Shown here one piece after another: positions 1-64,000 of a DNA stretch of 64,000 bases. Both the position numbers and the translations under genes were made by a program. Under the pieces are notes generated by a model. That model was not told where the DNA came from and did not search any database. It saw only the letters and a list, made by a program, of their open reading frames with translations. This DNA is from Histomonas meleagridis. Taxonomy: Eukaryota > Parabasalia > Tritrichomonadida > Dientamoebidae. The stretch spans positions 1,719,501-1,783,500 of the forward strand of contig WSYJ01000186.1 of the NCBI GenBank assembly GCA_020186115.1. The letters are read 5' to 3'. Numbering within the stretch: the stretch's first letter is position 1; the number at the start of each line of letters is the position of its first letter.

Positions 1-1
1 A

Positions 2-409
2 GATTGGGACAAAGGACAAGAAGAACTCGACCTCGAGATCGACGAGGAGGAAGAAGAGGACCAACCAGAGCACCGTCTCGAGGACTTCGAAGAGATATCG
101 CCGGAGGACTTCCAGGCCGTGTGGACGAGCCCAGAGGTGCACATCATCGAGGACTCCGTCAACCTCGGCTTCGAGCTCGACTTGTCTTCGTTCGTTGACG
201 CGCTCGTGGCAGCGAACGTCGGAGTTATGGCGTCGGGCGCAACTGAGGACGGAGGATCGAAGGTGTTCGCGTACGGATACATCGAAGGAAATTTGGTGCT
301 CATCGAATGCGTCGAGAAAGGAGGAGAAATGTCGTTCACGATCAAGGCGGAGACCGACGCATTGGCCGAGCAGTTCAAAGACTTTTGGCTTGGGCTCTTT
401 AATGAATAA
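2..409 (+). CDS. AP-complex beta subunit (beta-adaptin), C-terminal appendage, 5' partial
   Basis: The frame is open from the window edge and only the last ~135 codons are present. After an acidic linker (a run of D/E) comes a segment whose layout matches the C-terminal subdomain of the beta-adaptin ear: a DFQAVW helix start, then LVAANVGVMASG, KVFAYG and LVLIEC strands, and a final helix DALAEQFKDFW. This ear binds accessory proteins and clathrin in AP-1/AP-2-type vesicle coats on the cytosolic side of membranes. The trunk lies outside the window. Composition is odd: the first 180 nt are about 58% G+C with mostly G/C third positions, unlike every other gene here. Which AP complex it belongs to cannot be told from the ear alone. 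Confidence 0.7.
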   Translation, partial: DWDKGQEELDLEIDEEEEEDQPEHRLEDFEEISPEDFQAVWTSPEVHIIEDSVNLGFELDLSSFVDALVAANVGVMASGATEDGGSKVFAYGYIEGNLVLIECVEKGGEMSFTIKAETDALAEQFKDFWLGLFNE

Positions 410-589
410 ACAAAGTCAACTCACAATGAAAATGTGAATACTGAAGAGATGCAATGCGTCGCGCGTTCGAATTTTGGAGCAATGTCTAAATTATGTGAAA
501 GGGCTGCGCAGCCATAACCAGTCATGGCAATATCAACTGGGGTAAGGTTTAAAAAGCAGTTTATGTATGATAAGAATTGGGTGTTTTTA

Positions 590-800
590 TCAGAACCTAA
601 AGCACCTGACATCAGCAACTGCTTCGAATAATTCATTAATTCCTTCACCTGTTTCAAAATATTAAATTCACGTGCTAATCTCTTTGATTCCGATAAGCTT
701 ACAACCCTTTGTTCGATTAAATCAATTTTTTTACAGACGATGAAGAGGGATCTGCCTTCAGCATTTTGGTTACCCAATCACCCAAATTGCCCAAATTATT
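590..800 (-). pseudogene. Rab-family small GTPase relic
   Basis: On the minus strand, three reading frames together give recognisable Rab pieces in the correct order: NLGDWV (start of helix 3), then RSLFIVCKKIDL with a degraded G4 motif (KKID for NKID), RVVSLSESKRLAREFNI, and in another frame ETGEGINELFEAVADV, which normally follows the G5 SAK motif. The SAK residues are missing and at least two frameshifts interrupt the frame. No P-loop or switch regions are seen upstream. This is a dead 3' fragment of a Rab gene lying between the beta-adaptin end and the next gene. Confidence 0.65.
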
Positions 801-1258
801 TGATAAATAATGAACATTATCTATTTTTATACAAAAGTGTTGGCAATATTTTTTTGCTCACAAAAACTGCGATGATTTGAGAAGGCGGATATTTGATAAC
901 TTTACATTATTATTTGAGAAGTTACAGAAAATTGCGCTACAAATTAGATTAAAAACCTTGTGTATGGTATTGTTGAGCGCTACCAATCGTCAGGGGTTAT
1001 TTCAGGATGGTGAGGAACTTATGTACAATTTAGATAGGTTCAGCAGAAGAGGCTCAAGGCTTATATCATTTTTGTACATGGATAGCGGCTCGTCCTGCGA
1101 TGATCACACCGCATTTCCACATCCTTTTTTGAATGCCCTCTCAATCCAATACGATCAATTTCAACACAAAAATCCCAACCGTCATTATAAAAAGGCGATA
1201 GGCATTCAATTTGTTTCTTTATTTAAAGGCAAGGAAAAAATTCATTTCTCCAAAAATA

Positions 1259-2443
1259 ATGTCCAATCAAAATGATGAAATTATCAGTCAATTAGCATCA
1301 TCATCAGATGAAATCAGGTATCATGGTTCAAATGCATTTGTTGCGCAATCATTTCTTCATCCAGAAAAAGTTTTAAGAAATCTAAATGATCTTACTCTTG
1401 TTATTTACGCTCTTTGTTCTTCAACTGAACCAGAGTGGGGAACCATATCTGCTATTTTGTTTGGGATGTCCAATGCCATTAATATGAAGCCAGAAATGTT
1501 ACAGGATTTATTTATTAGATTAGTGGAAATATCAGGAACAATTACTAGTACATCACTTTCATTCCCATCCAAAGCTGAACCATTTTACCCGCATTTGTCA
1601 ATTTTTTCGCAAGCAATAATAAATAATTTTAATTTCGAAATTACAAGAGAAGTAATACTTGCTATTACTGATCACAGTCTTATTGGTTATCTTTCAGATT
1701 CTTCCTTAGTTCAGATTCTTATAAACAATTTGGACAAAGTAATAACAATATGTAAAGGATTTGATTTTCACGACCTTAACAAGATTGCAACTCCAATGTC
1801 GAGCCGTAGCCCAAACATTTCCAACTTTTATTTAGCATTATGGTCCAATATAATTCTTGAAATTCATGACAATCAATTTGCCACAAAAGCGCTTCGGGCA
1901 CATGCAGCATCACTTACCAAGCACATTGACACCTATGAATCGTCCAAATTCTTACTTGACATGATTAAAGCATCACCAAAAGAGAAAGAACAACTTCTAA
2001 AATCTGGGCCACTAATCTGTAAAAGAGTTATTTCGCATCTTAAACAACCACAGAATGCTTCAGAAAGTTCGACTTTCCAATCTGCCAAATCTACCAAACA
2101 AACAACATCAAGATTTAACATCTATAAAGCTCAAGTGGCAATAATAAAGAGCAAATTAATGTCATTGAGATCAAAGAAATGGGATGAAAATGCAGATTTA
2201 AAACTTGTCGAAGAAGCATCGATTTTATTTTGGTCACATGCAGGAAATTACGTACATAAAGGAGTTGCAGTACAATGTTCTGATATTGAAGAAATGCAAT
2301 TGTTAAAGAAAGAGGCTGATAAAGAAAACGTGATAAAAATTACAATTGGAAGTTCAAAAACATCATACCTAATATCACTCCAAAATTATGTGCTTGCTTC
2401 ACAATGGCAAAATTTGATAAAACAGGCGAAATTATCTGTCTAA
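1259..2443 (+). CDS. Hypothetical protein, 394 aa, helical with possible C-terminal PH-like fold
   Basis: Not recognised. The start is the ATG at 1259 (MSNQNDE), because the longer frame upstream has no convincing initiation context. The protein is mostly predicted helix with no signal peptide or membrane segment. Residues ~1-260 look like a helical solenoid. Residues ~285-394 begin with a basic stretch (RSKKWDENADLKLVEEASILFW) and end with alternating strands and a helix, ASQWQNLIKQ, which could be a PH-like domain. It is co-directional with the gamma-tubulin complex gene that starts 176 bp downstream. Confidence 0.6.
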   Translation: MSNQNDEIISQLASSSDEIRYHGSNAFVAQSFLHPEKVLRNLNDLTLVIYALCSSTEPEWGTISAILFGMSNAINMKPEMLQDLFIRLVEISGTITSTSLSFPSKAEPFYPHLSIFSQAIINNFNFEITREVILAITDHSLIGYLSDSSLVQILINNLDKVITICKGFDFHDLNKIATPMSSRSPNISNFYLALWSNIILEIHDNQFATKALRAHAASLTKHIDTYESSKFLLDMIKASPKEKEQLLKSGPLICKRVISHLKQPQNASESSTFQSAKSTKQTTSRFNIYKAQVAIIKSKLMSLRSKKWDENADLKLVEEASILFWSHAGNYVHKGVAVQCSDIEEMQLLKKEADKENVIKITIGSSKTSYLISLQNYVLASQWQNLIKQAKLSV

Positions 2444-2619
2444 TAATAAAGATTTTCGTTCGATCGGAATTTGATTTTAATTTGAGCTTCAACAAAACTT
2501 GGCATGATCATTAGGCTGGAATAAAATACATTGGAATCGATAATTTGGGATAAAACATTACAACTCCTTTTCCAATAAAAACGTTATATTCGGGGCACCT
2601 CAAACTAATTTTAAAACGG

Positions 2620-4161
2620 ATGTCGTATCTTCTGCACGAAGTTTTACTTGGTGCATTAGGTATTAAAGGCGATCTAGAATTTTTTTCATCATCAGATAGT
2701 ATATCTGCAATTGACTTAGAATTACTTCCACCAAGTGCAGGACCTTTAATTTCCAGAGTCAATGAATTAGGAAATACATACAGAATGATTGAGGAAACAA
2801 TTGAACAACAACAACAAAATCCATACAATCAAGCTTTATATGATTCTATTGATAATTATCTCGATCAATATCGAACAGTAATATTATCTGCTGAACAAGA
2901 TATAACCAATGGGAAACTTACAACATTGACAGGACTTATTGCACGCATTGAACCTTATCAACATGAATTACAATTTATTGGTCGAATTATTCCACCTATC
3001 CTTAATTCTACACCACTTGAAATGATGAACAAACTTCACGAGTACTCTATAACATCGCCGCCATCTCTTTCATCAAAAATTTCCCTTTTTTTGTCTGCTC
3101 TTCATCAAGTTGCAATTACTCAATTAAATTGTTTTCTTTTTTATCACCAAAAAATTCCTGACATATTCGAAGAAACTTCCGATGGTTCGATTACATTCAC
3201 CAAATCTCTCAATGCCACTTTCCTTCCCAAACAATTATCTGATTTGCTTCTTCTCATTGTTTATTCATCGTCTCGTTGTACTGATTTATTCTCCAAATCT
3301 ACTCCCCCATCATATACAAAACTTGAACAATGGATTATTTCTATGTCAAGGACCACATCTCATCTTCTATCTTTAATGTTATCAGATAAATGGCCATCAT
3401 TCTATCAATCACTTTCTTCACTATATTTGATTGGTCGTTCTGATTATGTTTCCATTATCGCACGTAAATCTGTTCAACCTTTTGCTTCATCATATGATTT
3501 GAATTGTTTACTTCCCAAATTCGAGCGACCGTTTAACGTATCGTTTGACTTAACAAAAAAAGGTGTTATATTAAAATCAGATCTTACACCTCCAATTGAT
3601 ATGGTTGTCACTAATAACCATCAAATAATTCTTAGTGAAATGTTTCGGATATTTGTCCGTTTTTCTGCATCTGAAGAATGTCTTAATGATCTTTGGTGTG
3701 AAACCAAAAAGTTACCAAAAGTTTTTGGTTTTATTGGATTAGTATATAAATTAATCTCTGCTCTTAAGGAGCATATTGTATTTGGCGTTATATGTCCATC
3801 ACTTAAAACATTACAAAAGTCGAATGAGAATTTAACAGATTTCTTCAAGTTTAAAGCGATGTTTTCTGTATTTATGAAACAGATTTCAGAAAATTTACCA
3901 ATAACAAATAATGAATTCCAAAATTTAATGGATGAATTATGTGATAAGGTAATATATTTACATCAATTGTTCGTTGAGAAGTCGTTGTTGCAGAAAATGA
4001 ATTCGAAACAAATGTTCGAAGTTATCGCAGAAGTCGGAAACGGAATAATTTTATGCGCAACAAAAATTGGTGAAATAATGAATAAAAATGACGAAATTGG
4101 TATAAATTTAATCAATAGAATCACCAAATTTACAAACTGTATTCAGATGTATTGCAAATAA
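2620..4161 (+). CDS. Gamma-tubulin complex component 4 (GCP4/Grip1 family)
   Basis: 513 aa. The N-terminus (LLHEVLLGALGIKGD) matches the conserved start of GCP4 proteins. It is followed by an LPPSAGPLISRVNELGNTYR segment equivalent to the Grip1 motif, and a FIEQ-like helix. The middle (ISLFLSALHQVAITQLNCFLFYHQ) matches the part of Spc97/Spc98-family proteins that docks neighbouring GCPs. The C-terminal half resembles the Grip2 gamma-tubulin-binding region but is divergent. GCPs form the ring that nucleates microtubules at basal bodies and spindle poles. It is shorter than animal GCP4 (about 660 aa), as is common in protists. I am confident of the family but less so of the exact paralogue. Confidence 0.7.
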   Translation: MSYLLHEVLLGALGIKGDLEFFSSSDSISAIDLELLPPSAGPLISRVNELGNTYRMIEETIEQQQQNPYNQALYDSIDNYLDQYRTVILSAEQDITNGKLTTLTGLIARIEPYQHELQFIGRIIPPILNSTPLEMMNKLHEYSITSPPSLSSKISLFLSALHQVAITQLNCFLFYHQKIPDIFEETSDGSITFTKSLNATFLPKQLSDLLLLIVYSSSRCTDLFSKSTPPSYTKLEQWIISMSRTTSHLLSLMLSDKWPSFYQSLSSLYLIGRSDYVSIIARKSVQPFASSYDLNCLLPKFERPFNVSFDLTKKGVILKSDLTPPIDMVVTNNHQIILSEMFRIFVRFSASEECLNDLWCETKKLPKVFGFIGLVYKLISALKEHIVFGVICPSLKTLQKSNENLTDFFKFKAMFSVFMKQISENLPITNNEFQNLMDELCDKVIYLHQLFVEKSLLQKMNSKQMFEVIAEVGNGIILCATKIGEIMNKNDEIGINLINRITKFTNCIQMYCK

Positions 4162-4490
4162 TAAATGTTTTATTGTTTTCGAATTTTTTTTAAATTGTTT
4201 ATTTAAAATATTTTTTATTTCCTGAATATAAAAACAGAAATTAATGTGTAAAGAAATACAAGTGTTTGGATGATTTTTGGTTCTTTGATATGAAAACGGA
4301 AATATTCCCACCTTAGGGTTAATTATTGGAAAAATCTGTAATCAAAAACATTTTAAATTGTAAATGATATCATGTGTTTATTCATTTTTTAAACACGAAA
4401 TAGGAAATTTGTATATTGAAAAAAAAATTAATTCATTTTATCTTTCCTTAGATTTCTATTCACAAAAAGAAATGGATTCAAACAAATGAT
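4162..4490. other. Intergenic, no gene seen
   Basis: AT-rich stretch between two convergent genes. No coding potential, repeat or RNA structure was noticed. Confidence 0.5.
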
Positions 4491-5627
4491 TTATTTTTCC
4501 AAAGCATCATAAAACTTTTTCCACATTACATCCCAACTTGTCATTGGTTGCAACGCATTCTTTTTCAGTTCATCCAAATCGATTTCCTTTGAAATGCAAA
4601 TTTTTATAATGTAATTTCTCAACTCTTCGTCATCCTTAAAAACAAATCCCTTATTTCCATTAACAATTTCATGCATTGGTCCATGCTTTGCAACTAATAT
4701 AGGAATTTGTGCTCCAATTGCATCTGTAACTTCAGGTGCAAAATCGAGACCGTTAACAGAACCATCGAAAACGATACATAAATCGGAGCACCCCAAAACA
4801 TGAGAATATGCATCAGTGTTAATAGGCACGAAATGTAGTTGTACATGATTTTGTTCTTGATCTGCAGGAAACATTTGTTCAATTGATCTTTGAACTTTCG
4901 GATTTCCTTGAATAATAAATGATATATCTACTTCATACGATTCGAGACTTATTGTCAGTTCGAAAAATTTTCGTAATAAACTATCGTGAAGAATAGGAAA
5001 AGGAATACTTACGATTAATGTATCCGGATTACTACGTCCTAGAAAGCTTAGTACTTCTGACTTGATGCTTGTGTCATGTTTAAAGGTCGCGCCCGGTGGA
5101 TCATAAATAAGAAATGAATCACATTTCAAAAAATTGAGAAGCACTTGAAGAGCTTTGGTAGAGCACACACGATAAGAAGTACAAGTAACGATGCGTTTCC
5201 CATATCTCCCATATAATGTATTGGATTTGACCCAACGTAAATTTTGGATATCAAAAATAAGTTTTGCATGAAATATCAAAGCAAGGTACTTAGAAAAAAT
5301 ATGAGAAGAAATAGTGGAGTCAAGGTTCGTTAATACGAAATCTATTTGTTTTAGAGAATAATATAAGAAATTTAATTGAAAGAAATAGAAAACGAAACTA
5401 ATTGGGGATAATAAGTAATTTATAAGTTTAAATCGGAGTTCTGGGAAGTGGTAAATATATTTGTGTTGAATATTTGGTGATTGCTCAATATCTTTTGGTA
5501 ATGATGTAATATCTGATCCAACTAAAAAAACTTTTGTATCAGGTTGGCTTGCAAATGATTTAGCATGCCGGAGAAGTCTGTATTTCCTTCCAATGTCATC
5601 AAAAGAAAAAATTAAAACAGCCGGCAT
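4491..5627 (-). CDS. ALG1-like chitobiosyldiphosphodolichol beta-mannosyltransferase
   Basis: 378 aa from the first in-frame ATG at 5627 (MPAVLIFSFDDIGRKYR). The frame is open further upstream but has no ATG there. It is a GT-B fold glycosyltransferase of family GT33. The N-terminal DIGRKYRLLRHAKSFA and the C-terminal GLDFAPEVTDAIGAQIP, followed by HEIVNGNKGFVF, match the ALG1 signature and its acidic EX7E-like site. ALG1 adds the first mannose to GlcNAc2-PP-dolichol on the cytosolic face of the ER, which fits the short N-glycan precursors of trichomonads. The usual N-terminal membrane anchor is missing, but internal hydrophobic stretches (YLLSPISFVFYFFQLNFLYY) could tether it to the membrane. 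Confidence 0.85.
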   Translation of the reverse strand: MPAVLIFSFDDIGRKYRLLRHAKSFASQPDTKVFLVGSDITSLPKDIEQSPNIQHKYIYHFPELRFKLINYLLSPISFVFYFFQLNFLYYSLKQIDFVLTNLDSTISSHIFSKYLALIFHAKLIFDIQNLRWVKSNTLYGRYGKRIVTCTSYRVCSTKALQVLLNFLKCDSFLIYDPPGATFKHDTSIKSEVLSFLGRSNPDTLIVSIPFPILHDSLLRKFFELTISLESYEVDISFIIQGNPKVQRSIEQMFPADQEQNHVQLHFVPINTDAYSHVLGCSDLCIVFDGSVNGLDFAPEVTDAIGAQIPILVAKHGPMHEIVNGNKGFVFKDDEELRNYIIKICISKEIDLDELKKNALQPMTSWDVMWKKFYDALEK

Positions 5628-5784
5628 TTTGTTCAAACAAACAAATTTAATATTATGTCGCCAAAAAATGCAAAACCTTCTAAAAAAAATGATCAACGAA
5701 CATAAAAGCCTGATTCTCCTAAGCCTCAAAATAATATCCCCTAATTAAAAAAAATATTGAAACCTTCTATTTATTAATTTAAAA

Positions 5785-6147
5785 TCATTTTTCCTTCTCG
5801 AGAAGTGGAGTTTCAGTAGTTGGGGCCAAAGTTGTTGATCCAATTGCAGAGAATTGGATCTTCTTTTTAACAGCTTCATCATCTTCTTTTGGAGGGAATG
5901 GATGTTTACGACGGTACCAGAAGTTTATTCCGCACAAGATAACTATAACCACATAAATTATCCATGCGTAGAAGATATTTCGAGCATTTTCTATGTTTGA
6001 CCGAGAAAAATGTCCGATATTTCCTGGTTTATCTAAATAGAAAAGTAATGCAATAATACCCAAGAAGAAGAAAGCCCATATTCCAATGAAGATCCAGCAG
6101 ACTGCACAACCTGGCCCACAAAGGCAACGTACCAAAGAGTTGACCAT
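5785..6147 (-). CDS. RNase kappa-like / V-ATPase subunit f-like small membrane protein
   Basis: 120 aa with two transmembrane helices: residues ~14-37 (AVCWIFIGIWAFFFLGIIALLF) and ~60-77 (FYAWIIYVVIVILCGINFW). The pattern of an N-terminal CGP motif, two helices, and an IENARN-like loop before helix two matches the RNASEK family. That family was later identified as subunit f of the V-ATPase membrane rotor assembly. The cytosolic tail is longer than in animals and carries E/K and T/P residues. If the match is right, it acts in acidification of endolysosomes. A generic two-helix protein is the alternative. Confidence 0.5.
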   Translation of the reverse strand: MVNSLVRCLCGPGCAVCWIFIGIWAFFFLGIIALLFYLDKPGNIGHFSRSNIENARNIFYAWIIYVVIVILCGINFWYRRKHPFPPKEDDEAVKKKIQFSAIGSTTLAPTTETPLLEKEK

Positions 6148-6324
6148 TTGTTTTTTGGCTTTTGAATAAAAAAGTGACGCTTGTGATGATCGCTATTTGA
6201 ATAGAAACCGAATTTCAGGCCAAAATCTGTGATGATAGAAAAAGTTAAAACTTTTATCGTCAGTTTTCTTCTTTTGGATGGAAAACAAAAAAAAAAAAAA
6301 TGAAACATATCAAAGAGTTATTTT

Positions 6325-7461
6325 TTATTTGTTGAATTCAGAAGTGAAGCGTGTTGTTATATTATTTCCATTCACATCTATCACAGCAATTGCGTTATTT
6401 TTAATGTATTGAGAAACATAGATTACATTAGTGCCGTCAAAGCATTCATGTAAATTAAATAAATGTGTGCCTGTGAGTATTATATTTGGCGGATTTTCTG
6501 GGACAAGTTTTGAAATGTATTGAATTTGAAGATTAGGACTCATTGCTGGACAAGCTGAGTTTTGATACGCAATCTGTCGTGCAACATTTATACGCCTTGA
6601 TTCTCCTTCGCCACTATAGTTCTGATTGATCGAAAGAGGTATATCGTTGGCGGTTGCGAGAACGTTAATCTGATCCATCAAAGTGACAAAGCAAGGATCG
6701 CCGAAAACATTCGCTCGGCCATTATACTGCGCAAACTTTGGGTGAGGAATTACGGGGAGAGCGAGGGCATCTTCTGTAGATGGTATAAAAACAGAATCTT
6801 CAATTCCTTCACTTAACTTATCTAAAACAAGTTGTGTGAGCTCAAAAGCAGTGTATTCACAATTAGGACTCATGAGAAGAACATTATTAGGCTGAACAAA
6901 TGGACCAAGGAATATCACAAAATCTGGACTGTAGCTTTTGATTTTAGCATTTAATTCTGCAACTGTTTCAAGATTATCTGTAAAGTATGGACCTGTAGCA
7001 ACAATTAATTTTGTCTTCAAATCTTCTTGAAAAGCATTAGGCTTATTTGGACGTGCATCTGTGTAAATTTTGCTGGGGATAAATTCATCAGAATTGATCG
7101 TACCTTCAGCTGCAATAATTTGTCCTCTAAATAGTCCAGGTTCAACTCCATTAGGAAGAGTGAATTTCAAAAAGGGAATGTTGAAATCTGGAGTGAAATG
7201 TATTTGTGCATTTGATAAATTAAAGTGTTCTGATGGGTCATCTTCTTGGAACCCACTATACATTCTACCGTATACTAAAACATTATTAATTTCTGCTCTT
7301 TCTAAGTCATAAGTCCATTCTTCTTCTATGTTATTAGCTTTTTTAATTCTTTCTCCAACATTTCTAACATAATTTTGAAGTTCTAATTGTAGACTATCGA
7401 TGTCATGATTAAAGAAACGGCCATGTTGCTGTTGGTCAAAGACATCTGATATTTCGTACAT
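6325..7461 (-). CDS. DNA polymerase alpha subunit B
   Basis: 378 aa. The N-terminal third is an OB-fold region (INNVLVYGRMYS ... LFRGQIIAAEGTINS). The rest is the calcineurin-like, catalytically dead phosphoesterase domain: LIVATGPYFTDN, SPDFVIFLGPFVQPNN, VFIPSTEDALALPVIPHP, and a C-terminal PNIILTGTHLF. It is the regulatory B subunit that holds the primase-polymerase alpha complex together in the nucleus. The N-terminal helical domain seen in animal POLA2 (about 600 aa) is missing, which gives a compact core form. The start is the ATG at 7461. Confidence 0.85.
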   Translation of the reverse strand: MYEISDVFDQQQHGRFFNHDIDSLQLELQNYVRNVGERIKKANNIEEEWTYDLERAEINNVLVYGRMYSGFQEDDPSEHFNLSNAQIHFTPDFNIPFLKFTLPNGVEPGLFRGQIIAAEGTINSDEFIPSKIYTDARPNKPNAFQEDLKTKLIVATGPYFTDNLETVAELNAKIKSYSPDFVIFLGPFVQPNNVLLMSPNCEYTAFELTQLVLDKLSEGIEDSVFIPSTEDALALPVIPHPKFAQYNGRANVFGDPCFVTLMDQINVLATANDIPLSINQNYSGEGESRRINVARQIAYQNSACPAMSPNLQIQYISKLVPENPPNIILTGTHLFNLHECFDGTNVIYVSQYIKNNAIAVIDVNGNNITTRFTSEFNK

Positions 7462-7716
7462 TTTTTAATGTAAAGTATTCAAAATGAGCCACCTCACTTC
7501 AATAAATAAACGTCTTTGTTAAATTTGAGATGGCAAGAAAATTATAAAGCAATATTGTTTAATTTTATAATGATGGATATCAAATCATTTTATATTAGAA
7601 AAAATTGTTACACAATATTAATAACTTGAAAGAAGATATCAAAATCAATTTTAATCCAAATTTATTTATTATATAAAATAAAATGAATGATTTCGACAAT
7701 ATATATGTTAATTAAT

Positions 7717-8874
7717 TTATATTTCGAAACTAGATTTCTTTGAGAGAAAACTCTCCAAAAATTCCTTTGCATTTTGATAATATTCTTTTGTCACGCCCAT
7801 TGCCGAATTTATACAAATTGATCTTGATTTCTTATGATCGATTCCTGCGAAAGGGTTATCATTTCCTTTATAATAAAAGAATCGTGAATTATCATATAAA
7901 TCAGGACCGTACAGTTGCACAAACTTACACAAATCCTTATACGCGACACACGTTTGCATTACCGAAGGTTGGAACTCGAAATCGGGGAAAGTCCGAAAAT
8001 GTTTTTTCATTGTTTCATTAATTTCAATAGGGAACAATTCATTAACTTTACGCAATAATGTAAGAGAAGAAGTAAAAACAGTATGCGGCACTTCGCCTTT
8101 AGGTGAAACTTTAGTACGATTATTACATGCGCTAATTGTGTAATGTAATGATGCCCAAAATTCTTTACCATCTCCATCATTTACATTAGTAAGTCGATAT
8201 ATATTATACAATCGATGAACACCAATCCAATCATTCTTCTTTGCATATATAATTGGTAAATGCGTTTTCTCATCAAAGAATTCCCATTTGGAAGTTGGAC
8301 GCGATAAAAAGACATCATCATTGAAATAAAGAAAATGTTCAGATAGTCCTGGAATGTTTACAATCCCATGCTCAATGACATTGGAATTATATGTGGGTAA
8401 TGCAAACTTGGGTAATATTTGTGAATGATCAATATAAACTATCTTTGGATGATTTGGTTTGACAAATGGAATCGTTTGATTATCAGTGATAACAAAGATT
8501 TTATGGACCCACGGAGCATATTGTTCAATGCTTCGAAGGGAATAACGAATTTCTTCGATGTCTTCAAAACGAACTTTGTCAAGTTTTGCATTACTTTGCC
8601 TTCCATATTGTATTTCGACTTTCCGTTTCTTGTTTTGCCAAAGTGGATCATCACCATTGACATATGTATAAACAATGTCAACATCAATGTCGTCTGATAG
8701 GCTTTCTAGAGGAGTTGAAATAGGAGATGGGGTTGGGTTTGGAGTTAGAATTGGGGTTGCATTTGCGCTTTGTTCTTTTTTATTTCCTGATAATGAAATT
8801 GTTAATATTCCGTGGATAAAATTATTTGAATCATCTAAAAACGAAAAAATATAAAGGCATAATGCAAGCGTCAA
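7717..8874 (-). CDS. Stealth-family sugar-phosphotransferase, type II membrane protein; start uncertain
   Basis: It has all four Stealth conserved regions: CR1 (DIDVDIVYTYVNGDDPLW), CR2 (RFEDIEEIRYSLRSIEQYAPW to FNDDVFLSRP), CR3 (ASLHYTISACNNRTK, GEVPHTVF) and a short CR4 (DNPFAGIDHKKSRSICINS). Stealth enzymes move hexose-1-phosphate from nucleotide sugars, as in bacterial capsule polymerases and animal GNPTAB. In trichomonads a role in phosphoglycan or lysosomal tag synthesis is plausible (inference). A hydrophobic anchor (IFILTLALCLYIFSFL) precedes a P/T-rich stem. There is no in-frame ATG before CR1. The frame runs upstream to a stop near 8921, and a neighbouring frame continues with a Lys-rich cytosolic-type tail, so a one-base indel in an A-run is suspected. 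A paralogue lies at 29061-30257. Confidence 0.8.
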   Translation of the reverse strand: MTLALCLYIFSFLDDSNNFIHGILTISLSGNKKEQSANATPILTPNPTPSPISTPLESLSDDIDVDIVYTYVNGDDPLWQNKKRKVEIQYGRQSNAKLDKVRFEDIEEIRYSLRSIEQYAPWVHKIFVITDNQTIPFVKPNHPKIVYIDHSQILPKFALPTYNSNVIEHGIVNIPGLSEHFLYFNDDVFLSRPTSKWEFFDEKTHLPIIYAKKNDWIGVHRLYNIYRLTNVNDGDGKEFWASLHYTISACNNRTKVSPKGEVPHTVFTSSLTLLRKVNELFPIEINETMKKHFRTFPDFEFQPSVMQTCVAYKDLCKFVQLYGPDLYDNSRFFYYKGNDNPFAGIDHKKSRSICINSAMGVTKEYYQNAKEFLESFLSKKSSFEI

Positions 8875-9356
8875 AATGAAAATAAGTTTTTTTGTGTTCG
8901 TTATTGCGAATTTCGTTTTTTAGGAGCTTTAAATGTTTTGTTCTTTTTGGTTTTGTTTGCACCGATAGGATTTTCAATGCGACGATGATTTATTTCATTC
9001 GAACTGAAATACAACGAGTGGATATTATCATCCAATTACATTAGATCATACCAAATAACTTATTATTTGTCAAGTGAAGTCTGATTTTTATTTGTTTAAT
9101 TTGCATATGAATTAAGTGTCAAATTTGGTGTTTGAAAATTACAATTTTTTATTTGAGATAGAAAATAAAGAATAATTATCTAATGAAATTATATACATTT
9201 ATTCCATCATAAAGTTTAACCATGAACAGCATTCATTTCCATTTTTGAAATGATAACCAATTTTTTAAATTTTGCGACACATATCAAATCTAATTGACCT
9301 ATAGAAGCAAGATATTTAAGTTTATAAAAAAAATTAATTTTCCTAATTTATTTAAA
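8875..9356. other. Intergenic; possible upstream coding tail of the Stealth gene
   Basis: On the minus strand, about 8915-9037 is open in another frame and would encode a basic, Lys/Asn-rich tail with no ATG. This could be the missing N-terminus of the Stealth gene. Nothing else was recognised. Confidence 0.3.
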
Positions 9357-9866
9357 TTACTTCTTTTTGTCATCTTGTGCATCATCTTTTGGATAGGTGT
9401 ATCGCAGCGCCCATGCATTTTCGCCATCAGCGTAATACTTAGGATCGAGTTTCAAGAATTTGTATCCCAGAGTTCTTTCATACAATATGTGTCCTGCCCT
9501 ATTCGTTTCTCTCACATGCAAATTCACAAACTCTGCTTTGTGGCATTCCCTAAGGGCCGTGTGTGTGTATGATAATAATTTTGTAGCAAATCCTAATTTT
9601 CGATATCTTGAATAAACAGCAACTGAAGTAATTGCACCATGAAGAGGCACAGGGGGCTTGCTATTGCGTCCTTCTTCATCTACTTTACCAAGTACATATC
9701 CAAGTATTTTCCCATTTTTGTTCACAGCAACATGAGATGATTGTGGTGAGAGAAGATAATGATATAACCAATACCACATATGATAATTTTCAGCAAGGCA
9801 ATGAAGGTTAGCGTTTTGAAGTTGAATTAAATCATGAACTTTGAATCTTCTCAGGCTGATAGGCAT
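9357..9866 (-). CDS. N-alpha-acetyltransferase 10, catalytic subunit of NatA
   Basis: 169 aa. It is a GNAT-fold enzyme closely matching NAA10/ARD1: ENYHMWYWLYHYLLSPQSS, GKILGYVLGKVDEE, then HGAITSVAVYSRYRKLGFATKL with the R/Q-x-x-G-x-A acetyl-CoA loop (RKLGFA), and the signature EPKYYADGE-type motif, here DPKYYADGENAWALR. It acetylates N-termini of nascent chains at the ribosome, usually with NAA15, which is not in this window. The start ATG at 9866 lies directly behind GCCACTTTT. The end is Asp/Lys-rich. Confidence 0.9.
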   Translation of the reverse strand: MPISLRRFKVHDLIQLQNANLHCLAENYHMWYWLYHYLLSPQSSHVAVNKNGKILGYVLGKVDEEGRNSKPPVPLHGAITSVAVYSRYRKLGFATKLLSYTHTALRECHKAEFVNLHVRETNRAGHILYERTLGYKFLKLDPKYYADGENAWALRYTYPKDDAQDDKKK

Positions 9867-10250
9867 AAAAGTGGCTATACAATTACCGTTAGAGAAATAA
9901 TTGACTAAGTTCGTTCACATCCAAATTTCTTTTTTAATAAATAAGATTGTTATTTCATAGTGTCTAATGAAAACCACATTATATTCTTGCATAATATCTA
10001 ACTAATGCAAGTTGAAAGATATTAGAATTAACAAAATTAATGCAAGAAAATTATTTTACACAATACATTTTAAAATGAATTCTCAATGAATTTAGTTGGA
10101 ATATTACCAATCTCATATCAATTTATTTATAGATACTTATGTAAAATGAATATTTTAAACATTAAAATGGTTTAATATATTTTTCACATCATATTTCAGT
10201 GATATTTTGAATCCGAATAAACGGTTGAAAGGTTTGACCACTCCATCCAA
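9867..10250. promoter_or_regulatory. Divergent promoter region between NAA10 and eIF3c
   Basis: A 384-bp region between two divergent starts. The eIF3c side has GGTTTGACCACTCC at 10231-10244, ending 6 bp before the ATG. It resembles the element in front of the two ribosomal protein genes in this window. The NAA10 side has CCACTTTT abutting the ATG. No other features were seen. Confidence 0.45.
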
Positions 10251-12371
10251 ATGTCTCGTTTCTTTGTTGAATCAAGTAGTGACAATGATGAAGAAGATTT
10301 TGAAGAAGAAGAGGAAAAGAAGATTGCTGAAGAAGAAACAAAGCCAGCAAAATCTTCTTTTTTTGATTCTACACCAACATATCGAGAAACAAAACGCACT
10401 TTTATGTCAGAAAAGCAAAAACGTTGGATTGAACTTCGTAATTCGTTAGATTCTGTATTAGATGAACTTGAGTTAGGAAATTATAAAAAATCTTATGAAA
10501 ATTTCCAACAATTACAAAAAAGTTATTACAAAGCTAGCAAGGCAATTAAAGAAAATGGCCATCCTGATTTCTTTATTCGTTCAATGAGTGAAATTGTCAC
10601 AAAAATTGAAGAATTGGTTGAAACCGAAAAAGAATTAAGGCGTTTTTCACAAGATCTTAAATCATTTTGCAAAGCCTTTAATGACATTCTCGAAGATTAC
10701 AAGAAAAATCCAGATGATTTCCAAGAAGATGATTTCGATACTATGGATGATTTTGATGAGGAAGAAGAAGAAACTGTTACCACCGGTAAATCTGGTGGAG
10801 GTGGTTGGTTCGTTAGTTCTGATGATGATGAAGCTGACAATATCAAGAAGAAAGTTGAACAAGAAGCCAAACCTCATCAATCTGTTCGTAGGAAGGAAGT
10901 CAACTTTGCAGACTCTGTTGAAGCTCGTATTGATGCCGAATCCAACAAAGTAATTGATATCAATACAGTCAAAACCGAATTACCAGTCTTCACTAAAAAA
11001 CGTGAAAGTGGTAAAGTTTCCACAACCACCCAACACCTTAGCGACATGTATGATGCCGTTGTTGGCCAAGACAAAGAACTTGCCAAAGCCGTTCAACTTG
11101 AGTTATGCCAAACGGTCTCCCCTCTATCGTCCAACTCACCAATTCCGCTTCATGACTGGGAACTTGTTTTACGTTATTTACCCGATCTTAAAGATGAAGG
11201 CAAGACCCTTCTTACCCTTTTCGAGCGTCTTAATCATGATTTTTGGGCACACTCTGTTGATCCACGACATTTATTTACACCTGACGTATCCAAACTTCAT
11301 CAAATTGTACCCAAATTTATTGATTTACTTAAAGATATTTCCGATTGTTTAATTAAAACTGGCGACAAATCATATGCAGCACGAATATATTTAATTTTAG
11401 AGGAACATCTTTATCATAAGGAAACAGAAGACATAACACCGTTAGCATATTTTGTCATTGAAGCAGCATCTACACCTGGTACATTTAGTGACGATGTCGC
11501 AATGGACATGAAAGCGCGCGCAGCATTATATCTATGTATTAACTTAGCAGTACGTAAGCATCCGATTGAAGCATCGAAACTTTACAGTCGAATTCCATTA
11601 ATTTCAAGTTCGAATCCGATCACACAAATCTTAGCAAACAGAGCACTTGCATCTATTGGTATCGAAGCGTTCAAACAAGGATATTACTTAATAGCGCATC
11701 AATACTTATGCAAATTTAATCGATTAGAATATATCGCGAAGAACATTGGACAAGCACCAATAATATATCCGCCATGGTTAGTGATAGAGCCAAATTATCT
11801 TTTGTTACTGAACTATCTTTCAACTGTTTTATTAGATTTGCCATATTTAACAGTAACTTCAAAGGCAGAAAACTTGTTAATCGATAATTCTTTACATAGG
11901 AAATTACAAAAGGTTCCAATAGTGTTCCATCCAGAGGCAATCCTTCAGAAAATTGTGTTGGCGATACATAAAGCTAAGAATGGCGATTGGAAAAACGCTT
12001 ATAAAGTATTCAAAGATGACTTGTCAAAATATTATCCAAATCACGAAGGTTTCATTGAAAGTTTGAAACAAATTTCGATGACATGTTTCTTATTAACCGC
12101 TAACCAGTTTTATGACAACATTTCGGTTGAGGATTTGGCAAAAATGTTTGAATTAACCAATGAAAAAGTGACAGAAATTGTGAAAGGAATGATCGGCGGT
12201 AATGGACCAATAGAAAATGCGAAAATAGAATTTAACGGTCAGCTTGATGGTAATAATTTCATTATATTCGAACAAACAGAGGTGGAAAGCCCATTGGTGG
12301 GTTATGGACAGATGATCAGTTATAGATCAGACATTATAGCATCGAAACTGAATGGAAAATCTGAACTTTGA
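10251..12371 (+). CDS. Eukaryotic translation initiation factor 3 subunit C
   Basis: 706 aa. The start MSRFF followed by a Ser/Asp/Glu-rich stretch matches eIF3c. The segment FMSEKQKRWIELRNSLDSVLDELE, then the central helical repeats and the C-terminal PCI domain (ENISVEDLAKMFELTNEKVTEIVKGMI), are typical. It forms the core of eIF3 on the 40S subunit in the cytosol. It is shorter than human eIF3c (913 aa). The C-terminal basic tail is absent, as in other reduced eukaryotes. It is divergent from NAA10, and the two together fit a translation-linked neighbourhood. Confidence 0.9.
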   Translation: MSRFFVESSSDNDEEDFEEEEEKKIAEEETKPAKSSFFDSTPTYRETKRTFMSEKQKRWIELRNSLDSVLDELELGNYKKSYENFQQLQKSYYKASKAIKENGHPDFFIRSMSEIVTKIEELVETEKELRRFSQDLKSFCKAFNDILEDYKKNPDDFQEDDFDTMDDFDEEEEETVTTGKSGGGGWFVSSDDDEADNIKKKVEQEAKPHQSVRRKEVNFADSVEARIDAESNKVIDINTVKTELPVFTKKRESGKVSTTTQHLSDMYDAVVGQDKELAKAVQLELCQTVSPLSSNSPIPLHDWELVLRYLPDLKDEGKTLLTLFERLNHDFWAHSVDPRHLFTPDVSKLHQIVPKFIDLLKDISDCLIKTGDKSYAARIYLILEEHLYHKETEDITPLAYFVIEAASTPGTFSDDVAMDMKARAALYLCINLAVRKHPIEASKLYSRIPLISSSNPITQILANRALASIGIEAFKQGYYLIAHQYLCKFNRLEYIAKNIGQAPIIYPPWLVIEPNYLLLLNYLSTVLLDLPYLTVTSKAENLLIDNSLHRKLQKVPIVFHPEAILQKIVLAIHKAKNGDWKNAYKVFKDDLSKYYPNHEGFIESLKQISMTCFLLTANQFYDNISVEDLAKMFELTNEKVTEIVKGMIGGNGPIENAKIEFNGQLDGNNFIIFEQTEVESPLVGYGQMISYRSDIIASKLNGKSEL

Positions 12372-13170
12372 ATAAAGCTTCTTCTGAAATAAATATTTAA
12401 TTATTTAATTAGTTATTAGATGTCATCCACTGATAATATTTCCATACATTTAATGATCTTTTTTATGTTGAAAGTATTTCTTAAATTAAATTGATGGAAA
12501 ATATTTTGGGTAAAAATAATAATTTTATAAGCAAAGGTAAACACCAAAAATCTGCGTCATTATCCTAATGGTATATTAAATATGAAATATTTTATATTTA
12601 TTTTACACTGCATAAAATCATCATTAGAATCAATTGTCTTTAATCTCAACAAAAAAAAAAATTCGAAACGTCAGTTCAGGCAACAATTAATTTATTTGTA
12701 GATAGGCTACCGTCATCTGTACACTATCGACAGAAGTGCGGTACACTAAATCCGAGCTATAGTTTTTAAATGGAAATAATTAATTTAAAAAGAAAAGCCA
12801 ACATGTAAATGAATAACGAAGGTTTTATAAATAGAAATAAATATATGTATTTGGAGCAAATTAATCGTGATTTGAACGATAATGATCAACACAAGTTGAT
12901 GATGAAGTAGTTGTTATTAAGAACACGTATCAAGAAATATTACGTTACTGAAATGTTATAAATCTGTAATCATTTTAATGAATAAGAAAAAAAAAAATTT
13001 AATCATTCGACAAGATATTATTATTTTATTAAAATTGAATGCTGTTGTAATTTGATTCCTCAGTTTACGTTTGTTTGATGAGCGCTCCTTCCGCATCTTT
13101 TTATACAAAACAATGATTAACAAAAACGGAAAAATATTTTAATACTACATTTTAACATATTTATTATAAC
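12372..13170. other. Intergenic, no gene seen
   Basis: AT-rich. A short, less AT-rich patch at about 12690-12760 might be a worn-out coding fragment, but I cannot identify it. Confidence 0.4.
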
Positions 13171-13542
13171 TCAAATCCATTGGTCCTCATCTTCCGTTTT
13201 CAAACTATTAAATTCATCGTTGGCATTTTCGTGATTTCCTTCGGTATTTGATGACATATTATTATTTATATTTGATAACGATTTTGTTTTCGTTGTTTGT
13301 TTCTTATTTCTCTTCAACATAAATACATAACAAAAGAAATTCCTCAATAAAAAATAAAATATTTTATAATTTTGCGCATAAATGAATAATTTCTTCATTT
13401 CCACTTGCAACTGCATATTATATTTGCCTGTATTTTCTATATTGGCACCATTCATAAGTAAATATTTTAAACATTTAACAGAAGAAAAAAATGCTGCATA
13501 ATCGATTAATGTAACATCTTCTTTATTGTTTACTTTACACAT
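13171..13542 (-). pseudogene. Mosaic relic: DUF3447 ankyrin fragment joined to a BspA-type cytoplasmic tail
   Basis: The first ~42 residues (VTLIDYAAFFSSVKCLKYLL) match the ankyrin gene at 55672 (VTLIDYAAYFAAIKCFKHLL). A frameshift after TGKY puts the following matching residues (YAVASGNEEIIHLCA) out of frame. Further on the open frame becomes a hydrophobic stretch (FYFLLRNFFCYVFM), then a basic and Asn/Glu-rich tail ending EDEDQWI. That ending is like the C-termini of three BspA-like proteins in this window (EDEDNWL, EEEDKWI, NEDDKWLF). It lies just downstream of the BspA-like gene at 13842, on the same strand. It is probably a recombination scar, not a working gene. Confidence 0.55.
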
Positions 13543-13841
13543 TTGTAAATAAATAATAAAGAAGTGGCTTGACTTAAATCAATTAAAAGTTTACGGCGCG
13601 CTCAAAAAGTGTTACCGCATAATACCAATGCAAGTAATCACAATATAAGTAGTACACTTACTTAGTATGTTTACTAAAACTAAGTTATATAACAATAATA
13701 ATTTTTACAAAAGTTTTACAAAAACAAAAGGCGCAATACTAAAATTAAAGTTGGAAGAAAATAACGATGTGACGTTGAATCGATTATACAAAAAATGAGA
13801 AAATTTAGAACATACTATATATTATTATTTATTTATCTAAA
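13543..13841. other. Intergenic with a copy of a repeated 13-mer
   Basis: It contains GCTCAAAAAGTGT at 13600-13612. This is identical to one arm of the hairpin at 30841-30883, and the flanking bases on one side also match (CGG close by). Otherwise AT-rich with no gene. Confidence 0.35.
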
Positions 13842-15737
13842 TCACATTTGCTCAATGAATTTCTCTTCTTTGAAGTCATCTGCAAATGGATCTTCTTCAA
13901 TATTTGAGATAGATATTCCTGTTGTGAATGTGTTTGTAGTTTGGTTATTATCATTTTGTTGTTCTGAAACTTCATTTTCATCAATTTCTTCTTTTTTATT
14001 TTTAATTCGTATCAATAATATAATCAGTAATGAAATTATAATAATAATAATAACAATAACACAAACGATTATTATGATAATTGTTGTTTTGTTGTCATTT
14101 GTTTGAAATTCATTGCTATAAATAAATGTAAAGAAGTTCGAATAATAAATATAATAAGTTGAATAAATAATAACTGTGTAATCATAATATATAAATTCTG
14201 TTTCAATATAAACATTCGATGAATTAATTGCAATTAGTGAAAGTGATTTTGTTTGTATTTCATAATAAGTAAATGAATGCGTAAATGATAATGTGATCGT
14301 TAATAGATATGAAAAAGATTTCGTTAAATCATTTTGAAATGATTCAGTAAATGTATTCGATTTTGAATATGTATTACTACGACTGAATGTATTTGACATA
14401 GAATATGTATTACTTTTGCTAAGTGTGTGCGATTGAAAAAATGTATTTGATTGAGAAAATGTATATGATGCTGAAAATGAAAGTGTTGGAATTGGTTTGC
14501 AATTTCCTTCTGCATATGATTTGATAACTTTTAATGATCCAAAGTTACTTCCTATATATGTTGGATATGTTATAACTGTTGCTGTAACATTATAAAATGC
14601 ATTTGCTCCAATATTTGGTTCTGTATCACCATAATAATAAATACATTCAAGTGCATTACAATTACCAAATGCTGAACCTCCAATTTCTTTTATTCCATAC
14701 CCAAGTGTTAATATAATTAAATTAGAACATAATGAAAATGCTGAAACACCAATCGATGTGACTGAATTCGGTATTGTAATGTTTTTGATTGATGAACATA
14801 ATGAAAACGCTGATTCACCAATTGTTGTAACATTTCCTCCAAAAATAATCGTTTCTAAATGTGAACATAATGAAAATGCTGAACCACCAATATCTAATAT
14901 AGAATTACCAAAATTAACTGAAATAACTAACGGCCATCCTGAAAATGCACCACTTGGAATGGTATAAATTCCTTCACGAATATTTATAAATTTCGTGATG
15001 CTTTTATATTGTTCAATTTCAGTAAAATCACTTGAGTTTGTTATTGTTAATGTTAAATTATTATCATAAAATAATTGAAAAGAATTTATGAAAAATACAA
15101 CAAAAATTATAACATTTTTATGTTTTTTCTTTTCGCATGTTTTCAATTTGTAGTTGGTCAAAAAAAAATTATGTGGAAACAGTGGTTTTTTCTGAAAAAA
15201 ATTGATATAAACCACCACAATCATCATTGAAAAAATAGCGGTTAAATGAGCATAAACATTGAATTTAAATGGTCGGTCTGTTTTATCGTTTTGCATCAAT
15301 GGAAAACAAAGAAATTCAAACTGGTTTAAAGACATATCCCCATAATGCATATTCAAAGGTTGTGTTGATATATTGTTTTCAATAGGCATACTAGCTATAA
15401 AGAACTCATTTTGTGTAATTGTAAAATATGATGCAAGGAATTTTATTTTGTCATAAAAGAACTGAAGTATTTCTGATGTACACTTGCTGTCAGTCAAGAA
15501 ATTTGAAAATATACTTGTTTTAAAGAAAGTAGAATTAATGTTAAATATATCAAAATTCGCATGCTTAATTCCAAAGACTGGAACTTCTACATTGTATGTA
15601 TGAGTGGGCCTTTCTTTGCTTAGGATCTTTTTCATATTTGATATTTTTGTAGTTGTAAAAAATGGAATTCCTGGTATTGTATCGGATGTAAATTGCTTTA
15701 TTATGCCTGAAATGAACAGCAAACGAAGAATTTTCAT
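13842..15737 (-). CDS. BspA-like leucine-rich-repeat surface protein (copy A), mosaic
   Basis: 631 aa. An N-terminal signal peptide (MKILRLLFISGIIKQF) leads into ~160 unrecognised residues, a hydrophobic segment (AIFSMMIVVVYINFF), a basic linker and a second hydrophobic segment (NVIIFVVFFINSF). BspA/TpLRR repeats follow (ESAFSLCSSIKNITIPNSVTS type). Next come a Ser/Thr/Asn stalk of SNTF repeats, a Tyr-rich juxtamembrane block (YYDYTVIIYSTYYIYYSNF), a long Ile-rich membrane helix and a cytosolic tail with DPF. These proteins mediate adhesion and endocytosis at the trichomonad surface. The LRR core shows no difference from copy B over 690 bp. The tail lacks the EDxW ending of the other copies. 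Confidence 0.8.
   Translation of the reverse strand: MKILRLLFISGIIKQFTSDTIPGIPFFTTTKISNMKKILSKERPTHTYNVEVPVFGIKHANFDIFNINSTFFKTSIFSNFLTDSKCTSEILQFFYDKIKFLASYFTITQNEFFIASMPIENNISTQPLNMHYGDMSLNQFEFLCFPLMQNDKTDRPFKFNVYAHLTAIFSMMIVVVYINFFQKKPLFPHNFFLTNYKLKTCEKKKHKNVIIFVVFFINSFQLFYDNNLTLTITNSSDFTEIEQYKSITKFINIREGIYTIPSGAFSGWPLVISVNFGNSILDIGGSAFSLCSHLETIIFGGNVTTIGESAFSLCSSIKNITIPNSVTSIGVSAFSLCSNLIILTLGYGIKEIGGSAFGNCNALECIYYYGDTEPNIGANAFYNVTATVITYPTYIGSNFGSLKVIKSYAEGNCKPIPTLSFSASYTFSQSNTFFQSHTLSKSNTYSMSNTFSRSNTYSKSNTFTESFQNDLTKSFSYLLTITLSFTHSFTYYEIQTKSLSLIAINSSNVYIETEFIYYDYTVIIYSTYYIYYSNFFTFIYSNEFQTNDNKTTIIIIIVCVIVIIIIIISLLIILLIRIKNKKEEIDENEVSEQQNDNNQTTNTFTTGISISNIEEDPFADDFKEEKFIEQM
14461..15150. 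repeat. 690-bp segment also present at 17177-17866 (copy A)
   Basis: I see no mismatch or indel against the second copy; the constant offset is 2716 bp. It covers the LRR core of the BspA-like gene, from the basic linker to the start of the Ser/Thr stalk. Similarity stops abruptly on the N-terminal side and fades on the stalk side. Confidence 0.85.
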
Positions 15738-16605
15738 ACTTCAAGATCTAATATAGTTGAAGGCCTTTACTAAATACACATCGGCCAATACAAAAGTTAA
15801 AAATCATACGGTTAATATGTAAAAAATTTGTTGTTTAATTGAAGTTTTTCAATTGAACCTAAAATTTGTTTGTTTCAATATTTAAAGACACCAGGAAAAG
15901 ATAATACATTTAATGCTTGCAAATGCACTTTTAAATAATATAATGAATGGATGTGTTAGAGCTGAGTTTGCTGATTAAAATGATATATCTTTGTTGTTGT
16001 TGAGCACTTTTTATAGTATTAAATTTCATGATTTTTAAGAGATATGCGTTTTATTCTTTTTATGTTAATATATTTTGCGTGATACTGGTAAATATGAATA
16101 AGTTAAACACATTCTAACATACATTCGAGATATTATGTATAATTAAGTGATATATTGCAAAGATAAACATATTGTATGCTAATACATAGCAAATAAAGTT
16201 ATATCACAAACTCCTTGTTACTTCTATATTGATGGTGATTCTTAATAGATTGATTCTAATTATCTTTAAATATAATATTTTGAGGTATGAATGTTTTTCA
16301 TATAAATAAAATATTTTTCCATTAATGTTTTGTAAAGTAACTTAATGATTTATATCATTTACATTTAACATTTAATACTAAACGAAATATTTCTATTGTA
16401 AACTACAAATCATTTTGTAAATGAATAATATGATTCCGTTTGATCTTTAGAATGTTACATCAACAATATTCAGCATTTTCGATGTTTTCATTGTTGATTA
16501 TATCAAAGTGATAATCGATTAATATTTCTCATTGCGAATCATTTCATAGTTTTTATTTAAATTAAAAATATATCAATTAAAAATATATTTTTATTTTAAA
16601 TTAAA
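15738..16605. other. Intergenic between the two BspA-like genes
   Basis: About 870 bp of AT-rich DNA. No gene or repeat was recognised. It presumably holds the promoter of copy A and the terminator of copy B. Confidence 0.4.
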
Positions 16606-18360
16606 TCACAGCCAATTGTCTTCATCTTCTTTAACAATATCTTCAACTAAAGTATTGACATCTTCCTTTTGATTTAAACTTGATGTAGTTGAATCTTTAA
16701 ATTGTAATGTTGAAGTCGATTTTCCTTTTTTGTTATTATTTTTAATTAAGAATATAACAATTCCAACAATTATTAAAACTAATGCAATTGATCCGCAAAC
16801 AATTCCAATCAATGCATTCATTGTAAGTCCATTCGTATGTAAAATGTTCGTGCGAAACATTGTAATGAAATTTGAATAATAATTGTAATATGTCGAATAC
16901 ATAATAACTGTGTAATCATAATAAAGAAATTCCGTTTCGATATAAGAAAATGTTGAATTAAATATGGATAATGAAAGTGACCTTGTTTGCGTTTCATAAT
17001 ATGTAAATGAATATGCAATTGTCAATGTATACGTTAATGCATATGAAAACGAAAATGTGAAATCGCTTTGAAACGATTGAGTGAATGTATTTGACTGTGA
17101 ATATGTGTTACTACAACTGAATGTATTTGACTGTGAATATGTGTTACTTCGACTGAATGTATTTGATTGAGAATATGTATATGATGCTGAAAATGAAAGT
17201 GTTGGAATTGGTTTGCAATTTCCTTCTGCATATGATTTGATAACTTTTAATGATCCAAAGTTACTTCCTATATATGTTGGATATGTTATAACTGTTGCTG
17301 TAACATTATAAAATGCATTTGCTCCAATATTTGGTTCTGTATCACCATAATAATAAATACATTCAAGTGCATTACAATTACCAAATGCTGAACCTCCAAT
17401 TTCTTTTATTCCATACCCAAGTGTTAATATAATTAAATTAGAACATAATGAAAATGCTGAAACACCAATCGATGTGACTGAATTCGGTATTGTAATGTTT
17501 TTGATTGATGAACATAATGAAAACGCTGATTCACCAATTGTTGTAACATTTCCTCCAAAAATAATCGTTTCTAAATGTGAACATAATGAAAATGCTGAAC
17601 CACCAATATCTAATATAGAATTACCAAAATTAACTGAAATAACTAACGGCCATCCTGAAAATGCACCACTTGGAATGGTATAAATTCCTTCACGAATATT
17701 TATAAATTTCGTGATGCTTTTATATTGTTCAATTTCAGTAAAATCACTTGAGTTTGTTATTGTTAATGTTAAATTATTATCATAAAATAATTGAAAAGAA
17801 TTTATGAAAAATACAACAAAAATTATAACATTTTTATGTTTTTTCTTTTCGCATGTTTTCAATTTGTTAAGTAAAAATTTAATTTCATAACATAAAAAAA
17901 ATCCCAAAATAAAAAAGTAACGCATTAGAGTTTGAACATTTTCATTGAATTTGAACATTTTCTTTATGAAACTATTATTCATTGGCATTGCTAAATGTGC
18001 TTTTAATGAAAAATGATTAAGTACTAAAGAAAAGAATTGGAAACAATGTTTAACGTATGAAATAGGTAATTCTAGCAAAGGGGAATGGCACTGACATCTT
18101 CTTGTGCTGATATTAAATGGATTCAATTCATTATCTTTTAGCATAATAAAATTGGTGACTTTGATGGATACATTCTTTTTATTAAGGCATGAGAATGTAA
18201 AGTATGTCTCCCACTTGGATTTTAAAGTAAGGCAAGGGGAGTACTGGTGAGTTTGAGAAATAGATAATTGATCACTAAAAATCTTGGAGCATAAGTTTTT
18301 TGGTGAGGTTTGTAATAAGCAAAAGAAATGTATGGGAAAAACCAAGATGAAATAACACAT
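16606..18360 (-). CDS. BspA-like leucine-rich-repeat surface protein (copy B), mosaic
   Basis: 584 aa from the ATG at 18360; the open frame extends three codons further to a TTG. The signal peptide (MCYFILVFPIHFFCLLQ) is followed by ~130 residues with several Cys, unrelated to copy A. A hydrophobic segment (YFFILGFFLCYEIKFLL) precedes the LRR core shared with copy A. After the shared core come SNTF/SQSN stalk repeats, the Tyr-rich block (YYDYTVIMYSTYYNYYSNF), a membrane helix (ALIGIVCGSIALVLIIVGIVIFLI) and a tail ending KEDEDNWL. Role as for copy A. It is a tandem partner 869 bp from copy A on the same strand. Confidence 0.8.
   Translation of the reverse strand: MCYFILVFPIHFFCLLQTSPKNLCSKIFSDQLSISQTHQYSPCLTLKSKWETYFTFSCLNKKNVSIKVTNFIMLKDNELNPFNISTRRCQCHSPLLELPISYVKHCFQFFSLVLNHFSLKAHLAMPMNNSFIKKMFKFNENVQTLMRYFFILGFFLCYEIKFLLNKLKTCEKKKHKNVIIFVVFFINSFQLFYDNNLTLTITNSSDFTEIEQYKSITKFINIREGIYTIPSGAFSGWPLVISVNFGNSILDIGGSAFSLCSHLETIIFGGNVTTIGESAFSLCSSIKNITIPNSVTSIGVSAFSLCSNLIILTLGYGIKEIGGSAFGNCNALECIYYYGDTEPNIGANAFYNVTATVITYPTYIGSNFGSLKVIKSYAEGNCKPIPTLSFSASYTYSQSNTFSRSNTYSQSNTFSCSNTYSQSNTFTQSFQSDFTFSFSYALTYTLTIAYSFTYYETQTRSLSLSIFNSTFSYIETEFLYYDYTVIMYSTYYNYYSNFITMFRTNILHTNGLTMNALIGIVCGSIALVLIIVGIVIFLIKNNNKKGKSTSTLQFKDSTTSSLNQKEDVNTLVEDIVKEDEDNWL
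17177..17866. repeat. 690-bp segment also present at 14461-15150 (copy B)
   Basis: Partner of the copy in gene A, with no difference found by eye. It is bounded sharply at the linker codons on the N-terminal side. Confidence 0.85.
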
Positions 18361-19294
18361 TCGTGCCAAAACTTGAGAAACTTGCTAATAAATCAGTCAA
18401 ATACGATACAGAAAGCTTCAACCGCTTCTTCTTTTCGTCAGTTCATTTGTATAACTTTTACTGAAACGCGTTTTATTGTTTTTGCAATCGGAAGATGTTC
18501 ACAAAGCTGAAACGTAATGGTATTAATGAAAAGTGACAGAAAGTTCCTTATTCAAATTGTCGAAGAAGACAAAAAAATGAAAGAAAGAAAATGATATCGT
18601 TTAGCATCAAAATCATTCAACACCTGAAGAATCATATGAAGCATCAATTAAATTTCATCGAAATGATATCTTTAAATATATTTAAAGATGGAAATTATTA
18701 AAAAAAAATTTAATTGAAAAAAATATTATCAAAATATTTGATCCAAAGTATCTTAAATATAATAGAAATGGGTACGCATATGGAGAAACTTATCCTTTCT
18801 TGGATTATTTCATGGACAAATTATATGAAAATATTTCAAAAGATGGTTATGTACTTGATAAGGAGAAATGAAATTTTTAAAAATAATTCGAAATGTAAGA
18901 CATAAGGAAAGGATTGTATACTGATAGTTTTTTTAATAACGAAGGCTTGCGTTTTTGTGTTGAAATTGATCGTTTTGGATTGAGAAGGCATTCAAAAAAC
19001 CGCTACGATGTGGAGGTTATAATCATGATTATGTTAATGTTAAGCATTTTTAATTGAATTATTTTCATTGAAATTTTCCATCGTTTTTTTACAACGAGGA
19101 ATTACCCTTTGCCGATTAAAAATCAAACAAAACCAATCGGAAAAATCCGATATGTTCAATTCCTTTCAATTGCGGGCGGTTCCTTTAGCGCACCCGTATT
19201 ATTTTATAATCTTAACGTTTATATTATTTTGCACAAAAAAACTGAAAATCAAAAACAAAATAAAAATTAGATTAGGGGAGAAGTCCCGGGGTTT
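18361..19294 (+). pseudogene. Gene-free stretch with ankyrin and other coding relics
   Basis: At 18605-18685 the plus strand reads NHSTPEESYEASIKFHRNDI then FKYI and a stop. This matches NHSTFEDGYEVAIKYHSNEI in the ankyrin gene at 55672, so it is a DUF3447 relic. At 18731-18871 another open stretch encodes NGYAYGETYPFLDYFMDKLY, which I cannot place. A few more coding-like words follow up to ~19030. No intact gene. Confidence 0.5.
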
Positions 19295-19867
19295 TTACCA
19301 ATAACGGCGGCCATATTGGAAGCTCATGTATTGGATTCCTGTTGTCTTAACAACATCACCTGAGTGTGGTGCATGGATGCAGTTTCCAGAGCCGACATAG
19401 ATACCAACATGGGAAACTGGGCTGTAGAAGCAGCAGACATCACCTGGCAAAAGGTTAGCTTGTGTAACTTTTGTACCACTTTGTGATTGAGCACTTGCGG
19501 TTCTTGGGATTGAGATACCAACTTGAGCATGGCACCATTGTGTTAAACCAGAGCAGTCGAATGTGTTTGGACCAGCTGCACCATAAACATATGAGCATCC
19601 AAGCTTGGATTTAGCATAAGAAACGATTGTATCACCAACTGAGTTTGAGGATTGAGCAACTTTTACGAATTGAGCACGGACATATGCATCATGGCCACGG
19701 AGATCGATTTTGATCCATTGTGAAGTTTGTTCCTTGATTGTAACCTTTGTTCCTTTAACGAGAAGAGCGATTGGCCTTGGGAACTTTGTTGATTTGAAGA
19801 CAGGGGCATTCTTTGTGATAACACCAGTAAGTGTTGCACTGCAAGCAGCAAGAAGGAAGCTTAACAT
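19295..19867 (-). CDS. NlpC/P60 family peptidoglycan hydrolase
   Basis: 190 aa. A signal peptide (MLSFLLAACSA) is followed by a bacterial-type SH3 domain (residues ~15-70) and an NlpC/P60 catalytic domain with Cys105 in DCSG, His153 in SHVGIYVG and His165 in CIHAP. The family cuts D-glutamyl-meso-DAP bonds in bacterial peptidoglycan. Trichomonads are known to have gained NlpC/P60 genes from bacteria and to use them against bacteria. All catalytic residues are present and the length suits a secreted two-domain enzyme. The N-terminal Cys9 could suggest a lipobox remnant, but this is weak. Confidence in function is high. Confidence 0.92.
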   Translation of the reverse strand: MLSFLLAACSATLTGVITKNAPVFKSTKFPRPIALLVKGTKVTIKEQTSQWIKIDLRGHDAYVRAQFVKVAQSSNSVGDTIVSYAKSKLGCSYVYGAAGPNTFDCSGLTQWCHAQVGISIPRTASAQSQSGTKVTQANLLPGDVCCFYSPVSHVGIYVGSGNCIHAPHSGDVVKTTGIQYMSFQYGRRYW

Positions 19868-20858
19868 TAGAATGAACTTATTTTCTGTGCCATTGAATTC
19901 TTGTCATCTGACAGATCCCAAGGCGGTTTTATTTGTCAAATGACACTTGTCCATTCAAAAAGTGGAAGGAATGCATCAAATTATCGGAGCTATGATGCAA
20001 GAGTACAGTTGTGCAAAGGGTAATTTTATCCCTTTTCAAAAAAACTGATCATTTGATCGGCTCGTCTTAAAAAATTTTGAATGATGGTGTATTGAATTTT
20101 GTGCGTTTTCTAAACGAAAAAAGTGTAGTTTGAGTTCACATTTCCCCAAACGAAGTCTTTTTTAAAAGAAAATTTTATAATCGTTTTTTAGCATTTTGAA
20201 GGGTTTCTCATTACCAATTTGCTTATCTATCCTTTAGTATTTGGAGGACAAAGCTGACTTTTTGGGATTTAAAATTAATTTGATTGAATGCATCAAATTA
20301 TTATGTATTACCAAATAAAATACGCTTTGGTACAAAAGCTTCGATTGGAACCTTTGCATGAACTTTGCTTTTAAATTTATCGATATCTTAATCAAATAAA
20401 TTAACTTAACTTTTATGCATTCCGATTTTGTTTTATTTTTTTTAATTCTGTAAACGCTAGCGCTTATGTAATCAAAACATTTATATGTATATATAAATCC
20501 TGAATACCTTGTTACATTTTTGAAAACCCTTATTGTATTATTTGGAATTTCAGGTTTGTAATCGATAATTTAAGGTCCATCAAATTAATAAGTGTACACA
20601 AAAGAAAAAAGATAAAAATGTGAAATTGTTCTTTGATAATTTGTTAAGATATGTGCTGATATTTCGGTAACAAAGAGATAACCTTCCAATGAAAATAAGT
20701 ATCAAAAATCTAATCAAAAATTCTTGGAAAGAAAATATGTGTTGGGTTTATCCACTGGGACTGAATAGCGACCGTTTTTTTACCCATACAGTGATAACAA
20801 TGTAAACTATTTAATATTGACTGTGAAATTGTTTTTTTGAAAAGCAAATCCACAACAA
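19868..20858. other. Intergenic, divergent, no gene seen
   Basis: About 990 bp between the divergent NlpC and proline-rich genes. AT-rich, with a CCACTTTTTG word (minus strand) about 95 bp in front of the NlpC start. No coding potential was recognised. Confidence 0.4.
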
Positions 20859-21329
20859 ATGTCCACGTTTGCAGAGCGCAGAGCACTCCTCGCTCGAACA
20901 TTTGGAAACCCAGGACCTCCACCACCATCTAACAGTGGTGGACCAGCACCAAGACCAGCTATGTTTATTCCTGGAATGCCTATGCCGGGATCTGTTACAG
21001 CTGACGAAGATGAAAATGAGGACCCAAACCAAATGAGGCGTCCCCCACCAAAGCCAGTGGCACCAACTTACACATTTCCAGAACCTGTCGGAACACCACC
21101 TCATCTTGTTAAGAAGAAGAGAGAATATCCATCTAAATGTAGAACAGGAACAGAAGGATGTAGCGATTTTCACTCTTTCATTCTAGAAAATGCACCACAA
21201 CCTGCATCTCCAGCAAAGGCACCTAAAGCACCAAAGGCGCCCAAAGATGACTCTGGCGGTGGTGCACCTCCTCCTCCTCCACCTCCGCCACCACCTCCAC
21301 CACCCACACTTCAAAAGTACCGCGAATGA
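20859..21329 (+). CDS. Proline-rich protein, possible profilin/SH3 ligand
   Basis: 156 aa. The N-terminus ERRALLARTFG is basic and helical. It is followed by Pro/Gly/Met-rich sequence, an acidic patch (ADEDENED), PPPKP motifs, and a C-terminal Ala/Lys/Pro repeat (KAPKAPKAPK) leading to a run of 13 prolines. A poly-proline end usually binds profilin, SH3 or WW domains, so a role at the actin cytoskeleton is a guess. No known domain is seen and there is no signal peptide. The composition is higher in G+C than its flanks, which supports real coding. Confidence 0.7.
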   Translation: MSTFAERRALLARTFGNPGPPPPSNSGGPAPRPAMFIPGMPMPGSVTADEDENEDPNQMRRPPPKPVAPTYTFPEPVGTPPHLVKKKREYPSKCRTGTEGCSDFHSFILENAPQPASPAKAPKAPKAPKDDSGGGAPPPPPPPPPPPPPTLQKYRE

Positions 21330-22115
21330 GTCAAACATGGATCATTCAATTTTTTAAAAAATTGATTTTCTCATTATTTCCAATATTTCCTCTTTCATGA
21401 CATTTTTTTCATGAAAACACACTAAAAACATCCAGCTCATCATCAAATTTGCAATTCCAAAAGGTATAACCGTTTTTGACTGTGAGAGTTTTTATTAACG
21501 TTCTCCTCATATGGAAAACCTAAAATTCTTCTTGTTATATAAAGTGAAATGATGAAATATAATTATTTATATCTTTTTTAGACATCACAAATGTATATGT
21601 ATGAAATTAGAAATTATTCTGATTAAATAGATTAAAAAGTATTAATTTTATGTTATCGATTGCTGAACGATTAGAATAGTTATTTATATGTTCATTATAG
21701 ATAATTAAAAAATTCAAACATAAATCGATATCATTTTATCTTTTGCATGTAAAAGAAAATGGTCAAACAAATTTTACCTTAGGAGAAGCTCTCCTTTTCT
21801 TGTGAAAAAGTAATGCCAAAATCAAGTCATATTGTTGATAACATCCATTCAATCGAGTTCATTTTCTTCTACGTTGACTCGGCGGTTTGTGATGTGGTTT
21901 CTTGAAATTGAATACTTTATTTATTGATTTTGAGTTTGGGTGGTTTATGTTTTCACCGCTGAGTCAAAAGTGTCGTCGAGTTCAAATTTGAAAGGACCAA
22001 AATTGTCAAAACGATGAAATTGAGAGCGATCTGACATAAAAGTGTGACGAAACGGTTATTTTCATCAAACCATCAAAAAAATTCTCGCACATTTGACTGT
22101 AGAACTTAAATTTAC
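21330..22115. other. Intergenic, convergent, no gene seen
   Basis: AT-rich. A short palindromic stretch is visible at about 21780-21800 (AGGAGAAGCTCTCCTTTTCT). Nothing else was recognised. Confidence 0.4.
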
Positions 22116-22802
22116 TTAAAAGGAGAAAATATTACATGTTCCAAACTTCATTTGATTGTCAAACAATCCTTCGTCTGGAAATGAAAAATCATTGAATTCA
22201 TTTGGAGAAGAAGCCAATGGCCTCACCTCGGGTAAAGGAACAAACTTATTTTGGACCGTTGTGTAAGGCATTATTTCAACCTTTGGATATATGTTGTTGT
22301 TATTATCATTATCTTTGTTCATATCCAAAACATTATTTTGTTTCTGAACAGACTCAACGGGCTTACATGTTATCTGATTCTCAACTGAATCGTTCTGCAT
22401 CTTAGACTTCCTTCTGGAAATCAGCATCCAACGATTTCTGAGACTATTATCTGATCTATTATTAAAGAAACGTGCTATTTTATTCCACTTTGCACCAAGT
22501 TCATCGTGCTTTTGGCAAAGCAACTTATCTTCTTCTGGTGTCCAAGGATCCTTTCTGAGTTCAGGGTTCAAGTAGTTTTTCCACCTTTCACGGCACTGTC
22601 GGGGGTTACGGGTTTCCATAAGCTTAGAGATCATTATCCAATCTTTGCATCCAAATATAGATACCAATTTTGATAATTTATCATCTTCTGCTTCTGTGAA
22701 CTTAATTTTGAGTGAAGGGGCCTTTGGTACTTTCTGACAAGCATACATATTTGCTTCCTTAGGGACTTGAGGAAACATCATTGGGATGAAACTGCTAATC
22801 AT
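22116..22802 (-). CDS. R2R3-type Myb-like DNA-binding protein
   Basis: 228 aa from the ATG at 22802. Two Myb/SANT repeats: KFTEAEDDKLSKLVSIFGCK with RNPRQCRERWKNYLNP, and DPWTPEEDKLLCQKHDELGA with RSDNSLRNRWMLISRR. The spaced aromatic residues of each repeat are mostly kept. The C-terminal part is Asn-rich and acidic, which would suit an activation region. Trichomonads have many such proteins; in T. vaginalis several act at core promoter elements. A GGTTTGG-TC-T-rich element lies 10-30 bp in front of its own start. The target genes are unknown. Confidence 0.9.
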   Translation of the reverse strand: MISSFIPMMFPQVPKEANMYACQKVPKAPSLKIKFTEAEDDKLSKLVSIFGCKDWIMISKLMETRNPRQCRERWKNYLNPELRKDPWTPEEDKLLCQKHDELGAKWNKIARFFNNRSDNSLRNRWMLISRRKSKMQNDSVENQITCKPVESVQKQNNVLDMNKDNDNNNNIYPKVEIMPYTTVQNKFVPLPEVRPLASSPNEFNDFSFPDEGLFDNQMKFGTCNIFSF

Positions 22803-23265
22803 CTCCAAAACGAAAAAAGAAGACCAAACCTCCAAAAATTGTGTACATTCTCAAATTTGTGTTAATTCTTCCTGAATAAACTCCGTTCAAAACCAGAACC
22901 TCAAAGCGTTAATTTTTACTTTTTGACAGTGTTATACGTAACGCATTCTGGCCGACCTGCCAAAATTTGACAAGTGGCTCATCTGAAATACACAAAAAGT
23001 GGTAGTAAACGTTCTTTTCATGAGTAAATTAATAACGTATTTTGTCAAAATCATATGAAATCTTGAAGTAAAATAATATTTGATCTCTTGAAGTTAAACA
23101 TGGTTATATGTATACAATGAATTTCATTTTTTTACACGTAGTTTGAATAAATCATTTTTTTTTGAAATTACATCTAATTGCTGATTTTCATTGTTTTCTT
23201 GAATCAGCTAGAATTTCCTCGAATTAAACTGTTTTATAGAATACCAACAAGATAAGAAAGTATTT
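22803..23265. other. Intergenic; promoter of the Myb gene
   Basis: On the minus strand, GGAGGTTTGGTCTTCTTTTT ends 11 bp in front of the Myb ATG and resembles the ribosomal-protein promoter element. The remainder is AT-rich with no gene. Confidence 0.4.
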
Positions 23266-24366
23266 TTATGCAAATTTATCTTTGAATATAGTTTCGAAAA
23301 ATTGTGGGACAACTAAATCAATTTGTGATGTTTGCGCATTTTTGCCTGAAAGGAAACTTACGTGACCTCCTTCAGGGTAATGAACTAAAACCATTGTTTG
23401 GCTTTCTTCGATTTCCTTTATTGGCAAGAACTTTTTGCTGGTGAATGGATCATCGTCAGCTGAAAGCATAAGCCCAGGAATGCGTACTTTTGGTATTTTA
23501 TCGTAAACACCAAGTGGTGAATAATATTCGATATGATCTTTAAGTCCAAATTTCTTGCATGTATAAACATCATCGAATTCAGAAATAGTTTTGGCCCTTT
23601 CTGCTTCAGGAGAGTTGACAAATTTACTCTTTTTGATCATATGAATAAGTTTGGCCATAATGACAGGAAGATAAAGACGGCGCTGGAGTGGTTTCTCAAG
23701 AATGAGGTTTGCTTGTACAGGATTCATTGTATGTGATACGCAAGCAAAACCATCAATATCATCTTTAAGTGCTGCATAACCAAGAGTTTCATAGCTACCA
23801 AGTGAAAAACCAACAAGGAATAAGCACTTAGGAGTAAATATTTCGCGTATGTGCTTGATGGTGAATTCAATATCATCAATTGAACGTAAATCATAAAGTC
23901 GTTCAGAAGTGATCGGAGCACCAGAACATCCACGGTTGTTTGCAACAACTGCTCGCCAGCCCATGTTTACAATAGCTTCTGCTAAATTATTTGTACATGG
24001 TTCACGAGTTCCTCCAGCTAAAGTATGAATTATGACAACAATTGGAGTATCATTTGATACATATCTTGGTTCAAACCAATCAAGTGCAGATGTTCCACCA
24101 TCTTCAAAAACTAATAATTCACGACGACATTCATTGGTCAATTTTGATCTTTTCCTATTTCTCATTCCTTGCATTGTGTGAACATTTGGACCAATAAGCC
24201 ACCATGTTGGCTTGTAAGGTTTATCTAATATTGTCATTTGGGAAACTAAATTTGCTATTTTTCCATTTTTATTGTAATGCACCATTGCCTTGTAACTTCT
24301 TGTCATTCGGTACAGAATGAAAAGGCATGCCAATACTGCAATGATTAACAGTACATAGCCAATCAT
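23266..24366 (-). CDS. ABHD1/3-like (YheT family) alpha/beta hydrolase
   Basis: 366 aa from the ATG at 24366. An N-terminal membrane anchor (MIGYVLLIIAVLACLFILYR) precedes the family motif NVHTMQGMRNRK. The catalytic triad is visible as Ser in GFSLG, Asp in SADDDPF and His in EGGHVSFLSG. It has the overall layout of the ABHD1/ABHD3/YheT group, whose members hydrolyse lipid esters and medium-chain phospholipids. It is probably an ER or endomembrane lipid hydrolase. The second Gly of the usual GxSxG-G is not kept (GFSLGSYE). The open frame continues upstream without an ATG. Confidence 0.85.
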   Translation of the reverse strand: MIGYVLLIIAVLACLFILYRMTRSYKAMVHYNKNGKIANLVSQMTILDKPYKPTWWLIGPNVHTMQGMRNRKRSKLTNECRRELLVFEDGGTSALDWFEPRYVSNDTPIVVIIHTLAGGTREPCTNNLAEAIVNMGWRAVVANNRGCSGAPITSERLYDLRSIDDIEFTIKHIREIFTPKCLFLVGFSLGSYETLGYAALKDDIDGFACVSHTMNPVQANLILEKPLQRRLYLPVIMAKLIHMIKKSKFVNSPEAERAKTISEFDDVYTCKKFGLKDHIEYYSPLGVYDKIPKVRIPGLMLSADDDPFTSKKFLPIKEIEESQTMVLVHYPEGGHVSFLSGKNAQTSQIDLVVPQFFETIFKDKFA

Positions 24367-25012
24367 GCGAAATCCCCAAATAAAAAAATAATAATTTCTT
24401 TCAATTGCTTGGCCACCCTCTTTCAAACTTGGAACTGTGAATTTGCCGGCTTCAGAAATTTCAATACGTGTTAACCCTTTTTTCAAATACGCTCAGTTTT
24501 GGTGAGGGATTTTGCAAATAATTCGTGATGGAGGAAAAAGCAAAGTTCTAATAAGTATGGAAATAATAACAGACCATCCCAAGGCATCCTTTTTTGGTTG
24601 ACTATTAATAACTTTTCTGGATGTATAAATGATGCAAAAAAATAATAAAAATTAATAAATATAACACGTTTGATAAAAATTTAAGCATTCGGCACATGCC
24701 AAAGCACTCAGTTGTAAGAGTATTTATTTCAGTGATTACCTGTGTTTAATTTTGTTAATTATACAGACTTAGCGATCAACTTTTACTGGATTGAGATTTT
24801 CAGTAAAGAATATAAGTCTAGACTTATTCTTCTTGGAGATTTAGCATACATACAAAATGTATTTTAAATTATATAATTATATATTAGAATGAAAATTCAA
24901 CAATTTTTGATCCTAATTCATTTTCATTCGCAATTAACTCTAATTTTCCACATGAAAAAAATCGGAAAGATTTAGATTTATAATCTTATTTGAAATTTTA
25001 CTTACTAAAAAT
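24367..25012. other. Intergenic, no gene seen
   Basis: AT-rich; no coding, repeat or RNA signal was recognised. Confidence 0.4.
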
Positions 25013-25696
25013 TCACTGGGAATTATTCCCTTGAGGCGAACTCGCCAATGACGAATTCGTCCAGTTTGTTGGAAGAACTTCAAAAGAAGGTGAATTTGAT
25101 TTCATTGGAACCACTGTTGGGATATTATTAGTGCTTTGAATGTCTGCACCTTCGAATTCCCTAAGGTAGCGCATGCATACTTTTTTGTATGCGGATGTAT
25201 TTGCTTCGACTCTTGTTTTGAATAGATCCGTAAGTCGAGATGATTCTGCCGCTGTCGTTGGATTTGAAGCAGCGCGTATTTGCTCAAATACAACATCAGG
25301 ATCGTTAAATTTGTGAGCCCATCCTCTATCGAATTTTTCTCTTAGTTTCGAAATTATGTCAAGTCCCTTGTTATTATTCTGAAAGATAGTCTTTTCTGGC
25401 TTTTGCTTCTTTCGCACAACGTGTATAATATCGCCATTTTTGACATCTTGAAAATCAAGTGAAAAACTTGGCGATAAAATGCGACCATGGCAAATAAAAA
25501 ATGCATCATGAATATTGATTATTCTTGCTATGTCATTTGCTGTCTCATATGAAGAAGACATAACAATAGTTTGATTTGATGCTCCGGTTAAATGAAGAGT
25601 TATATTTTGCTCATTGTTTGTTATTTCAATTGGCTTAGGAAGCATCACTTTATTTGTGTTTTGGGGAAGGTCGCAACGACGTTGCTGTGGGAGCAT
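25013..25696 (-). CDS. Ubiquitin-like-domain protein, hypothetical
   Basis: 227 aa from the ATG at 25696. Residues ~25-95 have a ubiquitin-like pattern: a beta strand (QNITLHLTGASNQ), a central helix (SYETANDIARIINIHD), then FFICHGRILSPSFSLDFQDV and NGDIIHVVRK, which is the usual D(V/I)-x-x-G-(D/S)-x-I-x-V turn. The C-terminal half is helical (LDIISKLREKFDRGWA) and ends in a Ser/Asn/Pro-rich disordered tail. No Gly-Gly end, so it is not a modifier. It might be a shuttle or adaptor, but the partner domain is not recognised. Confidence 0.65.
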   Translation of the reverse strand: MLPQQRRCDLPQNTNKVMLPKPIEITNNEQNITLHLTGASNQTIVMSSSYETANDIARIINIHDAFFICHGRILSPSFSLDFQDVKNGDIIHVVRKKQKPEKTIFQNNNKGLDIISKLREKFDRGWAHKFNDPDVVFEQIRAASNPTTAAESSRLTDLFKTRVEANTSAYKKVCMRYLREFEGADIQSTNNIPTVVPMKSNSPSFEVLPTNWTNSSLASSPQGNNSQ

Positions 25697-26799
25697 TCTG
25701 ACCTTGCAGTCCAGAAAAGTTGGATCTTTTAACGGTTTTAAAAAATGAAACAAATAGAAGAAATGAAAGAAATAGAAATTTCTAAATATACTAATTGTAG
25801 AACCAAAATTTTTTAATGTGTATTCTCTTAAAATTATATTTTATTTATTTGTGTTTGTTTATGAAGCTAAATACTCATAACATTGAAAAAGATGAAACCA
25901 TATCTTATCCATATATTTTTTATAAAAAATGTGACACAGAAGTGGCTTATTAGAACTGCATCCCTAATACATTTTTTTCAAATTTTTATTTGTTAAAAAA
26001 AAATTGAAATTAAAAATTTAATTTTGATTTTTAAGATAATGTTTCTATAATTGGATTATAACAAATACCGTATGATAAAAACAGGTTGGGATATGTCAAA
26101 AACGAAGTTTCGCTTGTTATAAATTAATTTTGTCATTTAAATTTTATAAGTAAGAATAAAAGATTAATTTATGGAAGATGTCTTGCAATACTTTTTGGTG
26201 TGCCATTATGTATAATGATGAAATTATCAAAAAAGCAGCTGATGGAACTCTACATATGTAATGATACATTATTCAATCATCATAAAAATAAAAAATTAAA
26301 TAATGAATTTTTTCTAAATTTCGAAATGGGAGTGACTAGTCAGTTATATATAACTGAAGACATTCTTGTATTGGTGTTTTTGATATTCTGGAGATAAATG
26401 CTTTAATTTGATTATCAAATTTTTAGCTTAAAATAGGCAATCAAAGCAATTGCTCAAGTTGATGAATTCGGAAGTGTAATATTATTTAATGTAATATTCA
26501 TTTTAATTAGTTTTGTTGAATATGTGCATAATATTAACACATATAAAATCAAACTTATTTTTTCATATCTAATTAATATATAGCCATAAAAATAATATAA
26601 TGAAAAATTATAACTATTAATTCATTGTCAATAAACACAAATATAAAAACACAACTCCAAACATACTATCTAATGATTCAATAAAAATACAAATATAATA
26701 TGACAGTTTTTTAGTAATATTACATTTTGATATATTATTTAATTTTAATTTTATTAATAATATAAAATTTTATAACTGAGTTTAGTAAATTGTTATAGT
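25697..26799. other. Long AT-rich intergenic region
   Basis: No intact gene. A short open stretch around 26165-26275 has coding-like words but no family was recognised. Confidence 0.4.
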
Positions 26800-27110
26800 C
26801 TTTCTAAACAATTCATATAAATCAGAATAAATACTATAATAAGTTGAATAGCATATGATTGTGTAATTATAATAAATGAATTATGTTTCAATATACGTGT
26901 GTGATGAATTAATATACGAAAACGTAAATGAATTTATTTGTAAATTATATAATGATAATGTTTGTGTGATAGAATATAAATATATTAAAGTGTTTATAAA
27001 AGTTAATAAAGAATTTATTAAAAAAGATTTGGTAAATGTATTACTTTGACTGAATGCATTTGATTTAGATATTCCAATAGTTTCAACTGAGTTGAGAGAT
27101 TGACTGATAT
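26800..27110 (-). pseudogene. BspA-like protein relic (juxtamembrane and stalk part)
   Basis: The minus strand reads SHTYIET, stop, FIYYNYTIICYSTYYSIYS, which is clearly the Tyr-rich block seen before the membrane helix in the intact BspA-like proteins (YIETEFIYYDYTVIIYSTYY). Upstream on the same strand, stalk words (NAFSQSNTFTKSF) follow in another frame. Stops and frameshifts show it is dead. It marks a fifth BspA locus in the window. Confidence 0.7.
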
Positions 27111-27867
27111 AATTCTACTAATTAAATTTGAGAAATATAATTCGGTTTCTAATTGAGGTAAACCTTAAATCAACAGTTCAGTGGACAATGATATTATTTG
27201 ATTCATTCAATCCATAAATATTCTGATAGGTAAAGTACCTTAAGCATTACGATGGATTCGAATTTATTGGTTTACCATATCTATTATCTACTTTTTAGTT
27301 AAAGTCAAGTCATTTCTAATGCAGTCTAGAATTAGATTAAAAAGATGAAAGTGTAAATGCTATGTTCCCAGTGAAAGTTTTTATGTGATCAAGTGTGAGT
27401 CTTTATTTATCACCGGGGATAAATGTTTCTCCCTATATTTTTCCATTATTTTCAAACTTTTCGATCATTATCCAAAAAATATCAAAAACGTGTTTTTATA
27501 TTAAAATTCGAATATTTTCTTTACTCACAACTAAGTTTATGCTAGGCACATTATATATCTTTTATATCGTGAAGTCAATAAGGACTTGTTCTGCAAATAA
27601 AACGTTAATGCCTTCGGGATTCGGAGCAACTCTTGGAAAGTAATTTTTATGAGCTTTTGAATGATCATTGGTCACTGGGTTCTAACCCACTTTTTGACAA
27701 TTTTGCCAAAATATTTCAATGAACTCCTGTCCCCAACCAATTATCGCACAGAAAACAAAGCATATTTAAGTACAAAATAATCGTCAATTGTATTTTGAAT
27801 TGGTGTTAAAAAAATTAGGTGAACCAAAACGTAGCGGCAGGTGACACAAATATAAACCACAAAATCA
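27111..27867. other. Intergenic, no intact gene
   Basis: AT-rich with no recognised gene. It may contain further decayed BspA sequence next to the relic and the promoter of the saposin-like gene. Confidence 0.4.
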
Positions 27868-28860
27868 ATGTTTATCCTTTTATTAATTAATACTTTATGC
27901 TGGAAGCATCCTAAGCCATCCAATGATGAACAAGAATATTTGAAACCATCAGATAACGAACCAGTTTATTTAGAAATTCCAGAAGGACTTGAAAATGGAA
28001 TTGGATGTTCAATTTGCAAACACTTTGTTTTTGGTATTGAGTCAATACTCACGAATACAACAATTCAATCTAAAATTATTGAATACGGCAAAAAGGTTTG
28101 TTCACGTTTCCCATCAATTGGTCGTAGATTTTGTAACCAAATTATTGAATATATTCCAAACATCATGGAATATCTTAGTGAAGGACTTACAAATTCTGAA
28201 ATTTGCGCAAAACTTAAGATTTGCAACTCTAATGATGTTAACAATGATGACTCATATCTTGAACTATATCTTGAAATGGAAGATAGTGATTATATAACCG
28301 AATTTGAACTTCCATTAGGAATATCTAATGACGACTTATGCGAATATTGCAAATGGGCTACTGGTTATACTCACTCACTTTCCATGAGCAACTCATTAAA
28401 TAAAAACACAGCAATAGCATCTTGCTCTGCCCTTTCTGGTAATGCGGGGTTAGTTTGTAAGTCAATTATAAGCACTTCATATGGTATGATTCAAAACTCT
28501 ATTGCAACAAGCTTCAATCCGGCCAGTCTTTGCATAAAAATCGGCTTTTGTAGGGTACTGAGTTCAAATGATTTTGATGCCGAAACTAATTCCATTCAAA
28601 TCCCAACAGGTTTGAAAGAAACTTATTGTTCAACTTGTAGGAGTGTTGTTTCCTCAATTAGAAATATGATTAGTGGCACAATAGTTCAGGCAAGAATCCC
28701 ACTTCTTCCTACAAAAATTTGTTCTATGTTACACCAAAAATCTATTAAGCAACGACAAGTTTGTAGATCAATAGTTAAAAGGGATATTGCAAAGATAATT
28801 CAATATCACAATAATGGTTTGTCTATCTCTAAAATTTGCAGCAATTTAGGATATTGCTGA
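27868..28860 (+). CDS. Secreted protein with three saposin-B domains
   Basis: 330 aa. The signal peptide is short (MFILLLINTLC). Three saposin-B units follow, each with six cysteines in the canonical order: C47, C50, C78, C89, C113, C119; C158, C161, C186, C197, C222, C228; C254, C257, C285, C299, C324, C330. Units are linked by acidic spacers (DNEPVYLEIPEG). The proteins bind or disturb lipids. Trichomonads and amoebae have saposin-like proteins in lysosomes, some pore-forming against bacteria, but which activity this one has cannot be read from the sequence. The start ATG and the compact, complete cysteine pattern make it a solid gene. Confidence 0.88.
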   Translation: MFILLLINTLCWKHPKPSNDEQEYLKPSDNEPVYLEIPEGLENGIGCSICKHFVFGIESILTNTTIQSKIIEYGKKVCSRFPSIGRRFCNQIIEYIPNIMEYLSEGLTNSEICAKLKICNSNDVNNDDSYLELYLEMEDSDYITEFELPLGISNDDLCEYCKWATGYTHSLSMSNSLNKNTAIASCSALSGNAGLVCKSIISTSYGMIQNSIATSFNPASLCIKIGFCRVLSSNDFDAETNSIQIPTGLKETYCSTCRSVVSSIRNMISGTIVQARIPLLPTKICSMLHQKSIKQRQVCRSIVKRDIAKIIQYHNNGLSISKICSNLGYC

Positions 28861-29060
28861 ATTAATTAAAAACCATTTTTAAAATGATTTCACTTTTGAT
28901 GAATTATCATAATCACAAACAAAACGAATTCTGTTAAACGAAAAATTTTATTATGAAAAAACGACAATGCCATAAACCTTTCAAAACTACCATAAACTTT
29001 TCAATTTTGCACGATAGAATGACACTTTTTGCAACATCAATTTTGATGTTGAAATTAAAT

Positions 29061-30257
29061 TTAATCTTTTTCGAAACTTGATTTATTAGGCAGCCAACTT
29101 AATAGCCAATTCTTTGCATTCTGCGAATAAGTACTTGGTGCCCAAGTTCCGGAGTTTATACAAACTGTTCTATATTTCAGATGATTTACATTTATGAATG
29201 GGTTACTATTACCAGTGAAATAAAAGAATTTCACGTAATCATCTTCTTTTTTAAGTTCATTTATTTTACATAATTTCTTATTCGCTAAGCATGTAAGCAT
29301 AGCACCCGGTTGAAGTTGTATGTTCCGATAATCTCTGAAGTGGGAATTTAATGTTCCACTAATTTCCTTTGGAAATATTTCATTCATTTTCCTTAATAAA
29401 TCAACCGAACATGGGAAAACTCCATGTGGAATTTCTCCTGATGGGTATATACCGGTTCTATTATGAAAAGAGCTCATTGTAAAGTACATTGTTGCCCAAA
29501 AATTCACTGCATCTCCATCATTCCGATTTCGATCTCTCGTATATTTGTAATATTTTTGATGCAAATTCTTCCATTCGTTATGGATAACATTAATAATTGG
29601 AACTTTTTCTTTTAAGTCAAAGAAATCCGACTTATTTGCTGGTCTAGAAAAGAAGAAATCATCATTCAGATATAGGAAATTATTAGAAAGACCCGGAATA
29701 TTAACAATGCCCTCTTCAATAGCAAACGAATTATAGTTGGGCAATGCATATTTAGGGAGAATTTGCTTATGATCAATATATACAATCTTCGGATGATCGC
29801 TTTTGATGTATGGAATTGTTTGTTCATCTGTAATTATGAATATCTTGCGAACCCATGGGACATAAAGTTCGGCACTTCTAAGTGAATAACGGATTTCTTC
29901 GAAATTGATGAATCGCGCCTTGTTAAGATTACCATCAACAGAAAAGCCGAAACGAGCTTGAGTTTCCTGTTTCTTCTTTTGCCAATTTGGATCTGATCCA
30001 TCAACATATGTATAAACAAGATCGACATCGAAATCATTATCTTCTTTTTTAACTTGAACTGGCTCTTCGATTTCTTTTTCTTCTTTTTTGTCGACAATTT
30101 TTTGGTCTTTTGGCTGCTGGTAAATAACTTCTTCTTTTCCTAAATAATTGACCTGGAATTGGACTTTGCGCGTTTCGTCTATCACGAAACGAGGGAGGAG
30201 AAAGCTGATGAGGAATATGAAAAACAGTTGCTCGTATGGGAATTTCTTTTCTCGCAT
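29061..30257 (-). CDS. Stealth-family sugar-phosphotransferase, type II membrane protein
   Basis: 398 aa with an ATG at 30257. A signal anchor (LFFIFLISFLLPRFVI) is followed by a charged Lys/Glu stem, CR1 (DFDVDLVYTYVDGSDPNW), CR2 (RFINFEEIRYSLRSAELYVPW to LNDDFFFSRP), CR3 (ATMYFTMSSFHNRTG, GEIPHGVFP) and CR4 (SNPFINVNHLKYRTVCINS). It is a paralogue of the gene at 7717, and unlike that gene it has a clean start, so it shows what the N-terminus of the family should look like. It is expected in the Golgi lumen, making phosphodiester-linked sugars. Substrate unknown. Confidence 0.88.
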   Translation of the reverse strand: MREKKFPYEQLFFIFLISFLLPRFVIDETRKVQFQVNYLGKEEVIYQQPKDQKIVDKKEEKEIEEPVQVKKEDNDFDVDLVYTYVDGSDPNWQKKKQETQARFGFSVDGNLNKARFINFEEIRYSLRSAELYVPWVRKIFIITDEQTIPYIKSDHPKIVYIDHKQILPKYALPNYNSFAIEEGIVNIPGLSNNFLYLNDDFFFSRPANKSDFFDLKEKVPIINVIHNEWKNLHQKYYKYTRDRNRNDGDAVNFWATMYFTMSSFHNRTGIYPSGEIPHGVFPCSVDLLRKMNEIFPKEISGTLNSHFRDYRNIQLQPGAMLTCLANKKLCKINELKKEDDYVKFFYFTGNSNPFINVNHLKYRTVCINSGTWAPSTYSQNAKNWLLSWLPNKSSFEKD

Positions 30258-30511
30258 TGAGAAATCGTTGTTGATGTGGTTTGTAGTTATTCAAAAAGTT
30301 TCCAAAAATTGTGTGGTGTCAATGAGCCCAGTTGAAGCAACCATTCGGTTATTCTGGTCAAACTTATGCATAGAAAAAAATAAATTTATTCATAAATGGT
30401 TTTTTATTTTTATAACAAAAACATATTATATCAATAGCATAACTTTTAAAATACACAATGAAATGCTTTACTCTATTAAAAAGTCTAAAGTTAACAAAAT
30501 ATCACAAAAAC

Positions 30512-30520
30512 ATTTTCCTC
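30512..30520. repeat. 9-bp target-site duplication, left
   Basis: ATTTTCCTC, identical to 32247-32255 on the other side of the element. Confidence 0.75.
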
Positions 30521-30573
30521 GGGGAATCGTTTTTTGCTACAGACAAACCTTGTCAATTTTAGTAGCTAAAAAA
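30521..30573. repeat. MULE terminal inverted repeat, left
   Basis: It pairs with 32195-32246. There is one single-base length difference in an A-run and a few mismatches in the outermost nine bases. Confidence 0.8.
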
Positions 30574-30840
30574 TTGTGTGAAAAAGGCGGGGAATTCCGA
30601 GGGGGTTTCGGAAATGTGATATAAAAAAATTGTTCTCACAAAGATTGAAGAAACAACACCTGTTCTCTTTACCCCTTTAATAGACTTTTTAGTAATCATT
30701 ACTATCTCATTTATCTCTCTCTTTCAAACATCTGTGATTTGCTTAATCATTTTTTGCATTTTTGTCTATTTTGTTTAATTTTTTAGTATATATTTTAAAA
30801 TAGTTTTTGTGTTTTTAAATCTTTAGTTATATGTTAAAAT

Positions 30841-30883
30841 TATACGGACACTTTTTGAGCGAAGCTCAAAAAGTGTAGGTATA
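30841..30883. repeat. Strong hairpin inside the MULE
   Basis: Two 13-nt arms (ACACTTTTTGAGC / GCTCAAAAAGTGT) are separated by GAA and extended by outer TATAC/GTATA. One arm recurs exactly at 13600-13612. It may be a pair of transposon ends placed head to head. Confidence 0.7.
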
Positions 30884-30887
30884 ATTG

Positions 30888-30937
30888 AATTCTCAGAAAA
30901 CTTTTTGATAATAATTTTGTGTAACAACTTTTTCAAT
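30888..30937. repeat. Inner 50-bp inverted repeat, left arm
   Basis: Perfect inverted copy of 31698-31747. It begins AATTCTCAGAAAAC. The two arms enclose the tyrosine recombinase remains and are probably the ends of a separate element nested in the MULE. Confidence 0.8.
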
Positions 30938-30950
30938 AGACCAGTGGTCC

Positions 30951-31469
30951 ATGAGCTACCACATGGATTTCAATAGTTTAGTTCAAGCTAATGTATCTGT
31001 TGAACAACAAAGGATTGCTGAAAACACACAAAGAACATATAATTCTTTGTTGCGTTCATATGAAAATACAATGAATCAAATTCCTAATGCACCCGAATCA
31101 TATCCCATTACTGAGAATAAATTACGTGCTTTTTTGAAATTCTATAGAAGTCAACACCCTCAAACAACCTATTCCTACCTTAAATCATTCGTCTCAGCTG
31201 TTGTATCTTATTTAAGAAAAAATAACTTAGATGATTTTACGAAAACAAATAATTTTAAGTCGTACATGCTTGGCTTGAAAAGAATAATGAAGGGGGATAC
31301 ATCTCCAAATGCGAAAAAGTATGTCACAATACGACTTATGATAAGACTTGCAAAAAGTACTAATCAAAATGTAAAAAATGAAATAGAACTTATGACAATA
31401 GAAAGTTTGTGCATTTATGGTTTTTTACGAATTTCTGAGGCGTGCAGATTCTTCATTTATATAACTTAA
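30951..31469 (+). pseudogene. Tyrosine recombinase (phage-integrase type), truncated, C-terminal half inverted
   Basis: 172 aa. The N-terminal SAM-like core-binding domain is visible (ENTQRTYNSLLRSYENTM, LRAFLKFY, TYSYLKSFVSAVVSYLRK). The catalytic domain starts and reaches the first active-site arginine in YGFLRISEA, then the frame ends. On the opposite strand, about 31620 to 31470, the next piece of such an enzyme appears (CDRTVRRKFKLQLKKIGVNP, then ESYSP), so the 3' half has been inverted and the tyrosine end is lost. It lies between perfect 50-bp inverted repeats. The enzyme would be inactive. Related to Crypton-like or other tyrosine-recombinase elements, but the family is not settled. 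Confidence 0.6.
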
Positions 31470-31697
31470 TTCTTTCCATTTTGGTAACCATAGAAAAGGG
31501 GAATAACTCTCTGGATTCACTCCAATTTTTTTAAGTTGCAATTTAAACTTTCTCCTAACTGTTCTATCACATAATGTAAAGACATTCATGCTATCAGCGT
31601 TATACTTCTATCCAAATGGTTGAGGCTGGAGATGCAATTACAGTATAAATTTAATTAAAACTCAATTTAAATTTGTCCATATAATTTTTTATATGAG

Positions 31698-31747
31698 ATT
31701 GAAAAAGTTGTTACACAAAATTATTATCAAAAAGTTTTCTGAGAATT
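31698..31747. repeat. Inner 50-bp inverted repeat, right arm
   Basis: Perfect reverse complement of 30888-30937, with no mismatch seen. Confidence 0.8.
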
Positions 31748-32194
31748 TGAATTTGTGGTTTAACTTCCCCAATTTTTTGCTTCAGTTTTTGAATATAAAT
31801 CCGATGATTTTTCATTCATTTGATTCTATCGTTGGAAATCTGCATTGAGTTAATTAAAAATATCCTTATTCTAAAATGTACACCCTTTTTTCCCCTCCAA
31901 TATTATTTTATTTTTATTCTTTCAACAGATATGTGAATTTAAATATATTATGATGTTTTATTTATTATTAATAAATCTTTTATTCTCTTTCTTTTTCAGC
32001 ATATTATTTATAAAATTTTTAATTAAAAGCATTCACCAGAATATGAAACTCAAAAAATGTGAAGAAATTCTAAAAATCAATAATTTATATGATTTTGTTA
32101 GCTTCTCAATAATTTTTTCATCAAAATCTTACGTTTTGCTCCATCTATTTTTTATCTAACAAATTTAATTACAGCAAAATGACATCTAAATTAT

Positions 32195-32246
32195 TTTTTT
32201 GCTACTAAAATTGACAAGGTTTGTCTGTAGCAAAAAACAATTGCCC
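32195..32246. repeat. MULE terminal inverted repeat, right
   Basis: Reverse complement of 30521-30573 with the small differences noted there. Confidence 0.8.
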
Positions 32247-32255
32247 ATTTTCCTC
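32247..32255. repeat. 9-bp target-site duplication, right
   Basis: ATTTTCCTC, identical to 30512-30520. Confidence 0.75.
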
Positions 32256-32490
32256 CGATAATTGAATCAGATGGAATTTATTGACTCTTTAACATATAAT
32301 TATAAATCTATAATAAAAAATAATGAATTATTTTTTAACTAGTTCTTCTTTCTTTAGCTTTAAAACATTAAAATATGGAGAACATATATATATGTAAAGA
32401 ATGCAAATATTGTTTCATTGTAAGTTATCGATTTCTTTACCAAATTTAATTCAAAAAATGATATTATCGAAAACAAACATTTATAATAAT

Positions 32491-34986
32491 CTAATTTTTA
32501 CTAACAAAAGAATAAGAATTTTGTACTTGATTTTGACCGTTTAGTCTTTCCTCCAGTTTTTGAGCGTATTTGATCGTCGCCTTCAGAATCAGGAACGGCG
32601 TTATGTAGTCGCTCAGACTGAGTCTTTTCATCAAGTTCAAAGTATTTTTATATTCGCTCATATACGACAATGCTATCACGCAAGGGTAAGCATCAGATCC
32701 GAACTCCTTAATCTTCTCGATAAATTTTGGTATCACGATATCGTAATCAGTATTATATTTAATTGTCACAAACTTCACCAAAGCTTTAGCGGCATAATTA
32801 ATTGCGTTAACATTATCGATATGTTTAATTCTTTCACAAATCATTGATATAATTCCATTATCTTCAAATTTTTGTGATACTTTTGAATTAATTGAATAAT
32901 TGGAAATCAAAGAACAAACGACAGCAAATGAATGTAAGTCACCGAACTTCAAAATCGATGCCAAAAAGTTAGGTACGAATTGATTATTCAAGAAAATATT
33001 TGAATCGATTTTGAGCAGCAGAATAAACAATTGAAAAATATCGGTTGCCATATCGTTAGAGACCGTTAATATCATATTTTGAATTTTTTCATTTAGAAAC
33101 ACACCGAAATATTGTTGTTTTGAAGCGAAGTAAAACAACAACAAAGCAGCGTTTTGACTTCTTGATTTTTCGAATATTTTAATAAATATGATAATTACTT
33201 TCATTACTATATCTAAATTCGCCAAAATATTAGAGTTCAAAAATATTCTTCTAAAGTATTCTATTGATATTTCTCTTAAAGGACAATACTCTGATTGACA
33301 ATGCTTTAAGCAGTCGTCGAAGTTAATGATGGACAAGTCAGACAAATACAGAACCACTTGATAAGCAGCCGTAATATTTTGTGGCTGTGTCGAGTTAAAA
33401 TATTTTTGTGTCAATTGTAACATTGACTTATTATTCACTTTAATTAGTTCCATATTTAACGCAATTGTTTTTAATATGAATGATCCGTAAACATTATTAA
33501 ATGAATTTGATGAAATCTTATAAAAGAACTTAACAATCGTTTTCCGATATTTAACTTCGGTTGTGTTCTCTAAGATTTTACACATTAATCGAATCGCTTT
33601 ATCGATATCATTCACTTTACTATTCTCCTCATCGACCACAATATTTTTCAAGTTACGTATCATTTTCGAAGATATCAAAGAAGATGAAAAACAAATAATA
33701 TACAAATATAATTCCAGCGTTCCTTGGTGGATATAATTCTCGATCTTATGCGCAGGCGTTAAGAAGTCGAGCATCTTCTGGTTACGTGCGCCCATGATAA
33801 GTAATTTTAAGACTCGGCTATGCACATGATCTGCTTCAACTAAAACTGGTAACAATAACTCCCAAAAATGCGGACCCATTAAGCGGCGAATCTTCGGATC
33901 ACTTTCGATACAATGTAACGCAACTTTGAACTCTTTCTTATGTGGATTACGTAACGCATTGACGATCTCCGCAACTTCCATACGTGTGTCGAATGTTCGA
34001 TCGCGGCGGCCACTCGCTATCTGTGACTTCGGCTTATTATGTGGCTCGCTCGCAGCAAAGACAAACGTGGAGTTAGTTTGCGTACGTCCGCCATAAGACG
34101 CAAAGAAGTTAGAGACGGCGCTACTGATAGTACCCGGAAATTGGATGTTCCCGGAGGATAACTCTAAGTGGATCCACTTAAAAGTAGGGCGCTCTTCTGG
34201 CGTTTGTGACCAGCACTTACGAATAAGAAACTCTAAAAGTTTAGGTGTGTTTTTCGGAATTGGTGGTCGCTCGCCTTTCATTGAGACGGAGTAGATAAGT
34301 TGTATGGGGTCAATGTTCTCAAATGGAACTTGCCGCGTGAGCATTTCCCATAACATTATACCGAACGCATAGACATCAACAGACTCATTAAAGTTTTGTT
34401 GACGATGCTGCTCAGGTGACATAATGGAGGCAGTGCCAAAGCCTTGGTTAAGTTTTGAGTCGGAATCAAGAATTGTTGAGATGCCAAAATCACATATCTT
34501 AGGTTGATATCGAGAATCTAATAAAATGTTAAGAGACTTAAGATCGCGATGTACAATGCGTTTGGAATGCATATATGACATGGCTGATGAAATACCTGTG
34601 GCAATTATTGTTAAATCAGTTGGAGATAATCGGACTTTGGAATCACTAGAATGAAGGGCATCATGAAGTGTGCCATTGGGAACATATTCAGTAACAATAC
34701 AAAAGGGCTTTTCATCAGTATAACCAATAAAATTTGTGATGAATTTATGATGTAAAGATGAATGAATATTGATCTCGTTGAGAATCTCAGGTGTAAGTTC
34801 TGTGGAAAATAGCTTCTTGATGGCGACTTTTTGACCTGTTGGTAAATAAATACCTAACCATACTTGGGCAAAACCACCAGTTGCAATGTTTTTTTCAAGA
34901 CGGATTTCGGAGTGACGTATTACAGTGGGTTTTTTGGGTATGAATAAATCGGGAGAATAAACTGCCGAACGATTTGACAGTTTCAT
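32491..34986 (-). CDS. TKL-type protein kinase with long helical C-terminal region
   Basis: 831 aa from the ATG at 34986. The kinase domain occupies residues ~25-290: glycine loop ATGGFAQVW, VAIKK lysine, HRDLKSLNILL, ICDFGIS and GTASIMSPEQ. The usual W-M-A-P-E of TKL kinases is changed to I-M-S-P-E. All catalytic residues are present, so it should be active. The C-terminal 500 residues are helical and repeat-like (HEAT/ARM style), as in many trichomonad and Entamoeba TKL kinases. No membrane helix. On the minus strand CCTCCTTTT lies about 50 bp before the ATG. A role in signalling is likely; the substrates are unknown. Confidence 0.88.
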   Translation of the reverse strand: MKLSNRSAVYSPDLFIPKKPTVIRHSEIRLEKNIATGGFAQVWLGIYLPTGQKVAIKKLFSTELTPEILNEINIHSSLHHKFITNFIGYTDEKPFCIVTEYVPNGTLHDALHSSDSKVRLSPTDLTIIATGISSAMSYMHSKRIVHRDLKSLNILLDSRYQPKICDFGISTILDSDSKLNQGFGTASIMSPEQHRQQNFNESVDVYAFGIMLWEMLTRQVPFENIDPIQLIYSVSMKGERPPIPKNTPKLLEFLIRKCWSQTPEERPTFKWIHLELSSGNIQFPGTISSAVSNFFASYGGRTQTNSTFVFAASEPHNKPKSQIASGRRDRTFDTRMEVAEIVNALRNPHKKEFKVALHCIESDPKIRRLMGPHFWELLLPVLVEADHVHSRVLKLLIMGARNQKMLDFLTPAHKIENYIHQGTLELYLYIICFSSSLISSKMIRNLKNIVVDEENSKVNDIDKAIRLMCKILENTTEVKYRKTIVKFFYKISSNSFNNVYGSFILKTIALNMELIKVNNKSMLQLTQKYFNSTQPQNITAAYQVVLYLSDLSIINFDDCLKHCQSEYCPLREISIEYFRRIFLNSNILANLDIVMKVIIIFIKIFEKSRSQNAALLLFYFASKQQYFGVFLNEKIQNMILTVSNDMATDIFQLFILLLKIDSNIFLNNQFVPNFLASILKFGDLHSFAVVCSLISNYSINSKVSQKFEDNGIISMICERIKHIDNVNAINYAAKALVKFVTIKYNTDYDIVIPKFIEKIKEFGSDAYPCVIALSYMSEYKNTLNLMKRLSLSDYITPFLILKATIKYAQKLEERLNGQNQVQNSYSFVSKN

Positions 34987-35615
34987 TTTGCCAAAGTTGG
35001 AATTGTTGCCACTTTTTAAAATCAAAAGCCGCTTTAAAAGGAGGTTTGACCAAATATAAATTGAATGCTTATTTAATAAAAAATAAAAATATCTTCAAAT
35101 ATCTAATATTTTAATCTATCAAAACATATAGAGACTTATTAAAATCAAAATTTTTAATTTTATTCACTAAATTATTATTGTTTTGTTATTATGTCATATT
35201 TAATGAAAACGCATCTATGATGATTTAATAAAATAGTACAGCATTTTTCACCGAAATGTGATTTGTTGATGAAAAAAAGCATTATTTTTTTGATGACATT
35301 ATTGATCATTCATAATTGTTTGAAAAAAATATGTAATTTGATTTGACTGAAAGAAATAATTTCGATATTGATAATGAGTATAACAATAAAAATTGCTTGT
35401 ATTTGTTTTTTTGATATCAAATATTATTTCATTTGTTGTTTTTAATCCTTTTTCCGATTATTTAAAAATTCTGTGAATTATCGATTTTACAGTCCAGAAT
35501 TTTCTTACAAATATCGGCTTAAACAAAAGTGCGCAATTTATAAATTTAAACGTGCTTGAAATCACGAACGTTATTTAAACGGTCGGAATGCTATTTGGCC
35601 AGATTATTAAAATTT
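34987..35615. promoter_or_regulatory. Divergent promoter region, kinase and SEL1-repeat gene
   Basis: 629 bp between divergent starts. Near the kinase start is GGTCAAACCTCCTTTT (minus strand), which combines the inverted GGTTTGACC word with a CCTTTT core. On the other side AAACGGTCGG lies 30 bp in front of the SEL1 start. The middle is AT-rich. Confidence 0.4.
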
Positions 35616-37400
35616 ATGTTTTTTCTGTTTCATCTAGTATATTCATATCATCGTATCATACCCAGTTTTTATGTATTCTCTAAAAATAATAAAATTCATA
35701 ATTATTTTGATTTCAATGAATTAAATGAAGAATTATCTTGTATCAAAAATATAAGCTTTGAGAACCCAAAAGAATCAGAATCATGTATTGAAAAAATAAA
35801 CAGTTTAACAGATAACGGAGATGCTCAATTTATTCTTGGAACTATCAATGAATTCGGTCTTTTTGGCTTCGAAATGAATGATACTATTGCACGAGAATAC
35901 TATGAAAAAGGGTCTGAGCTTGGGAATCCAGAAGCACAAGCTAATTTAGCATTTTTCTTAAGATATGGAATTGGAGGAGATAAGGATTTAGAACGCGCAT
36001 CAGAATTAGACTCATCTGCTAGTCCTATTGTTCCATGGTCAAAGTTATCAAAAGCTTCTTCATATCTCTATTCGACATCTCAAATGAGTTGTGATACTTC
36101 ATTCAACATTCTCAAACAAGTGGCTGATTCTCTTTCAGAAGGAATGACGTTTTTTGATAAATATCGTAACACAGGTGTTCAACGTTTTCCAGATCAAGGA
36201 TCACCAAATGATCGCTTTACTTTAAAAGAATCTCTTTTAGAGTTCACTAAGTCTAATGCTAAGCGTGGAGACCCCATATCTATTCTCAAATTAGGACTTC
36301 TTTACATTCAAGATCGAAATTATAAATCAGCAAATAAATATGTCACAATGGCTGCCAACCTTGGCGTTCCTGCTTCATATGCTATAGCAGTTCTTATGGC
36401 TATGAATGACTTAACAAGTACTGTTGATCAAGAATTATTATCTAAATATATTTACGAAGGTTTACGTGCAGGAGACACTCTTATGGCTGTAGTTACATCA
36501 CAATTATTGACTAATGATAAAAACTTTAATGATTTATCCAAGAAAAATTTTATAGCTGCAGTTGCATCGGGGCACCCCGAAGCACTTTTTCTAAAGGGTA
36601 TTCAAAAATTGAATAAGGCGAAATACAACAGAAAAAAGGCTAAAGAAGCTTATGAGTTATTTAAGCGGAGTTATAGAATAGGGAATATATTAGCATTATA
36701 TGAAATGGCTATTGTTATGCATCGTTATTTATCTGATGAGATATCATGTTCAGAATCGTTTTCAACATTACTTCGCTTTTGCGAAAACACAATTATCTTT
36801 GAAGATGAGGCAATAGCATGGAATGCCTTTGTCAACAAAGATTACGAATATGCTTACCGAATATATCAAAGACTTTCTGATATGGGATCAGAAAATGCAA
36901 CATACAACGCCGAGAAAATCGCAGCGCTGATGGGCCGCGAGGACGAAAGGCGCGAACTATTTGATAAACAAGTAAAAATGAATTCTGCCAATGCATTAAC
37001 TCGTCTTGGCGAAGAGGTATATTCCGCCGGACAGGTTAACGAGGCCTTATATCTATGGGAGAAGGCTTCGTTTCGCTATGCCAAATCCAACTTTTTGCGG
37101 GCAATGGAAATCAGAAATAATGACATGGTAAAAGCGGCCGAACTTCTGAAAGAAACCGCTTCCCAAAACAAAAACGCAAAGATTCCGGTGGAAATAGCCA
37201 AAGTTATGATGTTTTTTGAGGCATTACCGAAAACTATTATATCGATTTCAAGAAATGATTTTGACAATCATTGCGTGAAATTCGTTGTTAATACGCTCAA
37301 GGAAAATGCTATGAATATTGTATTTGTGGTCTTGACGATATGTTTATACGCATTAGTTGCAATGAGAGTGAAAACATTCTTTAGAGTCACTACGGATTAA
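35616..37400 (+). CDS. SEL1L/HRD3-like ER-associated degradation protein
   Basis: 594 aa from the ATG at 35616. The upstream frame has only TTG. A signal peptide (MFFLFHLVYSYH) is followed by SEL1-like repeats, for example DAQFILGTINEFGLFGFEMN and NPEAQANLAFFLRYGIGGDK, then APWSKLSKASSYLY-type and NLGVPASYAIAV-type units to residue ~530. The C-terminus has one membrane helix (IVFVVLTICLYALVAM) with a short cytosolic tail. This order is that of yeast Hrd3 and animal SEL1L, the lumenal substrate receptor of the HRD1 ubiquitin ligase. It would sit in the ER membrane. The HRD1 partner is not in the window. The length is near the short end for the family. Confidence 0.8.
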   Translation: MFFLFHLVYSYHRIIPSFYVFSKNNKIHNYFDFNELNEELSCIKNISFENPKESESCIEKINSLTDNGDAQFILGTINEFGLFGFEMNDTIAREYYEKGSELGNPEAQANLAFFLRYGIGGDKDLERASELDSSASPIVPWSKLSKASSYLYSTSQMSCDTSFNILKQVADSLSEGMTFFDKYRNTGVQRFPDQGSPNDRFTLKESLLEFTKSNAKRGDPISILKLGLLYIQDRNYKSANKYVTMAANLGVPASYAIAVLMAMNDLTSTVDQELLSKYIYEGLRAGDTLMAVVTSQLLTNDKNFNDLSKKNFIAAVASGHPEALFLKGIQKLNKAKYNRKKAKEAYELFKRSYRIGNILALYEMAIVMHRYLSDEISCSESFSTLLRFCENTIIFEDEAIAWNAFVNKDYEYAYRIYQRLSDMGSENATYNAEKIAALMGREDERRELFDKQVKMNSANALTRLGEEVYSAGQVNEALYLWEKASFRYAKSNFLRAMEIRNNDMVKAAELLKETASQNKNAKIPVEIAKVMMFFEALPKTIISISRNDFDNHCVKFVVNTLKENAMNIVFVVLTICLYALVAMRVKTFFRVTTD

Positions 37401-37949
37401 ATTAATAAATTGTTTGTTTTATAAATGATTTAAAATACTATTTTAAATTATATGAATGAATATATTGTTAAAGTAAAAAAAAATGAATTTTAATTGGTTT
37501 TTTTATATCCTAAAAATTAATTTTAAGAAGTCATTGAATAGAGTGATTTAAAAGTATTTATTGGACGAGTTCTTTTAGTAAGCGTATCATAATTCGATTT
37601 AAACAAGGATTTTTTCAGCTATAAAGTTGTTGACTATTTTTGATCGTTTTTATTCATCAGATCTGTCAACTGAAAAAGTAGGCCAGATTGAGAATAAGGA
37701 ACGGATTGAATGGTTGTAAAATAATATTTTGAAAGACTTAAACCGTTGTCACAAAAAGTATTATGAATCTTATTTCTTGGTGGAAAGTGGGCATTTTTTA
37801 AAAAATCAATGTGTGTTGTCAATAAATTTTTTAGAATTTATTTAAATAAAACAATAAAACACAAAATTGAAAGAATATATGTGTTATTGTAAATTTTAAA
37901 ATTTTCTTTAAATTCATACATCGACTTCAGAGAAATTGCTTCATTAACA
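37401..37949. other. Intergenic, no gene seen
   Basis: AT-rich spacer between two co-directional genes. No feature was recognised. Confidence 0.4.
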
Positions 37950-40220
37950 ATGTTAGTTTTACAATTATTTCTATCATTTTTGGTATTAAAACACTCCAAG
38001 CTTCAGTATGATTTATATATTCCAGAAGTAAATATGATTAAAAGAAATGATATTTATTACAACGAAAGAATCTCAAAAAACAATTTCATAAATAATGCAG
38101 ATAAAATGCACTATATCTTCTCTCGATATAAAGCTTATCATGAAAACTTAACAAACAAAATATGTGATCGTTTTTTCAATAGAAAATTAGTAAATGATCA
38201 TAATTTACAGGTAGAACAATTTGTTTTGACAAGTAATCAGATTTCTTTTCCTCAATTACAACAAACATGTCCTCCATTTTCAGAAAATAAATACTTTTTC
38301 GTCATCGTTAAAATAATGTTGGTTTTTATCATTTATAAAATTTTATCAAGACAAAGATGGAATTATTCATTTAATATTATTGACGATAATAAAAATAAAT
38401 TAAATAATTCATTTTCAAATTTTATATTTATATATAATTTATTTTCTACTTCATTAGAACTTGAATCTTTATATATTAAAGATACAACAGATTTTTATAC
38501 AAATCGAAAAAATAGTGCCAATATTGTAATAATCACCGGGTCAGTCACAGAAATACCAGAAAAAATTTTTATGTACTGTCCAGTAATGAGTGTTGAGATC
38601 AAATCTTCTGTCACTACGATAGGAAATAATGCTTTTTCATTATGTAGAAATTTGATTGTTGTTCAACTGAATGCAGGACTAAAAAGCATTGGAAACGGTG
38701 CATTTTCACACTGTACCAATTTAAAGTCAATCACAATTCCAAGTTCAGTGACGTCACTTGGACAAAGTATTTTTTCTTATAGTGGACTTGAAAATATAAA
38801 AATTGAAGAAGGTGTAAATATGATTTCATATTTTATGTTCGATAGTTGTGATATTACAAATATAAATATTCCTAATTCTATTACATTAATAGAAGATAAT
38901 CCTTTTGTCAGGTGCCAGAGTCTTCAGACAATTACAGTATCTAATGACAATTCGCACTTTTCTAATTATAATGGCGATGGAGTTCTTTATGATAAAGGAA
39001 TCACGAGACTTATTAGTTATCCAATTGGTAACACAAGAAGTGAATATGTAGTTCCAAACTCAGTAACAAAAATTGAACATGCAACATTCCATTTCACAAG
39101 TTTAACATCAATTATAATTGGTGAAGGAGTAAAGACAATTGGACCTTCCGCATTTGATAATTTGAAAAAAATTACAAATATAATAATCCCAAATTCAGTT
39201 AATGTTCTTCAATCGAGAGCTTTTACAACTTGCTACAAATTAACTACAATTAGAATTGGTGCAAATGTTCAATCAATTGAAAGTGGTGTATTTGAAGATT
39301 GCACTGATCTTAAATGTATTTATTTTTATGGAGAAAGTCGTCCTTCATTTGGCGATAATGTTTTTAATAATGTTCCGTCAGTTTCTGTTATGACATATAA
39401 CACATATCAAAGCGATGATTTCGGAGGACTTCCTGTTTTGAAAGGAATTCCATATAACGATTGTCCTTTCATACCAACATATATATTCACACCAACTAAT
39501 ACATATCCATTTACACCATCTAATGGTTTTACCTCTTCAAATATATTTACTCCATCTAATGGTTTTACTCATTCTAATACATTTACTGCTTCAAATACAT
39601 TCACTCAATCAAACACATTTTCAGATACATTCACACAGTCAAATTTATTCACGCAATCGAACACATTTACAGAATCAAATTCGTTTACACAATCAAATAC
39701 ATTTACAAATACATTCACAAAGACAAATATATTCACGCAATCAAACACATTTACACAATCGAATACATTGTCGAATACATTTACATTATCAAACTCATTT
39801 TCACAATCATACACATTCACATCATCAAATTCTTTCACTCAATCTGATTCATATACAAAATCAAACTCATTTTCAAATGCAATTACTCAAACATTTCAAA
39901 TGCCTGTTACACATTCCCATACTTTTGTTCTTACATATTCATTGCTTATTACTGAGACGATAATTAGCAAATTGCATATTATAAATACAGTTTCATATAT
40001 AAAAATTGGATCAGGTTTTGATTATATTACCACTGATATTGTTTATTATGATTATGAATTGCATCAATATTCAACTTATTATATTTATTATTCTGATTTC
40101 TATACACTCATCCAACAAAATACATATGAAAACTCAAAAATTTCAAAAAATGCTTTGATCGGAATTGTTTGTGGTTCGGTTGCAATTGTTCTTTGGAATT
40201 GGAATTTTTATGTATCGTAA
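37950..40220 (+). CDS. BspA-like leucine-rich-repeat surface protein, frameshifted at the membrane anchor
   Basis: 756 aa in the open frame. Signal peptide (MLVLQLFLSFLVLKH), ~100 lumenal residues, a hydrophobic segment (FFVIVKIMLVFIIYKIL), then BspA/TpLRR repeats (NNAFSLCRNLIVVQLNAG type) to residue ~510. A Ser/Thr stalk follows with about 25 TFTQSN-like hexapeptides at ~39480-39900, then the Tyr-rich block (YYDYELHQYSTYYIYYSDFY). The membrane helix begins ALIGIVCGSVAIVL and then shifts frame near 40192, ending in WNWNFYVS. The correct continuation (GIGIFMYRKS to NEDDKWLF at 40356) is intact in another frame. Either a recent mutation or a sequence error removes the tail. Confidence 0.8.
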   Translation: MLVLQLFLSFLVLKHSKLQYDLYIPEVNMIKRNDIYYNERISKNNFINNADKMHYIFSRYKAYHENLTNKICDRFFNRKLVNDHNLQVEQFVLTSNQISFPQLQQTCPPFSENKYFFVIVKIMLVFIIYKILSRQRWNYSFNIIDDNKNKLNNSFSNFIFIYNLFSTSLELESLYIKDTTDFYTNRKNSANIVIITGSVTEIPEKIFMYCPVMSVEIKSSVTTIGNNAFSLCRNLIVVQLNAGLKSIGNGAFSHCTNLKSITIPSSVTSLGQSIFSYSGLENIKIEEGVNMISYFMFDSCDITNINIPNSITLIEDNPFVRCQSLQTITVSNDNSHFSNYNGDGVLYDKGITRLISYPIGNTRSEYVVPNSVTKIEHATFHFTSLTSIIIGEGVKTIGPSAFDNLKKITNIIIPNSVNVLQSRAFTTCYKLTTIRIGANVQSIESGVFEDCTDLKCIYFYGESRPSFGDNVFNNVPSVSVMTYNTYQSDDFGGLPVLKGIPYNDCPFIPTYIFTPTNTYPFTPSNGFTSSNIFTPSNGFTHSNTFTASNTFTQSNTFSDTFTQSNLFTQSNTFTESNSFTQSNTFTNTFTKTNIFTQSNTFTQSNTLSNTFTLSNSFSQSYTFTSSNSFTQSDSYTKSNSFSNAITQTFQMPVTHSHTFVLTYSLLITETIISKLHIINTVSYIKIGSGFDYITTDIVYYDYELHQYSTYYIYYSDFYTLIQQNTYENSKISKNALIGIVCGSVAIVLWNWNFYVS

Positions 40221-40356
40221 AAGTAAAACAAATGCTTCATCAAAATCTGTCGATGTGAATAAAGATTCGCTAACAGGCGTACAAGAAAATCAAGAAACTA
40301 TCATAAAGGAAATAAATCAGTATGCAATGAATGAAGATGATAAATGGCTGTTTTAG
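40221..40356 (+). pseudogene. Out-of-frame cytoplasmic tail of the BspA-like gene
   Basis: The frame beginning near 40192 gives GIGIFMYRKSKTN and runs to NEDDKWLF, then a stop at 40354. This is the expected end of the protein encoded upstream, displaced by one base (or by loss of a few bases) in the membrane-helix codons. Confidence 0.7.
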
Positions 40357-41386
40357 TTCGAGAAAAATAAATAAATGTCATTTTACAATAAAATTTTCAA
40401 ATTCAAATCACTTCTTTTTGGAAAATGAAATTGGTAAGACATTCCTGTAATGGAATTACACGCATGGTGTAGTGTGCCAATGGGCAGAGCCACACTGCGC
40501 GTGTACTCCGAGAATTTCGATAGAATATAAAAATTTTTAATTGCATCTGACAAAATATTATTAGAATCACATATTTTAACCTTTAAAATGTAAACAAGAA
40601 TTAAAAACATTTGGTTCAGAAATTAAAGAGGTTGAGCTGGGGCCTCCGACTCAATAATCTTTTTGTTAATATTATAAAGAAAATACTACACAAATTTAAA
40701 ATAGAAATAAATAAACACGCATTGTAAACAAAAAAAAAGATTTCAAGATAATAGTTTCGTTAACAAGATGTTAAAACATATATTTATATTCGTCATATTC
40801 TAATCATTAACGTTAATGATAATATATAGAATCAAGTTGTTGACATAATTTATCAATGATATCACCAGAAAATAAGGCAAATGCGAAGCATTATTTAGAT
40901 TGTTATATGTTAAAGGGATATTTTGAATTTTGCTGATAAAATAAATCAAAAAATTATTTTTAATAACAAATTTAATTAAACAATTAATTGTAGACAATGA
41001 TTATATTTTATGATGATAATTTTTAATATTGATTGGTTTTTCAAAATGGAATATAGTAGTTGTAATTTTATTAGACTTATATATTACAAATGAAAGTTTC
41101 CTCTTATTTTATCATAACAATAATTCACTTAAGTAATCAAGATTAGTATTATAGATTATTATAAATAAATGAAATTTTTGACATTAAAAAATATAATCAA
41201 AAATTAGAATTAACATTAAGAAACGATTTAAATACCATATCTGTAATTTTATGTGATTGACTTTTTTGTAATAACAAAGAAATTGAAATGCAAAAATATC
41301 AAATTTAAGATTTTTTTTTTATTATGACATGAAAATTAACTTAATTTAGAATATCAAGAAATAATTCAAAAAAAGCAATAAAGATA
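40357..41386. other. Intergenic, no gene seen
   Basis: About 1 kb, very AT-rich except for a small patch at 40440-40520. No family was recognised in that patch. Confidence 0.4.
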
Positions 41387-42404
41387 TTAATTTTCATTCA
41401 TTTGAAGTGTTGTATGTGAAGTAGGTGATGCAGGAGTCGTAGATGTTGTAAATGTTGAAGATGTTTCAGTTGTTGAAGATGATGTAAGTGTTGAAGATTT
41501 TGTAAACGTTGAAGATGTTATAGATTTTGCAGGAGTTGAAGATGTTGTATGGGTAATGGGATTTGTTGGAGTTACAAAAATATTTTGGGTAGTAATATTA
41601 AATAAAGGACTTGTCTGGATTGAAGGTCTCAATCCATCTATATTATTAAAATCAATGAATCGTTGATTTTCTGGTGTAGTATATAATTTCAAATCAACTT
41701 GAACGCTACCACTTAATACTGATGTCTAAGTTTACCATAATATTAACCCTCTGCAGGTCAATGGACATTATCAACTGTAATTTTATTATTTCCGAAGGTA
41801 ATAGTATCAAATTTTAGCTTGTAGAATTTGTTTCTTGCCATAAAGTGATTATTGTTTAATATTTCCATATTTGATGAAATAAGATTGTTTGCTGTAAATT
41901 GTCCTGATGCTGAGTCATGAATTTCAATTGCGTTATATTTGACTCTTCCTTGGAATTTTGGTTTAACTTTATTATGAATGTAAAAAATAGGAATTGCATC
42001 AGAAAGATCAGTTGTATCAGATTTCACATTTAAATTAAATCCATCCAAACCTATATCACCAAATTGATATATTTGATTTGAACAATTTGTTAAATCAAGA
42101 TCAAATGTTGTTAAGTTGGATTGGACGAATATATAATTATAATCACCAGCAAGTCGAGACATGTAAACAGTAGGTCCGGTAGGAAATTCATTTTTACAAT
42201 CAGATGTAGCATTAGTTTCTGCCCAATCAAGGTATTGACGAAGATGGTCATCAACTACTGAACAAGTTTCATTCTCAATTTTTTTTACATTGTAATCTTA
42301 TATTGATCGATATTCATATACTTAGAAGACCCACAAGAAGCATATCCTGGCAAGATATAAGCTTTTGAAATGCTGTAGATTGTTTCTACCAAAAGAAAGA
42401 ACAT
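41387..42404 (-). pseudogene. Secreted/surface protein gene broken by frameshifts
   Basis: The ATG at 42404 starts a plausible signal peptide (MFFLLVETIYSISKAY) and 'GYASCGSSKYMNIDQY'. A frameshift follows, then ENETCSVVDDHLRQYLDW, TVYMSRLAGDYNYIFVQSN, and repeated strand-like segments (FTANNLISSNMEILNNNHFM) down to 41758. After further stops and shifts another frame (SVLSGSVQVDLKLYTTPENQ) leads to a Ser/Thr-only stalk (SSTFTKSSTLTSSSTTETSS) that ends without a membrane helix. The repeat of N/F/I-rich strands suggests a beta-helix surface domain, but the family is not known to me. It is a dead or badly sequenced gene. Confidence 0.6.
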
Positions 42405-43397
42405 ACAAAAAAAAAAAAATGAAATGAATTTAACACATGATGTATCTCCATTCAAAACCCAGAGACATACATTTTCAAATTAAAGCCGCAAATGTTCGAA
42501 CATTTTCAGAATGGAGAAGCGTATAATAGCACCGAAACACGGAAAAAACTTCGAATTTTATTCAAATGTCTATTTAAAATTTTTGAATTTATTGTGAATC
42601 GTGCAAAGTTTTTGATGTTCCAAAAATTCTAAGCTTTCGCACGTCCCATAATGGGACCTATCTAGATAATGTTGTGATACATAGATACATATTTAATAAA
42701 AACGTTATGTTATCATTACCATATTATGATCTTCCTTTTGTTCAATATTCTAAAAAAATTCATCCCATGATAAATATCCCACTCCATCACTATGCACCAG
42801 ATATTTGTCATTAGTATCCACCACAATTTTATTGTAAATATTTTTCCGATTCATAGTAAACCAGATTTCCACTAAGTCTTTGTTGAGTTGAGATAACACG
42901 AGTTATAGATATCAAGAAGCACCAATGAATCTTATAGGAATTGACCAAGCTTTCTGATGGCGTTTAAGCTTGTCCAAAACGTTGCTATAAACGCATAGAA
43001 TTGTGTGAATTATGTCTCAGGTTGAGTCTCGGGATCAAGTGTAAACGCAAGTGCTTCTAGTGCATTTGATTCGAAGTTTTTCAACAAGTTTTGGCATTGA
43101 TAATGCACTTATTTTGATCAATATGTCGAAACAAAGATAAGCAATTCACACAAAACTGAGAGACTTCGTCAGAGGAAAAGCTACAGCTAAGTTTAAAGCG
43201 AAGATTTTAGGTAATGTTCATCATATTATAAAATTTCATATACGTATCCATCGCAACATTAAGATTGTCATTCATATACTTAATAAATGATTCAACCCTA
43301 TTAAGTGCGTTTACAAGAAAGAACACTTCATCGGTTTTGGAAGAAGAGTTTTTCAATAATTAATTATAAATAAAATGGAAGAGTTACTATTTTTAAA
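42405..43397. other. Intergenic with unidentified worn coding sequence
   Basis: About 1 kb. Base composition at ~42940-43200 is less AT-rich and both strands show short open stretches, suggesting an old gene or transposon fragment. No family could be named. Confidence 0.3.
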
Positions 43398-43781
43398 ATG
43401 ATTATATGGAATTGTGTCGCATTTTTATTCCTTTGTTTCTTTCTGTTTGACTCAATTACTAGTGGTTGGATTCCAGACATTTCTGTTTATTGCTCTCCTT
43501 TCGATTTCGTTTTTATTGGCTTAAAGCCTAATTTGAGAGATCTCTGTAAATGTGGTGAATCTAAAGTTCCGATTCACACAGAAAAAGGAACAGAATCATT
43601 GAATAATATAGGCTTTTTTGGTTATGATAAATGCCTTTATAAAATCAAATACAACATGGACTCAGTTTTCGAACTGACTGTTAAAGTTCGAAAAAAAAGT
43701 TTCTATGTTCATGTGAAATGTTTAACAAAAACAAGTAAAATTATTTTAATAATTGATTTCTTTTATTTAACAGAATATTAA
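43398..43781 (+). CDS. Small secreted or membrane protein, hypothetical
   Basis: 127 aa. A clear signal peptide (CVAFLFLCFFLFDSITSG) is followed by ~85 residues with five Cys (VYCSPFDF, LCKCGE, DKCLYK, VKCLTK) and a second hydrophobic stretch near the end (KIILIIDFFYL). Not recognised. Its stop overlaps the stop of the convergent ubiquitin-like gene by four bases. It could be a truncated remnant of a larger surface protein, because the end is abrupt. Confidence 0.4.
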   Translation: MIIWNCVAFLFLCFFLFDSITSGWIPDISVYCSPFDFVFIGLKPNLRDLCKCGESKVPIHTEKGTESLNNIGFFGYDKCLYKIKYNMDSVFELTVKVRKKSFYVHVKCLTKTSKIILIIDFFYLTEY

Positions 43782-44899
43782 ATATCATAGAGAATTGAAC
43801 CTCCCCACTCCACTACAGTATAACCATTACGTTCTTTATGTAAATTTTCTAAGTTTTGAAGTGGTAATTCCTCAACCTTATCACCTCTTAAATTTTTCAT
43901 AATCATAAATACTCTAATAATACAATCAGGTTTTGGTGTAATTTCAAGTTGTGCAACATTTTCATATTCTTCACTTAAAAATTTAATCATAGTATAATTA
44001 CTTCTTTGGATTTGAGGCAACCAAAACTGAATAAAACTTGTTAATTCTTTTCCACGAAGTCCTAAATAATATAATTTGTCTTCTAAGAATTTTTCGGCAT
44101 TTTCTTTTGTTACAATAAAACCTTCATTAAAGTCAAATTCATTATCATTAAATAAACATTCCCAAAACAAACTATCATATTCAATTGAATTTGGATCGTC
44201 TTTGTTAACCATAATCCCATTTTCATTTACGTTAACATTCCAACCTTTGTCAACATTGTATTTAGGATATGTACAAGTAAAATCACCTTTTATATTAACT
44301 TTTACATTTACATCCATTTTTTCTTTAGGATATATATAAATTACTGGCTTCCCGCCTCTAAGTCTAAGAATTAATAGTAATTTAGTACCAGAAACTATAT
44401 TTTGTTCTCCAATTTTTTGATCATCTTCTAATTGACGGTGATGAAAAATAATTCTTTGTTGATCAGTTGGTATTCCTTCCCTAATAGTTATTTCGTGTTT
44501 TATCTTTAATATTGTATCATCGGAACATACATTGAATTTCATTTCTTTTCCTGTTAAAGTATGTATTATTATTGGAAAAGAATTTTTAACTAATGAAGAA
44601 TCAGATTTAAATTTTAAATAAATATGATCCCTTGGATCAATACACCCCATTAGATCATAATCCTCCATTTTATCCGCTAAATAGAGAACTTGTTCTTTTA
44701 TAGGAACATGCTCTTTTTGAAATATTTTTTCTTTTAAATTGTATATAGTTTCAGTAAGAGACATATTTATATCAAATATTTTGTTTCTTGATGTAAAGAT
44801 TTTATATGGTAATTTTTCATTGAGATTTGTAGCCAAATATATATCCATATAACATACAAGATTCGGATTATATACTATATATGGAAGAAAATCATCCAT
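43778..44899 (-). CDS. Ubiquitin-like repeats fused to a bacterial-type C-terminal domain (3' part of a split gene)
   Basis: 373 aa as read from the ATG at 44899. Residues ~40-95 form one ubiquitin-like unit (SLTETIYNLKEKIFQKEHVP ... YLADKMEDYDLMG). Residues ~107-183 form a unit close to real ubiquitin (IIHTLTGKEMKFNV, GIPTDQQRIIFHHRQLEDD, LILRLRGG). Directly after RGG begins a ~190-residue domain (KPVIYIYPKEKMDVNV to FTCTYPKYNVDKGWNV to VEWGG) that I recall from uncharacterised bacterial proteins. The Gly-Gly junction could be cut by a deubiquitinase. Evidence that this is not an independent gene: changing an A11 run to A10 at 44943-44953 joins it in frame to the gene at 44931-45701. Confidence 0.8.
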   Translation of the reverse strand: MDDFLPYIVYNPNLVCYMDIYLATNLNEKLPYKIFTSRNKIFDINMSLTETIYNLKEKIFQKEHVPIKEQVLYLADKMEDYDLMGCIDPRDHIYLKFKSDSSLVKNSFPIIIHTLTGKEMKFNVCSDDTILKIKHEITIREGIPTDQQRIIFHHRQLEDDQKIGEQNIVSGTKLLLILRLRGGKPVIYIYPKEKMDVNVKVNIKGDFTCTYPKYNVDKGWNVNVNENGIMVNKDDPNSIEYDSLFWECLFNDNEFDFNEGFIVTKENAEKFLEDKLYYLGLRGKELTSFIQFWLPQIQRSNYTMIKFLSEEYENVAQLEITPKPDCIIRVFMIMKNLRGDKVEELPLQNLENLHKERNGYTVVEWGGSILYDI

Positions 44900-44930
44900 A
44901 ATTATTCCATTTGAGATAAGAAATTGCTTT

Positions 44931-45701
44931 TCAGTAGGAATATTTTTTTTTTTGATATATTCTTTCTTTAATGTTCTTAATAGTTACAGTTGGTTTTGCT
45001 TTAATAAAAAAAGAATCCCCATTTAAAGGTCGTATATATATTTCAAATTCATCAGATGAATGACAAATTTTTGGAATTCTAGTCAAAAGAATATTAGAAT
45101 TTGACTTAATGTTATAATCACTCAGCGATCTTGCGTCTTCCATATCTTTCCCCTCAAAAATAAGTCGTTGTTTCTGAATAGAAATTTCTGTTTTCTTCAT
45201 TATCTCCTCCTTTAAATCAAATACTTTTTTTGCAGTTGCGATAGTGAATTTTAATGATCCACCATTTACATTTCTAATGTAAATTGGAATTAATTTGCAA
45301 ATACCTTGACTTAAATTTGTTTTTATTATATCATTTGAATTTCCTTTATTTTTCTTTATGAAACCATGAAGCTGTCTAGCAAGATTAGTATTACCTAATG
45401 CAAGACAAAGTTCAAAAATATCGTTAACCTTGTGTGAAGGAATGCTTGCATAATTATCTTGAAAAATTGATAAAAGGAGTTCCATATCTCCATCAACATC
45501 TTGATAATCAACATTATAACTATTAATTGAAGTATTCATGCGATGGATATTTGCAACTTCTGGAGAAATAATATCTGCAACAATTTTATTACAATGAACT
45601 TTCCTTTCCCCAAGACAAAAAGTAAAGTCTTGATTTGTATATAAAGGTAATATGTTCATAAGTGAATTAATAGGCACTTCAATACGGCAAAAATCTTCCA
45701 T
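44931..45701 (-). CDS. BTB-like domain with ubiquitin-like repeats (5' part of a split gene)
   Basis: 256 aa. Residues ~1-115 resemble the divergent BTB/POZ domain common in trichomonads (FTFCLGERKVHCNKIVADII, then a helical LLLSIF ... ALGNTNLARQL part). Residues ~138-212 are a ubiquitin-like unit (IYIRNVNGGSLKFTI, LIFEGKDMEDARSLSDYN). A second unit starts (IYIRPLNGDSFFIKAKPT, IKNIKERIYQKK) but ends in an 11-A run followed by YSY and a stop. The next unit continues in another frame as NIPTEKQFLISNG straight into the downstream gene. The undivided protein would be BTB, four ubiquitin-like units and the bacterial-type domain, about 640 aa. Confidence 0.75.
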   Translation of the reverse strand: MEDFCRIEVPINSLMNILPLYTNQDFTFCLGERKVHCNKIVADIISPEVANIHRMNTSINSYNVDYQDVDGDMELLLSIFQDNYASIPSHKVNDIFELCLALGNTNLARQLHGFIKKNKGNSNDIIKTNLSQGICKLIPIYIRNVNGGSLKFTIATAKKVFDLKEEIMKKTEISIQKQRLIFEGKDMEDARSLSDYNIKSNSNILLTRIPKICHSSDEFEIYIRPLNGDSFFIKAKPTVTIKNIKERIYQKKKYSY

Positions 45702-45913
45702 TTATAAATGTGAAATGATGTTTTTTTGCCGCAATTAAAAAATGTCATAAATTAAAAAAAAAATTAAACACACCGTTAGAAAACAAATTTTTGCAAGAGG
45801 ATAATTTTGGCAAAAATTAGGATTTTCCAAAAATTGTTTTATAAAACATGTATATAATAGAAAAAACAAAAAATAATTCAAATAGTAATAAATTTTAACA
45901 TTGAAAATAAATA

Positions 45914-47047
45914 TCAAATTTGTAAATGTTTGATATTTTTGACCACACTCGAAGGAAATTTCCCTTTTTGTCCAGTCCCTATATTTTTTCCTTCACACCA
46001 ACCTTCCTTAAAAGTGCTTACAAACACGACATCGCCAAACTCTAATTCTATTTCGTTGGGGTGCCCCGGAGTGAATTTTTTATCAACTTCAAACACTTCG
46101 TTGATTGATATTGCTCCGCTTTCGATGTCTGTTAACAAATCAACGAAGTTCATTGGAAACATTCCCCTTCTTCCAAAACATTCTCCTTCCCACCATCCAC
46201 TGGGGTGCTGCTTTAAGACTTCTATAAAGTCTCCTCGAGAAAATGAGAGATCATTAACATCTTCGCCATCGAAATTCGATTTGGCAATTGCGAAAAGTCG
46301 CTTTCGTGGTGTTGGAATACCAAACGATTTAGAAATTATTTGAGTTTCAAGCGAGGGCTCATATCTGTCGGCTGAGATGTTCACTGCTAACAATGATTGA
46401 AGAAGATTTTCATGTGATGATTTCTCATAATGTGTTAGATTAAGTATGGAGTTTTTGATGGTGGTACGAACACTAAAATCTATGTCGGTCATGTCTGCAA
46501 AAAAATTGGGGAATTCCACATTGCGAAGTTTTTGATAATATTGGATTTTTTCTTTTTCAATGTCATCAAGCTCTTTCTTAAGATTTCGTTCAACACGCTT
46601 AGCTTTGTCTGTTTTAGTTGTTGAGAAATGGAGTGATTCTATTTGTGCTTTTTCAAATTGTGATCTGGAAATGAAAAGTTTTTTTTGAAATTTCTTGATA
46701 GAATCAATTGAAGCTTCCAATGATTTTGTTAAGTTTGTTTTAGAACGTCTGATGTATTGTTGAAAAGATTGAATTGGTGGAATAAATTGTGTTTTTAATT
46801 CATTCGCAACATCTTTATGATGATTAAGAATAACTTCTATTTCATCATAAACAAGAGTTGTTGGAGATGTTGCACTTTGAACAGGATTTTGTAAAAATTT
46901 AGATAATTCATTTGCGAATGATTCTTCAAGTTCTCTTCTTTTTATTAAATATGTGTGCAAAATGTCAATCCCCTTCTCACTTTCTGTGAGTACATGATCA
47001 ACATGTTGTGAAAATTCTATAAAGTCTTCGGGATTGCTCTCGCCCAT
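45914..47047 (-). CDS. F-BAR domain protein with two SH3 domains
   Basis: 377 aa from the ATG at 47047 (MGESNPEDFIEF). The N-terminal F-BAR region is helical: FIEFSQHVDHVLTESEKGID, then LHTYLIKRRELEESFANELS, and a long basic coiled coil. SH3 no. 1 (residues ~270-325) has FAIAKSNFDGEDVNDLSF, SGWWEGE and GMFPMNFV. SH3 no. 2 (~325-375) has EIELEFGDVV, EGWCEGKN and GKFPSSVV. This is the layout of syndapin/NOSTRIN/Cip4-like proteins that bend membranes in endocytosis and link to actin. It would bind proline-rich ligands such as the one at 20859. The start lies 43 bp from a divergent start. Confidence 0.87.
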   Translation of the reverse strand: MGESNPEDFIEFSQHVDHVLTESEKGIDILHTYLIKRRELEESFANELSKFLQNPVQSATSPTTLVYDEIEVILNHHKDVANELKTQFIPPIQSFQQYIRRSKTNLTKSLEASIDSIKKFQKKLFISRSQFEKAQIESLHFSTTKTDKAKRVERNLKKELDDIEKEKIQYYQKLRNVEFPNFFADMTDIDFSVRTTIKNSILNLTHYEKSSHENLLQSLLAVNISADRYEPSLETQIISKSFGIPTPRKRLFAIAKSNFDGEDVNDLSFSRGDFIEVLKQHPSGWWEGECFGRRGMFPMNFVDLLTDIESGAISINEVFEVDKKFTPGHPNEIELEFGDVVFVSTFKEGWCEGKNIGTGQKGKFPSSVVKNIKHLQI

Positions 47048-47090
47048 AAAACCGAACCGAAGAACGTTTATCCTCATTTGGTCTTGCAAA
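47048..47090. promoter_or_regulatory. 43-bp bidirectional promoter
   Basis: Only 43 bp separate the ATGs of the F-BAR gene (minus) and the small gene at 47091 (plus). All 5' control for both must lie here or inside the neighbouring coding regions. No CCTTTT word is present. It contains AAACCGAACCG and ATTTGGTC words. Confidence 0.5.
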
Positions 47091-47357
47091 ATGAATATAG
47101 AAAATGAAGTAGATGTAACTCCAAAAGAAGCCATCAACATTCTTAAACACTTTACACAAGATCCATTTCTTGAAGAAAATGATCCTGATTTGGCAAAAGG
47201 CATTAATTTAATATATCAAAATTTGTTAACAACATCGTTTGAAATAGTTACACCCACAGTTGAAACAGTGGCACAAGACAATAACGCAGAACAAGAAGGT
47301 GAAGAACCACCAGCAGAAACACATCATCGAAGAAGGCGTCATTCCAAAAAAGAGTAA
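47091..47357 (+). CDS. Small hypothetical protein, 88 aa
   Basis: Start ATG at 47091 (MNIENEVDVTPKEAINILKH). One helical block (AINILKHFTQDPFLEENDPD, LAKGINLIYQNLL) is followed by an acidic linker and a basic end (HHRRRRHSKKE) that could be a nuclear signal. Not recognised. It is divergent from the F-BAR gene, and its stop is 32 bp from the convergent proteasome gene. Compact packing and a clean frame favour a real gene. Confidence 0.55.
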   Translation: MNIENEVDVTPKEAINILKHFTQDPFLEENDPDLAKGINLIYQNLLTTSFEIVTPTVETVAQDNNAEQEGEEPPAETHHRRRRHSKKE

Positions 47358-47389
47358 TTATTAAACTATAGAATTAAATGCAATTACGT

Positions 47390-48085
47390 TTAGACTTCTG
47401 TGAGAAAATCTTTGATGTCTGTTGTTGAAAGAATTCTGAAATTGCGATCCTTATCAACAATTCCAATCTCGATTAAATCCGCAGTAAGTTGACCATCAAA
47501 TCCTTCCTTAAGTGTGGATATTGCTGTATGGATAGCATCATCAACTGATAAGTCATCATTATATCTTCTTTCTAAAAATGTTCTTGATCCATCACTTCTC
47601 TTGCCGAGAGCAGTGGCTTTCCATGCCCAAAATGCACCTGATGGGTCAACTTGCCAAAGAGTTGGTGTATCTTCCCATCCAATAATTAAAAGTGAAACAC
47701 CAAATGGACGAACGCCACCACTTTGAGTATACTTCTGATTGACAGCAGCTGCTTCTTTAACAACTTCTCTTGTTGGCATTTCAACACCAAACCTTAACTT
47801 GTATTTCATGGCTGTTTTTCTGATCTTTTTAACGAGTACACGATAATCAGTAACAACACCACTGTAAACGCATCCAACATTTGGGTTTATTGCTTGAATT
47901 TTCATATTTGTGTTTCTTTCAGCTAATGGAGAAATTGGCTTTGATTCACATGCAATAACAGCGCCATTCTTCGCTTTAACTCCAACACATTGTCCACCAA
48001 GTGAAACAGCTTTGAGAGCATGCTCTATTTGACCGAGTTTACCTCCAGAAGAGAATGTTGTGAGAGAGAAATCAGTATCGCCCAT
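47390..48085 (-). CDS. 20S proteasome subunit alpha-2
   Basis: 231 aa. The N-terminal gate motif DFSLTTFSSGGKLGQIEHAL, then NVGCVYSGVVTDYRVLV, YTQSGGVRPFGVSLLIIGW and DPSGAFWAWKATALGK mark it as alpha-2 (PSMA2/PRE8 type). TFLERRYNDDLSVDDAIHTA also matches closely. Alpha-type subunits form the outer rings of the 20S proteasome and are not catalytic. The usual Y in IEYAL is H here (IEHAL). The length fits the family. In front of the start is a palindromic GTGACGTCAC at ~48126, which looks like a CRE-type site. Confidence 0.95.
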   Translation of the reverse strand: MGDTDFSLTTFSSGGKLGQIEHALKAVSLGGQCVGVKAKNGAVIACESKPISPLAERNTNMKIQAINPNVGCVYSGVVTDYRVLVKKIRKTAMKYKLRFGVEMPTREVVKEAAAVNQKYTQSGGVRPFGVSLLIIGWEDTPTLWQVDPSGAFWAWKATALGKRSDGSRTFLERRYNDDLSVDDAIHTAISTLKEGFDGQLTADLIEIGIVDKDRNFRILSTTDIKDFLTEV

Positions 48086-48235
48086 TATGGAATTGACAAA
48101 GTTTGTTTGATATATAGTTGGTCAAGTGACGTCACTTTTCGGATTAAATTTATGATGATTTTGATCGTCGTTAAAATTACCAAAAAAAAAAAATAAAAAT
48201 TAAATTAAAAAATAATTTTTATTAATAAAATTATT

Positions 48236-50245
48236 TCATATCCATTTATCTTCTTCCTCATGAATCAGAATATCAATAACTTCTGTAGGTTTTTCAATCA
48301 AAATATCTTTATTTTCAGTCAGCGATGAACTTGAATATTGTAATGTACTTGATTTATAAGTTTTATGACGAAAAACTCCAATGACAATTCCTGCTATAAG
48401 TAAAACTACTGCAACCGATCCACATATAATGCCAATTAAGAAAATTCGATTAACATCATTATTTTGATTATTATCTTCCAATCTATCATAATATATATAG
48501 AAGTTGGAATAAATTTTAATATATGTGGAATATAAAATAAATGAATATTCGTAATAAATGTAATATGTATTCAGCTGTGTAAATTCTGATTTTATATAAG
48601 ATAAAATAAATGTTTGTGAAAGATATGACTTTATAACGGATAATGATTTTGTAAATGATAAAATATTTGTTAATATATATGAATGTGAATATGTAATATC
48701 TGAATTATTTGTTATTAAATCAGAATTTTTTATCCAATTTGTATTTGAGCTTATTATTTTACTTGTTGCAATTTCAATTTGTGTTAATGAAATATATGTC
48801 AAAATTGTATTCGAATTAGATAACGTAAGTGAATTTGTAATTGACAATATATTTGATAATGTGTATGTAACTGTTATAGTTAATGAGGTTGTATTCAATA
48901 ATGATGGTGATGATGTTGTTGAATTTATTAGAGTTTGAGTTTCTGAAATTGTTTGTTGTTCTATATTTATCATAACATTTGATAAAGATTGCGTATTTGA
49001 TAATGTTAATGTTTGGGTTGATGCAATTGAATTAGTGATAATAATTGTTTGTGAAGAGTATTTTGTATATGATTTTGTATATGTTGGTGATAATGTAACG
49101 GATATCGTTTTTGATAGTGAATTCGTTGGTGATATTGTTACTGACGAAACATGTGTCTGTGATGATGTAATTGAATTGGTTTGCGTTAATGTTAAAGAAG
49201 GAACTAATGTAGATATATTTGATAAGATTGATATCTGCCATAATGAAGGCACAATTATTTGTGATTGAGTGGTTTGACCATTAACTAATACATATGTAAA
49301 TGAATTACTAAAACCATCTAAATATTTAAAAACTATAGTTACTGTTTGAGTGGGAACATATGTTTTATCAGATGTACTAACTTTCATATTAGATTGAGTT
49401 AAAGATATAGATGCTGTTGTCGAGGTTATAAATGAAGTTTTTAGTGTATTAGTTATTGTATTACTAGATATATGTGTAAGTGATGAAGTATTTATATTAA
49501 TAATAGTATTTGTAGTAAAAGAATATGTTGTATTAAATGACGTTGATAATAATGATTGCGTATCACTGTTAACATAAGTATTCGATTTATAATTTGTAAG
49601 GGAAGGTGAAAGTGTTATTGATGGAGAATATGTATGAATATTTGAAATAAGAGTTGTATATGTAAATGAGTTTGCTATACTTCGCGTTAATGAAGGTGAT
49701 AAAACATAAGAATATGTATTTAATGTAACGTTGGATATAACAAATGTATTTACTTTAGTAGATACATTTAAATTTGATTGTGAATAGACTAATTCGTTAA
49801 TTTTCTTCTTGGTGTTTAATTTTATATCTGGATCTAATTTAGAACAATTTGAAAAAGACTCGAATCCAAAATTTTCAATTTTATCAAAAGTTACTTTTGT
49901 TAATTGTGGACATGACGAAAATGCATAATCTCCAACAGAATGAATTGCCAATTTAATGATAACACTATGCAAATTCGAACAAAATGAAAAAGCATGCGAA
50001 CCTATTTTTTCAACATTTGAAAGATGAACTTCATATAATGAATCCCAATGTGAGAATTCATAGCTTTTAATATTTCTAATATTATTTTCAATAAAAAGAT
50101 ATTCAGATAGATTTTGATACTGCCATATATCCATATTTTCTCCCGTCACTCTAAGTGTCCTATTCTTCGTTATGAATATGGTTTGGCCTGTAATTTGTAG
50201 AAAGATCGTGAAAATGATAGAATATTTTAATAACAATTTCATCAT
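48236..50245 (-). CDS. BspA-like surface protein with very long Ser/Thr stalk
   Basis: 669 aa. The signal peptide (MMKLLLKYSIIFTIFLQITG) is followed by only about four LRR units (GSHAFSFCSNLHSVII, GDYAFSSCPQLTKVTF, residues ~65-150) and a ~400-residue stalk almost wholly of Ser, Thr, Asn, Ile, Leu and Tyr. Then come a Tyr-rich block (TYYIYYEYSFILYSTYIKIYSNFY), a membrane helix (FLIGIICGSVAVVLLIAGIVIGVF) and a tail ending HEEEDKWI. The stalk probably is heavily O-glycosylated. Compared with the other copies the LRR part is reduced and the stalk expanded. It would be at the cell surface. Confidence 0.75.
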   Translation of the reverse strand: MMKLLLKYSIIFTIFLQITGQTIFITKNRTLRVTGENMDIWQYQNLSEYLFIENNIRNIKSYEFSHWDSLYEVHLSNVEKIGSHAFSFCSNLHSVIIKLAIHSVGDYAFSSCPQLTKVTFDKIENFGFESFSNCSKLDPDIKLNTKKKINELVYSQSNLNVSTKVNTFVISNVTLNTYSYVLSPSLTRSIANSFTYTTLISNIHTYSPSITLSPSLTNYKSNTYVNSDTQSLLSTSFNTTYSFTTNTIININTSSLTHISSNTITNTLKTSFITSTTASISLTQSNMKVSTSDKTYVPTQTVTIVFKYLDGFSNSFTYVLVNGQTTQSQIIVPSLWQISILSNISTLVPSLTLTQTNSITSSQTHVSSVTISPTNSLSKTISVTLSPTYTKSYTKYSSQTIIITNSIASTQTLTLSNTQSLSNVMINIEQQTISETQTLINSTTSSPSLLNTTSLTITVTYTLSNILSITNSLTLSNSNTILTYISLTQIEIATSKIISSNTNWIKNSDLITNNSDITYSHSYILTNILSFTKSLSVIKSYLSQTFILSYIKSEFTQLNTYYIYYEYSFILYSTYIKIYSNFYIYYDRLEDNNQNNDVNRIFLIGIICGSVAVVLLIAGIVIGVFRHKTYKSSTLQYSSSSLTENKDILIEKPTEVIDILIHEEEDKWI

Positions 50246-51099
50246 ATGAAGTAGTTGTTCTCATAGAATTCAACAATTATATGAATTTTGAATATATCGC
50301 AATAAGTCGGTTAACCATAAGAAGTCAAAAATTGAATGAACAGGTCATTGAAATTCACCGTGAAACATTTGTTTCAAATAAAATTGGGAGAAAACCTTTG
50401 AAAAAGGGAATCGAATGTATGGTTTTTATCACTTCACATAAGCAAAATTTTGAGCTTTCAAGTGGATTACAATCGGAAAAAACGACAAACCAATAGATGG
50501 TAACATAAGCTATATGCTAGGTACACCTAATTATGACATTTTCCCATTCATAATAGAAATTGATTTTTTCAACATCATAAAATTTACATCAAAAATTGCA
50601 TCTTTAACCAAAGAGATTTTTCACGTATTTTTTTGAACGCGAAGTGTATTCGAAAATTTTAATAAATTTTATATGTCGGTGTATCATTTGTACAACTGGT
50701 AGATATTCTTGTTAAATATATATCAATAAGCGAATTGATATATGTTCTTTCTATCATTTGTTCGTACATATAGGTATTTTTTCGGATTTTTTGAACGTTC
50801 TCCATAAACCTCAAATTTTAGCTTATCAATCATTAATTCTACAAAGCAATTTGAACTTATAGCTCCTCAATTGACACTTTATCACGAAAATCTTCTGAAG
50901 AAAGCAAACATTTTAAACACTGATTAAATATGGCATTTTGATAAATAACAATTATTTGTCTTTTTGGAACTATAATCATTTGCTAAATTTTAATCAATCA
51001 GAAACATCTTACATAAAAATGAAATTATTTCCGAACATTTATCCATACAATAAAATTTTATTAAATATTTTTTTTTTCTTTTTCATTCCTATACACATA
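50246..51099. other. Intergenic, no gene seen
   Basis: AT-rich; a few short open frames but no family was recognised. Confidence 0.4.
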
Positions 51100-52183
51100 T
51101 CAAATAAATTTTTCATCATTTGCCACATCCTCAGAATTATTATTATTCTCGTGGTTCTTATAGTCTCTGCATTCGTCCCAAGGCACGATCACATACACCA
51201 AAACCGCGACAATTATTCCACCGAAGAACAATGGCAATGCGATGTTAATGATCTTATCCATTGTTGGGTCGGGCGGCTTCTTCACCAGATCCTGTTTGCA
51301 TGTTACGTTCATCAAAGCCTCAGTCTGATCCAAATATACGTACGAGAAATATATCAAATCATTTGCTCCGAAGTCATCTTTTGTTCCATAATAATTCAAA
51401 TAATTTTCGTTGATATATTCCATGAATTTATTTTCGCCCGGATATTTATGATATTCATTTTGATTTATGAGTAAAAGTGAATTATATCCTTTACTCGTAC
51501 TATGATCAATGATAATACTAAATGAATAATCGAAATTATTTAATTGATATTTGAAATATAATATTTGATATGGCTGAACTAAAAATGTTTTCGAGGTTCC
51601 GCTCTTCATTTCAATTATTTCATGTTGACAAAATATGCCGGCGGACTTATCATTACAAACACATTCATTGCCTATAATTTGTTTGGTGTTTTTGGAGTCA
51701 CATAAATAAAACCAATTATATTTAGTCGTATTAACTTTCTTTAAATTCATAACATTACCTAACGTAACTATAGTGCCATTAATTTTTTGGTTTTTATTTT
51801 TCTCACTATCAAATGATAATTTAGATTTAATATGTATTGCATATGTGCCATTCATTAAGTTGTCTTTCGTTATGAATATCCTTTGGTTAGTTGAGAATAA
51901 GTCTTCTTGATCATAATACATTGGTAATAACTTTTCTCCGTTTGGTGTAACCACAAATAAATTCATATTCACATTCAACATGTAATATTCTTCAGTAGAC
52001 AAAATATCATTATATTAATTGGAATCAACAATAAATAACGTGTTACGAATACGTTTCGGTGAATACTCTGTTAAGTTCGCAAATGAAGAATGTGCTCGAA
52101 CTAAAAGTTTATCCTGAACTTTAAGATAATCATAAGGTTGTGTTACTTTACTGTTCGGTTGCAATGGGGAAAGAATAGCACTT
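51100..52183 (-). pseudogene. C-terminal part of a surface protein with EGF-like motif and membrane helix; in-frame stop
   Basis: From ~52183 the frame reads DKLLVRAHSSFANLTEYSPK then RNTLFIVDSN, an in-frame stop at 52015-52017, and continues NDILSTEEYYMLNVNMNLFV to 51100. The second part contains a VVTPNGEK turn, LFSTNQRIFITKDNL, an EGF-like cysteine stretch (CVCNDKSAGIFCQH), a membrane helix (INIALPLFFGGIIVAVLVYVIV) and an Asn/Glu-rich tail. The arrangement resembles the C-terminal region of trichomonad subtilisin-like surface proteases, but no catalytic domain is present upstream. I consider it a 5'-truncated pseudogene; a short gene starting at the ATG at 51973 or nearby is possible. Confidence 0.5.
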
Positions 52184-53441
52184 TAGATTTTGAAAGTTGT
52201 GAAGATTCTTTTGGGGTTAAAAACAATAAACAAAACTTTTGGTTGGGATATTGATGGCCGTTAAATATATGTGGGAATTCTTCTATAACTGACTTATTTT
52301 TAAATTGGATGTAATACTAAATTCATCAGATTTTATCGTTTTACTTTTAGCAAACAATAACTCGCTGGGCAAAGGAAAGCGTTCACTTATCTTCTTTATG
52401 CCTTTCCCCGCCGTAAAATAAAACAAGAGGGGAAACATTTTTTTTGGAGGTTGATTTCATAGAAATATTCTTTTCTCCTTTGGAAATGCCTGTTGAAATC
52501 TCATACCGGAGGTTTGGGTGTTACCGTATTCAATTTCGAACCCTTTTGAACAGAAACAATTCTAAACGTCATTAAATCCGCCACTGTTTCATGAGGGTAT
52601 CCCAGAAGCCGATGAAAATCAATAGAAAAACAAGTACTTGGATCCTTTGAAAACACGAACAATTGAAAATTGAAACAATTGAAATTTAGTGATAGAAAAA
52701 ATGGATTTTGAAGGAAGTAAAATTTTTTGCATTGATTTGATTGGATACGAAATTTTATCAATTGATTTTTGAATGATTCAATTCTGAATAACCCACAAAA
52801 ACGTAGTTCCAAATTCTTGCTCAAGAGAAATAATAGAAAACAGAGTGAGAAATTAACATCCTTTTATATTTGCATTGGCAACAGTAATTGTTAGTGTATC
52901 TTTGTTTGATTCTTTAATAATGCAGATGCTGAAAAATTTGGTAAAAATAATTTTGAAACAAAGGTTTACAGTAAAAAGGCGCATCAATATATAACGTAGA
53001 AGAAGAATGGTAAATTGTTGAAATAATACAATTCTTACATATAAGTATATAATAAAAATGAATGAGAAATTGGTGTTAAATACAAAAGCATTTTATTAAT
53101 AAATAGTGAATATGAAGACAGACCAAATCATATTCATCAATGTAATTCTATTTTATTTTAATAATCTTGATATTATATTTTCGAATCGTAAATAAAAACA
53201 AAGTATTTTCAGAATTTGGAAATAACTTTTAGTTTTCTATAATTACTTAGTTAATAAAATGATTTTGATAATAATGTGTAAATTATAAAATTCTAATGGC
53301 TTACAGTACTTCGCAAAACAAAGATTAAGATAAAGATGAACATATATCTATTAGGATTTAACTATTACTTTTTTTTGGTAAAGATGATGGTTTGTTTTTG
53401 TTAGAGGGGTCTTCAGACATGTTATGTGAATTTTAAATTAT
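52184..53441. other. Intergenic; possible decayed coding patch
   Basis: Around 52340-52640 composition is less AT-rich and the minus strand has a short open stretch ending LGYPHETVADLMTFRIVSVQ, not recognised. The rest is plain AT-rich sequence. Confidence 0.35.
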
Positions 53442-54245
53442 ATGTCCATAGAGGAAGAAATTTTTGCTGAATTAGATGATAAAAACATAAATATGAACTT
53501 GGAATTACTTTCCAAAATTCAATACACACAACCTGAATTCAAAGAATTGAAAGATTTTTCTGTTCTTTCTCTCATTTATCATGGAAATATGTCATCTTTA
53601 TTTATTGGCAAAATGAACGGTGAAAATGTTATAATTGAAACATGTACTCGCGTTCCTTTCATACTTGTTTGCCGAGAAATTTCTTTATTAAATGAATTAA
53701 ATATTCCAAATATCATAAAAATAGTTGGAATCACTCGTAATCCTTCATTAGGAATTATCTCGTTAGCTTATAGTTCGTTTGATTTTTTAACAAATCTTGA
53801 AACCATTCCACTGGAAAAACTTCCAAATCTCTTAATTTCTCTTTTATCAATTTTAAAGGCATTACATAAAAAGCAAATCTCCCATGGATGGATTTGCCGC
53901 TCATCGATTATGGTTTCTCCGGATTATTCACATGTTACACTTTCATCTTTTCACGCAGCATCGAAAATTGATAGTCAGAGACCGTTAATTGTAAATACTA
54001 ATTGTTCACCGACGAATAGATGCGAAGATGATCCACGCAAAGACGATGTTTATTCTGCTGCTCTTTGGTTCCTTTCGTTCTACAAGAAAAATCCAAAAAC
54101 TGCATTGAAAGAAATAAAATCACTTCCATTAGAACAAAAATTAAGAAAAGTAATAAAATTAATGACAAATGCAAACTTAGAAAAAAGAATTACCGCAAGT
54201 GTTGCAATAAAGTGCTTGCAAAAAGTCCTCCGAACAAAAAAGTAA
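53442..54245 (+). CDS. Protein-kinase-like protein, probably a pseudokinase
   Basis: 267 aa. The kinase fold is recognisable (ISLLNELNIPNIIKIVGITR, SILKALHKKQISHGWI, DVYSAALWFLSF). Key residues are missing: no glycine loop of normal form, the VAIK lysine is replaced (NVIIET), HRD is HGW, and DFG is SSF. The C-terminal lobe is short. Trichomonads have large numbers of such TKL-like pseudokinases. It probably acts as a scaffold or regulator. No signal peptide or membrane helix. Confidence 0.7.
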   Translation: MSIEEEIFAELDDKNINMNLELLSKIQYTQPEFKELKDFSVLSLIYHGNMSSLFIGKMNGENVIIETCTRVPFILVCREISLLNELNIPNIIKIVGITRNPSLGIISLAYSSFDFLTNLETIPLEKLPNLLISLLSILKALHKKQISHGWICRSSIMVSPDYSHVTLSSFHAASKIDSQRPLIVNTNCSPTNRCEDDPRKDDVYSAALWFLSFYKKNPKTALKEIKSLPLEQKLRKVIKLMTNANLEKRITASVAIKCLQKVLRTKK

Positions 54246-54420
54246 ATTATATCTGTTTTTAAAAACGACTTTTTACTTTCGTAGAATACCTTGCCTAAAA
54301 GTTTGTAAATTTTTTCATTTATTATGGTAAATAACAGAACACCAATTTACAATGCTTCATGATTAAAAAAGAAGATACGTAAATAAACGGTCGATGCACT
54401 TTTTTTATTAAAAGTGGCAT

Positions 54421-54735
54421 ATGGAGTGCGAAGAGCTTCGCAACCTAGAACACGCAGAAGATCTTGTTATTAGCTTACTGGAAAATGCAGGTAATGCTAT
54501 AGGTGAACTTAAAGAAATCCAAGCAAATGATACCGACAAAAATAGTGCATTAATTCAATATATTGCTGCTTATTTCGACAACCTCACTGAAATAAAAGAA
54601 ATCCTTATTTCTGAGGTCAATTCGCTTGCCAGTTCTTCAACATTGCCACTTAGGAGACCAGGAATTGATGAATTAGCTATTTCAGAATGGCAAGCTAAAA
54701 TTGTTGCTGATAACCTTCACGAAATTGCTAATTGA
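54421..54735 (+). CDS. Possible Mediator subunit 11
   Basis: 104 aa. The N-terminus LRNLEHAEDLVISLLENAGN followed by AIGELKEI resembles the conserved helix of Med11 (a leucine/acidic heptad followed by the AGxxLxEL motif). The second helix (YIAAYFDNLTEIKEILISEV) fits the same family. Med11 sits in the Mediator head module and contacts general transcription factors. The match is short and made of general helical features, so I am unsure. AAAGTGGCAT directly precedes the ATG. Confidence 0.4.
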   Translation: MECEELRNLEHAEDLVISLLENAGNAIGELKEIQANDTDKNSALIQYIAAYFDNLTEIKEILISEVNSLASSSTLPLRRPGIDELAISEWQAKIVADNLHEIAN

Positions 54736-54952
54736 AAACTTAACATAAACATTTGTATTTTACCATCAGATCTTATTTATTAAAAATCAATCATTTCAAA
54801 ATCCATAAGATCAAACTTCCCTATATTTTATAAAAAGGTTTTAATGACACAAGTTTAAATTATTATCAGATGAATTTTTGTGATTTTTTTGAAGTTTTAA
54901 ATCAATAAAAGTGACACGCAGGGAAAACCGTTATATTTCAAAGTGATTTAAC

Positions 54953-54970
54953 GGTTTGGCCGTCCTTTTG
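54953..54970 (+). promoter_or_regulatory. Core promoter element of uS11 (GGTTTGGCC + TCCTTTT)
   Basis: GGTTTGGCCGTCCTTTTG, ending 4 bp before the ATG. The same two words in the same spacing occur in front of eL43 (60593-60611, minus strand). CCTTTT resembles the M5 core promoter motif described in T. vaginalis. Confidence 0.6.
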
Positions 54971-54974
54971 GTTA

Positions 54975-55445
54975 ATGTCTAAGCCAGCCGTTGAAGCCAA
55001 GCAACAACAAACAAAGAAAACAAAGGAAGAAGCTTATGTTGGTCCAACAAAGGCACAAAACGAGATTGCCCTTGGTGTTGCTCACATTTATGCAACAAAG
55101 AACGATACTTTCATTCATGTTACAGATCTTTCAGGAGCAGAAACACTTGTTAAAGTTACAGGTGGTATGGTTGTTAAAGCACAACGTGATCAATCCACAC
55201 CATACGCTGCTATGCTTGCTGCTCAAATGGTTGCCGCTCGTCTTAAGACAATGGGTATTGATGGACTTCACATCAAGTTCTCTGGTAAGGGTGGTTCATC
55301 ACGCCGTCTTCCAGCACAAGGTGCACAAAGTGCTCTTCGTGCATTAGCTCGTGCAGGACTTAAGATTGGTCGTATCGAAGATGTTACACCACTCCCACAT
55401 GATTCAACACGTCGTAAGGGTGGTCGCCGTGGTAGAAGACTTTAA
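54975..55445 (+). CDS. 40S ribosomal protein uS11 (RPS14)
   Basis: 156 aa. A Lys/Gln-rich start ([13 protein letters not shown]) is followed by the uS11 core: [47 protein letters not shown]-type, [16 protein letters not shown] and the very conserved end [20 protein letters not shown]. It lies on the platform of the small subunit near the mRNA exit. Codon use favours the C/T-ending set of highly expressed genes. The start is set by the promoter element four bases upstream. The N-terminal extension is slightly longer than in yeast. Confidence 0.97.
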
Positions 55446-55671
55446 ATCGCATACTTCTAAATAACTTTGATTTTTAGATTTCCAGAATCCATACATCAGG
55501 AAGCCGTTTAAAAAATTGTGAGTTAATAATTTTTTCAATGGTGTTTATTTCGGTTATTTGATATAAACCATTCAATTCTCTTCGTTGGTCTTGTGGTATT
55601 TAGTGCTCAAAAAAATGGGTTTTCTGTGAAAAACGATCATGTACACTTTTTTCTAAGTTTGCCAGCAAAAA

Positions 55672-56925
55672 ATGAACTTTGGTGCAAGAAGTGCAACGAA
55701 TTTTAAAAATAGCGAAATGGAAAATACTAAAACTCAATGCAATAGCATGAAATTATTAAATAAACTCGAAAAAATAATTTTCAATATTAATGATGAAAAT
55801 CTCGACTTAAAAGTTCAAGAAACAATGAGCTTATTCGATGTTCACACCTCATATTCATTCAATTATGTTATATCTGTTTTAGTTTACGCTTCATTTTTTT
55901 CTCAGAAAAATTTAAGTGAAATATTCTTGAGATACATTAAGTCAATTCAGTCCAAAGAAATATCAATTAAAAGCAATTCAAAAATCGTAAATGTTTTTAG
56001 TAATTACATTTCCGAGCTTGAAGAACAAGAAGCATATTATCTTCTTGAGAAATTGGTTGAACAAAATTTAATAAATACAAATATCATCAAAAACATTCAT
56101 TCGAAATATTTTGGCCAATATAAAACAGATAAAGAAAACAAAACCAAATATTTTAATGACATAATTGAGAAAATGTTCATTCAAAATTATGAAGAACTTA
56201 AAAAGAATAATTTTGCACTTCATAAGCAATTAATAAAAGGAGGCGTTAATCCTAATGAAATTGTAAAAATCATTCGAAATGATGACATCGAGAAACTTCA
56301 AGAAATATCATCACAACAAAACTTTGATTCTAACCAGAAAATTGAGCCATCGCTTTATGAAAGATGTTCATTCATTAACAAAGAGAATGTTACATTAATT
56401 GATTACGCAGCATATTTTGCAGCAATAAAATGTTTTAAACATTTGTTACTGAATGGTGCAAATGTAAGGAAAACAGGTAAATATGCAATTGCAGGTGGTA
56501 ACCAAGAGATCATTCATTTATGTGAACAAAATCATTCGACATTTGAAGATGGCTATGAAGTCGCAATTAAATATCATTCGAACGAAATCTTTAAATATGT
56601 TTATGATAACAAATTAGAAAAGAAATCGAATTTGAAGCTTAATCAATTAGGTGAAATTTGTATTAAAAATGGAAGTTATGGAATATTTTCATATCTTGAA
56701 AAAGAAGGAATGAAAATCGATAATTCTTTGATTAATGAGTCCGCACGAAATGGAAATATATTTCTAATTAAATATTTCCTTCAAAACAATCAAATGCCAA
56801 AAGACATTTTAGTGTTTTCTGCTGAATCAGGAAACATTGAACTTGTGAAATATATTTTCGAACAAAAAGGAATTGATATTAATTATAACGAAGTTAGTTT
56901 TAATGATTTAATGGTATTCATTTAA
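55672..56925 (+). CDS. DUF3447-type ankyrin protein, first exon or N-terminal part
   Basis: 418 aa. The N-terminal ~190 residues are helical (LLNKLEKIIFNINDENLDLK) as in trichomonad DUF3447 proteins. Ankyrin-like units follow (NVTLIDYAAYFAAIKCFKHL, AGGNQEIIHLCEQNHSTFED, SARNGNIFLIKYFLQNNQMP, SAESGNIELVKYIFEQKGID). The frame then ends in a short stop-containing spacer at 56893-56935. The next ankyrin unit starts at once after it, and ten such units run on to 58762. It is probably the first exon of one large gene rather than a whole gene. Relics of the same family are at 13171 and 18605. Confidence 0.75.
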   Translation: MNFGARSATNFKNSEMENTKTQCNSMKLLNKLEKIIFNINDENLDLKVQETMSLFDVHTSYSFNYVISVLVYASFFSQKNLSEIFLRYIKSIQSKEISIKSNSKIVNVFSNYISELEEQEAYYLLEKLVEQNLINTNIIKNIHSKYFGQYKTDKENKTKYFNDIIEKMFIQNYEELKKNNFALHKQLIKGGVNPNEIVKIIRNDDIEKLQEISSQQNFDSNQKIEPSLYERCSFINKENVTLIDYAAYFAAIKCFKHLLLNGANVRKTGKYAIAGGNQEIIHLCEQNHSTFEDGYEVAIKYHSNEIFKYVYDNKLEKKSNLKLNQLGEICIKNGSYGIFSYLEKEGMKIDNSLINESARNGNIFLIKYFLQNNQMPKDILVFSAESGNIELVKYIFEQKGIDINYNEVSFNDLMVFI

Positions 56926-56935
56926 TGTATTTAAT

Positions 56936-58378
56936 ACAGTGCTTATTGCAGCAATGAAAAATAATCGAATTGAAATTGTTAAATTACTTCTCGAACAAAA
57001 GGAAATTGATATAAATGCTAAAGTCGTTAATTAAAATGTTTTAATGTTTTATGATAAAATTTGGAATTTGTTTGAATGATTTAAAACTGCTTTAATGATT
57101 GCATCTGAAAATGGTTATATTGAAATGGTCAAATTATTAATCGCACAACAAGACATTGATATTAATACTAAAGATATTAATTTGTTTTTTTATGATGTTT
57201 CTTTTAATAATTTGATGGAATTTGTCGAATGTATTTAATACAGCACTTATTTTGGCATTGAAGAATAATCATTCTGACGTAGTTAAAGTACTTCTTAAAC
57301 ATAAGAAAACTGATGTTAATGCTCAAGATGTATTTTTGTTATGTTTAATGTCTGTTTTAATGATTTAATGGAATTCATTTAAAGTATTTAATCCACCACT
57401 AATGTTAGCATTATTAAATGGTCGTTCTGATATGGTTAAATTACTTTTTGCACATGAGAAAATCGATTTTAATGTAAGAGATGTTTATATGTATTATTTA
57501 ATGTTTATTAAAATGTTTTAATGTTCCAAAATAAGTTTTGGAATTTATTTGACTTTTTCGATACAGCATTAATATTAGCAACATCAAACGCTCGAACAGG
57601 AATGGTTAAGTTACTTCTTGATGAAAAACGAATTGATGTTACTGCTAAAGATATTCTTTTCGAATATTTAAAGAAGCTTTAATATAATATTTGGAATTTG
57701 TTTATAATATTTAATACGGCACTAATGTCAGCATTGAAAAAAGGTCGAACAGAAATTGTTAAATTACTTCTTAAACATGAAGGAATTGATATTAATGCGA
57801 AAGATGTTTAATTTTTTTATTTAATGTTTGTCATAATAATTTGCTGTTATAATATAATATTTGGAATTTGTTTAAAGTATTTAATACAGCACTTATATTG
57901 GCATTAAAGAATGGCCGACATGAAATAGTTAAATTACTTCTTGAACATGAAAAAATTAATATCAATGCGCAAGATAAAATTTCAATTAATTATTTAACGT
58001 TTTATAATAAATTTTGGGGTTTTATCATTTTATAGAATACAATTCTAATATTTGCATCTAGAGATGGTATAACAGAGATAGTGAAATTACTTATTGAACA
58101 AAAAGGTATTAATGTTAATCTTAAAAATGTTTAAATACACTGTATAAAATTTCATTTAATAATTTTATGTTCCAAAATAAAATTTGGAATTTAATTAAAT
58201 GACTTCAAACTGCTCATATGATCGCATGTAAGAATGGTCATACTGATATAGCTAAAATACTTCTTGAACAAGGAGAACTTGATATTAATGCTAAAGATAT
58301 TCATTTGTTTTATTTAATATTCATTTTAATGATTTTGGATTTCATCACAATATTTGGAATATATTTAAATGATTTAGT
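56936..58378 (+). repeat. Array of ankyrin units split by regular non-coding spacers
   Basis: Nine units of exactly 90 nt are each completely open and give 30 residues from T-A-L to N-A-K-D: 56936, 57086, 57240, 57393, 57563, 57716, 57886, 58039 and 58209. They are separated by spacers of 60, 64, 63, 80, 63, 80, 63, 80 and 80 nt, rich in stops, with a shared 3' part TTTGGAATTTGTTTAAA and an end TTTAAT. Adding 3 nt on the left and 6 on the right of each spacer (V/I, F, N) restores a 33-residue ankyrin repeat. The spacers lack the known trichomonad intron ends (GTATGT, ACTAACACACAG). Confidence 0.8.
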
Positions 58379-58762
58379 ACTGCAATCATGAAAGCATCTG
58401 AAAATGGAAACTCCGAAATAGTAAAATTACTTGAGCCTTACTCTCCGATAAAAGAAAAGCCAACGCCAAAGAAGCTGTCGCCAAGGAGAAGTCCAAGAGC
58501 AATCAAAAACAAAGTAAAAGTTGAAATAAGTACGCAAACAGAAAAGAGAAAACCTCAAAAGAAAAACAAAGCAAATAATTCATCACAATATTCACAAAAT
58601 CAATTTGCGCAAAATCAGTTCTATAATGGATTTTACCCATATCCAATGCCAGTATACCCAATGCCATTTTACCAAATCCCAATGTATCCAATGCCTTTCT
58701 GCTGCCCAATGCCGTTTTATCCAATGCCTGCATACCCAATGCCGGTATTCTATCCAATGTAA
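58379..58762 (+). CDS. Last ankyrin unit and C-terminal tail of the ankyrin gene
   Basis: It continues the array with TAIMKASENGNSEIVKLLEP and passes directly into a basic linker (PTPKKLSPRRSPRAIKNKVK, KRKPQKKNKANN) and a tail of about nine YPMP repeats ending PVFYPM. The tail is open to its stop without damage, which argues that the gene is functional. Pro/Met/Tyr-rich tails could mediate binding or phase separation (speculation). An isolated gene start could only be the Met at 58388, which would split an ankyrin unit. Confidence 0.6.
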   Translation, partial: TAIMKASENGNSEIVKLLEPYSPIKEKPTPKKLSPRRSPRAIKNKVKVEISTQTEKRKPQKKNKANNSSQYSQNQFAQNQFYNGFYPYPMPVYPMPFYQIPMYPMPFCCPMPFYPMPAYPMPVFYPM

Positions 58763-59122
58763 TGATGGATTCACTTCAATAAGGAGTTCATTTGTTGATG
58801 AATTATTTGGTGTTTTTCTGGAGAGATATTCGAATAAATTATAAATTGTTAAGTAAATACATTATAATATAAAATATTTATTCATATTTTAAGTTATAAA
58901 GGAAATATTTGAACGTATAATTTTTTTGATTGGAAAATGAGAAAAAGCAAAATGATTTTTTTTTTTTTTTCTTTGATATTTACTTCAATTGAAAGATATT
59001 TATCCCCAAACAAAAATATAGCGATTGATGGTATTATGGGAAATTTAATTCAGCAAATAATAACAAAACATGAACTATTTTTTCTATTGTTACACATAAA
59101 GAACAAATGAAATAATTATTAT
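58763..59122. other. Intergenic, convergent, no gene seen
   Basis: AT-rich with a T16 run near 58956-58971. No feature was recognised. Confidence 0.4.
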
Positions 59123-60064
59123 TTAGTGATCAAACGATAGATCTATTGCGTAACATAACGGTTTCCCTTTCAATATATTCTTTTCCGCCGTTAACAAAAT
59201 TGTTCCGCTTTGACAGATGTTCATTTTCAGCCCTGCAAACACTGCACCGTTACTTCTTATGTTTGCTGCTAATTTCGATTCTTTGATATGCAATTTAGAG
59301 CCGACAGATGTGTAAATGTTTTTATTTTTGTCGGCTTTTAAGGCAAAACATACTTTACCGTTTGGAATTATCGATTCCATTTTCATTTCTGCATAAGATT
59401 TTTTGATATTATATTTGATACCAAATAAATCATTTTCAAAATCACAAACCAAACCGATTTTGTTTCGTTGTGTTTCTTTGTATTTTGTTGCATATTCATA
59501 GAAGACTGTAAATTGCTTATATGTAAAATCGCTTTTCGCTTTGAAAAGTTTTTCAGATCCAACTTTAATAAATGCAGAAAAGATTTCATTGAATGCTAAT
59601 AAGGAAGCTGATAGATATGGCTTCAAAGTTAACTTTTCAACAAAGTTAACGCCATAGAAATTGTTTTTGTTTTTAAGATTTATAACGAGATTATGAGATT
59701 TACTTTCATATAAATCACTAAAGTAAAATTTGAAGCCACCTTTCTTGAATGGAACTTCAATTTTGTATTTAGTTTCTTCGATGTTAAAGCTTGATATTTT
59801 TGTTGAATCAAGGATAAAACCTACTGTAGGATAAACACCAAAAATGTTTGGTGAAAATCCAATTTCTCTTGTGTTTTCTGTAACTTTAATATCGATTTTT
59901 CCGAATTTTTCGGATATTTCAGAATCAAAACACATTTTACGTGTATTTCTATCATAAGAAACGATTCCAATAAAATGTGGTGATGAATGTGAAATAGTCA
60001 AAGAATTTTCGCATTTCTGGGAAATTAATGGATACCCAATGTTTCCAAAAGAAGCACCAAACAT
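59123..60064 (-). CDS. Mitochondrial-porin-like beta-barrel (VDAC/Tom40 superfamily), putative hydrogenosomal
   Basis: 313 aa without signal peptide. The sequence is a series of alternating short amphipathic strands (KYKIEVPFKKGGFKFYFSDL, YKQFTVFYEYATKYKE, SGTILLTAEKNILKGK) and ends KPLCYAIDLSFDH. That end fits the C-terminal beta-signal used by the sorting machinery of mitochondrial outer membranes. The length and lack of helices are typical of VDAC or Tom40 barrels. In trichomonads this would be an outer-membrane channel of the hydrogenosome. Function (import pore or metabolite channel) is not resolved, and the call rests on pattern only. Confidence 0.45.
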   Translation of the reverse strand: MFGASFGNIGYPLISQKCENSLTISHSSPHFIGIVSYDRNTRKMCFDSEISEKFGKIDIKVTENTREIGFSPNIFGVYPTVGFILDSTKISSFNIEETKYKIEVPFKKGGFKFYFSDLYESKSHNLVINLKNKNNFYGVNFVEKLTLKPYLSASLLAFNEIFSAFIKVGSEKLFKAKSDFTYKQFTVFYEYATKYKETQRNKIGLVCDFENDLFGIKYNIKKSYAEMKMESIIPNGKVCFALKADKNKNIYTSVGSKLHIKESKLAANIRSNGAVFAGLKMNICQSGTILLTAEKNILKGKPLCYAIDLSFDH

Positions 60065-60309
60065 GTCGAAGGATCGATGGGGTACCCCCTAATAAACGTC
60101 CGATCTTCATTCTGTGGTTTTTCCTTTAACTCAGTGTTGTCTAAAGTAGCAAAGAAAAAAGGATAACACAAATATAGCTTTAGATAAGATAAGTAAATTA
60201 CTTCCGGAAAGCTTGCAAAATTAAAATTTTTTGCATAATAGATAAAATTATCAAACAAAAAATAAGTGATATGATGCATTCTGGTTTAGGAAATTATCAT
60301 TAAATTAGT

Positions 60310-60588
60310 TTACTTGGCTTGAGCTTCGCGGAGACGCTTGATAGCAGCACGGGCTGTCAAAGCTGCCGGGGTTGAAGGAATGTAAGCACCACCTGTTGTA
60401 GCCTTACCGCATTTCTGGCACTTCCAAATTCCGACGACTGTTCTTCTGACTGATGTCTTTCCGCAGAATGGGCATGGATACTTCTTACGTTGTGAAATTT
60501 CGATCTTTTTGATTGTCTTACGGAGTGAAGCACCATAGCGAACGCCATATTTACCTACAATTCCGACTTTCTTTGTTCTGCGAGCCAT
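60310..60588 (-). CDS. 60S ribosomal protein eL43 (RPL37A)
   Basis: 92 aa from the ATG at 60588. The start [20 protein letters not shown] and the zinc ribbon [19 protein letters not shown] followed by [16 protein letters not shown] are diagnostic of eL43. It lies in the large subunit near the L1 stalk. All four zinc-binding Cys (CPFC, CQKC) are kept. The length equals that of yeast and human. The in-frame Met 20 codons upstream is less likely because the promoter element lies between it and the chosen start. Confidence 0.97.
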
Positions 60589-60592
60589 TTCT

Positions 60593-60611
60593 CGAAAAGG
60601 AGGGCCAAACC
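60593..60611 (-). promoter_or_regulatory. Core promoter element of eL43
   Basis: On the minus strand GGTTTGGCCCTCCTTTTCG, five bases before the ATG. It matches the uS11 element in both words and spacing. A second ACGGTTT word lies a few bases upstream, as in uS11. Confidence 0.6.
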
Positions 60612-61078
60612 TCTCAAACCGTCTTATCGTTGCACTCAACCAAACCATTCAACAAAATCTCCATCAAAACACTTTAATTTTGTAATTACTAGAATATTCC
60701 CAGGGGGATTTGAATACGCATAATAATAATTTCCGTTGAATGTAATATATCATATATAAGAATCAATTTTTTTGAAAGCATTTAACTTCTGCAATATCTT
60801 GTAAATATTAAAAAAGAGTATAACATCTGACAAGCAGAGTTTGTTATATTGAATATATAATTATTTTTTGGTCTTTCATAATTCTTTGCAAAGAATGCCT
60901 CTGGAGGCATATTTTTGGGATGCAAATTGTTAAACCGCAAAATGAAATCAAAAAGTTTTGCTTTTTATGTAGTTTATTATTCTATCGCAAAAATGAGTGG
61001 ATGCGATAAATAATGATATGATAAAGATGAAGTGATACAGTAAAAGTCCAGACATATCATTTTATTTTTTTCATCCTC
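60612..61078. other. Intergenic, divergent, no gene seen
   Basis: AT-rich region between eL43 and the NTF2-like gene. A short inverted repeat GCCTCTGGAGGC lies at ~60897. No coding signal. Confidence 0.4.
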
Positions 61079-61447
61079 ATGCGAACAACATTAAGTGATT
61101 ATGATGCAATCATTGCCACTGTTCAAAAATATGTTGATGGATGCCTCGAAGGTAAAAGCGAAATTATGAAGCCAGCTTTTGATGAAGGTGCAGTTATGTA
61201 TGGAGTAAATGTTGATGGAACAGTTGCAGCAAAGGGATCAATCAACAATCTTTTCACAGCTATTGATCAAGTTGGTGGTGATAAAAACGGAAAATCACGT
61301 ATTGACATTATTGACTCTACAGCAAACACAGCAGTTGCACGTGTTGTTATGGAAAACTGGCATGGAACAGGTTTCATTGATCACCATTCGCTTATGAAGA
61401 TTGATGGCCAATGGAAAATAGTCGCGAAAATTTATCAATCAGTCTAA
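61079..61447 (+). CDS. NTF2-like / SnoaL-type (Lumazine_bd_2) protein, bacterial-type
   Basis: 122 aa, one cone-shaped NTF2-like domain: YDAIIATVQKYVDGCLEGKS, MKPAFDEGAVMYGVN, SRIDIIDSTANTAVARVVME and a final DHHSLMKIDGQWKIVAKIYQ. The closest relatives I can recall are small bacterial proteins of the same layout, often annotated as putative lumazine-binding, without proven activity. It has no membrane or export signal. It is probably a gene gained from bacteria and kept as a single-domain cytosolic protein. Substrate unknown. Confidence 0.85.
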   Translation: MRTTLSDYDAIIATVQKYVDGCLEGKSEIMKPAFDEGAVMYGVNVDGTVAAKGSINNLFTAIDQVGGDKNGKSRIDIIDSTANTAVARVVMENWHGTGFIDHHSLMKIDGQWKIVAKIYQSV

Positions 61448-61563
61448 GTAAAAATTGGTTGGCAAATCTTTTTCTAGTGAATTGTATCAATATCAGAAAA
61501 GATTTTGTATTTGTACAATTTCTATTTTAATTAAAGCAAAAGAACATTTACGATAATATTTAT

Positions 61564-63339
61564 TCATTTATTTATTTTTTGTTTTTGTTTGTTTTTTTTC
61601 TGTTTGTTTTTTGGTTTTTGTTGTTTTCTATTATTACTTTGTTTCTGTTGTTGCTTCTGCTTCTGTTTATTGTTCTGTTGTTGCTTCTGTTTATTGTTCT
61701 GCTTATTGTTCTTTCTCTTTTCTTTTTCCTTTATCTTAACGACTTTGTCTTCGTCCTCGTCAATAAATTCGGGAATTTCGTCAAATTCTCTGAAGCTTTC
61801 GGCCACTATTTCATTTTGTATGTTTTCACCATCTGCGATATGCGCCAACAAATTCATTGTGCTCATATCAAAGAACGGATCTGTTTCGTAATTAATTTCT
61901 TGTTGCGAGACGATTCGTTTTGCCAATTCCCTTATTGCTGGACAGTAGTGCTTCATGTACAATGAGAGAATCCACGGAAATGTCTGTAGTGCGCCAGCTT
62001 CATCTGGTTTATCTCCATCGAACACGTATTTATGATCCGCTTCGATATTCGACACGGAAAACATTTCTCCAATTCGTTTCTTACTTTCGAACATTTTCGA
62101 AGTGAACACAAGTACAGCAGCTGAGACCGAAACATTTGCTTCAAGTCCGACGTGTAACAAACGATGAATAAATGCGGATATTATTTCGTCGTTTTTTTCA
62201 TTAGTTAAAGCTTCGATTAATAAGTTAAGAAAATGTGGAAGTTTCGATGAAGTAGAAAACTCTGGTGATAACAATGCGCGATAAAAATATTCGTAAAATT
62301 CTTTTGGCACTTTGTTCGCTTGTCGATGAATTGTATATAATAAACCTAACGATGGTAACGCAATGCCAATTGGCGCGTTTTGAATATGTTCATATAATGG
62401 CGTAACAAGCGGTGACATTTCTTCCGGTGAACAAACTTGAGCACACTTTTGTGCGGAGCGCATTAATGACTTCAAAACTTTGGAATTGCTCTCATCATTA
62501 CTTTCGAGGATTTTGAGGATTTGTGGCTTGATGGTATTTAATAGGTCTGTGGCTGTGGATTGATCATCGCTGTTGAGTGATAATTGACCAATGAAGTTAA
62601 GAGCACGTTTTTGTGATTCTTTTGGAAAATTGGATTGTTGATCTTTGATGGCAGTAATAATGGCATGGTTCATATGTGGATGGTCACGAAGGATACTAAG
62701 TATGGTAGAAGTGGCGACTGAAGCAACTTGTTTTAATGGATCTCCAAATTTGTAAACAAGAATATTCAGAAGAATACGCTCGTTTTCCGGTTTCTTCCGT
62801 AAAAGTTCTCCAATAACACGAATTGAAGGTTCACGGACAAATTGTTGAATGGAATTTGCGAGTTTTTCAACAGCTTTAATAAATTGAGAATAAACAATCT
62901 TTAGTTGATCCTCGAAGTAAAAGATAAGAAGGTGGAAATCTTTGGCATTTTTAAGTGGCTGATCATCAAATTTTTTTAATGGTCGATCTGGAAGAAGTGT
63001 TTTTATGTATATATCCATTGCACAATGCATTGCATCAATAGCTACACGTGGTTTACCTCCTAACATTTCATTTAATTGCTTGAGATTTTCAAGTGAAAGA
63101 ACTGGATAATCTTGAGCAAAAACTTTATAAGCAGATAATTTATCTTTTAGAGTACCACTTTTTAAAATGGATTCTGTAATTTCATCAACTGAAGTAGAAT
63201 TAACATATTGTTGATAAATCTCTTTAGATTTATTTAAAAGTTTGTTGATTTCTTGCCTTGGCAAACCTGAGGATTTACTTTGTATGTTCTTATTATAATA
63301 TAAAAGCTGGTACCAAGGATCTCCTTGTTGAATTTTCAT
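61564..63339 (-). CDS. CEBPZ/NOC1/MAK21-like ribosome biogenesis factor
   Basis: 591 aa from the ATG at 63339. The start GDPWYQLLYYNKN and the segment AIDAMHCAMDIYIKTLLPDR followed by PLKKFDDQPL match NOC1/Mak21 proteins. The central HEAT-like part contains the CBF/Mak21 domain (IGIALPSLGLLYTIHR, SVSAAVLVFTSKMFES, PWILSLYMKHYCPAIRELAK). The end is an acidic patch and a Lys/Gln/Asn-rich tail typical of nucleolar proteins. NOC1 with NOC2 takes early 60S precursors through the nucleolus. It is shorter than yeast Mak21 (1025 aa), mainly at the N-terminus. Confidence 0.88.
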   Translation of the reverse strand: MKIQQGDPWYQLLYYNKNIQSKSSGLPRQEINKLLNKSKEIYQQYVNSTSVDEITESILKSGTLKDKLSAYKVFAQDYPVLSLENLKQLNEMLGGKPRVAIDAMHCAMDIYIKTLLPDRPLKKFDDQPLKNAKDFHLLIFYFEDQLKIVYSQFIKAVEKLANSIQQFVREPSIRVIGELLRKKPENERILLNILVYKFGDPLKQVASVATSTILSILRDHPHMNHAIITAIKDQQSNFPKESQKRALNFIGQLSLNSDDQSTATDLLNTIKPQILKILESNDESNSKVLKSLMRSAQKCAQVCSPEEMSPLVTPLYEHIQNAPIGIALPSLGLLYTIHRQANKVPKEFYEYFYRALLSPEFSTSSKLPHFLNLLIEALTNEKNDEIISAFIHRLLHVGLEANVSVSAAVLVFTSKMFESKKRIGEMFSVSNIEADHKYVFDGDKPDEAGALQTFPWILSLYMKHYCPAIRELAKRIVSQQEINYETDPFFDMSTMNLLAHIADGENIQNEIVAESFREFDEIPEFIDEDEDKVVKIKEKEKRKNNKQNNKQKQQQNNKQKQKQQQKQSNNRKQQKPKNKQKKNKQKQKINK

Positions 63340-63393
63340 TCCGGAAGAGAATTCGACCAATGTCAAAACCGAAAATCTTTTGAACGATAGAAA
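63340..63393. promoter_or_regulatory. 54-bp bidirectional promoter
   Basis: It separates the ATGs of the divergent NOC1-like and zinc-knuckle genes. No recognised motif beyond AAAACCGAAAATC. Confidence 0.45.
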
Positions 63394-63777
63394 ATGTTTA
63401 TTGATGAAACTAATCACAAAACAATAGATCTTAAAGTAAAAAAGTATGAATCATGTTCTCGGTGTGGTCAAATTGGACATACTTCAGAAAAATGTCCCAA
63501 TGCAATTCCATCAATTCAACAAATGAAAAATGAAATTGAAAAAAATATTCAAAAGGCAATAAAGCTTGCACCAAGCGATTGGGTAGAAGATGAATATGGG
63601 TTATATATGCCTTCAAAAAATCCAATAATTACAGAAACGCATACATGGAAAGATGGATCTTTTTGTTTTAATTGTGGTGAGTTTGGACATACATCAGAAA
63701 CATGTACCAAGCCAACATTCGAAAAGTTTGAAAAAGTTTTAGCAAAGCAACATTTAAAACGAAAATCAACAAGTTAG
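63394..63777 (+). CDS. Zinc-knuckle protein with two CCHC motifs
   Basis: 127 aa. Two zinc knuckles: C-S-R-C-G-Q-I-G-H-T-S-E-K-C (residues ~21-34) and C-F-N-C-G-E-F-G-H-T-S-E-T-C (~91-104). They are separated by a helical linker and a WVEDEYGLYMPSKN segment. Each knuckle is perfect (C-x2-C-x4-H-x4-C). Such proteins bind RNA or single-stranded DNA. The two-knuckle layout with basic end (HLKRKSTS) suggests an RNA-processing role. It is not a retroelement Gag, because nothing viral or retroelement-like lies nearby. Partner unknown. Confidence 0.82.
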   Translation: MFIDETNHKTIDLKVKKYESCSRCGQIGHTSEKCPNAIPSIQQMKNEIEKNIQKAIKLAPSDWVEDEYGLYMPSKNPIITETHTWKDGSFCFNCGEFGHTSETCTKPTFEKFEKVLAKQHLKRKSTS

Positions 63778-64000
63778 ATAACAAAAAACAAGTTTTTCCA
63801 CTATGCAATCGAATGTTCATCTTTTTATTTAGTTATGATCTTTATGTGTATATTTAAATTTACCAATTGATAATTATCATAACGTAATAGTAAATATACA
63901 CTTTAAAATTAACCAAACATCATATTATTAGCAAAAAAGATATCAGTAATTATTCCTAATTATCCTCTTAAAATTTGCGTTATCTCTCTTGAATCGGGCA

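Follow-up and report, generated by a model that had tools for sequence, protein, structure and literature searches.

Introduction

Histomonas meleagridis is a poultry parasite. In the stretch of its genome analysed here (64,000 nt; the window), an ankyrin-repeat gene raises the question of how ten repeats, each preceded by a short, stop-rich spacer, could be expressed as one protein. We favour, at a probability of roughly 60%, the reading that the spacers are very short unconventional introns which would be removed from the RNA, joining the intact ankyrin units into one long protein.

Results

The plain open reading frame starting at 55672 comprises 417 amino acids with profile matches to DUF3447 (3.5e-11) and Ank_2 (1.8e-8); it continues into spacer 1 and stops at 56925. 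Direct reading of the downstream array (Table 1) bore out the description in the first-pass annotation of ten ankyrin units, nine of them 90 nt long and those nine devoid of stops and indels. Among the ten, the Pfam cut-off for Ank (PF00023) was passed by all four units tried. Counted from a unit's D codon up to the T codon of the following unit, the spacers have the lengths initially listed except for the first, which is 40 nt; the 43 nt given initially describe the same spacer with its boundary set one codon earlier. The first-pass annotation is also right that the 63- and 80-nt sizes leave different remainders modulo 3.

Table 1. Parts of the ankyrin array in the window.
Feature	Position	Strand	Remarks
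5′ coding part	55672..56895	+	N-terminal domain, DUF3447 and ankyrin repeats, through the last unit preceding spacer 1
Spacer 1	56896..56935	+	40 nt
Ankyrin unit 1	56936..57025	+	90 nt; Ank 4.1e-5
Spacer 2	57026..57085	+	60 nt; TAA in frame
Ankyrin unit 2	57086..57175	+	
Spacer 3	57176..57239	+	64 nt
Ankyrin unit 3	57240..57329	+	
Spacer 4	57330..57392	+	63 nt
Ankyrin unit 4	57393..57482	+	
Spacer 5	57483..57562	+	80 nt
Ankyrin unit 5	57563..57652	+	
Spacer 6	57653..57715	+	63 nt
Ankyrin unit 6	57716..57805	+	Ank 1.2e-7
Spacer 7	57806..57885	+	80 nt; stops in both usable frames, no open switch
Ankyrin unit 7	57886..57975	+	Ank 3.8e-7
Spacer 8	57976..58038	+	63 nt
Ankyrin unit 8	58039..58128	+	
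Spacer 9	58129..58208	+	80 nt; stops in both usable frames, no open switch
Ankyrin unit 9	58209..58298	+	Ank 4.2e-6
Spacer 10	58299..58378	+	80 nt
Ankyrin unit 10	58379..58762	+	open into a basic, YPMP-rich C-terminal tail (127 residues together); stop TAA

The array had been described as one gene. It is real but belongs to a genome-wide family: the genome contains 3,762 copies of the 17-nt spacer motif as compared to 196 of a reversed control, and the same N-terminal domain is encoded at 101 places, at 85 of them as a single unbroken match situated in an open frame of only 369–519 residues. In large ankyrin-array families of H. meleagridis, a short AT-rich spacer follows nearly every repeat. 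Such arrays were found at about 56 places among the pieces analysed, which hold a part of the genome's arrays (counted in 4-kb bins, so that one array may be counted twice). Looking for other ankyrin genes with such spacers, as initially suggested, showed some that have them at the corresponding place, and since the remaining repeats of these genes are contiguous, presence or absence of a spacer is precise. The repeats of one paralogue (L078) are contiguous, with linkers of 4 residues. The same spacer also occurs, at the corresponding site, in another organism. Among the 'ena' relatives with inspected ends, 15 of 16 stop within the first spacer met and one reads through; in P0028, a 63-nt spacer is read straight through into a last unit. 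The proposed tandem duplication of a unit-plus-spacer block is supported, and in the published literature (open-licence PMC papers) we found no description naming such spacers.

The spacer site is constant within the repeat, before x of x-T-A/P-L. After subtraction of the normal 12-nt linker, the lengths group near 17, 34, 51 and 68. An automated set of 17 lengths from a first profile, among them in-frame coding inserts in L002 (21) and L078 (30), had a period of 16.9, and none of 3000 random sets was as periodic. For 15 lengths from a second profile the best period was 18.1, with 88 of 3000 random sets equally good, and a set of 23 lengths, partly measured by hand and excluding a hand value of −5 in L078, gave 17.8 (0 of 3000). 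Excluded were lengths of 9 (two) and 96–102 (six), by eye open coding stretches; since the repeats vary between 33 and 34 residues, a length may deviate by 3. A step of about 17 nt is likely but not proven, with weak support from few independent loci.

Units and spacers diverge alike (0.152 per site each). Under neutrality, simulation predicted stops in 122±8 of the 265 units that precede 80- or 63-nt spacers, and none was observed; after removal of units more than 90% alike, the count was 0 of 145 against 67.5±6 expected. Stops were present in 143 of 225 spacers where the same simulation predicts 146±6.6, a control that is partly circular as the rates were derived from these very spacers. In-frame stops occur in 21 of 40 63-nt spacers. 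Simulated at its own divergence, the array in the window would have a mean of 6.4 of nine units with a stop; it has none, and none of 3000 runs gave zero. Stops are found in 19 of 399 units, 13 of them among the 52 array-terminal units, several of these 13 resembling natural C-terminal ends (EIVKLFHKHE*), and six among the 347 internal ones. The neutral stop rate expected of units in a pseudogene array is not observed, the 265 units being stop-free and stops lying mainly in array-terminal units. The spacers interrupt a maintained frame without coding constraint of their own, as introns in the broad sense do. Divergence by position modulo 3 was 0.123, 0.152 and 0.162 in spacers, hence not flat, and 0.177, 0.106 and 0.173 in units.

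Selection on the amino acids of the units is weak. Ratios of nonsynonymous to synonymous change between units were near neutral in three distance classes (2.3–2.6 versus 3.1 expected) and 5.0 versus 2.95 expected in the closest class. Within the window, the ankyrin frame has the lowest pN/pS (0.65 versus 0.83 and 0.91); between contigs, the ankyrin frame (0.88) is not the lowest (others 0.67 and 1.04). A dN/dS near 1, proposed in the first-pass annotation as evidence against a maintained frame, turned out to be a poor test, as change is near neutral yet stops are absent.

Stop counts around the boundaries of 260 spacers delimit the putatively translated part. Codon −1, just before the next repeat, mostly encodes N, K, E, R, W, D, Q or Y and has no stop versus 18.9 expected. 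Two codons further upstream, codon −3 has 22 versus 19.5, codon −4 has 26 versus 18.9, and codon +2 has 19 versus 19.5, with codon +3 below neutral (7 versus 17.5). In 42 63-nt spacers, two stops are found at codon −3 and none at codon +2. These counts mark a sharp edge, placing the change-over between stop-free and stop-bearing sequence no more than one or two codons from the repeat boundary. Keeping the normal 12-nt linker would place a linker stop in about 19–22 of the 260 spacers, and keeping 9 nt in none. The removed piece would comprise between 71 and 77 of 80 nt. At position 1, the 260 spacers have A (220), G (29), T (9) or C (2); their 3′ side is TTT followed by the codon without stops, and conservation exceeds 0.958 at no spacer position.

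The usual splice signals are lacking. The 260 array spacers do not have GT-AG or GC-AG ends, with no GT at the 5′ end and no AG at the 3′ end, and AG ends are likewise missing from the spacers of the window. A TACTAAC-like branch site pairing with U2 was not found in the spacers, which have TTTAAA or TTTAAT instead. The trichomonad motif ACTAACACACAG was not enriched (68 and 63 versus 63 and 67 in the control, at most one mismatch), and GTATGT-N(3-33)-ACTAACACACAG had no match. Trichomonad splice motifs were rejected as spacer signals on these counts. The host does possess a spliceosome: Prp8 (PF08083, 5.5e-206), U2 and U6 are present, the branch-pairing region of U2 and the ACAGAGA of U6 are canonical, and U6 scores 43.7 bits, slightly below the gathering score of 44. 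Five window spacers and the consensus share no fold (z −2.57 to +1.77; one clearly better than shuffles), which rules out a common RNA fold as removal signal and provides no common structure for end-joining base pairing of the euglenid type. A group I or II self-splicing intron was rejected, with no such Rfam match at E up to 1 within 56700–58800; the only match there was SNORD107 (E 0.13), below its cut-off.

Discussion

As the units are free of stops and the spacers gather them, the repeats look translated and the spacers do not. The initial claim that a frame kept stop-free requires the spacers to be removed or skipped is therefore upheld by the stop counts, of which removal from RNA appears the best reading. 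A founder element of about 17 nt might have grown in 17-nt steps and spread as the repeats duplicated, with removal probably taking place at the RNA level.

Would the normal spliceosome suffice? We regard it as unlikely that the spacers are ordinary U2-type introns with degenerate sites whose AT-rich ends only seem to lack signals. The presence of Prp8, U2 and U6 would fit, several 17-nt spacers outside arrays permit, by eye, a reading with GT at their start, and the published H. meleagridis annotation counts 573 introns with at most one per gene. However, the arrays are without GT-AG, the ACTAACACACAG counts are negative, and the recognition regions of U2 and U6 are canonical. The protein might also end at spacer 1, leaving the downstream array untranslated or pseudogenic and homogenised by gene conversion. 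The short frames around the N-terminal matches suggest a finish at about spacer 1, 15 of the 16 'ena' relatives end in the first spacer they meet and would retain spacer 1 if their contigs are transcripts, and amino-acid change is near neutral. Such an end is rather improbable in view of the stop-free units with the spacers as internal control, the concentration of stops in array-terminal units, and the intact C-terminal tail.

Alternatively, the RNA could stay unaltered and the ribosome pass the spacers by −1 frameshifts at T TTA AAT-like sites or by bypassing. Neither the upstream nor the downstream frame of the 80-nt consensus is closed by a stop, 165 of 225 spacers can be passed with one free −1 switch versus 55 when shuffled (cases that are not independent because the spacers share an open ancestor), P0028 shows read-through, and codon +3 has its stop deficit. 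Yet stops in the upstream frame are near neutral (143 versus 146), as they are in the downstream frame at codons −3 and −4. For six of window spacers 2–10 an open path is lacking, as computed for two of the four 80-nt spacers and judged by eye for the rest; 21 of 40 63-nt spacers are stopped in frame, and no more than 16% of 260 spacers allow shifts spaced by 17 nt (shuffled 3–9%), with 13–16-nt steps reaching 57%. One protein would moreover require several shifts. With no open path kept and stops accruing about neutrally, reading through by means of −1 shifts, single or multiple, was rejected, and passage of the ribosome by frameshifts or bypassing seems improbable overall. Very unlikely is an elimination of the spacers from DNA, like that of internal eliminated sequences, in an unsequenced nuclear form. 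Fixed lengths, AT-rich ends and missing splice signals would be compatible with it, but the comparison covers one assembly, and parabasalids are not known to have a second nuclear form.

Returning to removal from RNA, the lack of GT-AG, of an invariant position and of a TACTAAC-like site beside canonical U2 and U6 suggests either that the spliceosome recognises the spacers under much relaxed rules or that a separate activity is at work. Only tentatively can it be proposed that Histomonas and at least one relative have a separate, signal-poor class of introns built in 17-nt modules, AT-rich pieces of about 17, 34, 51 or 68 nt that would be cut from ankyrin messages without GT-AG or branch consensus and independently of the canonical spliceosome that the cell retains.

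Several known systems resemble the array in part. The nonconventional introns of euglenids have paired ends, lack GT-AG like the Histomonas spacers, and are removed by an unidentified activity; the spacers in contrast have no shared fold and a fixed position in the repeat. Mitochondrial byp elements and the bypass in T4 gene 60 require matched take-off and landing codons. There too, short untranslated pieces break the frame, but by eye no take-off and landing codons are common to the window spacers. The 15-nt introns of Stentor keep GT-AG. These introns (cited in PMC12316389) are also very short, whereas Histomonas spacer lengths step by about 17. Spliceosomal introns of Trichomonas are of types A and B (PMC12316389; PMC6260720), and T. 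vaginalis has 63 introns in its genome with at most one per transcript (PMC12316389); for Histomonas, at most one per gene is reported (PMC8529796). Trichomonas introns are parabasalid and very short (down to 23 nt), as are the spacers; they have extended 5′ and 12-nt 3′ motifs, while the spacers, whose motifs number in the thousands with many in a single gene, lack these (PMC12316389). In Giardia, introns without GT-AG were reported from RNA-seq, some of them in genes for ankyrin repeat proteins; these are described as GC-rich and stably folded (PMC10711314), unlike the putative introns of Histomonas, which are AT-rich, share no fold and were read from genome sequence.

The density of stops locates the edges of translated parts from the genome itself. 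Should the spacers indeed be cut out of the RNA, gene models ending at spacer 1 would be truncated, and one gene family of Histomonas would have very many introns without known signals, in contrast to the view of parabasalids as intron-poor. The arrays would then be a natural system in which introns spread together with a protein repeat and are recognised independently of splice-site sequence.

The window gene and its neighbourhood

Direct inspection of the sequence of 55672-58762 gave distances, from the D codon of one ankyrin unit to the T codon of the next, of 40, 60, 64, 63, 80, 63, 80, 63, 80 and 80 nt for spacers 1 to 10. These are the lengths listed in the first-pass annotation except for spacer 1, given there as 43 nt because of a boundary shifted by one codon. 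Elsewhere in the window, a fragment with only weak Ank matches looks like a broken copy. The NlpC/P60 protein, which also has a weak, below-cut-off match to bacterial SH3, represents a bacterial-type peptidase family inside a eukaryote. The four BspA-type genes consist of one open frame each, without spacers.

Features in assembly G000 (43.28 Mb, 121 contigs; window at C120:1719501-1783500; positions without prefix count within the window)
Feature	Position	Strand	Details
5' ORF of window gene	55672-56925	+	417 aa; DUF3447 and ankyrin matches
Ankyrin units 1-9	from 56936	+	90 nt each; direct reading
Ankyrin unit 10	from 58379	+	open to end, 127 residues; YPMP motifs in C-terminal part
Fragment resembling N-terminal ankyrin family of window gene	13171-13542	-	VTLIDYAAFF...LLMNGANIENTGKY (by eye)
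BspA-type leucine-rich repeat proteins	13842-15737, 16606-18360, 37950-40220, 48236-50245		Ser/Asn/Thr-rich tails; LRR_5 1.1e-52 for 37950-40220, other three by eye
NlpC/P60 protein	19295-19867	-	190 aa; NlpC/P60 2.9e-21
Ubiquitin-family protein	43778-44899	-	domains 5e-24 over two stretches; additional C-terminal region
U2 genes	G000:C40:1173955-1174137, C120:2033147-2033329		apparently identical RNA, flanks differ
ACTAACACATAG tandem	G000:C9:2517-24247, C84:1707642-1716871		~600-900-base spacing, a few larger gaps

Spacers throughout the genome

The spacers extend far beyond the window gene, as the genome search proposed in the first-pass annotation revealed: they occur in many copies and also in ankyrin genes of ordinary type. 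With at most two mismatches, the spacer motif TTTGGAATTTGTTTAAA occurred 1983 plus 1779 times, against 98 plus 98 for a reversed-pattern control. Two window repeats used as DNA query gave 118 matches including the window itself, those outside it being 65-74% identical and spread over many contigs. Ankyrin units of this kind were found in 61 of the 68 loci first fetched, which had been picked by ankyrin profile (8), window likeness (30) or spacer motif (30), several overlapping. Among the 347 spacers first extracted, 80 nt was the commonest length (225), followed by 63 (40), 66 (11), 83 (10), 60 (7) and 81 nt (6), with others scattered; frame-breaking changes of length are rare in arrays. The N-terminal domain of the window gene scored at 101 places among 6906 candidates, 16 with two matches and 85 with a single match; the latter lie within open frames of 369-519 residues, which thus likely end about spacer 1.

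In ordinary ankyrin genes (D-x-x-G-x-T-P-L-H), whose remaining repeats are contiguous, spacers occupy the same repeat position as in arrays (loci L003, L004, L007, L008, L079-L085 and L089; in L003, L008, L080 and L082 identified partly by eye). In L078, a paralogue of the window gene, repeats are contiguous with linkers of 4 residues; minus this 12-nt linker, array spacers measure 68 and 51 nt. Across 20 loci, contiguous linkers deviated from 12 nt by 0 (28 cases), +3 (17), -3 (2) or +6 (1), and the AT-rich spacers had net lengths of 17, 18, 20, 20, 34, 34, 37, 37, 51, 54, 54, 55, 68, 68, 69, 69 and 71 nt; the values 68, 68 and 71 are those of the array locus L001. Without L001, 17 lengths gave a best period of 16.9 (0 of 3000 uniform sets equally periodic), and with a second profile 15 lengths gave 18.1 (88 of 3000 equally good). 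A length step near 17 nt is likely, though not proven, and may reflect history (tandem 17-mers) or constraint. Single frame-breaking spacers of ~17 nt lie between ankyrin repeats in L089 (1686, minus strand), L081 (440, plus strand), L004 (1363 and 1938, minus strand) and L080, and are candidates for the shortest introns of the group.

Introns are described as scarce in Histomonas, at most one per gene and 573 in total, in PMC8529796, whose main text does not contain the word 'ankyrin'. Our search of open-licence PMC papers found no report of such spacers.

Stop codons in units and spacers

Translation of the units was tested by their stop codons, the spacers serving as internal control. Both diverge from their consensus equally (0.152 per site for units and for 80-nt spacers), and pairwise unit/spacer divergences were 0.047/0.051, 0.121/0.121, 0.185/0.184 and 0.255/0.260. 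When the unit consensus was mutated neutrally under the spacer substitution spectrum, 122±8 of 265 units acquired a stop, against none observed; this set comprised units directly followed by a spacer of exactly 80 or 63 nt. The result held after removal of units more than 90% alike (0/145 vs 67.5±6) and for the window array alone (0/9 vs a mean of 6.4, with none of 3000 runs reaching 0). The 80-nt spacers, read in the upstream frame, which is open in the consensus, had stops in 143 of 225, against 146±6.6 simulated; this control is partly circular, its rates being derived from those spacers, yet the spacers have no stop shortage. Among all 399 units, 19 carried stops: 13 of the 52 that end an array or fetched piece, several being plausible C-ends (e.g. 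EIVKLFHKHE*), and 6 of the 347 internal ones, some clearly frameshifted.

These statistics bear out the earlier proposal that the ankyrin frame stays intact while the spacers gather stops; judged by sequence comparison, the units are shown to be kept open and the spacers not. The accompanying claim of selection on this frame stands for the absence of stops and less so for the encoded residues, on which selection is weak. Non-synonymous/synonymous ratios between units were 2.64, 2.57 and 2.34 in three distance classes (3.1 expected) and 5.0 in the closest class (2.95 expected, 72 changes). Divergence of units at codon positions 1-3 was 0.177, 0.106 and 0.173, position 2 being most conserved; spacers are likewise uneven modulo 3 (0.123, 0.152, 0.162).

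Removal or read-through

Stops per codon at both ends of 260 spacers of 80 nt were compared with expectation. The codon directly upstream of the next T, mostly encoding N, K, E, R, W, D, Q or Y, had none (18.9 expected), and neither had the second codon upstream (2.1 expected, too few for inference); two and three codons upstream of the codon adjoining T there were 22 (19.5 expected) and 26 (18.9 expected). After D, codon +1 was ATT or GTT in 223 of 260, not easily mutated to a stop, codons +2 and +4 had 19 and 2 stops (19.5 and 2.1 expected), and codon +3 had 7 (17.5 expected), a shortage without explanation. From these counts the untranslated part of the 80-nt spacer is taken to be 71 to 77 nt long. 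This pattern speaks against read-through or frameshifting as the general route. One free -1 switch would open a path in 165 of 225 spacers and -1 shifts in steps of 13-16 nt in up to 57% of the 260, whereas a shift every 17 nt does so in at most 16%.

The N-terminal domain has relatives (P0001-P0006, P0008-P0014, P0016, P0017, P0019, P0027-P0029) on short contigs that bear the mark 'ena'; these likely come from another organism, since P0001, the sole relative tested, is at most 60% identical to anything in the Histomonas genome. Seven of 16 inspected stop one residue past the repeat (KDI*, KDV*, QDI*, KGI*) and the remainder deeper within the spacer, P0028 alone reading through. In P0006 the frame continues through 26 codons of an 80-nt spacer, and half of the encoded residues (13/26) match the Histomonas spacer consensus; P0028 reads a 63-nt spacer, with 16 of 21 residues as in the consensus, and then one final ankyrin unit. 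Because both carry a Histomonas-like spacer, the spacer is likely older than H. meleagridis as a species. If the 'ena' contigs are RNA, they are evidence against removal of spacer 1.

The splicing machinery is present: Prp8 has an open frame of 2333 residues, U2 two copies that score 80.5 and 79.3 bits and keep GUGUAGUAUCUGUUCU unchanged, and U6 one copy with ACAGAGA (43.7 bits vs a gathering score of 44). The ACTAACACATAG tandem forms an unrelated array of repeats. As previously noted for the window gene, the usual trichomonad intron signals are absent from the spacers: a genome search against a control found no enrichment of the splice motifs, and array spacers had no GT-AG ends. No position is invariant among 260 80-nt spacers (highest conservation 0.958), the tested spacers have no common RNA fold, and no Rfam intron core was found in the window array. 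The non-canonical introns reported for Giardia on the basis of RNA-seq, some of them in ankyrin genes (PMC10711314), are a partial precedent; those described there are GC-rich and folded, whereas the Histomonas spacers are AT-rich without a common fold. Departure of the spacers at the RNA stage is the reading we favour as most likely. Since they lack signals despite a canonical machinery, their removal from RNA would mean that the spliceosome of Histomonas tolerates such ends or that another activity acts.
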